This document shows, one piece after another, positions 1 to 64,000 of a stretch of DNA of 64,000 bases (positions are counted from its first letter, which is position 1; each line of letters starts with the position of its first letter). Made by a program: the position numbers and the translations under genes. The notes below the pieces were generated by a model. That model searched no databases and had not been told where the DNA came from. It saw nothing but the letters and a program-made list of their open reading frames with translations. This stretch comes from an uncultured Bifidobacteriaceae bacterium (GTDB lineage: Bacteria; Actinomycetota; Actinomycetes; Actinomycetales; Bifidobacteriaceae), in the NCBI GenBank assembly GCA_946891915.1, contig CAMPNN010000002.1, forward strand, positions 71,223 to 135,222. Direction: 5' to 3'.

Positions 1-2371
1 AAAGAGCTACCGCTTTGTCAACTTGATGACTCAAATCCCTAAAGCACACAATGTTTCCGAATATTTTAACGGAGTTCAAGATTCGATTTGTGCGCGAGAA
101 CGCTTGAATAAGCCCGTGCATGCGAAGATTTTTATCTACCCAAAGCGTGTTCAAAGTTGTTGCATCAAAGCCAGTTAGGAACATGTTGACTACAATCAAA
201 ACGTCAATTTCCTTATTTTTCATGCGAATTGAAACGTCTTTGTAATAGTTTTGGAATTTGTTATTTGACGCATCATACGCAGTATTAAACATTTCGTTAT
301 AGTCTTTTATTGCGCTTTCCAAGAATTCTTGCGAATTTGCATCTAGCTTTGCAGTACTTTCTGAATTTTCTTCTCCAAGAGAACCCATGCCGTTGACATA
401 CTCCGAAGAATCTGACTCACCCTCGTTTACTGCATAGCTGAAAATAGTTGCTACTTTTAAGCGTTCGCTTGGAGGCAGATTTTGCTGCTGCTTTTTAAAC
501 TCGTTGTAATACAATTTTGCAAGCTCAATGTCTGAAACAGCAAAGATTGAATTAAAGCCGTTTACGTCAACTGCTTCAGAGGATTTCTCAGCTTCTACAG
601 TGTTATGCTTATCTGCGGCAAGTTCTTTAACGTTAAGAATGCGCTTGTACTTGTAAGTTTTCTCATTTCTATACGTTTTTTGAGTAAAATGCTCAATAAT
701 GTATTGAACAACATTGCGCACGCGCTCTTTGTTCTTAATTACATCGGGTCGATTAATATCTTTAACCAATTCGTCGGTTGCTTTTTCAAGCTCGCTCGAC
801 GTTTTTACAGTAGCAACGTATTCCACGCGGAATGGCAACACATTTTTATCGTTAATCGCGTTAATGATTGTGTACGTGTGCAAGCAAGGCCCAAAGGTTT
901 GCTCGGTTGTAGAAATATGCGTAGCGTCGGATCCAGCAGCGTTCGCTTCAAAAATTGGCGTGCCAGTAAACCCAAAGAGCAGAGCATTTTTAAAGTGTTT
1001 TACAATATCTGCGTGCATGCCTCCAAACTGACTTCGGTGGCATTCATCAAAAATAAACACTATGCGCTTTTTGTAAATTTCATGACTTGGGTTGTTGCTT
1101 ATAAATCTACTAAGCTTTTGAATAGTGGTTATAATAAGCCTGCATTCTTCCGTATTGTCTTCTAGCTGTTTTGTAAGCACAGCTGTTGAAGTGTTACTAT
1201 TTGCGGCTCCTTTTTCAAACGTGTCATATTCTCTCATTGTTTGATAATCAAGGTCTTTACGGTCTACTACAAACAAAACTTTGTCAACAAGATTATTGCC
1301 TTCTGCGTCTTTTAACGCTTTTACTAACTGCGATGTTTTGAAGCTAGTTAGCGTTTTACCAGATCCAGTAGTATGCCAAATATATCCGCCCTTTTGACGC
1401 TCTGCTGCCGGCATTTTGCTTGCATTAGCAAACATGTATTTTACGCGATTCACTATGTTTTCTGCTGCAGTAATCTGGTATGGTCGCATAACCATCAAGC
1501 ATTTGTCTGCATTAAAAACGCAATATTTTGTAAGAATGTTAAGAATTACGTGCTTTGCAAAGAAGGTTCTAGCAAAATCGCATAAGTCGGAGATTATAGT
1601 GTTTTGAGCATCTGACCAATAGTTTGTAAATTCAAAACTGTTACTTGTTGTGCTTTTGCTAGATCCTTTACTTTTCTGCTCATTGTACGCATTATTGCGA
1701 GTTGAGTTAGAGTAATACTTTGTTTCAGTGCCGTTTGAGATTACAAAAATTTGCACGTATCCAAATAGTCCGCTTCCAGCCCAAAATGAGTCGCGAGCAT
1801 AACGGTTAATCTGATTGAACGCTTCTCGAATAGGCACACCTCTGCGCTTTAGCTCAATGTGAACCATTGGCAAGCCGTTTACTAGAATCGTCACATCGTA
1901 ACGATTGCTGCGAGCAGGGCCATTTACAGCATTATTGTTTGCATTATTGTTTGCGTTAACAGCATACTGGTTGATTACTTGCACAATATTCTTGTGAATA
2001 TTTTCTTTGTCAATAATAGTAATGTTCTTATCTGTGCCGTCATCTTTTTTGAGTATTTTAACGTTATCTCGCTGAATAGTATCTGTTTTATTAGCTATAT
2101 CGTCAGTGCTATTTGCAATATTTTCTTTGAAAAATCTTTCCCATTCGTCATTCGAAAAATGATAGTCGTTGAGCTTTTCGATTTGCACGCGAAGATTTGC
2201 TATAAGATCTTTCTCGTTGTGAATATGAGCATACTCGTAGCCTTGGGATTGCAAAATGTTAATGAACTCTTCTTCGAGTTGTGCTTCGCTTTGATAACTG
2301 CCGTCGTTGCGCGCGCTCGGCGTAAACGTAGACATTACAGTGCTATCTTGATTCTCTAACACGATTTTCAT
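1..2371 (-). CDS. hsdR: Type I restriction enzyme, subunit R (HsdR), C-terminus beyond window
   Basis: This is the ATP-dependent translocase and nuclease subunit of a type I restriction-modification complex; with HsdM and HsdS it cuts DNA that lacks the host methylation pattern. About 790 codons are visible and the frame is still open at base 1, so the C-terminus is missing from the window. An N-terminal PD-(D/E)xK nuclease domain carries IELKRRG near residue 173. The SF2 helicase motor follows, with P-loop TTGSGKT near residue 333, Walker B DECH near 442 and FTGTP (motif III). The ATG at 2371 follows AGAAGGA seven bases upstream. It is the last gene of hsdM-hsdS-hsdR, 41 bp after hsdS. Family assignment is secure; whether the full gene is intact cannot be judged here. 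Confidence 0.95.
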   Translation of the reverse strand, partial: MKIVLENQDSTVMSTFTPSARNDGSYQSEAQLEEEFINILQSQGYEYAHIHNEKDLIANLRVQIEKLNDYHFSNDEWERFFKENIANSTDDIANKTDTIQRDNVKILKKDDGTDKNITIIDKENIHKNIVQVINQYAVNANNNANNNAVNGPARSNRYDVTILVNGLPMVHIELKRRGVPIREAFNQINRYARDSFWAGSGLFGYVQIFVISNGTETKYYSNSTRNNAYNEQKSKGSSKSTTSNSFEFTNYWSDAQNTIISDLCDFARTFFAKHVILNILTKYCVFNADKCLMVMRPYQITAAENIVNRVKYMFANASKMPAAERQKGGYIWHTTGSGKTLTSFKTSQLVKALKDAEGNNLVDKVLFVVDRKDLDYQTMREYDTFEKGAANSNTSTAVLTKQLEDNTEECRLIITTIQKLSRFISNNPSHEIYKKRIVFIFDECHRSQFGGMHADIVKHFKNALLFGFTGTPIFEANAAGSDATHISTTEQTFGPCLHTYTIINAINDKNVLPFRVEYVATVKTSSELEKATDELVKDINRPDVIKNKERVRNVVQYIIEHFTQKTYRNEKTYKYKRILNVKELAADKHNTVEAEKSSEAVDVNGFNSIFAVSDIELAKLYYNEFKKQQQNLPPSERLKVATIFSYAVNEGESDSSEYVNGMGSLGEENSESTAKLDANSQEFLESAIKDYNEMFNTAYDASNNKFQNYYKDVSIRMKNKEIDVLIVVNMFLTGFDATTLNTLWVDKNLRMHGLIQAFSRTNRILNSVKIFGNIVCFRDLSHQVDKAVAL

Positions 2372-2412
2372 TTTGATTCCTTCTTTCTTCTACTCTTACT
2401 CACATTTTTCTA

Positions 2413-3612
2413 TTACGCACGCTTGAAGGTAAGGAGTTGGTCGCGGTAGTATTCGTATTGCTTGCGTCTAACTTCGATTTCTGCAGGCAAACCTTGAGTT
2501 AAATCATTACACAACGCGTCAAAGCGATCCAGAATTTGTACGATTTGATTCTGCACTTCTAGGGGCGGGACGGGAATCTGCAAATTTTCAATATTCCCAG
2601 CTTTAATATATCCTTGACTCGATGGATTTTTCCTACTGATTATTGAATTTCGTATTTTTTCAGAAGTAATAAAATAGTAGTAATACTTGTTTATAATTTT
2701 CGTCTTATCGAATCTCAAAAGATACAAATTTTGCCCATAAAACTTTGTATTGCCCTTTACTATTGCTACTTCACCAATAGTACCTATCATGGTAATAAGC
2801 ATGTCTCCTTCACATATGGGACGATTCTTTGATATTTCAGCAAAATCTTCACAATCAATATATTTTGCCGATTCAAAATTTATAACTCCATTTTTTACAT
2901 TTTTTGACGTTATATAAGGAATTCCATCTTCAATAAATCTTGGAGTTTCAGGCATCAGCCAAAATGACATTCTCACCAAATCAGAAGTTTTATGATACTC
3001 CACACCATTCGGGCAGTAGCGCGATATAAGCGAGTGAAGAGGATTGTTGTCGTCAAATGTAAGCAGTGTATCTCGATAGTATTCGTATTGCTTTTTACGA
3101 TCTGTAAGCTCTGCTGTAAGCTCTGCTGTAAGCTCTGTAAACGTATCTAAAATCCGCACAATCTCCTCTTGAACCTCAAGCGGCGGCACTGGGATTTCAA
3201 AATCTTCAATCATTGGTTTACGTATTGAAGTAACGGTAGCGCTTACTGCTTTACGAATAATAAATCGCTTAAAATTAGACTTAAAATAGTAATATGCAAA
3301 GCGCGTATTAACTATTGGGTCCTCAAAATGTACACGATATACACGTTGATGCAATGCATATTTACCTTTTATGTAATGGTAAATATCACCAACCCCACCT
3401 TCACCAGGTATTATAATTGCCTCTTCGTCGTATTCCCAATCGTTTTTACGCTTGATGTTTTCAGAACGCACAAAAAATGGATATAGGCCATCCTCTTCTG
3501 CTTCATTACCGTTACTTTTCCCAGTTTTTACATCTGCAATATCGCCAGTTTTCTTATACTCCACACCATTCGGACAAAGCTTGGCGATTAATTCCTCAAA
3601 TTTGTTAGTCAT
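2413..3612 (-). CDS. hsdS: Type I restriction enzyme, specificity subunit (HsdS)
   Basis: This is the DNA-sequence-recognition subunit of the type I complex, shared by the methylase and the nuclease. The 399 residues form two half-repeats. Each opens with CPNGVEY, carries a target recognition domain, and ends with a conserved helix region (VPPLEVQ, then RKKQYEYYRD and LLTF). This is the usual circular HsdS plan, in which each half binds one half-site. The central spacer holds the tandem tetrapeptide TAEL twice, preceded by TEL. Its ATG overlaps the hsdM stop codon (ATGA), so the two are translationally coupled. The duplicated conserved stretches give short direct repeats in the DNA that could support domain exchange. 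The actual target sequence cannot be read from the protein. Confidence 0.93.
   Translation of the reverse strand: MTNKFEELIAKLCPNGVEYKKTGDIADVKTGKSNGNEAEEDGLYPFFVRSENIKRKNDWEYDEEAIIIPGEGGVGDIYHYIKGKYALHQRVYRVHFEDPIVNTRFAYYYFKSNFKRFIIRKAVSATVTSIRKPMIEDFEIPVPPLEVQEEIVRILDTFTELTAELTAELTDRKKQYEYYRDTLLTFDDNNPLHSLISRYCPNGVEYHKTSDLVRMSFWLMPETPRFIEDGIPYITSKNVKNGVINFESAKYIDCEDFAEISKNRPICEGDMLITMIGTIGEVAIVKGNTKFYGQNLYLLRFDKTKIINKYYYYFITSEKIRNSIISRKNPSSQGYIKAGNIENLQIPVPPLEVQNQIVQILDRFDALCNDLTQGLPAEIEVRRKQYEYYRDQLLTFKRA
3107..3130 (-). repeat. 12-bp tandem repeat in hsdS encoding TAEL
   Basis: Two perfect copies of a 12-bp unit (plus strand AGCTCTGCTGTA) lie head to tail, with partial copies on both sides. 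They encode TAEL-TAEL in the central helical spacer of HsdS. In the EcoR124 family, two versus three TAEL units change the distance between the two half-sites. Here the repeat sits in the same structural place, so copy-number change could alter specificity. Confidence 0.85.
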
Positions 3613-5213
3613 TGAGCCACCCCGCTATTATCAGAGTTAACGCCGCCAGCTTCAATCTCGCTCACAATCTTCTCAATCTGTTCGCGCAACTCTTGCTCTT
3701 GAGCGCAAATCGTTTTCAATTGCGCATTAAGCTCTGTAATATCAATCTTTTCGCGAGTATCCTCTGCTTCAACGTATGTGGAAACGGAAAGATTGTATTT
3801 ATTGGATTCCACTTCTTCCAAAGATGCAACGTGCGCAATATGCTCCACATCTTGCCTAGAAGTGTACCACTTAACAATCTGCTCAATGTTCTCGTCCGAA
3901 AGCTTGTTACTATTCGTTGACTTTACAAACTCTTGGCTCGCGTCAACAAACAATATAGAAGTATCGTTTTGCTTGTTTTTGCGCAAAACCATAATGCACG
4001 TAGCAATCGAAGTGCCAAAGAACAAGTTGCTTGGAAGTTGAATCACGCAATCAACAGCATTATGCTCAATTAAATATTGGCGAATCTTTTGCTCAGCTCC
4101 GCCGCGGTACATAATTCCTGGGAAGCAAACAATTGCAGCAGCACCGTTTTCTGCTAGATGCGCTAAGCAGTGCAACACAAATGCCATGTCTGCCTTGCTT
4201 TTTGGAGCAAGCACTCCAGCCGGAGCAAAACGAGGATCGTTAATCATCAACGGATTAGAATCCCCTTCCCAACTCGTGGAATAAGGCGGATTAGAAACCA
4301 CTAGCTCAAACTTTTTATTAGCATCAATTTGCGGATTTATAAGAGTATCGCCGCAAGTAATCTCAAACTTGTTAAAATTCACATCGTGCAAAAACATGTT
4401 CATGCGGCACAAGTTGTAGCTAGTAACGTTCTTTTCTTGACCGTAAAAACCGCCATTAATGTTTTCAATGCCTAACACTTTTTTGGCTTTTAAGAGTAAC
4501 GACCCGGATCCGCACGCTGGGTCGTACACGTCCGAAATGCTTGATTTTCCAACGGTTCCAAGGCGCGTGAGCAGCATTGAGACTTCTGCAGGCGTAAAGT
4601 ATTCGCCGCCAGATTTGCCAGCGTTAGAAGCATACAAGCCCATCAAATATTCGTAAGCGTCACCAAAAGCCTCAATCACATTGTTGTTTACACTGCCAAG
4701 CTTCATCTCACTAATCACTTGCAATAACTTAACAAAACGCTTATTGCGGCCTTCAACAGTGTCTGCAAGCTTAATGTTATTCACATCGTAATCGGAGAAT
4801 AATCCCTTAAAATCGCCAGACGAATCAGTTCCTTGAGAAGAAGCTTCAATATTGCGAAACACGCGGCTCAACGTTTCGTTTAGATTGCTATCTTGAGGAG
4901 CGTTCTTAAGCACATTGCAAAACAGTTCGCTAGGAAGTATAAAGAAGCCTTTTTCACTAATCATGTCACCGCGAAGAGGCTCAGCATCTTCATCGCTTAT
5001 TGTTGCATAATCAAAGTTTGGATCTCCGCCTTCAGATTCATGCTCATCTTTATTAATATAATCGCATAAATTCTCGGAAATATAGCGATAAAACATTGTG
5101 CACAATACGTATGCTTTGAAGTCCCAACCATCAACGGAACCTCGCAAATCGTCGGCAATCTTCCAAATCGTGCGATGTAATTCCGCGCGTTCTTCTTCTT
5201 TGCGAGTGTCCAT
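3609..5213 (-). CDS. hsdM: Type I restriction-modification methyltransferase subunit (HsdM)
   Basis: This adenine-N6 DNA methyltransferase subunit protects host DNA and is needed for restriction. The 534-residue length fits the family. The N-terminal helical domain (HRTIWKIADDLRG) is followed by the SAM-binding motif DPACGSGSLL near residue 230 and the catalytic motif NPPY near 308. The frame stays open upstream to 5516, but the ATG at 5213 is chosen because GGGAG lies 8 bases before it, the family N-terminus begins there, and the upstream translation is not protein-like. It is the first gene of the hsdMSR operon. A 263-bp gap separates it from the abi gene, whose own terminator lies in that gap. 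Confidence 0.95.
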   Translation of the reverse strand: MDTRKEEERAELHRTIWKIADDLRGSVDGWDFKAYVLCTMFYRYISENLCDYINKDEHESEGGDPNFDYATISDEDAEPLRGDMISEKGFFILPSELFCNVLKNAPQDSNLNETLSRVFRNIEASSQGTDSSGDFKGLFSDYDVNNIKLADTVEGRNKRFVKLLQVISEMKLGSVNNNVIEAFGDAYEYLMGLYASNAGKSGGEYFTPAEVSMLLTRLGTVGKSSISDVYDPACGSGSLLLKAKKVLGIENINGGFYGQEKNVTSYNLCRMNMFLHDVNFNKFEITCGDTLINPQIDANKKFELVVSNPPYSTSWEGDSNPLMINDPRFAPAGVLAPKSKADMAFVLHCLAHLAENGAAAIVCFPGIMYRGGAEQKIRQYLIEHNAVDCVIQLPSNLFFGTSIATCIMVLRKNKQNDTSILFVDASQEFVKSTNSNKLSDENIEQIVKWYTSRQDVEHIAHVASLEEVESNKYNLSVSTYVEAEDTREKIDITELNAQLKTICAQEQELREQIEKIVSEIEAGGVNSDNSGVAQ

Positions 5214-5372
5214 TTTGCTGCTCCCTATTTGTGCAATTTGTGCACGCGTATACGCAATAATTAAATAAACGTTCTTTAATATTCTACTGTAAACGCACAC
5301 AATCAGCAGCGATGTTACTGACATGAAATACAATGTGATACATTTCACTATTTCTATCAAACGACACAAAAT

Positions 5373-5403
5373 AAAAGAGGGAGCCGAAACTATGTCAGCT
5401 CCC
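5373..5403 (-). terminator. Intrinsic terminator after the Abi-like gene
   Basis: Read on the minus strand, GGGAGC and GCTCCC form a stem around a 13-nt loop, followed directly by TCTTTTATTTT. It lies between the Abi-like gene and hsdM, so hsdM probably has its own promoter. Confidence 0.65.
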
Positions 5404-5476
5404 ACAGGTGTGTGTCCGCAAACGCACACCGCAATTACATTCTCATTGTACCTTATAGTGCGTAAAAAGCTAATTA

Positions 5477-6466
5477 TCAAATATAATTTTTTAACTTTAT
5501 CATCCTTTTCTTCCAATCTTTCTTAATAACCGCTTTTACAACGTTTACATTACTTTTAGAAACAGAATTTATATAATCTGAAGTTATTTTTTCATATTCA
5601 TTAATAAAAGACTTTATTTCTCTTTTGGAAACATGAAGAATTTTTAGAAAATATGACACAAGCACAATGTAATCACCAATACTATTGAAATTAACGTAAG
5701 GCAAATGAATCTCATTAATCAAGCAAGCTGTCATAGGTCGCGACGGTTTCGCTTTTTTAAAACGCGTATCGAAAATGGCAGAATTATGAGCAATTGCATT
5801 CCTTAAATCTTTTAACAGATAAATATATTCATAAACAAGCTCACGATTCGTATCAGATGACAAATTCAATCCAATTTTTTTAGAAATATCTTCTCTAACC
5901 TCATATGTAAGACACGACAAAATATTTCCAAAATCTCCAAGCATCGTTATTTCGAATAATGCCCAAATTGGGACATCTGCATATTTATCATAAAAATGCG
6001 TAATTTTTGAATCTTTATTCTTATATGCACGCGCAAGGTTACGTTGAATAGAATTTTGTAAATCTAATTTCTTTTGCTGAGCTTTTCTTTTTTGATCATT
6101 GGTAAAATTCTTTGGAGAATTATTTGCGCCACTAACCGATTTAGTCAGCATAGCTTGGATACTTTCCGAACGACTTTTCCTAAGTATGCACTCCATTGCT
6201 ATATTTTTTACGGCTGTTTCTATGAACATAATTTTTCCATAGAAAAGTGACTTTAACTCTGAATCGTATTTTATTGTTGCATACACTTCGCCATATGAAG
6301 AAAATGGTATTTGATGTCTACTTTGTGTATCGCTAAAAAAACGATAACCTTTATATCCATGAAAATATCCAGTATTTATTAGTTGTCTTTTTTGTGCACT
6401 ACCAGAAATCATTACGCCACTATCTCTAAGATGTCGCATTAAAGAATCAACTGTTTTATAAGACAT
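5477..6466 (-). CDS. Abi-family (AbiD/AbiF-like) HEPN protein
   Basis: This 329-residue protein resembles the Abi_2 abortive-infection family, whose members stop phage growth, probably as RNA-cleaving HEPN proteins. Supporting features are the opening SYKTVDSLMRHLRDSG, which is typical of the family, and the HEPN-type motif RNAIAH (R-x4-H) near residue 222. The Lys-rich C-terminus and the high Ile/Lys/Asn content suggest horizontal gain. The ATG at 6466 has GAGAAGGAG ten bases upstream; an in-frame TTG nine bases further upstream is less likely. It sits next to a type I restriction operon, as such genes often do. Activity against phage is an inference from the family. Confidence 0.75.
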   Translation of the reverse strand: MSYKTVDSLMRHLRDSGVMISGSAQKRQLINTGYFHGYKGYRFFSDTQSRHQIPFSSYGEVYATIKYDSELKSLFYGKIMFIETAVKNIAMECILRKSRSESIQAMLTKSVSGANNSPKNFTNDQKRKAQQKKLDLQNSIQRNLARAYKNKDSKITHFYDKYADVPIWALFEITMLGDFGNILSCLTYEVREDISKKIGLNLSSDTNRELVYEYIYLLKDLRNAIAHNSAIFDTRFKKAKPSRPMTACLINEIHLPYVNFNSIGDYIVLVSYFLKILHVSKREIKSFINEYEKITSDYINSVSKSNVNVVKAVIKKDWKKRMIKLKNYI

Positions 6467-6526
6467 TACACACAATCTCCTTCTCTACAATTTTTACTTT
6501 ACAGTAAAATTTATTTTACAATTTTA

Positions 6527-6556
6527 CTATGCACGCTTGAAAGTTAGGAGTTGGTA
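6527..6556 (-). pseudogene. Remnant of an hsdS 3' end
   Basis: On the minus strand this fragment reads YQLLTFKRA followed by TAG. It matches the last residues of the intact HsdS in this window (DQLLTFKRA and TAA), with differences at silent positions. Similarity stops immediately upstream, so only the tail of a lost or rearranged second hsdS copy remains. Confidence 0.65.
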
Positions 6557-6558
6557 AA

Positions 6559-6593
6559 GCTTGGAGAGCCAAGCGATTGAGCAGTATTACAGC
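6559..6593 (-). pseudogene. Remnant copy of the apbE 3' region
   Basis: By eye, 27 of 35 bases match positions 6978-7012, which encode AVMLPNRAACQV in the nearby apbE gene. Here the same frame reads AVILLNRLALQA. The match begins and ends abruptly and directly abuts the hsdS-tail remnant. This looks like a scar of duplication followed by deletion. Confidence 0.6.
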
Positions 6594-6640
6594 TGCATGG
6601 AATAACAATATTTAACTATTCCTGCTGCACTACAATTCGA

Positions 6641-6724
6641 TTAAAATTCTAATTTTTCAGTTTCATCACCAAGATTGATGAATTTATCTTCTTCTACCAC
6701 ATTTCCCCCATCTCCAAATGTCAT
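6641..6724 (-). pseudogene. 27-codon remnant, possibly the start of an AlbA_2-type gene
   Basis: A short minus-strand frame starts at an ATG and ends in GDETEKLEF followed by TAA. The E-x-E-x-L/V-E-F pattern resembles the opening of AlbA_2-domain (divergent ATP/DNA-binding) proteins. No clear ribosome site precedes it and no continuation is visible. It is best taken as a decayed gene start within a strip of remnants; the family guess is weak. Confidence 0.3.
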
Positions 6725-6757
6725 TAAATTATAAGCAATGATATATTAAGGACAGAA

Positions 6758-6859
6758 AATGTCACTGTAAACACTGCAAAAATCAATGAAAACAAGCGCA
6801 AAATAAATATGCACAAAACCAATAATGTCACTGTAGATGTCACTGTAGGCATCACTGTA
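6758..6859. repeat. Repeated 12-mer (A/G)ATGTCACTGTA in the apbE-abi gap
   Basis: Four related 12-mers end in TCACTGTA. One lies at 6758-6769 and three are directly contiguous at 6824-6859. They fall in the 468-bp gene-free stretch 6467-6934 that also contains the three remnants. No terminator with a clear T-run was seen for apbE. The array could be a protein-binding array or simple repeat expansion; its role is unknown. Confidence 0.6.
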
Positions 6860-6934
6860 AATCATTTCGATACGATTATAAAAACAAATCAATAACGAAC
6901 AGTTACAGTATTAAAAACATGCTAGTAACAGCAA

Positions 6935-7978
6935 TCACTCGGCGAAAAAGTTCGCTGGGAAGGTGGATGTTTTGCGAACCTGGCAAGCCGCGCGATTGGG
7001 CAGCATTACAGCAAACTCAGCACCAGTAGTTTGCACAATTTTTTGCAAATCGCTTTCTTGTGAAATAAAAAGCGCAGTTGCGAGCGCGTCGGCGTAAGCA
7101 GTTGAAAAAGCGCAAGTTTTCGCAGGAACGTAAGTCCAGCTTGCAGAAAGTTTTTGCGAAGGAATGCCATCTAAAGCGTTAATTAAGTGAATTGCAATTA
7201 AATTAGTTTCAAAAGCATTTGCTTCTGAAGAACTAGCAGCTACTTTCCAGCGCCTTCTTGCAGCAGACGATGCACACAATGCTCCGCTTGCTATTGATGC
7301 CACACCAACCGCTTGCGTTGTGTCAAAAGGATTTTCTAGTGCAACTTTTATTTGGCTATTTTCTTCGCCAAAGCAAGCGCGCATATCTCCGCCGGCGTTT
7401 ACCAGAAAATCAAAATCCAAAGGAAAATAACTATTCGCAGTCGAATAGCCACCAAGCTCCTCTTTGATAATCTGTGTTACGAGATCTACAAAATAGCCTT
7501 TTCCGGCTGCACCAAAATCAAGCTGCACTGGCCGATTCGTATGAAGCGTAGTGCCGACATCGTCTCGCGAAATATCTGACCACGTAACTGGCGAAGCACG
7601 GCGATACTTGCTCCAGCTGCTACTATTCTCGCTCGCGTTAGCTGCCGATTCCGGAACGAATTGCACAGAATTATCGTAGCCAAGCGCAAGCAGATCCGCA
7701 CCAACGCACGCATCGAAAGCTCCGTGCGTAGCAGCATAAAACTCGTCGTAAATAGCAAAAAGCGGCTGAACCCACGATGGAAACTCAAAATCGCCGCCAG
7801 CCTCCGCACAAGCCATGCGCGAAACTAGCGAATCCGCACGAAAGCGCGAAAGAGTACGCTCATACTCTTCAACAAAAGCGCGAATCCGCTGCTCAACGCG
7901 CTGCGGAATCGGCACGCTGCTAGAGATAATAATCCCCGTGCCAAGCGCGCGCTCAATCGCAACAACATTCCCAAACAT
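6935..7978 (-). CDS. apbE: FAD:protein FMN transferase (ApbE family)
   Basis: ApbE enzymes bind FAD and Mg and attach FMN through a phosphoester to a Ser/Thr in a target flavoprotein. The family signature is DFGAAGKGYFVD (D-x-G-x3-KG-x3-D), followed by VNAGGDM, VALENP and a C-terminal TAYADALATALF. Length (about 347 residues) is normal. No export signal is obvious, so it may act in the cytoplasm. The ATG at 7978 has GTGAGG six bases upstream; an in-frame GTG at 7990 overlaps the fic stop as GTGA and is the alternative. Either way it is coupled to the Fic gene. No candidate flavoprotein substrate is adjacent. Confidence 0.88.
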   Translation of the reverse strand: MFGNVVAIERALGTGIIISSSVPIPQRVEQRIRAFVEEYERTLSRFRADSLVSRMACAEAGGDFEFPSWVQPLFAIYDEFYAATHGAFDACVGADLLALGYDNSVQFVPESAANASENSSSWSKYRRASPVTWSDISRDDVGTTLHTNRPVQLDFGAAGKGYFVDLVTQIIKEELGGYSTANSYFPLDFDFLVNAGGDMRACFGEENSQIKVALENPFDTTQAVGVASIASGALCASSAARRRWKVAASSSEANAFETNLIAIHLINALDGIPSQKLSASWTYVPAKTCAFSTAYADALATALFISQESDLQKIVQTTGAEFAVMLPNRAACQVRKTSTFPANFFAE

Positions 7979-7986
7979 CACTTGCC

Positions 7987-9297
7987 TCACGCAAACATTT
8001 CATTCGCTTTTTTAGAAAGCGCATACCGAAGAGGGCGTTCGCCAATAGAATCAACCATTTCAAGATCAATCAAACCGTTAAGCGCGCTCACAATCTTTCT
8101 CTCACCAATCTTCTCATCAATTGCGTTGCCAACGTATTCGCTTAGTTGCTTGCGAGTCATTGGAGTTGGATTATACGAAAAAAGCTTATTTTGCAACAAA
8201 ATGGTCATAACTTCGCGCTGCACTTTAGAAATCGCTGTTTTTTTGGAAAACTCGAATAGCTTATCCATGCAGTAAATAATCTGTTTTAATTGCAAAATAA
8301 TATTGTTCAATACTTCGATCTGCGCTTTTTCAACATATTCCAACATTGTGCAACAAAACATAGTTAAATCATTGCAATTAAATACTTCCTGAGCTTTAGA
8401 AAATGCAGCATAGTATCCAGATTTTTCTGCACAAATTACAGAGCTTAAGCTCAAAACCGTTGGCATCGAAAGCTGCTCATGAAATTGCAAAGCAAGCAAA
8501 AACCGCCCAGTTCTGCCGTTTCCATCGTAAAACGGGTGCACGCTCTCAAAAGCATAGTGGCACATGCACGCTTTAATAAGAGTTGGAACTTCGTTGCTAT
8601 TCATCAAACTCAACATCTGCGTTAAATGATTTTGAATTTCCACTTCCGTTGCATCGCCATCGTGCACTACATTATTTGCACCATCACGAATACTTACTTT
8701 TTTCTTCCTAAAAATCTCACCATCTGGAATATCGCCTGATTCTAATTCGCCCTGCATAATACTGTCGTAGATTTTTCGTATATCTTGCAAGGTATGTGGA
8801 ATTGAAGTGTTACTCTTCTTTGAATCTGCAACTGACTCTACATTCAAATCCGCAACAGAGTCCGTAACAGACTTTTCTTTAGAATCTGCAAGCTCAAGAA
8901 AAAGCTTAGTAAATTCGCTAAAACGCGTATGCTTATTCTGTTCACTCGCAGCAGCAAGCGCTTTGGAAAGCTCTTTTCTAGTGCTGTGAACACCCTCAAT
9001 AATGTTGGTATTTTGCACTTCTTTTGCAATAAGTTGCATTAAATACTCGCGCTGAGCAAACCGCGGCAACCTGTTCCACGCTTTTTCAACCGCTTTTTCA
9101 GCATACGCAATATCATTCATATACGTTACAAGATCTGTTATGCACATTGCAAAAATCTCATGCGCATCAAATACGATTCCAGAACGATACGTTGCAGGAT
9201 TATCAATGCGCAATCGATATTCTTCTTCCGCAATATAGCAAGGTTTCGCATTACTTTTAGACATCGCAACCATTTTGCGTATTGTTTTGTAATCCAT
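7987..9297 (-). CDS. Fic-domain protein with N-terminal inhibitory motif
   Basis: Fic proteins usually transfer AMP from ATP to a Ser, Thr or Tyr of a target protein. The catalytic loop HPFYDGNGRTGR (near residue 256) fits the consensus HPFx(D/E)GNGRxxR, including the catalytic His. Near residue 97, TNIIEG matches the autoinhibitory motif (S/T)xxxE(G/N), which places it among self-inhibited Fic enzymes with an N-terminal alpha-inh helix. The 436 residues also include a C-terminal winged-helix-like region (MTRKQLSEYVG). The start follows GGAG seven bases upstream. It is the first gene of a two-gene unit with apbE. Its upstream region carries a 14-bp repeat array. The target protein is unknown. 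Confidence 0.88.
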   Translation of the reverse strand: MDYKTIRKMVAMSKSNAKPCYIAEEEYRLRIDNPATYRSGIVFDAHEIFAMCITDLVTYMNDIAYAEKAVEKAWNRLPRFAQREYLMQLIAKEVQNTNIIEGVHSTRKELSKALAAASEQNKHTRFSEFTKLFLELADSKEKSVTDSVADLNVESVADSKKSNTSIPHTLQDIRKIYDSIMQGELESGDIPDGEIFRKKKVSIRDGANNVVHDGDATEVEIQNHLTQMLSLMNSNEVPTLIKACMCHYAFESVHPFYDGNGRTGRFLLALQFHEQLSMPTVLSLSSVICAEKSGYYAAFSKAQEVFNCNDLTMFCCTMLEYVEKAQIEVLNNIILQLKQIIYCMDKLFEFSKKTAISKVQREVMTILLQNKLFSYNPTPMTRKQLSEYVGNAIDEKIGERKIVSALNGLIDLEMVDSIGERPLRYALSKKANEMFA

Positions 9298-9309
9298 AAT
9301 GCAGCTCCA

Positions 9310-9365
9310 TTTACGTTATTGCGTTTACGTTATTGCGTTTACGTTATTGCGTTTACGTTATTGAG
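9310..9365. repeat. Four tandem 14-bp repeats upstream of fic
   Basis: The unit TTTACGTTATTGCG occurs three times exactly and a fourth time with a changed end (TTTACGTTATTGAG), all in register. The array starts 13 bp upstream of the fic start codon, so it lies in the promoter or leader. A regulator-binding array is plausible; slipped-strand variation is also possible. Confidence 0.8.
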
Positions 9366-9469
9366 GATTTTGTAGTAATGTCTTGCAATGTTTTGCTTGC
9401 GATATTTTTGCATATACGCAAATAACGCATTTATCACAAAATGATTGCATAGATAACGTAAGAATCTAT

Positions 9470-9546
9470 TCTATACCGACATTTTGGCAAAATGAAGGCA
9501 TAGAGAGCAAAAAACATTCGTCTATACCGACATTTTTGCAAAAATG
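9470..9546. promoter_or_regulatory. Two matching palindromic elements between fic and higB
   Basis: Two copies of TCTATACCGACATTTT start 51 bp apart (9470 and 9521). Each contains a perfect palindrome, CATTTTGGCAAAATG in the first and CATTTTTGCAAAAATG in the second. In the second, flanking CTATA and TATAG extend the symmetry. They lie in the 347-bp gap between divergent genes and look like operator sites. The regulator is not identified. Confidence 0.55.
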
Positions 9547-9601
9547 CACTATAGAAAAATCAGCAGCACTGGCAACATAACGCGTTCACTATTCAAGTAA
9601 C

Positions 9602-9638
9602 ACTAACGCTTGACGTTAGTAACGCAATACGTTACCAT
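9602..9638 (+). promoter_or_regulatory. higBA promoter with overlapping operator
   Basis: TTGACG (9610-9615) and TACCAT (9633-9638) are spaced 17 bp apart and place the start of transcription at about the higB ATG, suggesting a leaderless message. The inverted repeat ACTAACG-cttga-CGTTAGT (9602-9620) overlaps the -35 box, the expected position for autorepression by the HigA antitoxin. Confidence 0.55.
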
Positions 9639-9644
9639 AGTTTT

Positions 9645-9932
9645 ATGGAGACGAGAGAAAAGGAACTTAATGATTACCTATACGGCGGATTATACCCAAA
9701 AGGTTATCCCACTGGATTAGAAAAAATCCTAAAAAGAAAGTTGCAAATACTAAAAGCTGCATACGATTTGCAAGATCTTAAAGCGCCGCCAGGAAATCAG
9801 CTTGAGCCACTCAAAGGCAATCTACTTGGATACTGGAGCATAAGAGTAAATAAACAATACAGACTAATTTTCAAATGGAACAACAATACGAAAGAAGCTT
9901 ACGATGTCTACTTCGACGACTACCACAGATAA
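9645..9932 (+). CDS. higB: HigB-like toxin (RelE superfamily)
   Basis: This 95-residue basic protein fits the HigB/RelE mRNA interferase group, ribosome-dependent RNases that cleave mRNA during translation. The C-terminal part has the RelE-like beta sheet pattern (LLGYWSIRVNKQYRLIFKW), including the Arg residues (RVNKQYR) typical of the active site, and ends in VYFDDYHR. The toxin gene comes first and overlaps the antitoxin gene by 29 bp, the usual higBA order. No ribosome site precedes the ATG; the promoter position suggests leaderless translation. Confidence 0.85.
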   Translation: METREKELNDYLYGGLYPKGYPTGLEKILKRKLQILKAAYDLQDLKAPPGNQLEPLKGNLLGYWSIRVNKQYRLIFKWNNNTKEAYDVYFDDYHR

Positions 9933-10200
9933 CTACTTGAGCACTCCAGGTGAAATTTTGCGCGAAGAATTTATGGAACCGCTTAAAATCAGCTCATACA
10001 AACTTGCACACACTATCGGTGTATCCCAAACAGCAATCGGAGAAATCTTAAACGGCAAACGCGCGATCAGCGTAGCAATGGCATACAAGCTATCTAAAGC
10101 TTTTAGAACAACCCCCAATTTTTGGCTCAATCTCCAACTCGACTATGACATTCTGCGATTTGACGAATCCAGCATCAGCAACATCACGCCACTCGTTTAG
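9904..10200 (+). CDS. higA: HigA-like antitoxin (XRE-family HTH)
   Basis: This 98-residue protein contains a Cro/CI-type helix-turn-helix (SSYKLAHTIGVSQTAIGEIL, about residues 30-49) and the HigA signature TPGEILREEFMEPL just before it. It should neutralise HigB and repress the operon, probably at the inverted repeat over the -35 box. The gene overlaps the 3' end of higB by 29 bp, so translation is likely coupled. Intact and of normal length. Confidence 0.88.
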   Translation: MSTSTTTTDNYLSTPGEILREEFMEPLKISSYKLAHTIGVSQTAIGEILNGKRAISVAMAYKLSKAFRTTPNFWLNLQLDYDILRFDESSISNITPLV

Positions 10201-10220
10201 GCGTAACCCATGGTAAGTGA

Positions 10221-10252
10221 AAAAATCGGGCGATGCATAAATGCATCGCCCG
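10221..10252. terminator. Convergent terminator between higA and the HTH-Fic gene
   Basis: CGGGCGATGCAT and ATGCATCGCCCG form a perfect 12-bp stem around AA (10227-10252). On the minus strand it is followed by ATTTTTTC, a good U-tract for ending the HTH-Fic transcript. On the plus strand the T-richness is weaker (ACTTTCGTTTT), so it may act on both. Confidence 0.75.
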
Positions 10253-10337
10253 CAAAACTTTCGTTTTCAAATCGCATGAAACACGCTACCACGCCGCACA
10301 TACGTTACGCAATACAGTCTCTTTACAAAAGCTTGCA

Positions 10338-11330
10338 TCACAACCCAAAAAGCTTCAACAGCGCACGGAACGTATCTTGACCGTCATAGCAAGTTTCAAC
10401 TAGGAATCCACGCTCATTGCTATATTCTTTGAGACCGCGATAATAGTAATATTTCTTTCGATCCTCAATAATAAACGGCACGATATTATGCTTTAAGCAT
10501 TCCTTAAAAGCAATCAAACGCCCAACCCTGCCATTTCCATCCTGAAATGGATGTATCCGCTCAAACCTGTAGTGAAAATCAACTATATCCTCTAGCTGCA
10601 AATTAGTTTTAGCAATATATTCTGCCAACAGCTTACTAATCTCCTCGTGCACTTTTTTCGGCTCGCAAGTTTGCACACCTCCTACAACATTCGCACGCAA
10701 CTTGTAATCACCCACACGAAACCAAGGAAGAAGCTCGTCGCTTGTTCCGCGTTTAAGCAGCAAATGTAAATGCTTAATCATGTCTTCACTAAGAGGCCCT
10801 TCAGCAACATCAATGCAGTAATCAATCGCGCGAAAATGATTCACTGTTTCAACAATGTCGTCAACTTTAATAGCCGTGCTCTCTGCTGCGCCAGTGTTTG
10901 AATCCGCGCTATCAACTACAGCATCCACCTTTTCTTCGGAATCAATAGTATTAGTTTCAAAAATTCGCCTAGTTTGATCTTCGCTTAGTTGGCTTCCTTC
11001 AATATGATTCGAGTTATACGTCATGCGAATTTGAAGCTCGTGATAAATTCCACCCGGTATACGATGCTCCTTCTCTTCCCTAAGTCTTTGCAAAATAGGG
11101 TTACTTGAGATTACACGATACAATTCGCTAGGCTTGCATTGTAAATAGTCGCTGATTTTCGCGATTACTGAATTTGATAGTTTTTCACCTTTTGATATTT
11201 TTGCAATCGTACGAGAAGAAATATGCAGTTCAGCTGCTAACTGAGATTTCTTAATACCTTTTTCTTGTAGCCTTTTGTTAAATCCCGCGTAATCATACAT
11301 TTTTAACAGTTCGCTTTCTTCCGCTTGCAT
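10338..11330 (-). CDS. Fic-domain protein with N-terminal HTH
   Basis: This is the second putative AMP-transferase in the island (330 residues). Residues about 15-75 are a Cro/CI-type HTH (KKSQLAAELHISSRTIAKIS). The rest is a Fic domain with catalytic loop HPFQDGNGRVGR near residue 260. The motif SNHIEG near residue 108 fits the inhibitory signature (S/T)xxxE(G/N). Fusion of HTH and Fic suggests a self-regulating, DNA-binding enzyme. The insert between about 130 and 155 is Asp/Ala/Ser-rich. No strong ribosome site is visible at the ATG; MYDYAGF ten codons downstream is an alternative start. The target is unknown. Confidence 0.85.
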   Translation of the reverse strand: MQAEESELLKMYDYAGFNKRLQEKGIKKSQLAAELHISSRTIAKISKGEKLSNSVIAKISDYLQCKPSELYRVISSNPILQRLREEKEHRIPGGIYHELQIRMTYNSNHIEGSQLSEDQTRRIFETNTIDSEEKVDAVVDSADSNTGAAESTAIKVDDIVETVNHFRAIDYCIDVAEGPLSEDMIKHLHLLLKRGTSDELLPWFRVGDYKLRANVVGGVQTCEPKKVHEEISKLLAEYIAKTNLQLEDIVDFHYRFERIHPFQDGNGRVGRLIAFKECLKHNIVPFIIEDRKKYYYYRGLKEYSNERGFLVETCYDGQDTFRALLKLFGL

Positions 11331-11451
11331 AGTTTTAATTGAGATAAATTATGACGAATCTAAATACTCACGCACTAAAATCTTTACTTATTTTCCCATA
11401 ATCAACATCAAAAGTAAAGATAATTGCTATTTTATGCACGCAAATGTAAAG

Positions 11452-11712
11452 ATGAGCAATACTATAAGCAAAAAGAAAAGAATATTAGCGCGAGCGCAAA
11501 CAGACGCCTCCACTTTCAAAAGTGAAAAAATATTAAAGTTTTGAAAGTCAAAATGCGCATATGCTTTCAAAAGTGAAAAATACTACGATTTTGAAGACGA
11601 CATTAGTGATGATTCTAAATTGGTGAGCGATACTGCTAGTAGCACCAAGACAAAGGCCAAGTCTGGACATAGCTCTGCACTATCACGCGACATTTACTTT
11701 ACAACGCAGTAA
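11452..11712 (+). pseudogene. Small reading frame interrupted by an in-frame TGA
   Basis: From the ATG at 11452 one frame runs 86 codons to TAA at 11710, broken only by TGA at 11542. The second part looks protein-like (YYDFEDDISDDSKLVSDTAS, then a Lys-rich stretch). The sequence TTTCAAAAGTGAAAAA occurs both just before and soon after the TGA, so a partial duplication may have created the break. No family is recognised. Its last codons fall inside the 52-bp repeat array. Confidence 0.3.
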
Positions 11713-11810
11713 AATTTCAATCGGATTTCAGCAATAAAACGACATTTACTTTACAACGCAGTAAAATTTCAATCGAATTTCAGCGAAAAAACGACATTTA
11801 CTTTACAAGT
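11688..11810. repeat. Tandem 52-bp repeat array (2 full copies plus a partial)
   Basis: Units start at 11688, 11740 and 11792 with the phrase CGACATTTACTTTACAA. The first two are nearly identical over 52 bp (CAGCAATAAAA versus CAGCGAAAAAA at the ends) and the third stops after about 19 bp. Each full unit holds the dyad TTTACTTTAC...AGTAAA. The array is in the 611-bp gene-poor gap 11331-11941. It might be an iteron-like binding array or a recombination relic. Confidence 0.75.
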
Positions 11811-11821
11811 GCGCGATAAAA

Positions 11822-11862
11822 ACAAAAAGGCAGGAGCTTGAGAATACCCAAACTCCCGCCTT
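11822..11862 (-). terminator. Terminator of the ATP synthase operon
   Basis: On the minus strand AAGGCGGGAGTTTG pairs with CAAGCTCCTGCCTT around a short loop, followed by TTTTTGTTTTT. It lies about 80 bp beyond the atpC stop codon. Confidence 0.75.
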
Positions 11863-11941
11863 AATAAGAGATTACTTCGCTTGCGCAAGTTTATAAAGCT
11901 TACTAAAGCAACAAAACTTACGAAAGCAACAAAAGCAAACC

Positions 11942-12256
11942 CTAAATCACTTTTGCGTTAGGCAACACATTTCCGTCTTTATCAACGTTGCAACTGTGCT
12001 CAACAGCAATCGTAATGTGATCATCGTCAACAGAGAAGAAGCCATCCGTCACCTTAAAAACGTGACGCACACCCTTCAAGTCGTCAACCTTCACGAAACC
12101 GTGATCAATTAACGCAAGCACAGCCTCATGCCCAGGAAGCACACCCATTGCGCCATTCACAGAAGGAATGACCACAAACTTAGCTCCGCCTTCCCACACA
12201 GGATGCCTGGCTGCCACCACACTAACGTGCAGCGATTTTACTTGCTTCTCTGCCAT
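11942..12256 (-). CDS. atpC: F1Fo ATP synthase epsilon subunit
   Basis: The epsilon subunit is part of the central stalk and regulates F1 ATPase. Residues about 5-90 form the N-terminal beta-sandwich, seen in the motif GAMGVLPGHEAVLALI. At 104 residues the protein is short because the C-terminal helical hairpin is nearly absent, a state common in Actinobacteria. The ATG at 12256 (MAEKQVKSL) is chosen because it lies 2 bp after the atpD stop; an upstream extension would overlap atpD. It is the last gene of the atp operon. Confidence 0.93.
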   Translation of the reverse strand: MAEKQVKSLHVSVVAARHPVWEGGAKFVVIPSVNGAMGVLPGHEAVLALIDHGFVKVDDLKGVRHVFKVTDGFFSVDDDHITIAVEHSCNVDKDGNVLPNAKVI

Positions 12257-12258
12257 AA

Positions 12259-13752
<1,494 letters not shown>

Positions 13753-14757
13753 CTAATCCTCCTCATTATTCAGCGCATCAGCGCTGCCGATAATCTCGGT
13801 AAGTTCTTGAGTGATAGATGCCTGGCGAGATGCATTAAGCTTTCTCGTTAAATCATCCACCAAATTGCGGGCGTTGTCTGTGGCCGTATGCATAGCGTTC
13901 TGCCTACTCGCTGTTTCAGAAGCAGCAGAAGTAAGTAAGCACTCGTGAATACGCGACTGAATGTACTTAGGCAAAACAGCATCCAGCACTTCATCCGAGC
14001 TTGGCTCGAAGCAGTACTCAACAGCGTCAGGATTGCTGCGACTAACTGCCTCTTCACGAGCTGAAACTGCACCAGTAGACGACAACGATGCTGAAGGCCC
14101 AGAAGCTTCTTCGTAATCAGGACGGTGCATAGAAAACTCTTCACCATCCTTCAAAGGAACCAGCTCAACTGGCAGCATACGTAACGTACGAACTTTTTGC
14201 CTCACCATATTAATAAATTCGGTGAAAACAATATACAGTTCCGAAACTCCACCTTCTGCTTCCGGAGTCATATAAGCGTCCATCAAAGTATCGGAAATCT
14301 TTTCAGCAATAGTGACATCAGGATGGTCAGTAGAACCTTCCCAAGTACCTGCCACATCGCGATTACGATACTTGTAATAAGTAGCACCGCGGCGACCATA
14401 AACGTAAAGCTCAGCGTGCTTACCTTCAGCATCAAGCTTAGCAAGAAGCGCCTCAGTCTCGCGAATAATCGAAGACGTAAACGCACCTGCCATACCACGA
14501 TCAGAAGTAAGTGCAAGAACCGCTACGCGATTGCCTGGATGATCCTTACCAAATATAGGATGCTTAATATTTGCTTCGTGATGAGCTACCAACGCCTGCA
14601 CGGCATCGAAAATTGCGTCACTGTAAGGCTTAGCATTAAGCGCAATATCACGCGCTTTAGCAATATGCGAAGACGCAATCATTTCCTGAGCCTTAAAGAT
14701 TTTACCCAAAGACTGTGTGGAAATAATTCTCGATTTCAATGCAAGTTGGGAGGACAT
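13753..14757 (-). CDS. atpG: F1Fo ATP synthase gamma subunit
   Basis: The gamma subunit is the rotating shaft of F1. The N-terminal helix (LKSRIISTQSLGKIFKAQEMIA) and the C-terminal helix with MHTATDNARNL are conserved. At 334 residues it is longer than most. The extra length is a Ser/Ala/Glu-rich loop around residues 215-255 (SGPSASLSSTGAVSAREE), after the usual LLPV region. The loop probably projects from the globular domain. It is 3 bp after the atpA stop. Confidence 0.96.
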   Translation of the reverse strand: MSSQLALKSRIISTQSLGKIFKAQEMIASSHIAKARDIALNAKPYSDAIFDAVQALVAHHEANIKHPIFGKDHPGNRVAVLALTSDRGMAGAFTSSIIRETEALLAKLDAEGKHAELYVYGRRGATYYKYRNRDVAGTWEGSTDHPDVTIAEKISDTLMDAYMTPEAEGGVSELYIVFTEFINMVRQKVRTLRMLPVELVPLKDGEEFSMHRPDYEEASGPSASLSSTGAVSAREEAVSRSNPDAVEYCFEPSSDEVLDAVLPKYIQSRIHECLLTSAASETASRQNAMHTATDNARNLVDDLTRKLNASRQASITQELTEIIGSADALNNEED

Positions 14758-14760
14758 ACG

Positions 14761-16422
<1,662 letters not shown>

Positions 16423-16438
16423 AATTCTCCTTAATTTA

Positions 16439-17020
16439 CTACTTCACTGCCTGTGTCCAAGCGCCGTTTCGCGCAGAACGTTGCAACTGCTTTAGCTGCA
16501 TCAACATGGTGCGATCGGTTATTTGATCACCGATTTGTATACGCATGCCACCAAGCACGTTTGGATCCACAATTGGGTTAATGTATGCACGATGACCCAA
16601 CTTATCGCTGTAGATTTCAATCAAACGCTTGATTTGCTTATCTGTAAGCGGCTGAGCAGTAGTGACAGTAACCAATGTTTCGCCAGCTTCACGCTCAAAT
16701 CCTGACCAAGCGCCGCCAAAGCTACCGGTTTTGCCGCTTTCAGCACCGCCATGCCACGTTCCTACTAGATAATGCATAATGCGCAATACGACAGGGTGCG
16801 CTTTACCTCCAATAAGCTCGTCAATTAGGCGAGACTTATCTTCCGAAGATCTATTCGGATCGGTAATCGCATCAGAAAGCTCAGGATACTGATCAATCAT
16901 GTCCATCATTGACGAAAGCTCGTCAGCGATGCGCTGCGCTTCATCGTGCGCATCTGAGATGGCCTGCGCAAGAGAAGAACGCGACAAACTATCGTTTGCA
17001 CGCGATGCCTTTTCTGGCAT
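16439..17020 (-). CDS. atpH: F1Fo ATP synthase delta subunit
   Basis: The delta subunit joins F1 to the peripheral stalk. The C-terminal half has the family signature ([17 protein letters not shown], then [18 protein letters not shown]). The start is the ATG at 17020, which follows AGGAGG seven bases upstream; the frame continues upstream without a ribosome site. At 193 residues it is close to the E. coli protein. My recollection is that bifidobacterial homologues are near 278 residues, so the middle part may be reduced here. It is between atpF and atpA as usual. Confidence 0.94.
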
Positions 17021-17128
17021 TATTACCTCCTCATTTCTGTAAAACGAAGTAACGCAATTAATATACAAAACCAATAAAAGCGCAAATTATTTTTTATTTT
17101 GCAATTATTAAGTTTTGTATATTAAGCC

Positions 17129-17671
17129 TTACTTAACTTGATCCGAATTTTTAGTATCTCCAACTTCATCAATCACATGATCAATAATTTTGGAGCTTAC
17201 AGTATCGTCATCCAACTTGGATGCAAGAATCTTGCCAGCTAAAGCTGCTGCAAGAACCGACACCTCTCCTTGGAGGCTGGACATGGCATGCTTATGCTGA
17301 GCCTCAATGGAATGCTGAGCTTCACTAATGATTTTCGCAGCATCCTTTTCAGCGCGTTGCCTAGCTTCGCCAATAATTTTTGAAGCCTCTGCACGAGCCT
17401 CTTCGCGAGTTTTTGCAGCATCAGTCTGAGCTTGAGTAAGCTCTTCTTCAATCTGATTCTTTAGTTCATCAGCTTCACGCTGCATGTTTGCTGCTTTGGC
17501 CATTCCGCCTTCGATTTTTTCTGCGCGTTCATCAAGAATTGCCTGGAATTTAGGCATAATGAACTTGTAGAAAAACACTGCAAGAACTACCAAAACTACT
17601 AACGACCACACTACGTCGTAAGGCTCAGGCAAGAACAACGCCAAACCATTACTCTCAGATGCATGTGCCAT
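17129..17671 (-). CDS. atpF: F1Fo ATP synthase subunit b
   Basis: Subunit b forms the peripheral stalk. One membrane segment at about residues 20-40 (VVWSLVVLVVLAVFFYKFI) is followed by a long charged amphipathic helix rich in Ala, Glu and Lys, which dimerises and binds delta. A conserved LDERAEKIEGG region follows the membrane segment. Length (180 residues) fits. There is a 54-bp gap to atpH. Confidence 0.97.
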   Translation of the reverse strand: MAHASESNGLALFLPEPYDVVWSLVVLVVLAVFFYKFIMPKFQAILDERAEKIEGGMAKAANMQREADELKNQIEEELTQAQTDAAKTREEARAEASKIIGEARQRAEKDAAKIISEAQHSIEAQHKHAMSSLQGEVSVLAAALAGKILASKLDDDTVSSKIIDHVIDEVGDTKNSDQVK

Positions 17672-17735
17672 GGCTTGTCCTTTCTATTCCTTCAACACTT
17701 TTGTATTAGTGCTGGAACGAGTTATTTCGTTCGGT

Positions 17736-17969
17736 TCATTTTCCCATAATGTAGGCAACGAATCCGAGCAAGCCCAGAACCTCGATAAATGCCAAACCGA
17801 CGAACATGAACAGCTGAATGCGGTTTCCGACTTCTGGCTGACGTGCAGTGGATTCCATAGCCTTAGCAACAACTATTGCCATACCAAGCGCAGGAGAAAT
17901 TGTTGCAACAGCAAAGCCAAGAATGCTAAGGTTGCCGATCAAGCCTGCGAGAGCGATGATATTATTCAT
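17736..17969 (-). CDS. atpE: F1Fo ATP synthase subunit c
   Basis: This 77-residue hairpin forms the proton-carrying ring. Two membrane helices flank a polar loop (ARQPE). The second helix contains the ion-binding carboxylate Glu63 in LAFIEVLGLLG. The conserved glycine-rich first helix is present. The gene is 64 bp after atpF and 76 bp before atpB, with intact reading frame and normal size. It is probably the most abundant product of the operon. Confidence 0.97.
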   Translation of the reverse strand: MNNIIALAGLIGNLSILGFAVATISPALGMAIVVAKAMESTARQPEVGNRIQLFMFVGLAFIEVLGLLGFVAYIMGK

Positions 17970-18045
17970 TGGTTTCCTTTCTGTTAAAACAGTAACCAGT
18001 ATAAACCCTTAAGATGGGTAAAATCTGAAGATTTAAGCTATGCTA

Positions 18046-18900
18046 TCAAGCAACAGCAACAGCAGACTTTTCTTCCTCTTCTGGGTAACTTTCCGAAATG
18101 TAGACGGAAGCAAGCACGGTAAAAATAAACGCCTGCAAACCGGCTACCATAATTTCGAATAGGGTAAACAGAATGCCGCCAAGCAGCCACAAAGCACCGC
18201 CGAAGGCAAGGAGTTTATTGCTGGAATCCACCACAAAGAAATTGGTGAATACTAAGCAAGTGGCCACCAGCAAATGGCCAGCAATCATATTCGCAAACAA
18301 ACGGATTGTAAGCGAAAGTGGTCGCACAATTATTAATTCTATGAGTTGCAATGGCGAAAGAATAAAGTAAATCGGCCATGGCACTCCCGCTGGGAACAAT
18401 GCTTCACGGAAGAATCGCAAAAAACCTTTTTCGCGAATGCCAGCAATAAGATATTGGCACACAACCCACAAAGCAAATACCAACGGACCAGTAATGGTTG
18501 CGGTTGCAGCCATATTTAATCCTGGAATCACAGAACAAAGATTAAAGAAGAAAATTGTGATGAAAAGTGTAGACATCATTGGCACATATCGCTTGCCACG
18601 TTCCTCACCAATCATCTCGTAAACAATGTTGTAGCGCACAAAGTCCATTAAAATTTCCAGCACGCTCTGGAATCTTCCTGGAACTAACTTTGCGCGAGCG
18701 GCACCAACGCCAAAAATAATCATAACGATTACAGCCATGAGCACTCGCACTAAAATAATGCGATTCATGGCGAATGGTGTGCCTTGGAACAAAATCTCTG
18801 GAGGCAAAAATTCGCCAATATTAGGCAATTCTGGTCCCGATGAAGCCGTTGCTGAAGCTACACTAGTAGTCCTCAGTAAAAAGTCAACCATTCCATTCAT
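18046..18900 (-). CDS. atpB: F1Fo ATP synthase subunit a
   Basis: Subunit a forms the proton half-channels next to the c-ring. Several membrane helices are visible, with the conserved RPLSLTIRLFANMIAGHLL segment containing the essential Arg. The ATG at 18900 is preferred because GGAGG lies five bases upstream; an in-frame ATG 27 bp upstream lacks a ribosome site. It is the first gene of atpBEFHAGDC. No atpI is next to it, and no convincing promoter was seen in 18901-19157. Confidence 0.96.
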   Translation of the reverse strand: MNGMVDFLLRTTSVASATASSGPELPNIGEFLPPEILFQGTPFAMNRIILVRVLMAVIVMIIFGVGAARAKLVPGRFQSVLEILMDFVRYNIVYEMIGEERGKRYVPMMSTLFITIFFFNLCSVIPGLNMAATATITGPLVFALWVVCQYLIAGIREKGFLRFFREALFPAGVPWPIYFILSPLQLIELIIVRPLSLTIRLFANMIAGHLLVATCLVFTNFFVVDSSNKLLAFGGALWLLGGILFTLFEIMVAGLQAFIFTVLASVYISESYPEEEEKSAVAVA

Positions 18901-19157
18901 AGGTGCCTCCTTAAATATCTCGTTCACACGCCTTCACAACTATGCCGCTCACTCACATCATGCAATTCACTCATCTTGCGGCATTACACATAAACTAAAT
19001 AATCTATTTTGTATCTCGTAAGGCGCGGGGCACGAAACGAAAAATATATCTAAATGCTGATTGTACTCTTCGTATGTACATAATTTTTCGATTGTGTTAC
19101 CTAAAGTTAAATGTGAATGAGCATAGGCACAAATTCAATATGAAACACGCCCGAAAG
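18901..19157. other. Gene-free gap upstream of atpB
   Basis: This AT-rich gap lies between the start of the atp operon and the promoter of tRNA-fMet, which is transcribed the other way. Apart from the atpB ribosome site no clear motif stands out. The atp promoter should be here but was not identified with confidence. Confidence 0.5.
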
Positions 19158-19185
19158 TTGACAAATTCAAATTTGCACCTATCGT
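19158..19185 (+). promoter_or_regulatory. Probable promoter of tRNA-fMet
   Basis: TTGACA (19158-19163) is a perfect -35 box. With 16-bp spacing, TATCGT (19180-19185) can serve as the -10 box. Transcription would begin about 19 bases before the tRNA. Confidence 0.5.
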
Positions 19186-19210
19186 AGATAGAGCTGCTAA
19201 AAGTAGCCGA

Positions 19211-19284
19211 CGCGGGGTGGAGCAGCTCGGTAGCTCGCTGGGCTCATAACCCAGAGGTCCATGGTTCAAATCCATGCCCCGCTA
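19211..19284 (+). tRNA. Initiator tRNA-fMet (CAT)
   Basis: A full cloverleaf can be drawn. The acceptor stem is GCGGGG/CCCCGC after an unpaired first C, typical of initiators. The D arm contains AGCTCGGTAGCT. The anticodon stem CTGGG/CCCAG encloses CTCATAA with anticodon CAT, and its three consecutive G-C pairs mark an initiator tRNA. The T loop is GGTTCAAATCC. CCA is not encoded; TGA follows. Confidence 0.95.
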
Positions 19285-19287
19285 CTG

Positions 19288-19339
19288 AAGCCAAGAATCA
19301 CACAAATTTCTCACGATTGTTGTGGTTCTTGGCTTTTTT
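19288..19339 (+). terminator. Terminator of tRNA-fMet
   Basis: AGCCAAGAATCACA pairs with TGTGGTTCTTGGCT (one G-U pair) around a loop, followed by TTTTTT. It begins a few bases after the tRNA and fits a rho-independent terminator. Confidence 0.85.
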
Positions 19340-19411
19340 GTTTTCAACGCAAGCAAATACGCAAATAGGCAAATGCTTGAATTATAGGTGTTATAGCCCA
19401 AATCAGCGGCA

Positions 19412-20446
19412 TTAATAAAGCAAAATCGCAAGTCGCCTGCGAGCGCGCGCCAAACGCGCATCGTCCGCAGGAAGCATAGCAAAATACTCAAGCATGCGAG
19501 ATCGTACAGCATCAGCATCAGAACGGTGCCCGTCAGCTAGAAAATCAAGCAATCTGCCAAACGCGTCATCAATATGACCATCAATCACATCTACATCCGC
19601 TACAGCGAGCTGCGCTTCTACATCACCCGGATTATCTCCCGCATTCTTCCGCACTGCCGCAACATCCGTATTCACATTACGCGCCAGCAATAAAGCTTTA
19701 GCACGCTCACGAACGGCAATAAAATCGTGAGGATCAGCTTCCACAACTTTCCCATATTCACGCGCAGCACCATCATAATCACCTTGCGCAGCTAAAGAGT
19801 GCGCGCGCTCGTGTGCCGGAGGAACCTGCTCAACACTGTTGGAATCAGCGTCATTCTTATTCGCGTCTTTGGAATTATTTGCTTCAGATTCGTTTGAAGA
19901 TTCAACAAAAGGCGCAGTTCCGGCAACTCCAGAGCGTTCAGCTACTTGCACTAATTGCGGCAAAATCGCACTACAAATTTGTTGTAGCTCATCGTCGCTA
20001 GGTAAGCCTTGAGCAATAGGCATTGGTCTACCGCCAACTAAACCATAAATTGCAGGAAGTTGCTGAGCGCGCAAAGCCTGTGCAATCGTAGGATTCTCGT
20101 CTGCATCAATACGGGCTAGTTGCATGCGACCATCCAGCGCATTAACAGCATCCGCTAATTTTTGAGCAACATCGTAACATGCTTCATCGTTAGCTTGCCA
20201 CAGCAAAAGTATGATTGGAAAACTTACTGAAGTTTGCACCATTGCTTGGAAAGACTGTTCGTTGACGTCAATGACGTATCCTCCAGCTTTAGGAGCTTCA
20301 GAAGACGCACCACCATTACCGCCATTAGCAGCTTTCGCAGCCTGCTTTGCTTGGGCTTCTACTCGGCGCTTTACGCTTTCTAAATCTACAGCTCCAGCGA
20401 GTGAAAACCCACCAGGATTCATACCTTGTGATTGACTGTTTACCAT
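19412..20446 (-). CDS. Thioredoxin-fold/TPR protein (YbbN/CnoX-like)
   Basis: The 344-residue protein has an N-terminal thioredoxin-like domain (about residues 57-165) and a C-terminal region of TPR-type helices (AAREYGKVVEADPHDFIA). YbbN/CnoX proteins act as co-chaperones with GroEL and DnaK. The usual CxxC site is replaced by WQANDEACYD, with only one Cys, so a dithiol oxidoreductase role is unlikely. LPAIYG keeps the cis-Pro region. An acidic Asn/Ser linker separates the domains. The start follows GAGG six bases upstream. The function is inferred from family only. Confidence 0.8.
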   Translation of the reverse strand: MVNSQSQGMNPGGFSLAGAVDLESVKRRVEAQAKQAAKAANGGNGGASSEAPKAGGYVIDVNEQSFQAMVQTSVSFPIILLLWQANDEACYDVAQKLADAVNALDGRMQLARIDADENPTIAQALRAQQLPAIYGLVGGRPMPIAQGLPSDDELQQICSAILPQLVQVAERSGVAGTAPFVESSNESEANNSKDANKNDADSNSVEQVPPAHERAHSLAAQGDYDGAAREYGKVVEADPHDFIAVRERAKALLLARNVNTDVAAVRKNAGDNPGDVEAQLAVADVDVIDGHIDDAFGRLLDFLADGHRSDADAVRSRMLEYFAMLPADDARLARARRRLAILLY

Positions 20447-20464
20447 TATCGCCTCTTTTGTTAA

Positions 20465-20517
20465 TTAGCAATACGCCATATAGCAACACCACTGCTTAGC
20501 AATACGCCATATAGCAA
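20465..20517. repeat. Perfect 22-bp direct repeat
   Basis: The sequence TTAGCAATACGCCATATAGC plus AA occurs at 20465-20486 and again at 20496-20517, in the short gap upstream of the thioredoxin/TPR gene. Each unit could bind a regulator, or the pair may be a recent duplication. Confidence 0.7.
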
Positions 20518-20538
20518 GTACCACTTTCCTAGCTCTGC

Positions 20539-21594
20539 TTATAAAGCTTCTACTTTAGTAGGCTGACGTTCTGCACCAACCGGAATAATTTTCATATGAG
20601 AACCAGCAGGCGGCACCACAAGCGCAATAACATTTACATAAGTTACGCGCATAACACCTTTCGCTTTATTGTTGCCAAAAAGCGCTTTTTCTTCATCCGA
20701 AGCAGGACGAGATTCACGACCTTCACCAGCGGAACGCGTCCAAACGGAATCAATGCGCGCCACAACTAAATCACTGCCATCACTAGAACGCATGACGCTT
20801 ATCTGCTTAATATCCGGATTAAACACCTGTTCCTGAGAGCCTTTATTACGCTCCATTCCAGCTTGAACAGCCTTAGAAAGTTCCGCAAGTTTTTGGCGCA
20901 AATAATCGTCAGCAAAATATTCAGCATACTTGCTTTCATTGCCGCGTTGCAGCACGTCTGCATATGCTACCACAGCTTGTTCTGGAGTCATAACTAAACC
21001 AGAATCGTTAGGCTTGCCCATTGAAGAGCCAATACTTGGCACAGCAAATTTAGGAAGATGCACGCCTGGGAACAAACGCGCAACAGCCCAAAGTTTATAA
21101 TTTGTGCGCGCACGCTGCTGTCGTAAAACAAGCAAACGTTTTGATTGCTGATCTTTAGTAGTAGTCGTGATAGTCATCAAATCGCGAGGCCATGCGGAGT
21201 TAGTTGGAACAATAGTCTGCGCAGCTTCGCGAGGAATAACAGTTTTAGGATCTAATTTTCCAGTTTTACTAGCGACAGTAAGTTCGCTTGTGCGAATATC
21301 AAGAGCCGGGCCAGAAATAAAACTAGGCAATGCCGTAACGTTCTTTTCTTCGTTTGCTCGTTCAATTTCGCGAAGTATGCCAATGCGAATATCTTTTTCC
21401 TGAATCATTGTAAGATTAGGCAATTCTTGAGTACTGCGCACTTCTGCAGGTTTTGGAACTTGACCATCGCAAGCAGACAACCCTGCAACCATAGTCGAAG
21501 ATACTAAGATTGCTACGCAAACGGTAGCAAATCGCAATATTCTACGCATTTCACCATTATTTCGCACACAATTATCAAAACTTATCTTACGCAT
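20539..21594 (-). CDS. Predicted lipoprotein of unknown function
   Basis: The 351-residue protein has a lipoprotein signal: a charged start, a hydrophobic stretch, and the lipobox GLSAC at about residues 38-42, so it should be exported and anchored through the Cys. The mature part is mixed alpha/beta with repeated Arg and Thr residues and no motif I can name. A central sentence-like motif, TPEQAVVAYADVLQRG, resembles nuclear-transport-factor-2-type folds, but this is weak. Its ATG overlaps the upstream gene's stop (TAATG), so it is co-translated with the Asn/Gln-rich membrane protein and may work with it at the cell surface. Confidence 0.75.
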   Translation of the reverse strand: MRKISFDNCVRNNGEMRRILRFATVCVAILVSSTMVAGLSACDGQVPKPAEVRSTQELPNLTMIQEKDIRIGILREIERANEEKNVTALPSFISGPALDIRTSELTVASKTGKLDPKTVIPREAAQTIVPTNSAWPRDLMTITTTTKDQQSKRLLVLRQQRARTNYKLWAVARLFPGVHLPKFAVPSIGSSMGKPNDSGLVMTPEQAVVAYADVLQRGNESKYAEYFADDYLRQKLAELSKAVQAGMERNKGSQEQVFNPDIKQISVMRSSDGSDLVVARIDSVWTRSAGEGRESRPASDEEKALFGNNKAKGVMRVTYVNVIALVVPPAGSHMKIIPVGAERQPTKVEAL

Positions 21595-23462
21595 TATTGC
21601 TCATTCCCACGCTCATTTGAAGCATTACCTTTGTATCCCCTATTGTTTTTGCGATACTTGTTATTCACGTTTCCGTGATACCCACGTCGATTGCCGCGAT
21701 GATTAGGATACTGATTTGAAGCCTCCGAATTAGTCGCATTTTTACGTCCGGAAGAAGTTTTTGCGCCACCTTCAGAAGCATCTAATTTCTGATTATTTGC
21801 TTCATATACAGCGTCATTATTGCCGTAATCTTTAGACTGCATGCGCTTTTTATTTCGCTTCTGCTGCCTATAAAAATCGCCGTTTTCTCGCCTAAAATCT
21901 TTACTTTTTTGCTTATCCTTTGCGCCGTGCTTATTTTGTTTAGTCTGCTTGCTTTGAGGATTTTGGTTGTTTTGCTTATTTTGAGAATCCTGACTATTTC
22001 GATTATCCCGATTATTCTGGTTATTCTTACTATTCTGGCCGTTGCGAGCAGATTGATTAGTTTGCTTATTTTGAGTATTTTTCTTATTCTGCGCATTTTG
22101 CGAATTAACAGAATTCCGCTTTTTAGAACGTGCGTTAGACGAGTCAGCAGATTCATCAGCAGAATTAGAAACATTTGCGTTCGAATACCCAGCATCTGAA
22201 TTTGCAGAATACTGCAAATCTTCACCCGAGTTCTGAGATTTATCAAAAGCCGAATTATCTTTCAAACCAGAATCTGAGTCGGAATCCTGCTGCTGCATAA
22301 ATCGAGCAGCAAACGCAAGCAATTCATCTTGAGATATAACAGTGGTTTCAGCTAAAGAATCTGTAATAGAAACTGCAGTTGAAGCCGAAGCGCTGCGCAG
22401 TTTCTGAGAATCGTAAACGTCATTCACGTTTTCTTCTATCGGATTATTACGGCGAGCGTGGGTGCCGTGGCGAGCGCGAGATCCGGAAGATCTCTTGTGT
22501 TTATTATGACTAAACAAGTTAGACCATGATCCAGCGAACGCTTCAACAAACGAAACTTCATCATTACGAGCTGTCTTCACAGACAATACTCCAGACCGGT
22601 TCGCAACAATGCGCTTATTGCGACGACGATGAGGAGCCATAGCAAAAATAGTTGCAGCGAGCAAAGCTAAAACAGCAAAAAGTAGCGCCATAAAATACAT
22701 CGGAGTGGCAAAATCTGGAATTTGACGTCTGCGCCAACGCAACTCTACAGAAGCATCAGGCATATTACTGCCTAAATCAATCAATAAAACACGACGAGCA
22801 GTCTGAGAACGCACCCTCATAGAATGATTGTTACGATGGTTTGGATTATTTTTTACACGATTTCCAGATTTAGAAACTGCTCCAGATTCAACAGCATGAT
22901 CATACGAAGCAGAACCAGCCGTTTGCACATAATCTTCCGTATTAATTGACAATTTCGCTAAACCAAGCTGACACGTAACAACAGGCCACAAATTAGATTT
23001 TTGAAAAGGAATATCCGGATCACCACTATTTGAACCAGAAGCAGCATTTACAGTACTTTTAGCATATATTTTAGATACAGAAAGATTATGCCAATCACTT
23101 AAACCGGTAATTCTTTGCACTGGAAAACCAGACACCCAACCGCGAACATCTTTTGTTAAACCAACCGCAACACAAATAGGTTTACGCGTGTGCAAAGCAG
23201 CAACACTTATTCTTACACGATTATCAACAAGATTAAGCACGCCCGGATCCGTAACAATATAACGAGTTCCGGTTACGTGGGCATATGAAATAACTACATC
23301 ATTGGGCTTCCAAAATGTTGCATTTGCAATGCCAAGCACGACACTTAAAACTGCAAGCACCGCAAAAAACGGAGCTACAACACATCGCATAATTCTCGTG
23401 CGCAATGTTAGTCGTCGCATTGGTCGTCCTTCATCTTCCGAAGATTCGTTAATATTTGTCAT
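21594..23462 (-). CDS. Membrane protein with long Asn/Gln/Lys-rich C-terminal tail
   Basis: The 622-residue protein has two membrane segments: one near residue 30 (VAPFFAVLAVLSVVLGIA) and one near residue 255 (MYFMALLFAVLALLAATIF). The roughly 210 residues between them are probably extracellular. The last 270 or so residues are low complexity. They are first Ser/Asp-rich and then a run of short Asn-Gln-Lys units such as NKQNNQNPQSKQTKQNK, ending with Arg/Gly/Tyr. No family is recognised. The first ATG lacks a ribosome site; the ATG 14 codons later follows AGGA and may be the real start. The next gene, a lipoprotein, overlaps its stop. Confidence 0.72.
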   Translation of the reverse strand: MTNINESSEDEGRPMRRLTLRTRIMRCVVAPFFAVLAVLSVVLGIANATFWKPNDVVISYAHVTGTRYIVTDPGVLNLVDNRVRISVAALHTRKPICVAVGLTKDVRGWVSGFPVQRITGLSDWHNLSVSKIYAKSTVNAASGSNSGDPDIPFQKSNLWPVVTCQLGLAKLSINTEDYVQTAGSASYDHAVESGAVSKSGNRVKNNPNHRNNHSMRVRSQTARRVLLIDLGSNMPDASVELRWRRRQIPDFATPMYFMALLFAVLALLAATIFAMAPHRRRNKRIVANRSGVLSVKTARNDEVSFVEAFAGSWSNLFSHNKHKRSSGSRARHGTHARRNNPIEENVNDVYDSQKLRSASASTAVSITDSLAETTVISQDELLAFAARFMQQQDSDSDSGLKDNSAFDKSQNSGEDLQYSANSDAGYSNANVSNSADESADSSNARSKKRNSVNSQNAQNKKNTQNKQTNQSARNGQNSKNNQNNRDNRNSQDSQNKQNNQNPQSKQTKQNKHGAKDKQKSKDFRRENGDFYRQQKRNKKRMQSKDYGNNDAVYEANNQKLDASEGGAKTSSGRKNATNSEASNQYPNHRGNRRGYHGNVNNKYRKNNRGYKGNASNERGNEQ

Positions 23463-23541
23463 ATCGATACTATTCTACAATCTTTTCATATTTGTTGTAG
23501 TTTTTACCTTAAAAATCAACATCAAGCGGTAATGTGAACCT

Positions 23542-24528
23542 ATGCAAAAAACCACAATATTGAAACAAAAATCTTTAATAGCACGCGCTGTTGCCGCTAT
23601 TAGTACAGTAGCACTATGCGTAGGATTAGCTTCTTGCAGCGGTAATGCAAGTAGCACAGATGGCGCAGCTGACGAAAATGCACAAAAAGCAGGTATGCAG
23701 TTATTAGAGGGCGTAAGTGCTTCTGGAGAACTTGGCAAGAAGCCAAAACTGAAGGTTAAAGCGCCACTTAATCCAAAACGAAACACTTACGCAATTTTGC
23801 AGCATGGAAACGGTCCTAAGATTGAAAATGGGGATCGTGTATGCTCGCAGGGTATTGTGCTTAGCAATGACGGCAAAGAGCTTTTAAGCACATGGGATAA
23901 AGGCAAAACGGACTGCTCAATTACGATTAACAAACAGTCCACTAGCCGTCCGTATTATGCTCTCATTAAAGGCAAAAGGCTTAACACAACTATTGCTTTT
24001 GGCGTAGGTGGCGATGGTAAGAAGCCTTCTTACGTTATGGTTCTTACGCTTGTATCTAAATCAAAAATGTTATCTCACGCAACCGGCAAAACGGTAACTA
24101 ACATTCCTGCAAATTTGCCAAAAGTAACTGTTAATAAATCCGGAATCCCATCCTTAGATAAAAACAACTATGTGCCAGATGGAAAGCTTGTTTCTCAGAC
24201 TTTGATTGAGGGAACCGGCAAAGAGGTTACAGCAAAAAGCACCGTAACTGCTCATTATGCTGGATGGACCACAGATAAAGACGGCAAGCTACACCAGTTT
24301 GATTCATCATGGTTGCGTGGAATGCCTGCAGACTTCTCGCTCGATGGTCAGGTAATTCCTGGTTGGACTAAAGGCTTGACTGGTAAGAAAATTGGTTCTC
24401 GAGTTTTACTTGTGATTCCGCCAGAAGATGGATACGGCAAAGAAGATAAGAAGGACGCAAAAGGAAACGTAACAATTCCTGCAAACTCCACGTTGTACTT
24501 TGTAGTAGACATTCTTTACGCTTCGTGA
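23542..24528 (+). CDS. FKBP-type peptidyl-prolyl isomerase lipoprotein
   Basis: The 328-residue protein starts with a lipoprotein signal (lipobox GLASC at about 28-32) and so is exported and lipid-anchored. The C-terminal ~110 residues form an FKBP domain with VTAHYAGW, FSLDGQVIPGWTKGL and IPPEDGYG. FKBP domains isomerise X-Pro bonds and help folding of secreted proteins. The N-terminal half has a second, degenerate FKBP-like region, perhaps VCSQGIVLSNDGK, which may be non-catalytic. It is transcribed away from the membrane-protein gene. No strong ribosome site is visible. Confidence 0.88.
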   Translation: MQKTTILKQKSLIARAVAAISTVALCVGLASCSGNASSTDGAADENAQKAGMQLLEGVSASGELGKKPKLKVKAPLNPKRNTYAILQHGNGPKIENGDRVCSQGIVLSNDGKELLSTWDKGKTDCSITINKQSTSRPYYALIKGKRLNTTIAFGVGGDGKKPSYVMVLTLVSKSKMLSHATGKTVTNIPANLPKVTVNKSGIPSLDKNNYVPDGKLVSQTLIEGTGKEVTAKSTVTAHYAGWTTDKDGKLHQFDSSWLRGMPADFSLDGQVIPGWTKGLTGKKIGSRVLLVIPPEDGYGKEDKKDAKGNVTIPANSTLYFVVDILYAS

Positions 24529-24611
24529 TTGCTTAGTAATTATTTCGCGATTACTTCGCGATTGATTAGTAAGTGCTCATAACTTACTTGGTAAGTAATA
24601 CTGACACCTAG

Positions 24612-24646
24612 ATGCCGCGCTTGAATGAATCTTGCGCGGCATTTTT
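24612..24646 (+). terminator. Terminator after the FKBP lipoprotein gene
   Basis: ATGCCGCGC and GCGCGGCAT form a 9-bp stem around a 13-nt loop, followed by TTTTT. On the minus strand the run of T is poor, so it mainly serves the plus-strand gene. Confidence 0.85.
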
Positions 24647-24693
24647 GTATGTAAACTTACGCAACAAATTCCAAGCGAACCGTATCTTCTAAA

Positions 24694-25509
24694 CTAAAAA
24701 AGACGAAGATCGTCAGATTCGACGCCACGCATATCGTCGTAATCGAGAATTAAGCAAGTAAAGCCGCGATCCTCCGCCAAAACGCGAGCCTGCGGGCTAA
24801 TAGTTTGAGCAGCAAAAATACCACGAACAGGCTTAAGCAACGGATCCCTGTTCAACAACTCACAGTAACGCGTAAGCTGCTCAACGCCATCAATACCACC
24901 GTGACGCTTAATCTCAATGGCCACATGCACACCATTCGAATCCTGAGCCATAATATCAACTGGACCAATAGCAGTAGGATATTCACGACGAACCAACGTT
25001 GCGCCATCGCCAATGCGCTCAATCTGCTCAGCCAAGTAGCGCTGCAAATGGTCTTCGACACCATCCTTCACTAAGCCAGGGTCCTCACCCAAATCGTAAA
25101 TATTATTGCTATAAACATGCTCAAGCGAAATCATAAGCAAATCGTCACTTTTTGCTGCAGCAACGCGAAGCACACAACCATCACTAATATCGCTGGAATC
25201 CGAATCATCATCAGATGCCGAATCATGCTCAGACGATGGCACAGACGATGGCACAGACTCAGGCTCGGTATCGTTGTTACCGTCACTCTTCAAAACGCCT
25301 ACAGAGCAAGAATTAGCTTCGTCATCCTTTTTAATCACGCGCATAGTGCAAGGAGCAACCATCCAATTAAGCGGCTTATACGCTCCAAGCTCCGAAAAAA
25401 TCAGCACACTACCATCCGCTTTAATAAGCAGCACACGCTTAGCCAACGGAAGCGTAGCGTTTAATCTACCTGTGTATTCAGCACTGCAATCTGCAACAAT
25501 AATTCGCAC
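24694..25509 (-). CDS. nucS: Endonuclease NucS (mismatch-specific)
   Basis: NucS/EndoMS cuts double-stranded DNA at mismatches and takes the place of MutSL repair in many Actinobacteria. The PD-(D/E)xK site is seen as GPVDIMAQ and VAIEIKRHGG near residues 188-205, followed by QLTRYCELLNRD. The C-terminal LRLF after an acidic stretch fits a sliding-clamp binding tail. At 271 residues it is longer than typical (about 220-230). The extra part is an Asp/Ser-rich insertion of about 50 residues around 65-115 (EHDSASDDDSDSSDISDG) between the N-terminal beta-sandwich strands. The catalytic residues remain, so it is probably active. Confidence 0.92.
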   Translation of the reverse strand: MRIIVADCSAEYTGRLNATLPLAKRVLLIKADGSVLIFSELGAYKPLNWMVAPCTMRVIKKDDEANSCSVGVLKSDGNNDTEPESVPSSVPSSEHDSASDDDSDSSDISDGCVLRVAAAKSDDLLMISLEHVYSNNIYDLGEDPGLVKDGVEDHLQRYLAEQIERIGDGATLVRREYPTAIGPVDIMAQDSNGVHVAIEIKRHGGIDGVEQLTRYCELLNRDPLLKPVRGIFAAQTISPQARVLAEDRGFTCLILDYDDMRGVESDDLRLF

Positions 25510-25545
25510 AAAGCAAGCATAACAGAAATCGCGTAAAGAAAGACG

Positions 25546-27129
25546 TTACTTTCCCAAAGCCTCAGCTAAATCGCGATTCTGCCAATGCTCATGAAGCGCG
25601 CAATAACCACCAAACAGAACAAGCCAAACTAAGCCACCAATTGCAGCAGTACGCGTATCTTCACTAATAAACAATGTAATATAAACAAAAACAAAGAACG
25701 CAATAGTAAGCGAATTAAGTAACTTATAATGAGGCATTACGAAGCCATCTGGCATAAAATCAGCAGACTTACGATACTTACGATGCGTAACCATAATCAA
25801 AATATAAATCATGATTATTACTGCAGAAGATGACGAAGCAAACAAAATAAACGCACCATGAACGCCAGGAATAGAATTGATAATCGGCGAAAGAAGAATC
25901 AACACACCTGAGAACAAAATTGCGCGAGCAGGCACTTTAGTATGCGAAACCTTACGTAACTTGCCCAAAAGAGGAGAAGGAGATTCAAGCGCAATCTGAT
26001 ACATGTGGCGGCCGGCAGAATACAGCAAAGAGTTAAGCGCAGAAGAAGCAGCCGTAATAACCACAAAGAACACGAGCGCAGAAGCCCAATGCAAGCCAGC
26101 ATACTGGAACACCATAATGAACGGCGACATAAACACACCCTCGGCATTCGTAGCCTTAAACTGCTGCCAAGGCACAATAAGCATAATTGCCACAAGAGCG
26201 CCAACATAGAAAATCAAAACGCGCATGATAATCTCGTTCACAGCCTTTGGCAAAACCTGGCGAGGATTCTTAGTTTCCGAAACCGTCACGCCAACAAACT
26301 CAATAAGCTGATACGCATAGAACACCATTTGGAAGCTCATTAAGAAAGCCAGCCAGCCGTTCGGCATAAGCGAAAAATTATGGAAAATATTATCCAAACC
26401 AGCGTGTCCTGCAGGACTCATTACTCCACCATGCAAAGGCGTTGCAGAGTAATGATAGCCAATTAAAGCCATAACTACAGCCGTCACAATAAGCGCCACA
26501 ATTAGCGTAATTTTAATCATAGAGAACCAGAATTCTGTTTCTCCAAACAGCTTAACAGCCACCAAATTTATGCACACTAAAGCAGCTAAAAATACTACTT
26601 CTATAAGCCATTTCCAATGACTTACGTCAATGTCAAAAGTTTGGAAGAATGTGACGCAATACGTGCTAACAGCCGTAATCTCACTCATGCCAATCAGCAC
26701 AAGCACAAACCAATACGACCACCCAGCAAAATTACCCCAACCTCTGCCAAGATAACGCGTAATAAAACTAATAAAAGTATGCTGGTTTGGATCTTTGTAC
26801 ATTAGCTCGCCAATGCCACGCATAAGCAAGAACATAATCAAGCCAACAATAATGTAAACGAATACAATACTAGGGCCAGTTAAGCTAATTGACTTTCCAG
26901 ATCCAAGGAATAAGCCCGTACCAATTGTGCCGCCGATAGCAATAAATTGCACATGACGCTTAGTTAGGCTACGTTCCATTTGATTTGTGTTACTAGTTTC
27001 GCTCTCAGTCGTAGTTGCAGCGGAAGTTTCGCAGAAAGATCGATTATGAGAAGATATGCTATTTTGTGCTTCTGCAGATTCTGCTTTTGTAGAATCTACA
27101 TTAATGTCACTATTGGCAATCTCACTCAT
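25546..27129 (-). CDS. Amino-acid permease (APC superfamily, AAT type)
   Basis: A membrane transporter with about 12 helices, most likely a proton-coupled amino-acid symporter. The first helix carries the family phrase GGTIGTGLFLGSGKSI, and later VTVSETKNPRQVLPKAV is the well-conserved loop of the AAT family (CycA, GabP, LysP, AroP). The 527 residues include a polar N-terminal extension of about 55 residues rich in Ser and Thr. The start follows GGAG eight bases upstream. It lies 36 bp from nucS, in the same direction, but there is no reason to link their functions. Substrate cannot be set from sequence alone. Confidence 0.9.
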   Translation of the reverse strand: MSEIANSDINVDSTKAESAEAQNSISSHNRSFCETSAATTTESETSNTNQMERSLTKRHVQFIAIGGTIGTGLFLGSGKSISLTGPSIVFVYIIVGLIMFLLMRGIGELMYKDPNQHTFISFITRYLGRGWGNFAGWSYWFVLVLIGMSEITAVSTYCVTFFQTFDIDVSHWKWLIEVVFLAALVCINLVAVKLFGETEFWFSMIKITLIVALIVTAVVMALIGYHYSATPLHGGVMSPAGHAGLDNIFHNFSLMPNGWLAFLMSFQMVFYAYQLIEFVGVTVSETKNPRQVLPKAVNEIIMRVLIFYVGALVAIMLIVPWQQFKATNAEGVFMSPFIMVFQYAGLHWASALVFFVVITAASSALNSLLYSAGRHMYQIALESPSPLLGKLRKVSHTKVPARAILFSGVLILLSPIINSIPGVHGAFILFASSSSAVIIMIYILIMVTHRKYRKSADFMPDGFVMPHYKLLNSLTIAFFVFVYITLFISEDTRTAAIGGLVWLVLFGGYCALHEHWQNRDLAEALGK

Positions 27130-27241
27130 TATTAAAACTCCGTTTCTTAGTAGTTACGAACTCATAATTTTATCGGAACCCGTAACTATTAATAATTCGA
27201 CCTACATTTTCCAGCACTATTCCACGCTTTTACTACAGCAA

Positions 27242-29941
27242 CTATTCCACGCTTTTCAGTGAACTTACCGGATCAATTCTGTCTAGCGCAGGATTAGTGG
27301 CCCATTGCACAATTAGCGCAAAAATCAGCGTTGCAAATCCGGCAATACAATAACTTAGCGGAGCAACTTCTACCTCAAAATACAAAGACGGCATGCGCAA
27401 AGCGTTAGTTAGCAATCCTGCAATCAGCCTTCCAAGCGGCAAACCAACCACAATGCCAATTATTGTTAGCGTAAGCATTTCTTTATGAATATAAGAGTGA
27501 ACTTCGCGCTTGTAAAAACCAAGCACCTTAAGAGTGGCCATTTCACGCGAGCGCTCCGAAATATTTGTACTAGCCAAAGTGAACAGCACCGCCAAAGCCA
27601 ATCCTGCAGCCAACGTTACAATAAGCGCAACTACAGCATTCATAAGGTCAAAACTAAAAGCATGCTTCATGCGAGTAATATTCATAACCGCAAGCACACC
27701 ATCGCGCTCAGAAATATTATCCGCATATTTTATTTTCTTATCATCACTGCCGCGCAGTCGCAAAATTAGTGCGTTGTGCTTTAAAGACTTGCTGCTTTTA
27801 GCATTAAACAAGCGATCGTAGCAGCGCTGAGTCATGTACATGTTAGAACCTATGAGATTGCGAACAATTGCATGAACTTTTACTGTTGCTCGCTTAAAGC
27901 TCGTGTTGGTTACCGTAATTGCGTCACCACGATTAATATCCAAAGAAGCTGCAGCACTTTGCGAAAGAAGAGGACCATCGTCCGTAAGCTTGATAGTTTT
28001 CAAATTATTATCAATATTTTGCAAACGCACAAGGTGGGATAAAGTAGCAACATCTTTTACTACAATCATTTGCACGCTTTCAGCATCTTCTACATTATTG
28101 TGCTTAGCTTTGCCGTTATTTAGTGCATTATGATACTTCGCAATCTCGCCTGAACTTACGTAAGCAGGAAGCATAGTTTTGACTAAATTATTCGACTTAT
28201 CTTTCTCCACGCTCTGCTTCATATTGTTGAAAGAATTTGGCGTAGAAATAGCAATCATATCGTAACGATAAATTCCTTCATATTGCCGAGTGCCTAAAGT
28301 TGCGACAGTATCGTTTAGCGCAAGTCCGCACACAATAAGCGCAGTGCATCCAGCAACACCGCCAATCGTCATGCATAGACGGCCCTTAAAACGCACCAAA
28401 TTACGAATAGTTACTTTATTGAGGAAGCTCATACGCTTCCAAATCCAAGGCAATCTTTCAAGCAGAACGCGAGTGCCAGCTTTAGGAGCTTTTGGACGTA
28501 GCAAAGCTGCAGGAACTTGCCTTGTTTCACGCCAACTCACAACTATTGTGCATATTGCAACTGGAATCACAAACGCAAGAACGCACAAAGAACCGTATAA
28601 CCAGTCGTAACATAACTGAACATCTGGAACAGCGTAAAGCCCACGTAAAATCTTCAACAGAAGCGACGGGATTGCAAGGAATCCAACAATATCTCCAATT
28701 CCTCCACCAATAAAGCAAGCACAAATAGCAAAGAAAGCGTGTCTTGTTACTGCAGCAGAACGGCCGTAACCTAGGCTTAAGTAGGTGCCAATAAGACCAC
28801 GCTCTTCCTCAACCATGCGAGCCATAGCAGTTAAGCTCATCATCATGGCAACAGCAAGAAACACTGCCGGAAAAGCATAACCAAGCGACTGAATTGAAGC
28901 AACGTCAGAACGCAGACTAGCGTAACTGTCGTTGGAAATACGAGTTGCAATATGCCATTGAGCTTGAGGAATTCTCTTCTGAATTTCCGGTTTAAGCTGC
29001 TTACTAATTTGCTGTTTTGCCTGTTCTTTCACAGAATCTGGCGCGCGCTGAAGATTAGCGTCAGCTGAAATAATGCTGTTTACTTTTTCATCAACTTGCT
29101 CTCCAACAACCTGCTTATGCCGTGCTTTTTCGCGACTAGCCTGCACGCGAGCGCGAATCTGCTCGGAAGCATTGTCAACAATAGCGCGATACGATTTGGA
29201 GAAAACACTAACTTTTTCAGCTTCGAGTAATCGCACAGATATTGCAGAGTATGGCGAATTGCTTGCATCATCAGGCATAAAAGAAGTGAATATTGGGTAG
29301 CGAGATGTTACAGAATTACGAAAAGCTTTAGACTGGTATCCGTCAGGATTGTTTAAATCGCTACTATCGAGCACGCTGCCAGTAATTAGAAAACGGTAAG
29401 ACGCAGTTTTCTGATTTTCGTTATTTGAAGATTTGTTATTTAGTGCATTTTCTTTCTGCAAATTTACAACAACGGTGCTTCCAATATTTAGTCCGCTATT
29501 ATGCAAAAATCGTTGAGTTACAACAGCTTCCCGATTATTTGAAGGCATAGTTCCGCGCAGTAGATGTAAACGATTCAGTTTTTTCTGCGAGTCAACATAG
29601 TGCACAAGATTCATTGCATATGAAGAACTGGCATCATCTGACGGATGAGCTGTAGCTTTCCACGAACGTTCCGCTTCAACTTCACTTACGCTATGTAATT
29701 TGCGAAGCGCAGAAACGTCATCTTTAGTTAAACCTAAAGTAGACACGATTTGCAAATCATAAGACTGCAATTTTGAATACATACTGTTCGCACCAAGAAA
29801 CATGTCATTGCAGCCAGCGTAAATTCCAGTCATAACAGCCACGCCGAGCATTGCAATAACTGCCAGAACGCAGAAACGGCGCCATTCGCGTATCCACATT
29901 CTAACTGCGCTAATAAATAATGCACTCACTTGAATCACCAC
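27242..29941 (-). CDS. ABC transporter permease with FtsX domains (MacB-like)
   Basis: An 899-residue membrane protein with an N-terminal helix, a large extracytoplasmic domain, and two FtsX-type permease blocks. The first is near residues 350-470 (LTAMARMVEEERGLIGTYLSLG). The second is at the C-terminus (SERSREMATLKVLGFYKREV). This plan is used by mechanotransmission ABC systems that export lipoproteins or peptides, or act in peptide sensing. Its start overlaps the upstream ATPase gene by 7 bp, so the two form one transporter. A coiled-coil-like stretch occurs around residues 270-320 (Gln/Lys/Glu-rich). Substrate unknown. Confidence 0.88.
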   Translation of the reverse strand: MVIQVSALFISAVRMWIREWRRFCVLAVIAMLGVAVMTGIYAGCNDMFLGANSMYSKLQSYDLQIVSTLGLTKDDVSALRKLHSVSEVEAERSWKATAHPSDDASSSYAMNLVHYVDSQKKLNRLHLLRGTMPSNNREAVVTQRFLHNSGLNIGSTVVVNLQKENALNNKSSNNENQKTASYRFLITGSVLDSSDLNNPDGYQSKAFRNSVTSRYPIFTSFMPDDASNSPYSAISVRLLEAEKVSVFSKSYRAIVDNASEQIRARVQASREKARHKQVVGEQVDEKVNSIISADANLQRAPDSVKEQAKQQISKQLKPEIQKRIPQAQWHIATRISNDSYASLRSDVASIQSLGYAFPAVFLAVAMMMSLTAMARMVEEERGLIGTYLSLGYGRSAAVTRHAFFAICACFIGGGIGDIVGFLAIPSLLLKILRGLYAVPDVQLCYDWLYGSLCVLAFVIPVAICTIVVSWRETRQVPAALLRPKAPKAGTRVLLERLPWIWKRMSFLNKVTIRNLVRFKGRLCMTIGGVAGCTALIVCGLALNDTVATLGTRQYEGIYRYDMIAISTPNSFNNMKQSVEKDKSNNLVKTMLPAYVSSGEIAKYHNALNNGKAKHNNVEDAESVQMIVVKDVATLSHLVRLQNIDNNLKTIKLTDDGPLLSQSAAASLDINRGDAITVTNTSFKRATVKVHAIVRNLIGSNMYMTQRCYDRLFNAKSSKSLKHNALILRLRGSDDKKIKYADNISERDGVLAVMNITRMKHAFSFDLMNAVVALIVTLAAGLALAVLFTLASTNISERSREMATLKVLGFYKREVHSYIHKEMLTLTIIGIVVGLPLGRLIAGLLTNALRMPSLYFEVEVAPLSYCIAGFATLIFALIVQWATNPALDRIDPVSSLKSVE

Positions 29942-30636
29942 TCAATATCAGCAATGGCCATAGGATTCTCTTGTATAGTCTCGCTTACTACTTTCCCCGA
30001 GCGGAAGCGCACAACTTTATGCGCCATAGGTGCGATTGCAGCATTGTGCGTAATAATAAGTACCGTTATTCCTTCAGTTTTACAAATATCTTGTAATAAT
30101 TGCAATACAGACTTGCCAGTTTCGTAGTCCAAAGCTCCGGTAGGCTCGTCGCATAGAAGAAGCTTCGGTTTTTTGGCGAGCGCACGAGCAATAGATACTC
30201 GTTGTTGCTCGCCGCCGGAAAGTTGCGCTGGGAAATTTTTAAGGCGATTGCCTAAGCCAACGTCGTTAAGAGTTTTTGCAGGATCAAAATGATCTGGACA
30301 AATCTGTGAAGCCAACTCAACGTTTTCAAGAGCAGTCAAATTTGGCACAAGATTGTAAAACTGAAAAACAAAGCCAATATCTTCGCGACGGTAGCGCACT
30401 AAACCTCTACCTTTGAGCTTAGTGACATCGCAATCGCCAACTATAACTCGCCCGCTGGTAGCTGTATCCATTCCACCTAAAATATTTAATGCCGTGGTTT
30501 TTCCAGCTCCGGAAGCGCCTAAAATTACTGTAAGTTGGCCACGTTCAGCCGTAAAACTAGCATCGTCCAAAGCTCTAACAACTGAAGAACCAGACGGATA
30601 TTCCTTTACAACATGATCAAATGTTATGTATGCCAC
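29935..30636 (-). CDS. ABC transporter ATP-binding protein (MacB/LolD type)
   Basis: The 233-residue ATPase partners the overlapping permease. Walker [10 protein letters not shown], the signature [14 protein letters not shown] and Walker [13 protein letters not shown] are all intact, as is the switch region ITHNA. The LolD/MacB-type phrase DEPTGALD supports the permease class. The start is GTG at 30636 with AAGG six bases upstream. It is the first gene of a two-gene operon. Confidence 0.93.
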
Positions 30637-30775
30637 AATGCACCTTTATTAGTACTGTACGTTGATATTTGCTTTCAACTTTTGCCGTCAATTATTTTAT
30701 TTTTATAACTATTTTACGTAATTATTTTATTTAATTATTTTACGTAATAGTTGTGAAGATTTTATGAATTTCGAC

Positions 30776-31393
30776 TTAAATACGCAGCACTCCAAGCCGA
30801 TCCATACAATATGCATTGCCAAGCCAAGTATGCCTAGAATTTGGCCATACCGCACCTAGACGAGGAGCCCCTTGGCTCATCCAAATGCTCGGAACTCTAC
30901 CATCTGCGCTTTGAGAGCCAAGAAGATTAAAACAATTCTTACTTTCCAGCCAATCTGTGTGCTGCGTAACCAGCGCAAGCCCTTCTTCCAAAGTAAGAGG
31001 CAATCGCTCATCGGAGTCAATAAGCTTACGAGCAACATCAGGCTCACGGTTCAAATACGAACCACCAGTATGTGGATTAACAACCAGGTAGAACGGCCCT
31101 TCAGGCTGCTCTAAACCATTTTGCGGGAGAAAACTTACGATATCGCGCGGAGGCATGGTAGTAAAACCAGCCATACGATTAATGCTTGTTCGCGAAATCA
31201 ATGATTCCGGCGAAACAAGCTCGCGGGTAGGAACTAACAAAATATCCGCACCCAAATCGCTGTTCTCAAGCGCGTCTAGCAACGGACAAGCCAGCGCGCG
31301 GAAAGCATCAGCGCTCATATCCGCCACATCCGGGTAACCAAGTGCCACAATGCGGTCGAGTTGTTGCCGTATTTCTTCCGATGCTATTGACAT
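30776..31393 (-). CDS. Conserved protein of unknown function (DUF5701-like)
   Basis: A 205-residue soluble protein with no membrane segment or signal. The central PFYLVVNPHTGGSYLNREP and the end (RHTWLGNAYCMDRLGVLRI) appear well conserved and remind me of the actinobacterial DUF5701 family. This is recall and not a search. No catalytic motif is evident. It stands between the ABC operon and asd, with about 50-140 bp on either side, so it may be transcribed alone. A short GGAAG lies very close to the ATG. Confidence 0.6.
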   Translation of the reverse strand: MSIASEEIRQQLDRIVALGYPDVADMSADAFRALACPLLDALENSDLGADILLVPTRELVSPESLISRTSINRMAGFTTMPPRDIVSFLPQNGLEQPEGPFYLVVNPHTGGSYLNREPDVARKLIDSDERLPLTLEEGLALVTQHTDWLESKNCFNLLGSQSADGRVPSIWMSQGAPRLGAVWPNSRHTWLGNAYCMDRLGVLRI

Positions 31394-31447
31394 ACTTCCA
31401 GTTTACGCAAAGATTTTTATAATCGCGAGCAAGTAATTTTTATATTA

Positions 31448-32512
31448 TTAAGCAAAATTGCGCTTTTTGGCAATAATTTCCGCCAACTGAACAGCGTTTA
31501 GTGCAGCGCCCTTACGCAAGTTGTCGTTAGTAATAAACAATGCCAATCCGCGCTTGCCTTCTACAGCCTGATCTTGACGAATACGGCCAACATAGCTCGC
31601 AGATTTTCCTGCAGCAAGCTGAGGAGTAGGAATCTCATTAAGCTCAACTCCAGCCGCACTGCGCAACACTTCACGAGCCATATCTGGGGTTACGTCATGC
31701 TCAAATTCAGCATTAACGCTCATGCCATGACCTGTAAAAACGCCTACGCGCACGCAAGTGCAAGATGCTGCAAGATTTGGTAAGTGCAAAATCTTACGAC
31801 TTTCATTACGCAACTTTTGCTCTTCGTCAGTTTCTTCAGAACCATCGTCAACAATCGCGCCAATAAATGGCACAGCATTAAATGCGATAGTGCGAACAAC
31901 CTTAGTAGGTTCAGGGAAATCAATTGCACTGCCATCGAAAACTAATTTGTCAGCTCCTTGGTCGAGCGCAGCTTGAGCTTCGTTCATAAGTTGCAAAGCC
32001 CCAGCACGACCAGCTCCCGAAACAGCCTGATAAGAGGATACTATTAATCGCTTTAAGCCAAAAGCGTCAGCAAGCGGCTTCAATACTGGCATGCAAGCCA
32101 TTGTTGTGCAATTAGGATTTGCTACGATTCCGCGAGGAATTATGTCCAAATCTTCAGGATTTACTTCCGCAACAACCAGAGGCACATCGTCGTGCATACG
32201 CCATTGAGAAGAATTGTCGACTACAATTGCGCCTGCTTCAGCAAATTTTGGTGCCCAAATTTTTGAAGTGCCACCGCCTGCAGAGAAAATAGCAATATCA
32301 ATTCCGTGCAAATCTGCTTTTTCAACATCCTCTACAACAACATCTTTACCACGATACTGCAAAACTGTTCCTGCAGAATGAGCAGATGCCATAAATCGCA
32401 AATCACGAATTGGAAAGTCGCGCTCGCAAAGCACACGGCGCATAACCATACCAACCTGACCAGTGGCACCCAAAACTGCCACGTTCACGCCTGTTTCATT
32501 GATAATCGTCAT
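31448..32512 (-). CDS. asd: Aspartate-semialdehyde dehydrogenase
   Basis: Reduces aspartyl phosphate to aspartate semialdehyde with NADPH, the branch point to lysine/diaminopimelate, threonine and methionine. The Rossmann motif GATGQVGMVMRRVL is at residues 15-28. The active-site Cys is in ANPNCTTMACMP and the conserved SYQAVSGAG follows. At 354 residues it has the usual length. It follows AAGGGAG and the two aspartokinase genes, so the first two steps of the pathway are together. Confidence 0.96.
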   Translation of the reverse strand: MTIINETGVNVAVLGATGQVGMVMRRVLCERDFPIRDLRFMASAHSAGTVLQYRGKDVVVEDVEKADLHGIDIAIFSAGGGTSKIWAPKFAEAGAIVVDNSSQWRMHDDVPLVVAEVNPEDLDIIPRGIVANPNCTTMACMPVLKPLADAFGLKRLIVSSYQAVSGAGRAGALQLMNEAQAALDQGADKLVFDGSAIDFPEPTKVVRTIAFNAVPFIGAIVDDGSEETDEEQKLRNESRKILHLPNLAASCTCVRVGVFTGHGMSVNAEFEHDVTPDMAREVLRSAAGVELNEIPTPQLAAGKSASYVGRIRQDQAVEGKRGLALFITNDNLRKGAALNAVQLAEIIAKKRNFA

Positions 32513-32557
32513 CTTATTTCTCCCTTAACAATGCACACGCAAATAATTTCAATAGTT

Positions 32558-33127
32558 TTAACGCCCGCTGCCGCCGTACACAACGGCTTCAATCTGATTT
32601 GCATCCAAACCGTAAGCTGTATGCAAAGCGCGCACAGCCTCATCTAGCTGATTAACAGGAACCAAAGCGGCAATACGAATTTCCGAGGTGGAAATCATCA
32701 GAGTATTGATACCATGCTCACTTAATGCTGTGAAGAACGTAGCAGCCAAACCGGAATGTGTTTTCATACCAACGCCGACTACCGCAACTTTACCTACAGT
32801 AGGATCAACATCCATAGAAGTAAATTTCAACTCATCGCGAACCGCTTCGAGAACGCTACGAACAGCCTCAGTCGACGAGCTAGGAGCAGAAATAGAAATA
32901 TCCGCAGTACCCGTAGACGCACTTGCTTGAGCAATCATGTCTATATTTGCATTAGCTTTTGCGAGAGTAGTAAATACTTTCGCAGCCATTCCAGGAACGT
33001 CAGGAATTCCACGAACTGTAATCATAGACTCACTACGATCATGCGCAACACCTGAAATAATAGGCGTTTCAACACCTAAATCTGGGAATAAATCACCCAT
33101 GGTAGAACGAATATCCTGATTTACCAT
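32558..33127 (-). CDS. Aspartokinase regulatory (ACT-domain) subunit
   Basis: A 189-residue protein that matches the C-terminal regulatory half of aspartokinases. It has two ACT domains, seen in ITVRGIPDVPGMAAKVFTTL and VAVVGVGMKTHSGLAATFFT, followed by the typical IRIAALVPVNQLDEAVRALH. ACT domains bind lysine or threonine for feedback control. It has its own ribosome site (AGGGCGG) and start, and is separated by 87 bp from the kinase gene, so it is a real separate gene and not just an internal start. It probably pairs with the adjacent kinase subunit. Confidence 0.9.
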   Translation of the reverse strand: MVNQDIRSTMGDLFPDLGVETPIISGVAHDRSESMITVRGIPDVPGMAAKVFTTLAKANANIDMIAQASASTGTADISISAPSSSTEAVRSVLEAVRDELKFTSMDVDPTVGKVAVVGVGMKTHSGLAATFFTALSEHGINTLMISTSEIRIAALVPVNQLDEAVRALHTAYGLDANQIEAVVYGGSGR

Positions 33128-33214
33128 TATTACCGCCCTTAATCTCTACTTGCTGACTATTATTTACTTATTCACTTGCTGGTTAATTATTTTCTTATTT
33201 ATTAACACTTAGAA

Positions 33215-33979
33215 TTAGCTCAAATTTGGTAAATTATGCGGATTTACATTGCGAGGAACGATAAGCGTACCGTTCCTATGTGAGAAGGAGCTACGCACAT
33301 GAAGTGGCATACTAAATCGTTGAGCGTACTCCACGCAGCGCAACGCAAGCACACGCGAACCACAAGACGACATTTCCAACATAGAATCGTAATCAATAAC
33401 TGGAATTCTTTTAGCTGTTGGCACAATTCGCGGATCCGCAGTAAACACACCATCAACATCCGTGTAAATTTCACAGACATCTGCACCCAAGGCAACTGCG
33501 AGCGCAACAGCGGAAGTATCCGAACCACCTCTACCAAGAGTTGTGTCATCACCGATTTCGCTAATACCTTGGAATCCTGCAACAATTGCGACACTGCCTT
33601 TATCAAGAGCATGACGAACGCGATCCGGCTTTACTGCGCGAATATGCGCCGCACCAAATTGCGTATCTGTCATAAAACCAGCTTGAGAACCCGTAAAAGA
33701 GTAGGCGTGCGAACCTTGTGCGTGAATGGCCATTGCGAGCAAGCTCATTGAAATTCGCTCGCCTGCGGTCATAAGCATGTCCATTTCACGAGCAGGAGGA
33801 TGCGCATTTACGCTCATTGCTTGGTCAATTAAATCGTCGGTAGTGTCTCCCATTGCGGAAACAACTACTGCAACATCGTTACCGGCTGCTTTTGTAGCAA
33901 GAATACGCTTAGCAACACGTTGTATGGCATCGGTATCAGCTACAGAAGAGCCACCGTATTTCTGTACGATAAGCGCCAC
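33215..33979 (-). CDS. lysC: Aspartokinase catalytic subunit (kinase domain only)
   Basis: Phosphorylates aspartate, the first step of the lysine, threonine and methionine pathway. The amino-acid kinase domain is complete: KYGGSSVAD at residues 7-15, [20 protein letters not shown], and the nucleotide-binding [13 protein letters not shown]. It ends after about 254 residues, whereas common aspartokinases are near 400-450 with C-terminal ACT domains; these are encoded by the next gene. The start is GTG at 33979 after AGGGG. A single split gene or an ancestral fission are both possible; the distinct ribosome site downstream favours two subunits. Confidence 0.93.
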
Positions 33980-34129
33980 TTTTTACCCCTTGCTCATGTC
34001 GATACAGATAAACGCATAGGATGTACCAAATACTTGGTTTGCTATTAGCGTACCAACTGTGCTCTATTTATTTACTGCTTACTACTACTGCTTACTGTTA
34101 CTAAAACTTTTTATACGCTCAATAGTTAG

Positions 34130-34738
34130 TTACAATGTTTGCCTTCCAGTAAACGCGCGACCAAGCGTTATTTCATCCGCGTATTCCAAGTCGCCGCCAA
34201 CAGGTAAACCACTTGCCAAACGAGTAATTTTAATCCCAAGAGGATCAAGCAAACGAGCCAAATATGTAACTGTTGCTTCACCTTCAATATTCGGATCAAG
34301 CGCAAGAATAACCTCTTTTACTTGCGGATTTTTAAGCCTCTCAAGCAATTGTGTAATCGCTAAATCTCCAGGACCAACATTTGCCATTGGATTTATAGCA
34401 CCACCAAGAACGTGGTAAACACCGGAATATTCATGCGTTCTTTCAATGCTCATAATGTCTTTAGGCTCTTCAACAACGCAAATTTTGCTATGATCTCGGC
34501 GCGGATCAGCACACACTACGCATGGCGTTTGCTCACACACATTGCCACAAATATCGCAAAATCGCACGCTTTCTTTCATATCGTTTATGGCATCAATTAA
34601 CGCCTGAGCTTCTGAATCAGGAGCAGAAAGCATGTAGAAAGCAATGCGCTGAGCACCTTTCGGCCCAATGCCTGGGAGTTTAGAAAATGCGTCAATTAGG
34701 CGACCAATAGCTCCATCATAAGACGATGCATTATGCAC
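34130..34738 (-). CDS. recR: Recombination mediator RecR
   Basis: RecR works with RecF and RecO to load RecA at gaps. The protein (202 residues) has the helix-hairpin-helix near the start ([20 protein letters not shown]), a zinc finger ([16 protein letters not shown]), a Toprim domain ([14 protein letters not shown]) and a C-terminal Walker-B-like part. The start is GTG at 34738, after GGAGGAG some 12 bases upstream. It is 6 bp beyond dnaX, the usual pairing. Confidence 0.95.
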
Positions 34739-34744
34739 TGTTTA

Positions 34745-37123
34745 CTACTCCTCCTGCTTTTTCTTTGCGCTTGAGATTGCATTTTTTGGATTTTTAGAAT
34801 CACTAGCAGAAAATTCTTCAACCGCTTTTACCTCAAACATCTGCTTAAGCTCGTCTGTACTTATTGACGTTGCAGCTTCTAAAGATTCGTCGTCCATTGA
34901 GCATTCGTCTGCATCAGCTCCACTAGTGGGAGTATTTGGAACTTGCACAGTAGGATTATTGCTATCTTCTTGAATTTGAGATGATTGCGCTGCAGATTTT
35001 TGTTTTTGTAGCTGCGCGTTGAAAGCAGAATCAGGATTTTGCAATGAAGATTCTGCTGCAGACTCGGTTGAAGAGGCGGGCGAAGACGCTACCGGAGGAA
35101 TCGATGAAGATGCAGGCAAGTCTGAATCGTGAACCGGCATAACATCTGAAATAGGAACGGATGACATATCCGCCCAAGCATCGTCATTAGTAGTCTGCAA
35201 AGAATAAGAATCATCCGCAGTATTGTTGGATACTACTGACGCTGCGGAGCCGTCAGTGTGATGAAAACTCGATGAGTCTTTTTCTTCTTTAGATTCACTA
35301 GAAGCACTGTCAGAATCAGCTTTGGTGCCAAAACCAGCAGATATGCCAGTTTTACGCAATAAAATATCACGTTTAACTTTGGCTAAATTCTTCGGATCCA
35401 TTCGAGCAACAGATTCCACCCGCTCTCCGTTTGCAGCAACAGGAGAAGGCGCAATCATAACTTGCGAACCAAATACGTCATGTACTACGCTCATAACTAC
35501 TTTTGGCACTTTTTGTCCATCGTAAGGCGACGTAGCACACACCGCGAGCGCAAAAGCATGCTGAGCCATAGGCTCACTAAAAGTAAGAATCAAACGTTGC
35601 TTTCCTGCTTGCGGTTGAGTTAATTGCACATGAGGCACACATTCATCAGTTACGTATTCGCGTACATCTTCAGGCAATTTTGCGACCACATCATTCCACA
35701 TTTCGTTTGTGTCTTTGGAATCACTACTTTTAGAATTTAATGCGGAAGATTCAGGCACAGAAGCCGTATTTACTGCATTTTCAGCGTCTGCATTTATTGC
35801 GTTTAGAGCATTTGCGTTATTTGCAGCATTCACGCTATTTGCAGTATTTGCAGTATTTGCCGAATCAACTTTTTTACTAGTTTGCGCACCTATAAAATGC
35901 CCAACTGCAGCCGAAGCACTATTAGTTTTGTTTGTTTGATTAGAAGCAACAAAGTGCGATTGCGCAGAAGTTTTAACTGCATTACTGCCGATAGCATTAT
36001 TTGCCGAAACTTCCGAAGCTTCACTATCCGCAAGCAAACGAGCAACTAAAATCTCCAAATTCATGCGAGGAGAAACAGCGCTTGCCATTCCAGTTAAGGC
36101 ATCATTAATTGTTTGGGCCATGCGAGCTAAATCACGCAACGTAATTTTGGAAGATTGACTCTTCAAAGTTTCCAAATCGTCTGGAGCAATATCATTTAGT
36201 AAATCTGAAGCAGCTTTTGCACCAGCGGATACCATAAGCAACAAATCGCGGACTCGGCCCAACAAATCTTCGACAAATTTGCGAGTGTCGTATCCACCGA
36301 CAACTACTCGACGAACTACGTCATACGCTGAAGCACCATCATGCTCAATAATTGCGTCAATAGCTTCAGCAATTAACTCACTAGGCGTGAATCCCAAAAG
36401 TGCAACAGCTGAATCCAACGAAATAGCACCATTAACAGCGCCAACCATAAGCTGATCTAGCACAGATAGCGTATCTCGCATGGAACCTGCACCAGCACGC
36501 ATTGCAAGACGCAAAACACCTGGAGCAGGTGAAATATTCTCTTTCTTACAAATATCCTCAAGATACGGCCCCATTACTTCCGGCGGCACAAGACGGAATG
36601 GGTAATGATGAGTTCTCGAACGAATAGTACCAATCACTTTATCTGGCTCAGTGGTGGCAAAAATAAACATCACATGCTCAGGCGGCTCCTCAACAATTTT
36701 TAACAATGCGTTAAAACCTTGAGGCGTTACCATATGCGCTTCGTCAAGAATAAATATTTTGTAACGATCGCGAGCGGGCGCAAATCCAGCACGTTCGCGA
36801 AGCTCGCGAGCATCATCAACTCCGTTATGGCTCGCAGCATCAATCTCTACGACATCTATTGATCCAGGACCGCCAGTGGCTAAATCTTTACAACTTTGAC
36901 ATTCTCCACACGGGTGCGATGTAGGGCCCTTTTCACAATTGATACAACGCGCCAAAATGCGCGCAGAACTAGTCTTACCGCATCCACGCGGACCTGAGAA
37001 TAAATAAGCATGCGTAATTTTTCCCTGGTCTAACGCTTTAGACAAAGGTACAGTAACCTGATCTTGCCCAATAACACCATCAAACGTGTCCGGACGATAC
37101 CTACGATACAGTGCAAGTGCCAT
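34745..37123 (-). CDS. dnaX: DNA polymerase III subunit gamma/tau
   Basis: The clamp-loader motor of the replicase. The AAA+ domain has P-loop GPRGCGKTS at residues 44-52, the zinc-binding CINCEKGPTSHPCGEC, Walker B ILDEAHM and the sensor FATTEPDKVIGTIRSR. Domain III follows. The C-terminal half (about residues 370-790) is a long low-complexity linker rich in Ala, Asn, Ser and Asp, including a stretch of Asn-Ala repeats such as ANTANTANSVNAANNANA. At 792 residues it is long. The AAA+ and clamp-loader core looks intact. A programmed frameshift signal was not seen. Confidence 0.96.
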   Translation of the reverse strand: MALALYRRYRPDTFDGVIGQDQVTVPLSKALDQGKITHAYLFSGPRGCGKTSSARILARCINCEKGPTSHPCGECQSCKDLATGGPGSIDVVEIDAASHNGVDDARELRERAGFAPARDRYKIFILDEAHMVTPQGFNALLKIVEEPPEHVMFIFATTEPDKVIGTIRSRTHHYPFRLVPPEVMGPYLEDICKKENISPAPGVLRLAMRAGAGSMRDTLSVLDQLMVGAVNGAISLDSAVALLGFTPSELIAEAIDAIIEHDGASAYDVVRRVVVGGYDTRKFVEDLLGRVRDLLLMVSAGAKAASDLLNDIAPDDLETLKSQSSKITLRDLARMAQTINDALTGMASAVSPRMNLEILVARLLADSEASEVSANNAIGSNAVKTSAQSHFVASNQTNKTNSASAAVGHFIGAQTSKKVDSANTANTANSVNAANNANALNAINADAENAVNTASVPESSALNSKSSDSKDTNEMWNDVVAKLPEDVREYVTDECVPHVQLTQPQAGKQRLILTFSEPMAQHAFALAVCATSPYDGQKVPKVVMSVVHDVFGSQVMIAPSPVAANGERVESVARMDPKNLAKVKRDILLRKTGISAGFGTKADSDSASSESKEEKDSSSFHHTDGSAASVVSNNTADDSYSLQTTNDDAWADMSSVPISDVMPVHDSDLPASSSIPPVASSPASSTESAAESSLQNPDSAFNAQLQKQKSAAQSSQIQEDSNNPTVQVPNTPTSGADADECSMDDESLEAATSISTDELKQMFEVKAVEEFSASDSKNPKNAISSAKKKQEE

Positions 37124-37215
37124 TTTTCTAACCTACCGCAACATAACTATTTCCCCGATATATCTTATTTAAGATTATCAGCATCCGCTACCTGTGATTC
37201 TAAGTTTGTTATTAC

Positions 37216-37644
37216 TTAATCACTACAATCTTCTAACCCAGCGCGCGCCACAACTTCCACACTAGGAGCGAATGGAATATTTAATTTAGCAGCAACTCGA
37301 ACAGTTACATCATCGGCAGTTGAAGTACAATCTTTCAACGTAACTCCACTTGATGTAACTGTGCGAGCTGCATAATAACATGCATTAGGTTCCATGCGCT
37401 GCAAAGCCGCAGCACCAGACAAAGCTGCTGCAGAGGCCACAGCATTTGCCTGATGCTTAACGCTCAACACATTTCCCAATATTGCAGAAAGAACAAGCAT
37501 TGAACAGACTGCGATTACAGACATAACGCCCAGCGCAGTGCCTGAACCGAGATCCATTCTATGACCTCGCTTACATGCAAAAACGCAAACAAGCTTACGT
37601 AAAAAATTGATTACATTATTAGATAAAAATTTATGCACGCTCAT
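37216..37644 (-). CDS. TadE/TadG-like membrane protein of the Tad pilus locus
   Basis: A 142-residue protein with one membrane segment (TALGVMSVIAVCSMLVLSAILG) near residues 35-57 and a cysteine-containing exported part (AALQRMEPNACYYAA). It resembles the Rv3654c-type helper proteins of actinobacterial Tad loci, which follow tadE. The start at 37644 is chosen because its ATG overlaps the tadE stop (ATGA); longer versions upstream would lie inside tadE. It is the last gene of the pilus operon. Confidence 0.75.
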   Translation of the reverse strand: MSVHKFLSNNVINFLRKLVCVFACKRGHRMDLGSGTALGVMSVIAVCSMLVLSAILGNVLSVKHQANAVASAAALSGAAALQRMEPNACYYAARTVTSSGVTLKDCTSTADDVTVRVAAKLNIPFAPSVEVVARAGLEDCSD

Positions 37645-38018
37645 TCCAAAACCTGACTCACATGACTTTCCACCAAAGATGGCAAAACTTGAAGCGGGTC
37701 CGGAACAAGAGGACATTTCACAACAATATCAGCAGTATTACCAACTTGGCTTATTTGCACAGAAGCTCCAGCGCCTGCAACTTTTTGCACAATACTTTCC
37801 ACTGCTTTATCGTCATGATGAGTAACCATATAGTATGCAACTTGCATAGCAGCATCATGGCAATTCATAGTGCATACTACTGCCCTGCCAACCCCTAACA
37901 ACACTAAAACAAGCAGTATTGCACAAGGCAATACAATAGCGAATTCAGCAGTTACAGCACCTGAATCTAACAAGTTACTACCGTTAAACAAGCGCTTACA
38001 TATATTTTTTCGCATCAT
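37641..38018 (-). CDS. tadE: TadE-like pseudopilin
   Basis: A 125-residue protein with the TadE signature: a short basic leader, then SGAVTAEFAIVLPCAILLVLVLLG, in which the G-A junction and Glu fit a prepilin-type cleavage site. The rest should lie outside the membrane and carries Cys residues. TadE proteins help assemble Flp pili. It overlaps the next gene by 4 bp and lies 34 bp after the Flp pilin. Confidence 0.82.
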   Translation of the reverse strand: MMRKNICKRLFNGSNLLDSGAVTAEFAIVLPCAILLVLVLLGVGRAVVCTMNCHDAAMQVAYYMVTHHDDKAVESIVQKVAGAGASVQISQVGNTADIVVKCPLVPDPLQVLPSLVESHVSQVLE

Positions 38019-38052
38019 AAGCTCGTTTCATTCGCGCTAACATGTTACTTAA

Positions 38053-38328
38053 TTAGCCAAGCTTCAACGCTTTTTGCACTAATTCAGACAATGCGTTTCG
38101 CACATCATCTGATTTCAATATCGCAACTAGCAGCGCAGCAAAACCAGTAGCAGCAATAAGAACTACAGCATACTCAGCAGTTACAGCACCGCCATCTTTC
38201 TGTTTAATTTTGCATAAATACTGACTATTCTTTTGCCGCAAACACTCTTCTGCTACTGATAATTTTTCATCAACTTGCAACATTGACACAGAGTATCGTG
38301 CAACAAGCTTCTGCATTATCCCAACCAT
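38053..38328 (-). CDS. flp: Flp-type major pilin
   Basis: A 91-residue precursor. The mature part should start after KDGG at the sequence AVTAEYAVVLIAATGFAALL: a prepilin peptidase site with Glu at position 5 and a hydrophobic helix. This is the pattern of Flp pilins (DUF4244 type in Actinobacteria). The leader of about 45 residues is unusually long and basic. The ATG at 38328 with AAGG nine bases upstream is chosen over an in-frame TTG. It lies 105 bp from tadC. Confidence 0.82.
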   Translation of the reverse strand: MVGIMQKLVARYSVSMLQVDEKLSVAEECLRQKNSQYLCKIKQKDGGAVTAEYAVVLIAATGFAALLVAILKSDDVRNALSELVQKALKLG

Positions 38329-38432
38329 AATTTTGCACCTTCCATTCAAATATCCGAAATTTTCGGATAATACTATTTTTACAATTTAGTTTTCAATATC
38401 CAATAAAAAATATGCATTGTGGATAAAAGCTA

Positions 38433-39083
38433 CTAATGCATAAGAGAAACAACGGTAGGAAGAATACCGATGCAAATAAAAGCCGGCAAAAAACACAACC
38501 CAACTGGCAGTAGCAATCTAACCGACAATTTAGAAGTTTCTTGCCTAGCAACATTCGCCATAGTTTTCTCATAATGATTAGCCAGAGCTACCAATACTGG
38601 CACAGGAGAAGACCCCGAAAGCCACGATTCTCGCAAACCTGAACGCAACCAGCTAGACAATATTGACGATGAGTTGATTGCACCACATCCAATAAAACTG
38701 GTATTAACCGGCTTTTTATCCACGCTAGGAAAATTCACATAAATAGGTGACCAAGCTTCATGCCAAGTATCACCTTTAAGCAGCGCTTTTGCCACATTGC
38801 ACATCCACAATCCATGACCACCTGGCAATACGGATCCAACTGATGCCAGCGCCCTCGGAATAGCGACACCACTTTGCAAAGCAACAATAATCATATGCAA
38901 GCCAAGTAATGGGTCAACATCTAAAACGCATGAATTACGCCACTCATATTTTAGCATTTTAGAATCGCACAATAAGCTTTTACGTTCGCCAAGTTCATTC
39001 GCACACAAACGTAAATTGCATAGCTGCCAAACCATTGTCATGAACACTGGCACAATCAGCCAAAGATGCTTTTCATATTCCAT
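38433..39083 (-). CDS. tadC: Tad pilus inner-membrane platform protein (TadC-like)
   Basis: A 216-residue membrane protein of the GspF/TadC family that forms the platform for the ATPase. Membrane segments are at the start (LWLIVPVFMTMVWQL) and the end (LLLPVGLCFLPAFICIGILP). The typical GspF-like FL-PAF pattern is present in the last helix. It is short compared with many TadC proteins (about 280-320), as in other actinobacterial loci. The start has AAGGAG. It lies 3 bp after tadB. Confidence 0.82.
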   Translation of the reverse strand: MEYEKHLWLIVPVFMTMVWQLCNLRLCANELGERKSLLCDSKMLKYEWRNSCVLDVDPLLGLHMIIVALQSGVAIPRALASVGSVLPGGHGLWMCNVAKALLKGDTWHEAWSPIYVNFPSVDKKPVNTSFIGCGAINSSSILSSWLRSGLRESWLSGSSPVPVLVALANHYEKTMANVARQETSKLSVRLLLPVGLCFLPAFICIGILPTVVSLMH

Positions 39084-39086
39084 ACT

Positions 39087-39662
39087 TCAACTCCTTGCAA
39101 TCGCACCAGTCATGGCATAATGCGATACGCGTAGCATAGAACGCACCCACACAAGACCTAATCCATAGCATATTGCACCAACTGTTAATAACACCCACCC
39201 TTGTGCTGTGCAAAGCAGCATAACAATAGGATTACCGCCAATAAGCTCTCCAGCAAGAAGCGCTAAAACAGGTAAAGCTGTAAGTAGTTTTATAGTTGAT
39301 TCAGGCATCGCAGAAACATCTGCGCGCAAATCTTCTGCACGCCGTTGCGCGTGATATGAGGCTGCGGTTGCTTCAACGCAAGTCGCCATAGTGCACCCCA
39401 GCATATTGCTTAATTCGTATGCAGCCATAAGATTTTCAGAAACTATGTGCATATGTTTTTCAATATTTTTGCGGTGAGCATCAGATACGACACGATTTTT
39501 TGGTAAGCATTGAGCATAAAGCCAACTATAAATAAGCTTTGTATTTACAATATTTGAAGCACGATTATGCTGAACTTCAGAATCATTTTGTATTACCATA
39601 GCAAAAGTCGACCCAGCTCTTAAAGCTGCAACTAGCCCTGCCAAAACTTCCTCAATATCCAT
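39087..39662 (-). CDS. tadB: Tad pilus inner-membrane platform protein (TadB-like)
   Basis: A 191-residue GspF-domain protein paired with TadC. It contains the cytoplasmic helical part and two C-terminal membrane segments (LLTALPVLALLAGELIGG and MLLCTAQGWVLLTVGAICYG). It begins with a short EEVLAGLVAALRAGSTFA segment, consistent with the TadB family. The start follows GGGGAATCAA. It is shorter than Gram-negative TadB because the N-terminal membrane part is absent. Confidence 0.8.
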   Translation of the reverse strand: MDIEEVLAGLVAALRAGSTFAMVIQNDSEVQHNRASNIVNTKLIYSWLYAQCLPKNRVVSDAHRKNIEKHMHIVSENLMAAYELSNMLGCTMATCVEATAASYHAQRRAEDLRADVSAMPESTIKLLTALPVLALLAGELIGGNPIVMLLCTAQGWVLLTVGAICYGLGLVWVRSMLRVSHYAMTGAIARS

Positions 39663-39691
39663 TTGATTCCCCAGTAATTAAACGAAATTCA

Positions 39692-40771
39692 CTATGTCAA
39701 CTGCTTAAAATCACAACTGCGCATACAAGCTATATCTTCTGGTAGCATCCAATGGCGAGCAAACTCAGACCATGCAGGAAAAGATTTCATAAAAGCACTT
39801 CCGTCTTTACAGCGTTCAATCTTTAACACCGGCACGCCTTGCAAAGTTCCACCAGCAGAATACTCCAAAATACCAAGCTCTTGCACAATTCGACGACCAT
39901 AAGAATCACGAACCACATGAATAACAACGTCGAAAGCGCCAGCTGCTAAAGCACACAAAGCTGCTGGCTCTAACCCAGCCAACAAACCCAAAGACATAAG
40001 TCGCGATGGAACTTTTTGCACTTCGTCCGCATGCAAAGTAGTCATACCACCTTTGTGACCAGATGTAAAAACCCGCAGCAAATCAGCGATTTCTTCACCT
40101 CTGCACTCGCCTAAAATAATTCGATCAGGGCGCATTCTTAAAGTAGCTTTTACCAGTTGAGACAAGCCAATTTCTCCAACACCTTCAACATTAGCCTCGC
40201 GCACACTCAACGAAACATGATTTACACTCAATTCGCCAAGTTCACGAGTCTCTTCAACAGACACAATACGATCATTTTTATTAGCAACAGAAAGCAAAGC
40301 CTTCATAAGAGTAGTTTTCCCAGAACCAGTACTCCCCGTAATAGCAATGTTCGCTTTTAACTTCACAAGAACGCTTAACATATACGCCAACTCTTTTGGC
40401 AACATTCCCTGCTTACTTAAATCCAACAGATTATAGCGATTTAGCGAAGGAAAACGAATAGACAATGAAGCACCCTGTGCCACAATCGGCGCCAAAACAG
40501 CATGAATGCGGATTCCAGAAGTTGTAGAAGCGTCTGCGATCGGGCAAGCATCATCTAATCTTCTACCCAACTGAGCACAAAGCCAAACAGCATACTCGCG
40601 AAGCAGCGCAGGATTAGTAAGCGGCACTCGCGGAGCACACTCACGCAACCCTTGGCCTAAATCAACCCAAACGCGCCCATCTTCACTCACAACCATGTCT
40701 GTAACTCGCGCATCCACGGCAAATTCTTGTAAAATACCAAAATCAAGATCTCGCAAATTATTTACGACCAT
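39692..40771 (-). CDS. tadA: Tad/Flp pilus assembly ATPase
   Basis: The CpaF/TadA family of secretion ATPases drives pilin assembly. Walker A GSTGSGKTTLMKALL, the Asp box region and Walker B IILGECRGEE are present, as is the His box THADEV. The 359-residue protein lacks a long N-terminal extension. The start has AAGGGG seven bases upstream and overlaps the tadZ 3' end by 14 bp. The enzyme is probably membrane-associated through TadB/TadC. Confidence 0.93.
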   Translation of the reverse strand: MVVNNLRDLDFGILQEFAVDARVTDMVVSEDGRVWVDLGQGLRECAPRVPLTNPALLREYAVWLCAQLGRRLDDACPIADASTTSGIRIHAVLAPIVAQGASLSIRFPSLNRYNLLDLSKQGMLPKELAYMLSVLVKLKANIAITGSTGSGKTTLMKALLSVANKNDRIVSVEETRELGELSVNHVSLSVREANVEGVGEIGLSQLVKATLRMRPDRIILGECRGEEIADLLRVFTSGHKGGMTTLHADEVQKVPSRLMSLGLLAGLEPAALCALAAGAFDVVIHVVRDSYGRRIVQELGILEYSAGGTLQGVPVLKIERCKDGSAFMKSFPAWSEFARHWMLPEDIACMRSCDFKQLT

Positions 40772-41972
40772 ACTTACCCCTTAAAAACGATGGGCGATTA
40801 TCCCGATATTTAGAATGACGAAATCTTGTAACTTCCTTTTTTGCACTACGCAAACCAGAACCAATAAACCAGCGCTCCAACTGGTTCATAGCTGATTCCA
40901 TTGAAGAAGGAACATTTCGAATGCCGTAACCTCCTACAATATCCATGTACAAACGCGAATCATACGGCAAAGAAGCAAATATTGGGGTGCGCAAATATTC
41001 TTCAGCTTCATCAATACTTAAAATATAAGATTTTGTCATTATTCCGCGCGGAGTTAAACCTACCATAGCAAACTTGTTATTAAAAACTTCAATATTTTGC
41101 ATAGCATTAAGTCTTTGAGAATGAGCACGAAAACGAGCCAAATCCATTACGGACAGCTCAACAGCACTTACTGTTGCAACATTAGACAGCTGCGGAATAC
41201 GCTTATAGGCCTGAATTGCGGACTCGCCAGCACCAATATCAACAATAACAACATCACAAGCTTCAGCTAAACCGCGAATTGCAGCCTCAACAACCCAAGG
41301 ATCAGGCTGCTTACCTAGCCACGGCGAAAATGATAGAACATCAACATTGTCCCAATGCAACAATTCACTACACAGCACATGTCCGTCACAACGCCCAAGA
41401 GGAGCATCAACTTCATGTAAACGACGTCCTTCATCTGATTCCAAACCAAGCAAAACGTCTAAACCACCATGCGTTAAATCCGCATCTACAATAGCCACAT
41501 GGAGGCCTTCTTCTCCTATGTGATACGCAAGCAAAGATAATAATGTGCTTAAACCAATGCCATCCGTTGCTGCCATTCCAACCAGCACATTTGACGGCAA
41601 AGGATCCAACAATTTGCTTTTAATAGGAGATTCTTTTACTTGCCCGCAAAAAGATTGCGCAGATTCGCGCGTTTGAGCCTTGCGAGAAGCAGTCGGGCGA
41701 ACAGACATAATTGTGCGATCATCTGAAGAATTTGAATTAATACACGTAGCACTAGTAGTTAAATTAGCGCGCGCATATGCGCTCAGCTGAGGAGGATAAG
41801 TGTATTTTTGCACCCTCTGCAAATCAGCAGAACGTCTGCTAATGCTGTCGTTAGAATAACTAACATTATTCTGATCAACATTTGCATGACGAATATTTGC
41901 TCTTTTACTTACGCAAGAATTTAATATTGCGTTTGTGTCTAAATTTATGCTCATGCGCCTATTGAATCGCAT
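40758..41972 (-). CDS. tadZ: TadZ/CpaE-like localisation ATPase
   Basis: This MinD/ParA-like protein is thought to place the Tad machine at the cell pole. The C-terminal domain has a degenerate Walker A (GMAATDGIGLSTLLSLLA; the usual Lys is lost), VAIVDADLTHGGLDVLLG and IVDIGAGESAIQA. The N-terminal 130 residues are polar and low complexity. It is the first gene of the pilus operon. Start choice is uncertain: ATG at 41972 or 41954, with no clear ribosome site. Confidence 0.82.
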   Translation of the reverse strand: MRFNRRMSINLDTNAILNSCVSKRANIRHANVDQNNVSYSNDSISRRSADLQRVQKYTYPPQLSAYARANLTTSATCINSNSSDDRTIMSVRPTASRKAQTRESAQSFCGQVKESPIKSKLLDPLPSNVLVGMAATDGIGLSTLLSLLAYHIGEEGLHVAIVDADLTHGGLDVLLGLESDEGRRLHEVDAPLGRCDGHVLCSELLHWDNVDVLSFSPWLGKQPDPWVVEAAIRGLAEACDVVIVDIGAGESAIQAYKRIPQLSNVATVSAVELSVMDLARFRAHSQRLNAMQNIEVFNNKFAMVGLTPRGIMTKSYILSIDEAEEYLRTPIFASLPYDSRLYMDIVGGYGIRNVPSSMESAMNQLERWFIGSGLRSAKKEVTRFRHSKYRDNRPSFLRGKYGRK

Positions 41973-42078
41973 CAAGCATTACGTACACAATATAAATAAA
42001 CAAATGTGGTTAAAAGCTCAACAAACGTTGAAAATAAGCCAAAATATTATGCACAAAGCATGGCGAACAGCTAATAAG

Positions 42079-43464
42079 CTATTGTTTTACACCCACAGAA
42101 CCTATTACAAGATCTCCATGAGTTTTCATATAACGTTCAAGCAACTCACCATAAATAGGCTTAGTTTTTAAAATATCCGAAACAAGCAATGCAATAAACG
42201 CAGACGCAGCAACAGGCAGAGTGTGTATCATCGTTCCAGACATTTCTACAGTCAATAAAATTGAAGTAAGTGGCGCCTTTACTGATGCAGACAGCGTGCC
42301 AGCCATTACACACACAGCAAACACAGATACGAATTTTGAGTCAATACCAAATGCAGACACGCTAATAATGCTACGAGCCGCAACACCTCCTGCAAGCGCG
42401 CCAACAGCAAGAATTGGCATAAAAATGCCGCCAGGCGCACCACAGCCGAAACTTGTAGAAGTAAATAGCATTTTCGCAACAAATAGCAAGCAGAGCATAG
42501 CAATACTTATTTTTCCATACTCTGAAAGACGAACAAGATTAGAGCCACCGCCAAGAACATCTGGCAAGAACAAGCCAACAGGAATTGCAATCAAGCAAGC
42601 CACTACAACTGGCATCCATTTAGGCAAATACCCGTATAGCGTTTGCAAACCAAGCAATGAACGATTCATTAACGAGCCAACAATACCGGCAAAAACACCA
42701 AGCGGAATCAGCCAAATATGCATACCCATAGGCAAATCCGGAATTTGACCAAAATCAAGAACCGGTCGCAAACCGAAACAAGTTTGTGAAACAAAATCAG
42801 CACAAAGAGAAGCAACAGCAGCACCCATTAAAACCGTAGGAGATATGCCATGCTGCACTTCTTCTAAAGCAAACATAACTCCAGAAAGTGGCGCAGAAAA
42901 TGCCGCCGACAAACCAGCCGCAGCTCCAGCTGTTACAACATAATGCTCCTGCATATCGTTACGCCTACCATTGCGAACAATTCTCGAAAGCATTTGCGCT
43001 CCGCAAGCACCAATCTGGATTGAAGGGCCTTCTCTACCAAGAGATAAACCAAACAAAGAACCAAGCAAACCTGCCACAAATCGAACCGGCAAAATTGTGT
43101 GCCAACGCATATTCAATCCACGCTGAACGTAGCCAACAACCTGTGGAATACCACTTCCGGAAGCCATGCTTTCCTTAACGCTCATCCAACCGACAATAAG
43201 ACCAACAATCACGGCAAATATTATGCAAGGAACAAGAAGCCACAGATTACTATGAATTTGAACGTACGCCCATTTAGCAAAATCAGTTCCATACTCAATC
43301 CCAAGCCTATAAGACGCAACAAGAGATCCAGAAACAACGCCAACAACTAAGCCAGCAACCACTATTTTCCAACGCAATTTACAAAAAGTTCCAGCTATTT
43401 GCGACGCACAATTGCTTACAAAACTCACCATATTACTAAAATCCACTACCACTCGATTCTGCAC
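42079..43464 (-). CDS. ClC-type chloride/proton transporter
   Basis: A 461-residue membrane protein with the conserved ClC sites: GSGIPQV near residue 103, GREGPSIQIG near 143 (gating Glu145) and GGIFMPILAVGALAG near 345. FALEEV near residue 199 carries the internal Glu that marks H+/Cl- exchangers and not pure channels. The Phe-box is in the GGIF segment. The start is probably the GTG at 43464, with no strong ribosome site. It is 73 bp from the CrcB pair but in a separate unit by spacing. It may support acid or chloride balance; a fluoride-selective variant is not indicated because the GSGIP motif is canonical. Confidence 0.93.
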   Translation of the reverse strand: MQNRVVVDFSNMVSFVSNCASQIAGTFCKLRWKIVVAGLVVGVVSGSLVASYRLGIEYGTDFAKWAYVQIHSNLWLLVPCIIFAVIVGLIVGWMSVKESMASGSGIPQVVGYVQRGLNMRWHTILPVRFVAGLLGSLFGLSLGREGPSIQIGACGAQMLSRIVRNGRRNDMQEHYVVTAGAAAGLSAAFSAPLSGVMFALEEVQHGISPTVLMGAAVASLCADFVSQTCFGLRPVLDFGQIPDLPMGMHIWLIPLGVFAGIVGSLMNRSLLGLQTLYGYLPKWMPVVVACLIAIPVGLFLPDVLGGGSNLVRLSEYGKISIAMLCLLFVAKMLFTSTSFGCGAPGGIFMPILAVGALAGGVAARSIISVSAFGIDSKFVSVFAVCVMAGTLSASVKAPLTSILLTVEMSGTMIHTLPVAASAFIALLVSDILKTKPIYGELLERYMKTHGDLVIGSVGVKQ

Positions 43465-43536
43465 ACAATACTTAACTTTATAACTAGATCAGCTCTAAAC
43501 TCTCTATAAATCGGCCCTAAACAAACTTACCCAGTT

Positions 43537-43947
43537 CTAAATCATGTGCATCAACAAAATTTGCGAAGCAACATAACCCACAGAAGCAGACAAAAATGGC
43601 GCAATTAGCTCCGCACAAAGTAGAAAAATGCCATCTTTTATTCGCTTTCCTTTAATAAGATCCACACCCTCAAAAATCGCTGTAGAAAATGTGGAAAATC
43701 CACCCAAAAATCCCAAAATCATAAAATAAACAAAATTAGCGCCAAAAATTGTTGCAGCAACCATGAAAACATTAGAAACAACACCTAAAGCAAACGAGGC
43801 TACACAATTAATAAACAGCGTTGCCACAGGAACTCTACTATCATGACTTGCGGAAATTTTTTTAGTCATCACGCATCTTAAAACAGCACCTAAACCGCCA
43901 AAGAAACAAGGCAAAACAAATATCATAAAAATGTACAATGGATTCAT
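43537..43947 (-). CDS. crcB: Fluoride ion transporter CrcB/Fluc, second subunit
   Basis: A 136-residue four-helix membrane protein of the Fluc family, which lets fluoride leave the cell. The conserved GFLGGFSTFSTAIFEG segment of helix 3 is present. Two different fluc genes in tandem usually make a heterodimeric dual-topology channel. The ATG at 43947 has GGTGG seven bases upstream and overlaps the stop of the other copy (TGATG); a GTG start 3 bases earlier is also possible. Confidence 0.9.
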   Translation of the reverse strand: MNPLYIFMIFVLPCFFGGLGAVLRCVMTKKISASHDSRVPVATLFINCVASFALGVVSNVFMVAATIFGANFVYFMILGFLGGFSTFSTAIFEGVDLIKGKRIKDGIFLLCAELIAPFLSASVGYVASQILLMHMI

Positions 43948-44459
43948 CACTTCACCACCTTAGTATTAGCAGTATTATCTTCTGCAACAGTTTGCTCTTG
44001 CTTTCTATTAATACGCTTTGCAATTCCTGTTCCAACCCAACTTCCAGCAAACGCCATAAAAACGCCAAAAATCAATGAAAAAATCATAGCCAACATAGCA
44101 AACGTCACTCGCGGAGTCACAAAAGACACTGCACTTTCAAATGCGAAAGTAGACATAGTTGACAATCCGCCGCAAAAACCCGTTCCTAAAGCATATTTGT
44201 AAAAAGTTTGCTTTTCTTTAGATAACGCTTTAACTGCTATTGCAGTAACAAGAGCGAAAATAAAGCAAGCAATCATATTAGACAAGAAAGTGCCTAAAGT
44301 AAGCTGACCAAATATAGAAGATTGCAGATTTACTGGGTGAATTAGTGGCGCGTAGGTAGAAATTATCTCACGCACAAATGCTCCTAAAGTGCCGCCAATA
44401 AAAACTAAAAGGTATAAGCGGCGGCTATTTTGACTATTTTTCTCGCTTATTTTATTCAT
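43947..44459 (-). CDS. crcB: Fluoride ion transporter CrcB/Fluc, first subunit
   Basis: A 170-residue partner of the next gene, with four helices and the Fluc motif ALGTGFCGGLSTMSTFAFES. The C-terminal tail is polar and rich in Asn and Lys, longer than in its partner. No fluoride riboswitch was recognised in the 108-bp gap upstream of the ATG. The pair is expected to form an antiparallel dimer. Confidence 0.9.
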   Translation of the reverse strand: MNKISEKNSQNSRRLYLLVFIGGTLGAFVREIISTYAPLIHPVNLQSSIFGQLTLGTFLSNMIACFIFALVTAIAVKALSKEKQTFYKYALGTGFCGGLSTMSTFAFESAVSFVTPRVTFAMLAMIFSLIFGVFMAFAGSWVGTGIAKRINRKQEQTVAEDNTANTKVVK

Positions 44460-44506
44460 TTTCTATTCCTAATCTTTGCTACTTCCAAAATTCTCGCCAT
44501 AAACCA

Positions 44507-44540
44507 AAACGACACTCTCAATCGAGAAGTGCCGTTTTGT
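44507..44540 (-). terminator. Probable terminator of purA
   Basis: On the minus strand AAAACGGCACTTCTC and GAGAGTGTCGTTTT form an imperfect stem around GATT, with T-rich flank (GTTTTGGTTT). It is 27 bp beyond the purA stop. Confidence 0.5.
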
Positions 44541-44567
44541 TAAGTTAATCATCAGCGAATAAAAATT

Positions 44568-45935
<1,368 letters not shown>

Positions 45936-45987
45936 CTACGCCCCTACTGATTAAGTAGAAGAAAAATACTATTAAATATCAAGCCTA

Positions 45988-47043
45988 CTATTTCAGTGCT
46001 TTGCCAGCAGAACCCAACTGCACGCACGCTTCTACTACACGCTTTGCCATAGCTTTTTCGGCTTCACGGCCCCAAGAACGAGGATCATACAACTTCTTTT
46101 CGCCGACTTCACCATCTATTTTCAAAACAGAATCGTAATTACGGAACATATGCCCAGCAATAGCGCGCGTAAAAGCATATTGCGTATCTGTGTCAATATT
46201 CATTTTGACTACGCCATAACGCACAGCTTCCGCGATTTCTTCGGAAGTAGATCCGGAACCTCCGTGGAATACCAGAAGGAAAGGATTTTTAGATGCGCCA
46301 AAAGCGCGAGTGCCGCAAATATCTTTGTACTTTTCATACACAGTTTGCTGGATTTCTTGCAGCAATTGCGGACGAAGCTTTACAACGCCAGGCTTATACG
46401 CGCCATGAACATTGCCAAAAGTAAAAGCAGCCATATACCTGCCGCGCTCACCCAAGCCAAGTTTCTCTACAACACGCAAAGCATCTTCAGGCGTAGAATA
46501 TAGACGCTCGTCAATATCAGCACGATGACCGTCTTCTTCACCGCCAACAGCACCAATCTCAATCTCAAGAATTGTGCGAGCTTTTTGTGAAGCGTCAAGT
46601 AGTTCCTGCGCTACGTCTAAATTATGCTGCAAAGGTACTGTTGAACCATCCCACATATGCGATTGGAATAAAGGTTCCTCACCTTTTTTCACTTGCTCTG
46701 CTTCATGCGCCAGCAATGGGCGAATCCAATCGTCAAGATAAGGCTCTGCGCAATGATCAGTGTGAAGAGCAATAGTAATATTTGGGTATTTAGATGCAAC
46801 CTCATGCGCAAAAGCCGCGAAAGCAAGCGAACCTACTACGCGATTATTTACAGACTGTCCTGAAAAATAAGCGGAACCGCCAACAGACACCTGAATAATG
46901 CCGTCAGACTCAGCTTCTGCAAAACCCTGGAGAGCTGCATTCAAAGTTTGCGTGCTAGTTACATTAATAGCAGGATATGCGTAGCCACCTCGACTTGCAG
47001 AATCAAGCATATGCGCATAACGTTCAACGGTTGCAATAGTCAT
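45988..47043 (-). CDS. fba: Class II fructose-bisphosphate aldolase
   Basis: Cleaves fructose 1,6-bisphosphate to DHAP and glyceraldehyde 3-phosphate, using zinc. Residues IALHTDHCAEP (His94-His97) hold the catalytic Asp96 and zinc ligand His97. The later phrases EIEIGAVGGEEDG and VFHGGSGST are conserved phosphate-binding and metal-site regions. The 351-residue length fits class IIA. It probably stands alone, with 79 bp to the chorismate mutase gene and about 120 bp to purA. Confidence 0.96.
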   Translation of the reverse strand: MTIATVERYAHMLDSASRGGYAYPAINVTSTQTLNAALQGFAEAESDGIIQVSVGGSAYFSGQSVNNRVVGSLAFAAFAHEVASKYPNITIALHTDHCAEPYLDDWIRPLLAHEAEQVKKGEEPLFQSHMWDGSTVPLQHNLDVAQELLDASQKARTILEIEIGAVGGEEDGHRADIDERLYSTPEDALRVVEKLGLGERGRYMAAFTFGNVHGAYKPGVVKLRPQLLQEIQQTVYEKYKDICGTRAFGASKNPFLLVFHGGSGSTSEEIAEAVRYGVVKMNIDTDTQYAFTRAIAGHMFRNYDSVLKIDGEVGEKKLYDPRSWGREAEKAMAKRVVEACVQLGSAGKALK

Positions 47044-47122
47044 ACCTGTATTATCCGCCTTTATAATTCACATAGCTACATATATACACAAAAAAGTTAC
47101 AATATAAGACTATAAAACAGGC

Positions 47123-47464
47123 TTAAGCTTGCATTTGCTCGTGACGTTTTTTAGCTTCCGTAACGACAAATTCGTGATATTTAATTGCGATAGACGCATC
47201 CAATCCTGCTGCCTTCGCAAGTTCTAACAGCCGACTTATTTGCTCATGCTCGCGCTTTGCATCCAAAGGCGCAAATCCGGCCTTAGCTTTTAATTCACCG
47301 ATGCTACGAGTAGTTCTAAACCTCTCCGCAAGAAGCGAAATCACAGCATTGTCAATATTATCAACAGATTGACGTAACGCAACAATCTTTTCTGCCGCAT
47401 CTTTGCAGCTTGAATTCAAAGAATCGTCACGTACGTCAATCGTTGTTTCTGAAAAATCACACAT
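47123..47464 (-). CDS. Chorismate mutase (AroQ class)
   Basis: A 113-residue all-helical protein of the monofunctional AroQ type, which turns chorismate into prephenate for Phe and Tyr. The first long helix (LRQSVDNIDNAVISLLAERF), the ARG-like RFRTTRSIGELKAK and the later DAKREHEQISRLLELAKAAG are typical. It lies 8 bp after an Lrp-type regulator gene and near an aminotransferase gene, so aromatic amino-acid metabolism is a common theme. Weak ribosome site at the ATG. Confidence 0.88.
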   Translation of the reverse strand: MCDFSETTIDVRDDSLNSSCKDAAEKIVALRQSVDNIDNAVISLLAERFRTTRSIGELKAKAGFAPLDAKREHEQISRLLELAKAAGLDASIAIKYHEFVVTEAKKRHEQMQA

Positions 47465-47472
47465 ACTCTGTT

Positions 47473-47934
47473 TTAGTCAAAATAAGTTTGCAAAACCATA
47501 GTGGTTTCCGTGCTTACTGGCACAATACGATGAATCGTATTAATAAGCTCTTCCAATTTACTAGGTGTAGCAACACGAACCACCAACATAAAACTCGGGC
47601 TACCAGTAACGGAATAGCAAGCCTCAATTCCAGAAATATCCCGCAGCTTATTAGGAATTGTTGCTTCCTGGCCAAAATCAAGAGGCGTAACTGATACAAA
47701 AGCGCTAACAGGTAAGCCACGACGCTCATAATCAATCAAAGCTCTATAACCTGTAATAACACCTTTACGTTCCAACTTCTGAACACGAGATTGCACTGCA
47801 GAAACCGATAAGCCTGATGCCTTAGCCAAGCGAGTCAATGTCGCTCTACCATCATGCTCAAGAATATCTACGATGATTCCATCAGTTGAATCCATAGCAA
47901 TGCCGTTTTCAGCCTTATGAGGATTTGCCGTCAT
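47473..47934 (-). CDS. Lrp/AsnC-family transcriptional regulator
   Basis: A 153-residue regulator. The N-terminal HTH (ILEHDGRATLTRLAKASGLS, then VSAVQSRVQKLERKGVI) binds DNA; the C-terminal RAM domain (VSVTPLDFGQ and GSPSFMLVVRV) binds amino acids. The start follows GGAG. It is transcribed away from the aminotransferase gene, so it probably controls that gene or itself from the 370-bp gap between them, and also leads into the chorismate mutase gene. Confidence 0.9.
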   Translation of the reverse strand: MTANPHKAENGIAMDSTDGIIVDILEHDGRATLTRLAKASGLSVSAVQSRVQKLERKGVITGYRALIDYERRGLPVSAFVSVTPLDFGQEATIPNKLRDISGIEACYSVTGSPSFMLVVRVATPSKLEELINTIHRIVPVSTETTMVLQTYFD

Positions 47935-48305
47935 ACGGACTCCATTCTCCCATCGACGCTGAGTGAGAATTTACAATCGGATCTATACTAGCGCCGCCTT
48001 GCAGTCACTATTATGTTACCGTATTTTTTATAGAAAAAGAACAAATTCACGTAAAAAATTAACATTTTAATCAAAAAAGTATGTGCTTTGAGTCACTTAC
48101 ACCTCGCATACAAGACAATAATTACTAAAATCGCGCATATCGGCGGAATATTATGACCCAAACTCACGTATTTATTTGTAAATTGCAGAATAAAAAATAT
48201 TGCTGAATATTGCAGAATAATAAGAATTAGCGTATAAACGAAACCTATAACCATTTCCCAAACTTAACTGTCTAAATTAAATCAACAATCGAGAAGGAGA
48301 ATAAC
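47935..48305. other. Divergent intergenic region lrp-aminotransferase
   Basis: The 371-bp gap is AT-rich. It should carry promoters for both genes. I could not pick out a convincing -35/-10 pair or a repeated operator; AAGGAG before 48306 is the aminotransferase ribosome site. Confidence 0.4.
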
Positions 48306-49511
48306 ATGACTGTAGTAGCAAAACACGCAACCGAAATACCCCGCTCCGGAATACGCGACGTGTTCGATCGCGTTGAACAAATACCTGACGCTATTTCTTT
48401 GTGTTTAGGCGAACCAGGAGAAACCGCTTCTGCTCACATTGTTGAAGCGGCCTGCGATTCACTAAACGCTGGTAAAACAAAATATACAGACGTACTAGGC
48501 ATACCTGAATTCCGCAACGCTGCGGCAGCGTACACTCGACGCGTAAAAGGTTTAGATTACGATGCAAAAACGGAAATTCAAGCAGTTGACGGTGCCACAA
48601 TTGGCTTATATTTGGCAATTAAATCCGTTGTCGATCCGGGCGACGAAGTAATTATTCCATCTCCATACTTCACGTCTTATGATGCAGAAGTGCTTATGTG
48701 CGACGCAGTTCCTGTAACAGTCGCGTTAAAGCCTGAACACGGAATGCACGTCAATGCAGAAGAAATCCGAAAAGCAATTACCCCGCGCACTCGCGCTATT
48801 ATTATAAATTCTCCTTGCAACCCAACAGGTGCTGTAACAACTGCCGAAGAACTTGCAGAAGTTGCGAAATTATGCCAAGAATTTGATTTATGGGTGATTT
48901 CAGACGAAGTGTATCATCCGTTTGTATTTGCGAGCGCACCGGACGCACAGCCTGAAGGAAACGCCGTAGCGCCGTCGATTGCTGCAGTTGAAGGAATGAA
49001 AGATAGAACTATTATTGTGGAAAGCTTGTCGAAAACATACGCAATGACTGGATGGAGAATAGGCTATATACTCGCACCAAGTCATGTTATTGAGCAGACA
49101 AGTAAAATCGCAGAAATGATGCACTCTTCCGTCAATTCTACTGCACAATACGGTGGTGTTGCAGCTCTTACTGGACCGCAAGATCACGTGCGAGAAATGC
49201 GCGAAGAATATCGAGCAAAAAGAAGTTTAGTTTTAGATGCATTGGCAGATTGCAAAGCTGTGCGTCTTATTGAACCGCAAGGAGCATTCTACGTTTTTGT
49301 TGACGTTCGCCCGACTGGTTTAACTTCTGAAGAATTCAGTAAGAGACTATTAGAAGAAGAAAAAGTTGCGGTTGTGCCTGGGGAGGCTTTTGGCAAGGAA
49401 GGAAGCGGTTTTGTGCGACTTTCTTACGCTGGTAAGCCGGAAGATCTTAGCGAGGGCGTGAAGCGTCTGCGTAAATTTGCGCTCGCTCAACTAGCAGAAC
49501 ATACTGCATAA
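48306..49511 (+). CDS. Class I/II aminotransferase (PLP-dependent)
   Basis: A 401-residue fold-type I enzyme. The PLP Lys is in SLSKTYAMTGWRIGYI (about residue 240), with the conserved SPCNPTG and ISDEVYHPF segments and the C-terminal FVRLSYAGKPEDL Arg region. The substrate is likely aspartate or an aromatic amino acid; proximity to chorismate mutase and an Lrp regulator favours the aromatic type, but the sequence does not decide. The ribosome site AAGGAG lies 7 bases before the ATG. It is transcribed alone and ends at a strong terminator. Confidence 0.9.
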   Translation: MTVVAKHATEIPRSGIRDVFDRVEQIPDAISLCLGEPGETASAHIVEAACDSLNAGKTKYTDVLGIPEFRNAAAAYTRRVKGLDYDAKTEIQAVDGATIGLYLAIKSVVDPGDEVIIPSPYFTSYDAEVLMCDAVPVTVALKPEHGMHVNAEEIRKAITPRTRAIIINSPCNPTGAVTTAEELAEVAKLCQEFDLWVISDEVYHPFVFASAPDAQPEGNAVAPSIAAVEGMKDRTIIVESLSKTYAMTGWRIGYILAPSHVIEQTSKIAEMMHSSVNSTAQYGGVAALTGPQDHVREMREEYRAKRSLVLDALADCKAVRLIEPQGAFYVFVDVRPTGLTSEEFSKRLLEEEKVAVVPGEAFGKEGSGFVRLSYAGKPEDLSEGVKRLRKFALAQLAEHTA

Positions 49512-49515
49512 AATA

Positions 49516-49551
49516 CAAATTGCCCCTTGGAAAATCCAGGGGGCAATTTTG
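49516..49551. terminator. Bidirectional terminator between aminotransferase and rho
   Basis: CAAATTGCCCCTTGG and CCAGGGGGCAATTTTG form a long stem around AAAAT. On both strands a short T-rich stretch follows, so it can end both converging genes. Confidence 0.8.
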
Positions 49552-49576
49552 TAAACTGCTTTACAAAGTAATCAAA

Positions 49577-51553
49577 CTAGACTGCAGCAGATGCCGAAGC
49601 ATTATTTGATGCACCGCTAGTTTGTTGAACAATGGCAGCTAAGAAATCACGATTCGAAGCAGTCTTCTTTAATCTTGGAATCAAAGTCTGATAAGCCTGC
49701 TCAGCTTCAAGACCGCCGAACAATCGACGCAAGCGATAAATAACTGGCAAATCAGCAGGTGGAGTAATTAACTCCTCACGACGAGTGCCAGAAGCGTTAA
49801 TATCAACAGCTGGGAAGAGGCGCTTATCCGCCAAATCGCGGCTCAAACGCAACTCCATATTGCCAGTGCCTTTGAACTCTTCAAAGATTACCTCATCCAT
49901 CTTGGAACCGGTTTCAACCAATGCAGAAGAAATAATCGTCAAAGAACCGCCGTCTTCAATATTTCGAGCAGCACCAAAGAACTTCTTTGGCGGATACAAT
50001 GCTTGAGCATCAACACCACCGGAAAGAATACGACCCGAAGCAGGAGCCGCAATATTGTAAGCACGAGCCAAACGCGTCATAGAATCAAGCAAAACCACAA
50101 CATCTTGGCCAAGCTCTACTAAACGCTTAGCACGTTCAATTGCAAGCTCAGCAACCGTAGTATGGTCAGTTGCAGGACGATCAAAAGTAGAAGAAATAAC
50201 CTCACCTTGAACAGTACGTTCCATGTCGGTAACTTCTTCTGGACGTTCATCCACAAGCACAACCATAAGATGCACTTCAGGATTGTTGGTGGTAATAGCG
50301 TTAGCAATATTTTGAAGCGTAATAGTCTTACCAGCTTTTGGTGGGGACACAATTAAGCCACGCTGACCTTTACCAATAGGAGCAACCAAATCTATAACAC
50401 GACCCAACATGCGATTAGCTGTGGTTTCCTGCTTTAATCGCTCATGCGGATACAACGGAGTAAGCTTAGCAAACTGCGGACGAGACTGAGCCTCTTCAAC
50501 GCTCATTCCATTAATGCTATTAATAGACTGCAAAGGCACAAACTTTTGACGCTGATTGCGACGATCACCTTCGCGCGGAGCACGAATAGATCCCTGCACA
50601 GCATCGCCTTTACGCAAGCCATACTTTTTAATTTGGCTCATTGATACGTACACGTCATTTGGACCTGGCAAATAGCCAGAAGTGCGCACAAACGCATAGG
50701 ATTCTAACACATCAACAATGCCTGCAACTGGAACAAGTTCTTCTTGTGGCTCCTCGTGACGCTGCTCTCGCATATCGCGATCATCACGACCATCGCGACC
50801 ATCACGGCCCTCACGATTATCACGGCCCTCACGATCGATGCGAGAATTGCGCTCAAGACGATCCTGGCGGTCATTTCGCTCCGAACGACGATCATCAGAA
50901 TCATCGCGCTCAGCATAATCCATACGATTAGAACGCTCATCATAATCTGAGCGAGTATCATCATATTCACGAGCACGGCCACGCATACGGCGCTGGAACC
51001 TATCATTACGATTTGCTTGATCGTCACGATCAAAATCGCGAGAAGCTCCACGCTGACGGCGAGAATCTGAATCAGAGCGCGCTTCCTCACCAGGCAAAGT
51101 TGCCAAAATCTGATCTAAATCGCGCGAATCCGCGCCTTCTTGATGACGATCACGATTGTTATCTCGATCATCCACAATACGATGACGCTTAAACGCACTG
51201 TTTCGGCCACCTTCACGACGATAATTCTTAACCCCAAAATCGGAGTCATCGCGAGATCGACGCTCAGCAGCATTAGGCACTAAGCTTTCCAACGCTTCCA
51301 AGTCTTTATCGTCATTCGACATTTGAGCATCTTCATCATTCTCGCGCATATCCGCATTTTTGTTAATGCTCATATCGTTGCGAGGCACACGAACGCTCAC
51401 ACCAGCAGGCGCTTCCCCACCATTTCGCGCCGCTGTAAGCGTAGCTACTAATTCAGGCTTGCGCATAGTTGAAGTACCGCGCAAACCCATCTGCTTCGCA
51501 AGATCTTTCAATTCTGAGAGCTTCATTTTCTCAAGATTCTGGCCTGTTGCCAC
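49577..51553 (-). CDS. rho: Transcription termination factor Rho
   Basis: Hexameric RNA helicase ending transcription. The C-terminal core has P-loop PPKAGKT near residue 405, [15 protein letters not shown] and the Q/R-loop regions, intact. The N-terminal Rho_N domain ([20 protein letters not shown]) is followed by about 200 residues of Arg/Asp-rich insertion with repeats such as [17 protein letters not shown]. Such insertions are known in Actinobacteria and are thought to bind RNA. The start is GTG at 51553 with AAGG seven bases upstream; an ATG 30 bp upstream lacks a site. Total 658 residues. Confidence 0.95.
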
Positions 51554-51764
51554 AATTTTACCTTTCCTTAACCCACGCAGCATAGAACACCGGTAAGCCT
51601 TTACATGGAAGATTACGGAAAATCCGTCACGAACTTGCTGTCATACATAACTATGTGTACAACAACGAACAGTATGTATGCTACTACAGCTGTAAGACGC
51701 TACACAACGCGACGCGCCCTAATCTTGATTATTTTTTATTTACAATTTTTATTGGATTAATAAG
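51554..51764. other. rho leader region
   Basis: This gene-free stretch holds the rho ribosome site and presumably a long rho leader. It has no clear repeat or riboswitch pattern. Rho autoregulates its own leader in many bacteria, but no attenuator was recognised here. Confidence 0.35.
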
Positions 51765-51816
51765 TAAACAAAAAGCGCTAATAATCGTAAATTAATATCC
51801 ACAATCATTAGCGCTT
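51765..51816 (-). terminator. Terminator of the mutase-like flavoprotein gene
   Basis: On the minus strand AAGCGCTAATGAT and ATTATTAGCGCTT (one mismatch) form a stem around about 18 nt, followed by TTTTTGTTT. It is about 90 bp beyond the stop of the gene at 51909-53528. Confidence 0.75.
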
Positions 51817-51908
51817 AATAATAATTTGACAATTGCTAATTGCTAATAAAGCACAATTACCAATTTATATTTTTATATTAAATTATTTATGCTTACTTCT
51901 TTTGTTTG

Positions 51909-53528
51909 TTATTTCTTTTCGTGATAAGACTTTTCAGTATTTACAGACCACACATTAGCCTTAGAAGTTTCGCCATTGCGAATATCTTTTACAGCCTCAA
52001 TTGCGGTTGCCATAGAATGGTCCTGATTGTTGTAACGATGCTGACCATTACGACCAACACAATACAAGTTACCAAAACCGTCCAAATACTTAATGAGCTC
52101 AGGCATCTGTGCATAAGTGTCAAAGTATGCTGGGTAAGCCTTTGGAACTCGCTCACGGTGAGAATCAAGAACATCTTCCTCGCCGTTAATAACCTGCATA
52201 CGAGTCAACTCGTCAATTGCCATCTTACGAGCTTCCTCATCACTCATATTCCAGAAGTCATCGCCTTCTTCGCAGAAGTACTCAAGACCAATCCAAACAG
52301 TGTTGTCAACATCCTTAACAAGATACGGGCTCCAGTTGTTAAAGATTTGCAAACGACCAACCTTGTATCCAGGATCCTGAACGTAAATCCAGCAATCTGG
52401 AACAATTGGCGGATTACCAAGCGTTGGAATAGCAGTAGTATTACGCAAACGCATACGCTTGACCAGCAATCCTACCGTCACAAAATCGCGATAAGGCAAA
52501 CCTTTAGCCACACGCTGCATTTCTGCTGGGACTTCAGAATCTTCACCCGCAGCAGCACCCTGCTCAAGAGCAGCAACCAAATCTTTAATTGGCATAGAAG
52601 AAATAAACTGGTCAGCATGCAATTCAGAACGCTCACCGTTAGCATCTTCAACAACTACTGCAGAAATCTTGCCGTCAGCTTGCTTAATTGCAACCACCTT
52701 AGCATCTGTGCGAACTGTAGCACCGTTTTCACGGCAGCGGCGCTCAACAGTTTCCCACAACTGACCAGGGCCAAGCTTTGGATACCAGAATTCCTCAATA
52801 AGAGAAGTTTCTACTTCCTTCTGCTTGCCATTATTCTTAGGCATAAGCTTAGAAAACGCGTTCTTAAGCACTTCAACAATGCTCAAGCCTTTAACTCGCT
52901 GAGCACCCCAATCTGCAGAAATCTGGCTTGGATGCCTACCCCAAAGCTTCTCGGTATAACCTTCAAAGAACATGGAATAAAGCTTCTTACCAAAACGATT
53001 AATGTAGAAGTTCTCAAGATTAGTTTCCGGAAGCTTATGAATCATTGACCACAAATAGCTGAAGCCAACCTGCATAGTCAAAATAAAGCCCATAGAACGC
53101 AAAGTGGCAGCAGAAAGCGAAATTGGATAATCAAAGAAATGATGATTCCAGAAAATACGCGAAACGCGATGGCGTTTCAACATCACTTCATCTTCAACTT
53201 CAGGATCTGGTCCACCAGCTTCTAAATCATGATGACGACCGAGTTTCTTGTCATCGTATGAAGGAGCTCCCTGCAAAGGCAGCATTTCACGCCACCACTG
53301 CATAATTCGATCATCTTTCGAGAAGAAACGGTGACCACCAATATCCATACGATTACCGTTGTACTTAACAGTACGCGAAATACCACCAAATTCACGCGTG
53401 GCTTCGAGTAGTGTTACGTCATAGCGTTCAGAGCCGCCATTCTTAACTAGCTCCCAGGCTGCCGTCAACCCTGCCGGACCACCGCCAATAATTACCACAG
53501 ATTCCTTTGGGGATTGTGTATTCGTCAC
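51909..53528 (-). CDS. FAD-dependent oxidoreductase, UDP-galactopyranose mutase-like
   Basis: A 539-residue flavoprotein. The Rossmann [17 protein letters not shown] sits near the N-terminus, followed by [16 protein letters not shown] for the FAD diphosphate and ribose. The C-terminal [18 protein letters not shown] closes the FAD site. The pattern fits the UDP-galactopyranose mutase / protoporphyrinogen-oxidase-like group: GGHRFFS is shared with mutases. Mutases make UDP-galactofuranose for cell-surface sugars, a plausible role, but no sugar genes are adjacent. It stands alone between two terminated units. Confidence 0.8.
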
Positions 53529-53618
53529 TTGTCCTCCATATTTTAATACATCAATTTTTACAGAACACTTTGCGGCGCTCAGTAAAATTTATATATATCT
53601 TTATTGAGCATACGCGCA

Positions 53619-53933
53619 TCACGCGATAGATTCAGGAATATCAATGTCTGTTTTCTGTACTTCTTCAACATTGACATCCTTAAACGTTACGATGCGAACG
53701 TTTTTAACAAAACGCGAAGGACGATACACGTCCCAAACCCAAGCATCAGTAAGCTGCACATCAAAATAAACGTCCTGCCCAGCAGATCGAACATTAAAAT
53801 CAACTTTATTAGCTAAATAAAATCGACGCTCAGTTTCGACGACATAAGTAAAAAGCTTAATAACATCGCGATATTCTTTGTATAACGCAAGTTCAGCATC
53901 AGTTTCGTAATTGTCGAGATCTTCGGCGCTCAT
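53619..53933 (-). CDS. DUF2469 protein (actinobacterial)
   Basis: A 104-residue small protein with the conserved pattern MSAEDL, ELALYKEYRDVIKLFTYVVETERRFYLAN in part, and ending TFKDVNVEEV. These mark the DUF2469 family found across Actinobacteria, of unknown function. It overlaps the upstream GNAT gene by 4 bp (ATGA), so the two are co-translated. No cofactor or catalytic motif is evident. Confidence 0.82.
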   Translation of the reverse strand: MSAEDLDNYETDAELALYKEYRDVIKLFTYVVETERRFYLANKVDFNVRSAGQDVYFDVQLTDAWVWDVYRPSRFVKNVRIVTFKDVNVEEVQKTDIDIPESIA

Positions 53934-54856
53934 TGCTTCCCTTCCGTATTTGCGTTACTAGCACCACGCTTACGACCGCGACCTATAATGCGCCACCAAG
54001 CTCGTTTTGAAGACGCACCTTCGGCAGTATTCGCATTGTACGGCCACGATTCATCAAGATTATCATGATGCACAGGTATAGCCACAGAATGTTCATGCGC
54101 ACTCAAAGCTTCGGCCACGCCAGGATTTTCCTCAATAACGTGCAATCCGAAAGCGTCAAGCGAGCGAATGGCATCATACTCGTCAACAATCGTGTCCATA
54201 ACTACAAAATCTTGATATTTTTGATGCTGAGCATCCCAAAGAGCATCGCGAGCAGTACCTGTCTGCATGAATCCAAGCGACTGGTACACAGAAAGTGAGC
54301 GTGTATTAGTTGCAGGCACACCAACCCAGATACGATGCAATCCAAGGCCTGTTGGCTCCGACGCAAAACCGTAAGTCATCACGCGAGGCATAGCGTCTCG
54401 AGAATATCCACGGCCACGATAATCTTTGCCAAGCACAACCTGAATACGCGCCGAACGAGACCATCCATCAATATCAATAAGAAAAATCATGCCAATAATG
54501 GCACCCGAGGTATTCTTAACATCGTCTAAAACGTCCGGAACAATAGCCCACGCAATAGTAGGACGGGACTGAACATCACCAGCAAAACGGCACAATTCAG
54601 CCGCTTTTTCAACAGAAAAACCGCCATCAGACCACTGAGCTGAACGCTCAACCCATGCGTGAACCATAGCTCGTTCTGACTGATCGTCTTTGCCTGTAAT
54701 AACCGCAGCATTGTCAAAAGCACACAAATCATCCATGCGCTGCAAATCAGCACATGTAGCAGGGCGCAGATGCGCCATTTCTCCGCGAATTGGAGGAATT
54801 ACTATAGACTTTGGTAATTCGCGAGAATTGTTCACACCTTCATTGGTTTGTTGCAT
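53930..54856 (-). CDS. GNAT-family N-acetyltransferase
   Basis: A 308-residue protein with a GNAT core in residues about 60-200: ARIQVVLGKDYRGRGYSRDAM is the acetyl-CoA (Q/R-x-x-G-x-G/A) loop, and VGVPATNTRSLSVYQSLGFM the typical terminal helix. This resembles the Gcn5-related group of ribosomal-protein acetyltransferases, but the substrate is not known. The C-terminal 60 residues are extra and carry a basic end (RGRKRGASNAN). The ATG at 54856 follows AGGTG; a GTG two codons earlier is the alternative. It is coupled to the DUF2469 gene. Confidence 0.8.
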   Translation of the reverse strand: MQQTNEGVNNSRELPKSIVIPPIRGEMAHLRPATCADLQRMDDLCAFDNAAVITGKDDQSERAMVHAWVERSAQWSDGGFSVEKAAELCRFAGDVQSRPTIAWAIVPDVLDDVKNTSGAIIGMIFLIDIDGWSRSARIQVVLGKDYRGRGYSRDAMPRVMTYGFASEPTGLGLHRIWVGVPATNTRSLSVYQSLGFMQTGTARDALWDAQHQKYQDFVVMDTIVDEYDAIRSLDAFGLHVIEENPGVAEALSAHEHSVAIPVHHDNLDESWPYNANTAEGASSKRAWWRIIGRGRKRGASNANTEGKQ

Positions 54857-55070
54857 ACTCACCTACTTGTTTTTACCTCTAATTAAGGCCATCAGCATAA
54901 TACATGATAATCTACAAACTATAAAGCGCTAAGAAAAGCCTAATAGTAAATTCTGCGCGCTCACTACACGTAACAAACTAATTTGCACATATAGCGAGCA
55001 CGCAGCACTTACTTTTTAAATAACAATTGCGTTATTGCAATATAGCATTTACGCAATTGATTTTATTGGT

Positions 55071-56570
55071 TCAGCCTTTGATTTTTGCCATTACAATCTT
55101 AGTAACAGCTTTAGCGTCAGCTTGACCCTTAGTTGCGCGCATAACAGCACCAATAATTGCGCCCATCGGCTTCATATTGCCTGCCTTAAGCTTTTCTGCA
55201 ACTTCAGGATCTGCAGCAAGAGCAGCGTCAACAGCAGCTTCCAAAGCGCCGTCGTCGTTCATAACCTTGAATCCGTGCTTATTAACAACTTCATCAGGCT
55301 TGCCCTCACCAGCCAAAACGCAAGCAACAGTTTGCTTAGCGAGCTTGTCATTAAGCTTGCCGTCTGCAATTAGCTTTTCAACTTCAGCTACATCTTCTGG
55401 AGTAATAGGCAACTCTTCCAAAGTTACGCCACGAGTGTTCGCTTCACGAGCAAGCTCACCAAGCCACCACTTCTTAGCGCCTGCTGCAGTTGCACCAGCC
55501 TTAACGGTTTCCTCAACCAAATCAAGAGCATCTGCGTTCAAAATATCGCGCATTTCAAGATCGCTAATACCCCATTCGCTTTGCAAACGGTTACGACGCT
55601 CGCGAGGCATTTCTGGCATTTCAGCCTTCATGCGCTCAATGTGCTCCTTAGTGATGTGAAGCATAACCAAATCAGGATCTGGGAAGTAACGGTAATCGTC
55701 AGCATCCGACTTTACGCGACCGCCAGCAGTGGTCTGAGTTGCTTCATCCCAGTGACGAGTTTCCTGCAAAATCTCGCCACCTTCGCTCAAAATAGCAGCC
55801 TGACGACGAATCTCGTATTGGAGAGTCTTTTCAATACCGCGGAATGTGTTCACATTCTTTGTTTCGGAACGCGTACCAAATGGATCAGTCGGCTTGCGAC
55901 GAAGCGAAACGTTCACATCAGCTCGCATATTGCCCTGCTCCATGCGAGCGTGGGAGATGTTGAGAGCACGAACAATATCGCGGATTGCACGCATGTAGGC
56001 ACCAGCAATTTCTGGAGCGCGTGAACCTGCACCTTCAATTGGCTTAGTTACAATCTCAATCAAAGGCACGCCTGCACGATTGTAATCAACCAAAGAGTGA
56101 TTTGCACCTTCAATTCGTCCGTCAGCGCCACCAACGTGAGTATTCTTACCAGCATCATCCTCAATATGAGCGCGCTCAATCGGCACGCGGAACACAGTGC
56201 CGTCCTCAAGCTCAACATCCAAGTAACCGTTGCCATTAGTAGGCTTATCATACTGGGAAATCTGGTAGTCACGAGGCATATCTGGGTAGAAGTAGTTCTT
56301 ACGAGCGAACTGGCTCCACTCAGCGATTTCGCAGTGCAATGCCAAACCAAGTTTAATAGCGTAATCAACAGCAGTCTTGTTTACAACTGGCAACGAACCA
56401 GGCAAACCAAGGCTCACTGGAGTCAACTGAGTATTTGGCTCGCCACCAAACGATACTTCCGCTGGGCAGAATAGCTTCGTACGAGTGCTCAACTCAACGT
56501 GGGTTTCCAAACCGAAAACTGGGTCAAACTGCTCCACAGCATCGGCATATTTCATAAGTTTTTCAGCCAT
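55071..56570 (-). CDS. gatB: Asp-tRNA(Asn)/Glu-tRNA(Gln) amidotransferase subunit B
   Basis: Part of GatCAB, which converts Asp-tRNA(Asn) and Glu-tRNA(Gln) to their amide forms. GatB holds the kinase site: [39 protein letters not shown] and the later [12 protein letters not shown] are typical. The C-terminal YqeY-like domain (about residues 400-499) is present and binds tRNA. The start follows AAGGA. It is the last gene of the operon gatC-gatA-gatB. Confidence 0.97.
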
Positions 56571-56600
56571 GAGAATCCTTCTTACTTAAGCTTTACTTAA

Positions 56601-58142
56601 TTACTTAGCCAATGAATCGAGCCAGCCAGCTTTAAGCGACTTCCAAATTGGGCCGCCCCACTGCTCTTCGAGCGCTGCTTCCAACGCTGCTGCAGGCTTG
56701 TACATCTTCTCATCATGGCATTGCGGAGCAATAATCTGCATGCCTACAGGCAAACCGTCATCACTTAAGCCAGCTGGGAGGCTCAAAGCTGGAACGCCAG
56801 CCATGTTTGCAGGAATCGTAGCGATATCATTCATGTACATAGCAAGCGGATCGTCCATCTTCTCGCCGAACTTAAATGCCGTTGTAGGGCTGGTTGGAGA
56901 AACAAGAACATCTACCTTCTTAAACGCTTCTTCGAAATCGCGAATAATAAGCGTACGAACCTTTTGAGCAGATCCGTACCAAGCATCGTAATAACCTGCA
57001 GAAAGCGCATAAGTACCGAGAATAATACGACGCTTTACCTCGTCACCGAATCCAGCTTCACGAGTTGCAGCCATCATATTCGCAGCAGTTTGAGGCTTAT
57101 CAGCTGGTGGCATTACGCGCAAACCGTAGCGCATACCATCGTAACGAGCCAAGTTGGAGCTAACTTCAGAAGGCATAATAATGTAGTATGCAGCCAAAGA
57201 GTAAGGGAAATGAGGGCAGGAAACTTCCGTAACTTCTGCACCCATATCCTTAAGCAATTGCACAGCTTCGTTAAAACGAGCTTCAACGCCTGGCTGGAAG
57301 CCGTCGCCACTAAGCTCCTTAACAAGGCCAACCTTTACGCCCTTCAAGTCACGGCGAGCGCCTTCGCGTGCTGCTTGAGCCATTGGAGGAACTGGAGCCG
57401 GAATAGAAGTAGAATCGCGCCTATCGTTACCGCCGATAATCTCCTGCAAAAGTGCGGAGTCAAGAACGGTACGAGAAACAGGACCAATCTGATCCAAAGA
57501 GCTTGCCATAGCGATTGCGCCAAAACGGCTAACGCCGCCGTAAGTTGGCTTTGCGCCAACAGTACCAGTTAAAGCACCAGGCTGGCGAATGGAACCGCCG
57601 GTATCTGTACCCAAAGCAATAGGAGCTTCGAATGCGGCAACAGCAGCCGCGGAACCGCCGCCAGAGCCGCCTGGAACGCGCTCAGTATCCCAAGGATTGC
57701 AAGTGGTTTGGTAAGCAGAATGCTCAGTTGAAGAGCCTTGAGCGAACTCATCTAGATTTGTTTTGCCAAGAATTGGCATGCCGGCTGCCTTGAGCTTTTC
57801 AATAACAGTAGCGTCGTAAGGCGGCACCCATCCTTCAAGAATCTTGGAAGCTGCGGTAGTAGGAATGCCCTTAGTAACAATCATGTCCTTGATTGCAATT
57901 GGCACACCAGCAAGCTCAGGCAATCCTTCTGTTTCACCCTTGGCATTCTTGGCATCGAAAGCATCTGCTTGCTCAAGAGCAATATCTGAAGAAACATGCA
58001 AGAACGCCTTGATTTCTGGTTCAGCTGATTCAATTACCGCCAAGTGAGCTTCAACAAGCTCGCGGCTGGAAACTTCTTTAGCTTTTACAGCTTTTGCCAT
58101 TTCGGCAGCAGAGAGCTTTACTAAATCTTGAGTATTAGTCAT
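56601..58142 (-). CDS. gatA: Asp/Glu-tRNA amidotransferase subunit A
   Basis: The amidase subunit releases ammonia from glutamine. The amidase signature [20 protein letters not shown] with [12 protein letters not shown] carries the catalytic Ser-cisSer-Lys (Lys in IAIKDMI). The 513 residues are normal. The ribosome site GGGGGAGG lies just before the ATG. It is 3 bp after gatC and 30 bp before gatB. Confidence 0.97.
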
Positions 58143-58145
58143 GTT

Positions 58146-58442
58146 TTATTCCTCCCCCAAAATGCGAGGCGCTACAAACATGCCAGACTCGCTCTTCGGA
58201 GCGCCAGAAAGCGCTTCTTCCTGAGTCAATGGCGTAGCAGGCACATCAGGGCGCAAATAAGCTTCCAGAGGTACTGGATTTGCAGTAGGCGGCACATCTT
58301 CGCCAGCAACTTCCTGCACTTTATTAATAGATTCTGCAATGACGTTTAATTCGCCCTGCAAGCGACTAATTTCTTCGTCGCTGAGCGCAATCTGGGAAAG
58401 AACACCCAGATGCTCAATTTCTTCGCGTGTGAATGTAGGCAT
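58146..58442 (-). CDS. gatC: Asp/Glu-tRNA amidotransferase subunit C
   Basis: The 98-residue small subunit stabilises GatA and GatB. It has the usual helix ([20 protein letters not shown]) and the C-terminal tail entering the GatA-GatB interface ([19 protein letters not shown]). The ATG at 58442 is chosen from the family N-terminus MPTFTREE; the longer frame upstream has no family support. First gene of the operon. Confidence 0.93.
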
Positions 58443-58686
58443 AACCTCAACTATATGTGTGATGCGTGACCTTCGCGTAATAAAAAAAGCAATGTGGATA
58501 AAAGCTTTGTGACAACTATATCTGCAGTATTTTATGCTTCCGTGCGCAAAATTTTTTTGATTATCACACAAGAAGCTGTTACAAAATGCATTATGTGCAT
58601 ATTTTCACAAAATTATCACGTATAAAAGTGAGAAATTACCGCCACAATTATACCGCAACACGCCGTAAGCTCAAAAACGACGTAAC

Positions 58687-58716
58687 TAAATAATGTTGGT
58701 ATTCCAACATTATTTA
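58687..58716. promoter_or_regulatory. Perfect 13-bp-arm palindrome upstream of vaginolysin
   Basis: TAAATAATGTTGG and CCAACATTATTTA are exact inverted copies around TATT. The site lies about 200 bp upstream of the vly start and 240 bp from gatC, in the 471-bp gap 58443-58913. No T-run follows, so a terminator is unlikely; it looks like an operator or a cruciform-forming element. Confidence 0.55.
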
Positions 58717-58913
58717 AACACTTGTTTGTAAATTAAAAAATTATTTTTGTCAACTATCGTACAAATAAAAAGTGTGTAATAATCAGTTCATGTGAGGCGC
58801 TGAAACCTAATGCAGTGAAGCATATAATGCACAGACGCACATAAAATGCAGCATCTCACTAAAAAATAATCTAAAAAACATAATCAAAAAATAATAAAAA
58901 TTGAAGGACACAT

Positions 58914-60464
58914 ATGAAGAAGACACCGTTCTACCGTAATGCAGCAATGTTGTTGCTCGCGGGCGCAACTATTATCCCACAATGCTTGGCAGTACCAGCA
59001 ATGGCAGCTCCTGCTGAAGAAGGCTCCGAGCCTGTAACAGCTTGCGCAGCCAAGAAGGACTCGCTGAATAATTATTTGTGGGATTTGCAATACGATAAAA
59101 CAAACATTCTCGCTCGTCACGGCGAAACCATTGACAACAAGTTCTCCAGCGACAGCTTCGACAAAGGCGGCGAATTCGTAGTTGTTGAGCATCAAAAGAA
59201 GAACATCACCAATACAACATCAAACTTGTCGGTTACTTCCGCCAACAATGATCGTGTATACCCAGGTGCCCTGTTCCGCGCTGACCAGAATTTGATGGAC
59301 AATATGCCAAGCCTGATTTCCGCAAACCGCGCTCCACTTACATTGAGCGTTGATTTGCCAGGCTTCCACGGTGGCGAAAGTGCTGTAACAGTTCAGCACC
59401 CAACAAAGAGCTCTGTGACTTCTGCAGTGAATACCTTAGTTTCTAAGTGGAACGCTCAGTATGCAGCAAGCCATCATGTGGCAGCTCGCATGCAGTACGA
59501 TTCTGCAAGCGCACAAAGCATGAACCAACTCAAAGCTAAGTTCGGTGCTGATTTCGCCAAGATTGGCGTGCCGCTGAAGATTGATTTCGATGCTGTACAC
59601 AAGGGCGAAAAGCAAACGCAGATTGTAAACTTCAAGCAGACTTACTACACCGTAAGTGTTGATGCTCCAGATAGCCCATCTGACTTCTTTGCACCATGCA
59701 CTACGCCAGAAAACTTGAAGAACCGCGGCGTTGACAGCAAGCGTCCACCAGTATACGTGTCCAACGTGGCCTACGGTCGTTCAATGTACGTAAAGTTCGA
59801 CACCACCAGCAAGAGCACCGATTTCCAGGCTGCTGTTGAAGCTGCAATCAAGGGTGTTGAGATCAAGCCAAACACCGAGTTCCATCGCATTTTACAGAAC
59901 ACTTCTGTAACTGCTGTGATTCTCGGCGGCAGCGCTAACGGTGCAGCCAAGGTTGTTACTGGCAACATCGATACGCTGAAGGCTTTGATTCAGGAAGGCG
60001 CAAATTTGAGCACCTCCAGCCCAGCAGTTCCAATTGCTTACACCACTTCCTTCGTCAAGGATAACGAAGTAGCAACTTTGCAAACCAATAGCGATTACGT
60101 TGAAACCAAGGTTTCTTCCTACCGCGACGGCTACTTGACTTTGGATCACCGTGGAGCTTACGTAGCTCGCTACTACATCTACTGGGATGAGTACGGCACC
60201 GAAATTGACGGCACCCCTTACGTGCGTTCTCGCGCATGGGAAGGCAACGGCAAGTATCGTACCGCTCACTTCAACACCACTATTCAGTTCAAGGGCAATG
60301 TGCGCAATCTCCGCATCAAGCTTGTTGAGAAGACCGGCTTGGCTTGGGAGCCATGGCGTACAGTGTATGACCGTTCTGATTTGCCACTGGTTCGCCAGCG
60401 CACAATCAAGAACTGGGGTACAACCTTGTGGCCACGCGTTGCTGAAACCGTGAAGAACGACTGA
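58914..60464 (+). CDS. vly: Vaginolysin, cholesterol-dependent cytolysin
   Basis: A secreted toxin of 516 residues that binds human CD59 and cholesterol and forms large pores in host membranes. An N-terminal signal peptide (MLLLAGATIIPQCLAVPAMA, cleaved near AMA-APA) is followed by the four-domain CDC fold. The undecapeptide at residues 472-482 is EKTGLAWEPWR, in which the usual Cys is Lys and the third-to-last is Pro, as in vaginolysin and similar CD59-dependent toxins. Y421-x-Y423-x14-R438-S439 fits the CD59-recognition pattern of that group. The Thr-Leu pair (GTTLWP) for cholesterol is present. The ribosome site GAAGGA precedes the ATG. Transcribed alone, opposite to neighbours, ending in a terminator. 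Confidence 0.98.
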   Translation: MKKTPFYRNAAMLLLAGATIIPQCLAVPAMAAPAEEGSEPVTACAAKKDSLNNYLWDLQYDKTNILARHGETIDNKFSSDSFDKGGEFVVVEHQKKNITNTTSNLSVTSANNDRVYPGALFRADQNLMDNMPSLISANRAPLTLSVDLPGFHGGESAVTVQHPTKSSVTSAVNTLVSKWNAQYAASHHVAARMQYDSASAQSMNQLKAKFGADFAKIGVPLKIDFDAVHKGEKQTQIVNFKQTYYTVSVDAPDSPSDFFAPCTTPENLKNRGVDSKRPPVYVSNVAYGRSMYVKFDTTSKSTDFQAAVEAAIKGVEIKPNTEFHRILQNTSVTAVILGGSANGAAKVVTGNIDTLKALIQEGANLSTSSPAVPIAYTTSFVKDNEVATLQTNSDYVETKVSSYRDGYLTLDHRGAYVARYYIYWDEYGTEIDGTPYVRSRAWEGNGKYRTAHFNTTIQFKGNVRNLRIKLVEKTGLAWEPWRTVYDRSDLPLVRQRTIKNWGTTLWPRVAETVKND

Positions 60465-60530
60465 ACTCATATCAAAATTGAATGAATAATTGAATAATAA
60501 AAAAATAATTGAATAAAGTGAATAAAATAA

Positions 60531-60571
60531 GGGCTTTATCTTGTAGCCAGTTACGAGATAAAGCCCTTGTT
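60531..60571 (+). terminator. Terminator of vly
   Basis: GGGCTTTATCTTGTA pairs with TACGAGATAAAGCCC (one G-U) around a short loop, followed by TTGTTTTATTT. It lies about 65 bp after the vly stop. Confidence 0.85.
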
Positions 60572-60643
60572 TTATTTGTCTTATTTATTTGTCTTATTTA
60601 TTTTATTTGCAAAATTTTATTTGCGAAATATTATTTAGATATT

Positions 60644-61636
60644 TTATATATCGCGATGCTTTTCAATAACGTAGCCAATTGCGTACATAACTACACCCCA
60701 AGCGAGAACAACTAAACCGGACTGCCACCATGTGAAAACATATGCGTTTGGTGGAAGTTGCGGCCCAGAATTAGCGGAGGTACCTAAGAATTGGCTTACA
60801 GCATTGCCTGGCAAAAGCTGAATAAGTATTGCAGTCCACTTCGCAAAATTGCTTGCAAGCATAATAATGCCAACAATGGCCTGCAGAATCATCACAGCTC
60901 CAATAACGCACATAATTCCGCCGGCAGTTGACTTGCAAATCATTCCAAAGCCGTAAGCCATAGCTGCTACAACAACCATAATTGCAGGAGAGCCAAGAAA
61001 CAGAGTAAGAGGCAATTTCCACGCGTTGCTTCCAGATAATCCGGAAATGTTATCTCCCATAAAAGCTAATTCTGCAGCAGCTAAAGAAACTGTCATTGCA
61101 ATAAGTTGTGCTACAAAAACGTAGATTGCAACCGCAACGAATTTAGCCGTAAAGAACATACCTCTTCTAGGTACAGTCGTAAGAGAAGCCTGAATTGAAG
61201 TCGTAGAATGTTCCGCAGTTACAGCAAGCACTGCAAAAATCGCCAAAACAATCAAAGATATAGAAGCAAAGCTAATAACTAAGCGGAAAATGCCTTCTTG
61301 AGATGCAATAAGGTCACTTTTATCGCTCGGTCCAACAGTAATCGCAGCACTTGATTTGCTACCAGCTGCACCCTTGTTATTAACGTCAACTTTAGACATT
61401 GCTTTCTGCACAAGCGCGATAATAAAACTAAAAATTACTGGCAAAACAATTGTTAATGCCATGCACCACCACGTAGACGCAAGCCCACGCAGCTTAACAA
61501 TTTCAGATTTAAGCGTGTGCATAAATGTAAGGCGTAAGTGCTGAGCGTTCATACTGCGGCCCGTTTTATACGCGTTAGACTGACGTGCGTTAGATTCAGA
61601 AGATTGCACTTGTTGATTTGCTACTTGCTCACTCAT
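60644..61636 (-). CDS. ABC-2 type transporter permease
   Basis: A 330-residue membrane protein with about six hydrophobic segments after a polar N-terminal region of 35 residues. Segments such as WWCMALTIVLPVIFSFII and LVISFASISLIVLAIFAVLAV fit an ABC-2 exporter; AEHSTTSIQASLTTVPRRG resembles the loop seen in permeases for peptides or lantibiotics. It overlaps the ATPase gene by 4 bp (ATGA). The substrate is unknown; self-immunity or drug export is possible. Confidence 0.88.
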   Translation of the reverse strand: MSEQVANQQVQSSESNARQSNAYKTGRSMNAQHLRLTFMHTLKSEIVKLRGLASTWWCMALTIVLPVIFSFIIALVQKAMSKVDVNNKGAAGSKSSAAITVGPSDKSDLIASQEGIFRLVISFASISLIVLAIFAVLAVTAEHSTTSIQASLTTVPRRGMFFTAKFVAVAIYVFVAQLIAMTVSLAAAELAFMGDNISGLSGSNAWKLPLTLFLGSPAIMVVVAAMAYGFGMICKSTAGGIMCVIGAVMILQAIVGIIMLASNFAKWTAILIQLLPGNAVSQFLGTSANSGPQLPPNAYVFTWWQSGLVVLAWGVVMYAIGYVIEKHRDI

Positions 61637-62637
61637 TTTGCACTCTCCTCATTGTTAGATTGCTCTACGTTTTGTCCACTCGGCTTCGAACCGCTGCTAG
61701 GAACAGCCTTCGTTACATACTGCTCTTGACCGTGTGTAAGAGCCAAATATGCTTCCTCAAGCGATGCATGCTCTTGATTCAGCTGGTAAACCAAAATCTG
61801 ATTATCTGCAATTTCGCGAGCAAGCTGATTAAGCTCGCATCCTGTTATTCTGAGAAGCTCGCCTTCTTGAACGTCTTGAGGCGTGCGATTATCTTGCAAA
61901 ATATTACATTCAGGATTAGTTTGAGTAAGTACAGACCTTAATTTTTCGCCTTCTGGCGTTACTAAACGTATAGCATGCTGCGAATGTGCGTCAACAAAAT
62001 CTTGAACTGTTGTGCGCTCCAAAATTTCGCCATGCGCAATAATCACAAGATTATCTGCAGTAAGCGCAACTTCGCTCATTAAGTGCGAGCTAAGTAGAAT
62101 TGCTCGACCTTCGCTTGCGTAATACCTGCATAATTCACGAACCCACTTAACACCTTCTGGGTCTAGGCCGTTAATTGGCTCGTCCAAAATAAGATTGTGC
62201 GGATCAGCTAAAAGCGCTGCCGCAATCGAAAGACGCTGGCTCATGCCAAGCGAGAACGAACCTGCTTTGCGGGTTTTTACACTAGTCAAACCAGTAATAT
62301 CAATGACTTCATCGACACGTTTCTTTGATATTCCGTGAGTTAAAGCCAGTGAATACAGGTGATTGTAAGCCGTTCGGCCCCTGTGAGCAGACTTTGCGTC
62401 AAGAACTGCGCCAACTTCTGTCATTGGGGATGTGATTTTTGCGTAAGGTTTGCCGTCAATAAGAGAAGTGCCACTATTGGCATGAATAAGATTTAACGCA
62501 CAACGCATGGTAGTAGATTTACCAGCGCCGTTAGGGCCCAAAAAGCCCGTGACTTTACCGTCTTCGGCGACGAAAGAAACGTCTTTAAGCGCTGTTTTTT
62601 CGCCAAAACGCTTTGTAATATGTTGAAATTCTAACAT
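61633..62637 (-). CDS. ABC transporter ATP-binding protein (ABC-2 partner)
   Basis: The 334-residue ATPase works with the overlapping permease. Walker A GPNGAGKSTT, the signature FSLGMSQRLSIAAALL (LSGGQ-like, slightly divergent) and Walker B LILDEPINGLDPEG are present, with the His switch SSHLMSE. The C-terminal part (about 220-334) is the usual regulatory extension of this class. No ribosome site is visible before the ATG, so a leaderless start is possible. Confidence 0.92.
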   Translation of the reverse strand: MLEFQHITKRFGEKTALKDVSFVAEDGKVTGFLGPNGAGKSTTMRCALNLIHANSGTSLIDGKPYAKITSPMTEVGAVLDAKSAHRGRTAYNHLYSLALTHGISKKRVDEVIDITGLTSVKTRKAGSFSLGMSQRLSIAAALLADPHNLILDEPINGLDPEGVKWVRELCRYYASEGRAILLSSHLMSEVALTADNLVIIAHGEILERTTVQDFVDAHSQHAIRLVTPEGEKLRSVLTQTNPECNILQDNRTPQDVQEGELLRITGCELNQLAREIADNQILVYQLNQEHASLEEAYLALTHGQEQYVTKAVPSSGSKPSGQNVEQSNNEESAK

Positions 62638-62756
62638 AAATTAACAATATCACAAATAAAAAAAAATATAGATTAAATGTAAACGTTTATAAGTACAGAC
62701 TATTGCGTTTTGATTAATATTTTTGTTGAGATTTTGCTGCTGATATTTTGCTGTTG

Positions 62757-62806
62757 AAATTTTAATTAAGATTTTAATTAAGTTTTTAATTAAGTTTTTA
62801 ATTAAG
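62757..62806. repeat. AT-rich tandem repeats (TTTTTAATTAAG)
   Basis: Four units of TTTAATTAAG(A/T)TT lie head to tail just beyond the 3' end of the TrmH gene. The TTAATTAA cores are self-complementary. No hairpin with G-C arms is present, so this is probably repeat expansion and not a terminator. Confidence 0.6.
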
Positions 62807-62808
62807 AT

Positions 62809-63615
62809 TCAGCAATTTGGTGCTGCATGTTGCGCAATCCACGCGTGCATGGAAACAGCCGCAGCTGCTCCTGCGTTTAGCGAGCGAACAGAGCCGAATT
62901 GCGAAATATAAACAACGTCATCCGCCATTTCTAGTGCTTTTTTAGAAAGACCCGGACCTTCCGCACCAAAAAGCATAAGGCAACGTTTAGGGAACTTGTA
63001 GCTTTCCATAGCAACTGCGCCTGGAATGATATCGAGCGCTATAACGCGAGCGTTTTTAGCGTCTTGTTCCTTGATATTTGCGATTTTTTCTGCTTCTTTA
63101 TTGCCTTCTGCCTGCGCTTTAAGCAAAAGTTGATGCGCTTCTTCTGTTTCTCGTGCTATATTTTCGCGCCAATTAGTTACTAGAGTTTCAATAGTTGGGC
63201 AGCACTCAACGTATTGGTAAAGCTCAGTCATTAACGAGCCTTTACGATTCCATTTATGAGGCCCTACAATATACACTTTTTTCGCTGTAAACGCGTTTGC
63301 AGTGCGAACCATAGAGCCTATGTTGAAATCGTGAGTCCAATTTTCTACAGCTACTTCAAACTCGTGGCGTCCTTTAGAATCGAGATCCGCTTTTATAGCT
63401 TCTACTTTCCAGTATCGGTAGCGGTCTAGGACGTTACGCTGGTCGCCTTCGTCTAGTAATTCAGTGCTAAACCGCGCATCATAATTTGGCGATTCTGGAT
63501 TATCTGGACGAGGCTCACCTGGATGCTCTTCTTCCCACGGGCAAACTCCTATAGGTCGAAATTCTGGCTCATCGGAAACTTTTGCAGCCAAAGTAATTGG
63601 ATTCGGTTCGTGCAT
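62809..63615 (-). CDS. SpoU/TrmH-family RNA methyltransferase
   Basis: A 268-residue 2'-O-ribose methyltransferase of the SPOUT class, which uses SAM and a trefoil-knot fold. Motif 1 NIGSMVRTANAF, motif 2 LMLFGAEGPGLS and motif 3 SQFGSVRSLNAGAAAAVSMH are all intact. The target, a tRNA or rRNA nucleotide, is not clear. The ATG at 63615 (MHEPNPIT) is chosen with GGAG 12 bases upstream; a TTG six codons earlier is an alternative. It is preceded by the Cys-rich gene with a short gap. Confidence 0.9.
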   Translation of the reverse strand: MHEPNPITLAAKVSDEPEFRPIGVCPWEEEHPGEPRPDNPESPNYDARFSTELLDEGDQRNVLDRYRYWKVEAIKADLDSKGRHEFEVAVENWTHDFNIGSMVRTANAFTAKKVYIVGPHKWNRKGSLMTELYQYVECCPTIETLVTNWRENIARETEEAHQLLLKAQAEGNKEAEKIANIKEQDAKNARVIALDIIPGAVAMESYKFPKRCLMLFGAEGPGLSKKALEMADDVVYISQFGSVRSLNAGAAAAVSMHAWIAQHAAPNC

Positions 63616-63692
63616 GTATAAGTTTTGCTCCAATTAAAGTATTAATTTGCGCTTGAGACTTGGCAGCTAGTCTTTGCAACTAGCCTTGGCAA

Positions 63693-63995
63693 CTAGTCTT
63701 TGCAGCCGTCAGTTGCGCAATCTCCTGTGCAACCTGACTTGCAGTGACCGCCACAGCAGTTGTCTTCGCAGCATGGCTCAGTGCAACCATCATTAGCACA
63801 ATCACCAGTGCACTCTACCTTGCAGTGGCCACCACAGCAGTTATCCTCGCAGCAAGGCTCAGTGCAACCATCATTAGCACAATCACCAGTGCATTTAACC
63901 TCACAATGACCGCCACAGCAATGATCGTTGCAGCAATCTTCGTGATCTGCATCTGCACGTAATTCTTCTTCACCGAAAGCTTGAACAAATGCCAT
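63693..63995 (-). CDS. Cys-rich tandem-repeat protein (24 Cys in 100 residues)
   Basis: A 100-residue protein whose last three quarters are a tandem 27-residue repeat. Repeats at about residues 26-52 and 53-79 differ at only two positions, with a partial third at 80-100. Each unit has eight Cys and one His in the order CC-GG-HC, KC, DC, GC, PCC (for example CCGGHC, CTGDCANDGC and TEPCCEDN). No signal peptide or membrane segment is present. The spacing resembles metal-binding proteins such as metallothioneins, but I recognise no named family. The ATG lies 5 bases from the window edge, so its ribosome site and promoter are outside. Confidence 0.75.
   Translation of the reverse strand: MAFVQAFGEEELRADADHEDCCNDHCCGGHCEVKCTGDCANDGCTEPCCEDNCCGGHCKVECTGDCANDGCTEPCCEDNCCGGHCKSGCTGDCATDGCKD
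63696..63920. repeat. 81-bp tandem repeat within the Cys-rich gene
   Basis: Two near-identical 81-bp units at 63840-63920 and 63759-63839 are followed by a truncated unit at 63696-63758. Repeat number is likely to vary between strains, which would change the number of metal-ligand blocks in the protein. Confidence 0.8.
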
Positions 63996-64000
63996 TTTAG

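Follow-up and report, generated by a model that had tools for sequence, protein, structure and literature searches.

Near one end of the window (the whole stretch of 64,000 nt that was analysed), an ATG-started frame on the minus strand encodes 100 residues, among them 24 Cys and 5 His, and is built of 27-residue units, just as the original prediction had described (Table 1). Its Cys content of 24% is by far the highest among the window's 305 stop-to-stop frames with 60 or more residues, the next frame reaching 13%, and the mean in the 50 frames of at least 200 residues is 1.5%. TRF resolved an 81-bp period in the Cys-rich stretch, with 2.5 copies and 85% matches. A 13-bp tandem repeat (3.5 copies, 81% matches) lies 3' of the frame and overlaps its stop codon. 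The frame runs without a stop up to base 64000, so that the window cuts an open frame; the first ~182 codons of the gene, which encodes an OPRT-like protein, lie beyond the window's end. Because the last 1.2 kb of the window is at most 94% identical in DNA to the 12 loci that carry the same Cys-rich tail, the DNA probably comes from a further Gardnerella strain or species.

The gene for a SpoU-type RNA methylase follows downstream in 173 of the 176 family loci, and an RmuC gene (PF02646) lies upstream of the OPRT-like gene in 129 of them; these counts come from 3.5-kb pieces and motif patterns and may have missed some neighbours. GatC and GatA are encoded further on from the methylase. In L001, a related locus with the complete gene, 33 nt separate the stop codon of the OPRT-like gene from the start codon of the next frame, and between positions 5400 and 6340 we found neither a terminator-like hairpin nor a promoter-like site in or before the gene, the sole such site (6304–6332) lying after the stop. 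In the window, a pair of genes for an ABC-2 type permease and its ATPase lies downstream of the methylase gene, with AT-rich tandem repeats between the ATPase and methylase genes. An intact gene for a thiol-activated cytolysin, presumably the vaginolysin expected of Gardnerella, is located between the ABC transporter pair and gatC; the frame is missing between the ABC genes and gatC in L001 and present in L009.

Table 1. Features at and around the Cys-rich locus in the window, and their counterparts in the related locus L001
Feature	Position	Strand	Remarks
Thiol-activated cytolysin gene	58914–60464	+	PF01289, E 1.7e-136
ABC-2 type permease and ATPase genes	60644–62637	-	
AT-rich 12- and 14-bp tandem repeats	62727–62809		e.g. 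ATTTTAATTAAG, 4.2 copies
SpoU-type RNA methyltransferase, conserved downstream neighbour	62809–63633	-	PF00588, 2.9e-21
13-bp tandem repeat	63659–63704		CTTGGCAACTAGT
C-terminal part of OPRT-like protein with Cys-rich tail	63693–64000	-	frame open to base 64000
100-aa ORF, 24 Cys, possible internal-start product	63693–63995	-	ATG frame and relatives
Repeat unit 3	63696–63773	-	26 aa, 8 Cys, GGHC
Repeat unit 2	63774–63854	-	27 aa, 8 Cys, GGHC
Repeat unit 1	63855–63935	-	27 aa, 8 Cys, GGHC
MAFVQAFGEEELRADA, C-terminal strand and helix of OPRT-like core	63948–63995	-	conserved, no free N-terminus
Complete 282-aa form	L001 5455–6303		
61 codons nearly without silent variation across Gardnerella	L001 5878–6060		abrupt end at tail start

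The frame had been taken for a whole separate gene, which the relatives contradict. It extends about 182 codons further upstream in 10 of 10 loci (8 named Gardnerella and 2 named Bifidobacteriaceae bacterium), and all 12 related Gardnerella-type genomes have it as the C-terminal third of a protein of 282 or 309 residues. Seven of the 10 loci encode the 282-aa form with three units, and L005, L007 and L008 encode the 309-aa form with four; the two further tail-bearing genomes (L013 and L014) have cores that are 98% identical. The 100-aa frame opens with MAFVQAFGEEELRAD, the conserved C-terminal end of the core, which reads LPFVxxFxExELR in tail-less homologues; MAFVQAFGEEELRADA aligns with this motif and maps to the region of strand 180–190 and helix 191–205 assigned by DSSP in the L001 model. 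No signal peptide was seen by eye at the start of the full protein, and to that extent the cytoplasmic location of the original prediction is borne out: the tail-bearing protein would be cytoplasmic. Three database tail proteins (P0002, P0005 and P0006) continue past the usual end with QLQxLAANTKxKY, and the stop codon is therefore not fixed in all strains.

The first ~200 residues are an OPRT-like domain that is present across Bifidobacteriaceae. In the AlphaFold model (m194f6bf14a48), the core has a type I PRTase fold, with 10-residue mean pLDDT values of 77–97 over residues 1–200 except for one block at 60; the tail is modelled as unstructured, with means of 36–51. No OPRT or PRTase family model in Pfam or NCBIfam matched the core above its cut-off, and the best sequence match to a solved PRTase was 2p1z (E 0.019). 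Unlike PyrE (M. tuberculosis OPRT, 5hkf/5hki/5hkl), which has a DTTTTG PRPP loop, the core has a D[SA]WLSEK-type sequence in its place in 176 of 176 family loci. The DTTTTG type occurs in none of these and was found only in four loci (L068–L071), which are weak, PyrE-type matches. A true PyrE is encoded elsewhere in all 12 genomes tested, and the OPRT-like core probably no longer makes OMP.

Each unit of the tail follows the consensus CCxDxCCGGHCx3CTGDCx2DGCx3; of its 27 residues, 8 are Cys and 1 is His. In 42 units from 13 sequences, 336 of 336 Cys and 42 of 42 GGH His are kept, and none of the 42 units departs from D4, G9, H10, T16, G17, D18, D22 and G23; in one unit, Asp replaces the first Gly of the motif. 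When ten three-unit arrays are compared, the first two positions of the 24 Cys codons never change, and the third position shows eight changes. For seven of these arrays, dN/dS is 0.05 in the tail and 0.10 in the core. The Cys residues of the tail are under strong purifying selection. Tail dS exceeds core dS by a factor of about 4.5.

The repeat had been described as nearly exact at the DNA level and ascribed to recent expansion. The units of the window are in fact only 69–85% identical to one another, and in the ten three-unit arrays units at equal positions are on average 91% identical across genomes vs 74% between different units. Because the units are orthologous by position, the three-unit array is old and predates the split of these genomes. 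Unit number does vary, with two (P0003–P0005), three or four units per protein, and in P0005 the GGH His of one unit is replaced by Asp. The four-unit forms may have arisen by later duplications inside the array, most clearly in L008, in which units 2 and 3 are 95% identical; the closest units are 90% identical in L007 and at most 85% in L005.

The repeats are restricted to Gardnerella within what was searched. A scan of genome contigs, whose reach was close relatives, gave 10 loci with the tail, all in Gardnerella or Bifidobacteriaceae records. The tail occurs in 12 of 189 family genomes, namely those of the 10 loci and the two with 98% core identity, and, among 396 genomes sampled from the phylum, in G009 alone, itself a Gardnerella and one of the genomes with the 10 loci. 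It had no match in plasmid or phage records, and a mobile origin was rejected on this ground. A protein search with the 100-aa frame returned a single match, P0001, a 71-aa fragment with two units. We found no publication on this protein by title or start of abstract among the matches listed in our searches.

Outside Gardnerella, a different Cys/His-rich stretch occurs in the same protein family. Among 180 surveyed loci, 176 of them true members, 12 carry the Gardnerella tail and three (L046, L052 and L053) carry a stretch such as CCGGGQCGTGH...HVCACGGHDEHH in a loop before the last strands; the other loci never exceed 3 Cys per 30 residues from the core start onward. (A match was obtained in 181 family genomes, 4 of them PyrE-type; of the other 177, 176 were fetched, G158 being omitted. 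Counts leave out L001–L010 and L041 where L011–L022 already cover those genes.) The loop type was also found in 8 of 208 database proteins examined, its named bearers being Alloscardovia macacae and A. venturai, and A. criceti is without the loop. The loops of the three Alloscardovia-type loci are diverging, with CxCGGH recurrent, and the close relatives L043 and L050 have none. In a core tree from which the trait columns were omitted (a quick tree of an 88-row subsample with SH-aLRT support), proteins with the Gardnerella tail form a single clade (SH-aLRT 100), and those with the loop fall inside another (SH-aLRT 99; nine rows with and three without the loop). Because tail-less lineages separate these two clades, Cys/His-rich segments were gained independently at least twice, at different sites of one protein family.

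We wondered whether the 100-aa product could exist by itself. All 12 tail-bearing loci, and none of 164 tail-less ones, have Met at the position that opens the frame; in the tail-less loci a simple pattern read L (123), V (30), I (8) or T (3) there; the exception is a tail-less database protein (P0009), which also has Met. The sequence GAGGAG stands 9 nt before the internal ATG in 11 of the 12 loci, as read in the relatives since this site falls outside the window's end, and L014 has AAGGAG, a single coding change. Apart from that change, all 12 loci share the same 45 bases upstream of the ATG, even though the core uses GAA more often than GAG (108 vs 47). Start codon and Shine-Dalgarno sequence are thus conserved with the tail, as expected of a nested in-frame gene. 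The anti-Shine-Dalgarno pairing energy at the internal Met is −9.0 in 10 of 10 loci, compared with −7.8 at the gene's own start and −7.0 at the best of 481 other internal Mets. Starts nearby range from 0.6 (methylase and ABC ATPase) and 0.2 (rmuC) to −10.9 (gatA), computed at the first start codons listed, some of which may be wrong.

Silent variation also drops at this site. In 10 genomes it affects 42 of 141 codons, yet just 2 of 61 around the internal start (p = 5e-6, which is optimistic because the 61-codon boundary was picked after the map of silent variation had been seen), and permutation tests put the run at the Met at p = 0.0043 and the longest run at any position at p = 0.035. With 12 genomes, the counts are 41 of 140, then 3 of 62 around the start, then 45 of 80 in the tail. 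Four control genes (9–10 genomes) had a minimum of 11 per 61 codons; two lower controls with few genomes, the clpB frame (5; 3 genomes) and gatA (0; 2 genomes), were left unused. A comparison of clusters scored 27 of 29 rows, 25 of the 27 being tail-less; the two unscorable rows were one clade at two thresholds, and the rows of both thresholds share genomes. A mild drop appeared in one tail-less cluster of 3 genomes (5 of 52 vs 34 of 139, p = 0.026); for the Alloscardovia-type cluster, p was 0.07. Divergence in many of the tail-less clusters exceeds that in Gardnerella. An RNA element was rejected as the cause, given that there was no Rfam match near the gathering score, the fold z-score of +0.42 made the block no stabler than its shuffles, and just three short inverted repeats were present. 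A promoter was rejected because no promoter-like site lies inside the block. Alternatively, a ~200-bp segment could have lost its silent variation in a recent sweep. The drop in silent variation, the Shine-Dalgarno sequence and the Met fit internal initiation, by which a free 100-aa form may be made besides the fusion. The free-standing protein of the original prediction thus fails as the only product and survives as a possible second one.

Short forms that share the stop codon of a long gene, start inside it and have a Shine-Dalgarno sequence upstream are described as 'isoform ORFs' in the available part of a previous study (PMC9094748). In contrast to those, the short form here would consist mostly of an added Cys-rich tail.

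We consider it fairly probable that the tail is a metallothionein-like Cys/His tandem-repeat domain, metal-binding, that forms the C-terminal end of an OPRT-like protein with a PRTase fold. It combines high Cys content, conserved ligand spacing and no signal peptide by eye, and, like the bacterial metallothioneins SmtA/BmtA and MymT, it is Cys-dense with some His. A metal-thiolate cluster would be the expected chemistry for the tail as it is for them. According to the available text of PMC7387436, SmtA holds four Zn and the PflQ2 metallothionein a Zn3Cys9His cluster, and the 8 Cys and 1 His of one tail unit come close to this Pseudomonas cluster. The differences are equally clear: the tail has no sequence match to these proteins, is made of 27-aa tandem units, is fused to a PRTase-fold domain and has housekeeping neighbours rather than an SmtB-type regulator. 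As the original prediction had supposed, no named family fits: Pfam and NCBIfam gave no match above cut-off and the PDB none at E up to 1, metallothioneins included. In the reducing cytoplasm, each 27-residue unit would wrap a small thiolate cluster of Zn(II) or Cu(I), and the protein would thereby buffer or store metal. The tail would be made as part of the fusion, with a free version perhaps translated as well from the conserved internal ATG, alongside its housekeeping neighbours and not through metal induction; because the gene sits among housekeeping genes (RmuC, SpoU methylase, GatC and GatA), classical metal induction is unlikely. The unstructured tail in the AlphaFold model is what would be expected without metal, yet it lends the metal reading no support.

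The strongest alternative, in our view improbable, is that the tail protects against oxidants as a buffer of redox state or thiols, or as a scaffold on which disulphides form transiently, with metal binding incidental. This would suit the many invariant Cys of a presumably cytoplasmic protein, and metallothionein thiols scavenge reactive oxygen species too, as stated in the available text of PMC7387436. However, a mere thiol count would need neither an invariant His nor the fixed spacing CCxDxCCGGHCx3CTGDCx2DGC (with its one first-G exception), and the Alloscardovia loops are rich in His besides Cys. We give even less credence to a zinc-finger-like or Fe-S domain that lets the OPRT-like core contact nucleic acid or a partner. 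No Pfam model, zinc fingers and ferredoxins included, matched the Gardnerella proteins or the four scanned Alloscardovia-type proteins above cut-off; a ZipA_C hint in P0124 (16.6 of 23 bits) is sited in the core, outside the loop. Usual zinc fingers are also less Cys-dense than 8 Cys in 27 residues. The very dense Cys codons near the next gene, 33 nt away in L001, could instead form a cysteine-sensing translational attenuator of the methylase gene, in which the ribosome stalls when Cys-tRNA is scarce, and Cys-rich regulatory sORFs are mentioned for mycobacteria in the available part of PMC9094748. This is very unlikely, as the invariant non-Cys residues and the tail dN/dS of 0.05 point to a function of the protein, no terminator-like hairpin was found in L001 5400–6340 and the promoter-like site comes after the stop. 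A functionless repeat maintained by slippage and gene conversion, to which the varying unit number (2 to 4) and the elevated tail dS might point, is strongly disfavoured by the dN/dS of 0.05 over seven arrays, the lack of any non-synonymous Cys-codon change in ten three-unit arrays and the positional orthology of the units. A secreted disulphide-rich toxin or RiPP precursor was rejected: the frame runs into an enzyme-like domain with no signal peptide by eye, the conotoxin I2 model of Pfam scored 13.1 against a gathering cut-off of 27 bits, and no peptide-maturation gene was among the flanking genes identified by family scan.

Returning to the metallothionein-like domain, a more specific form of this reading is possible, if rather unlikely: a nested metallothionein gene in Gardnerella, in which one locus would make the fusion and also, through a conserved internal Shine-Dalgarno sequence and ATG that arose with the tail, a free ~100-aa metallothionein, and in which the OPRT-like protein of Bifidobacteriaceae would take part in metal homeostasis. 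Such a role would explain why Alloscardovia built an unrelated Cys/His-rich metal site in another loop. The Cys/His-rich additions in two genera, at different places, are a hint that the OPRT-like family works with metals. If the free form exists, it offers a clear example of a domain that was born at the end of a gene and is set free as a protein of its own through internal initiation. According to the available text of PMC12418763, zinc and copper are chelated by host proteins in the vagina, and a metal store could therefore matter for Gardnerella there. With its fusion to an enzyme-like core, the parallel gain in a second genus and the conservation of an internal start, this locus is of more interest than a stray Cys-rich ORF would be.
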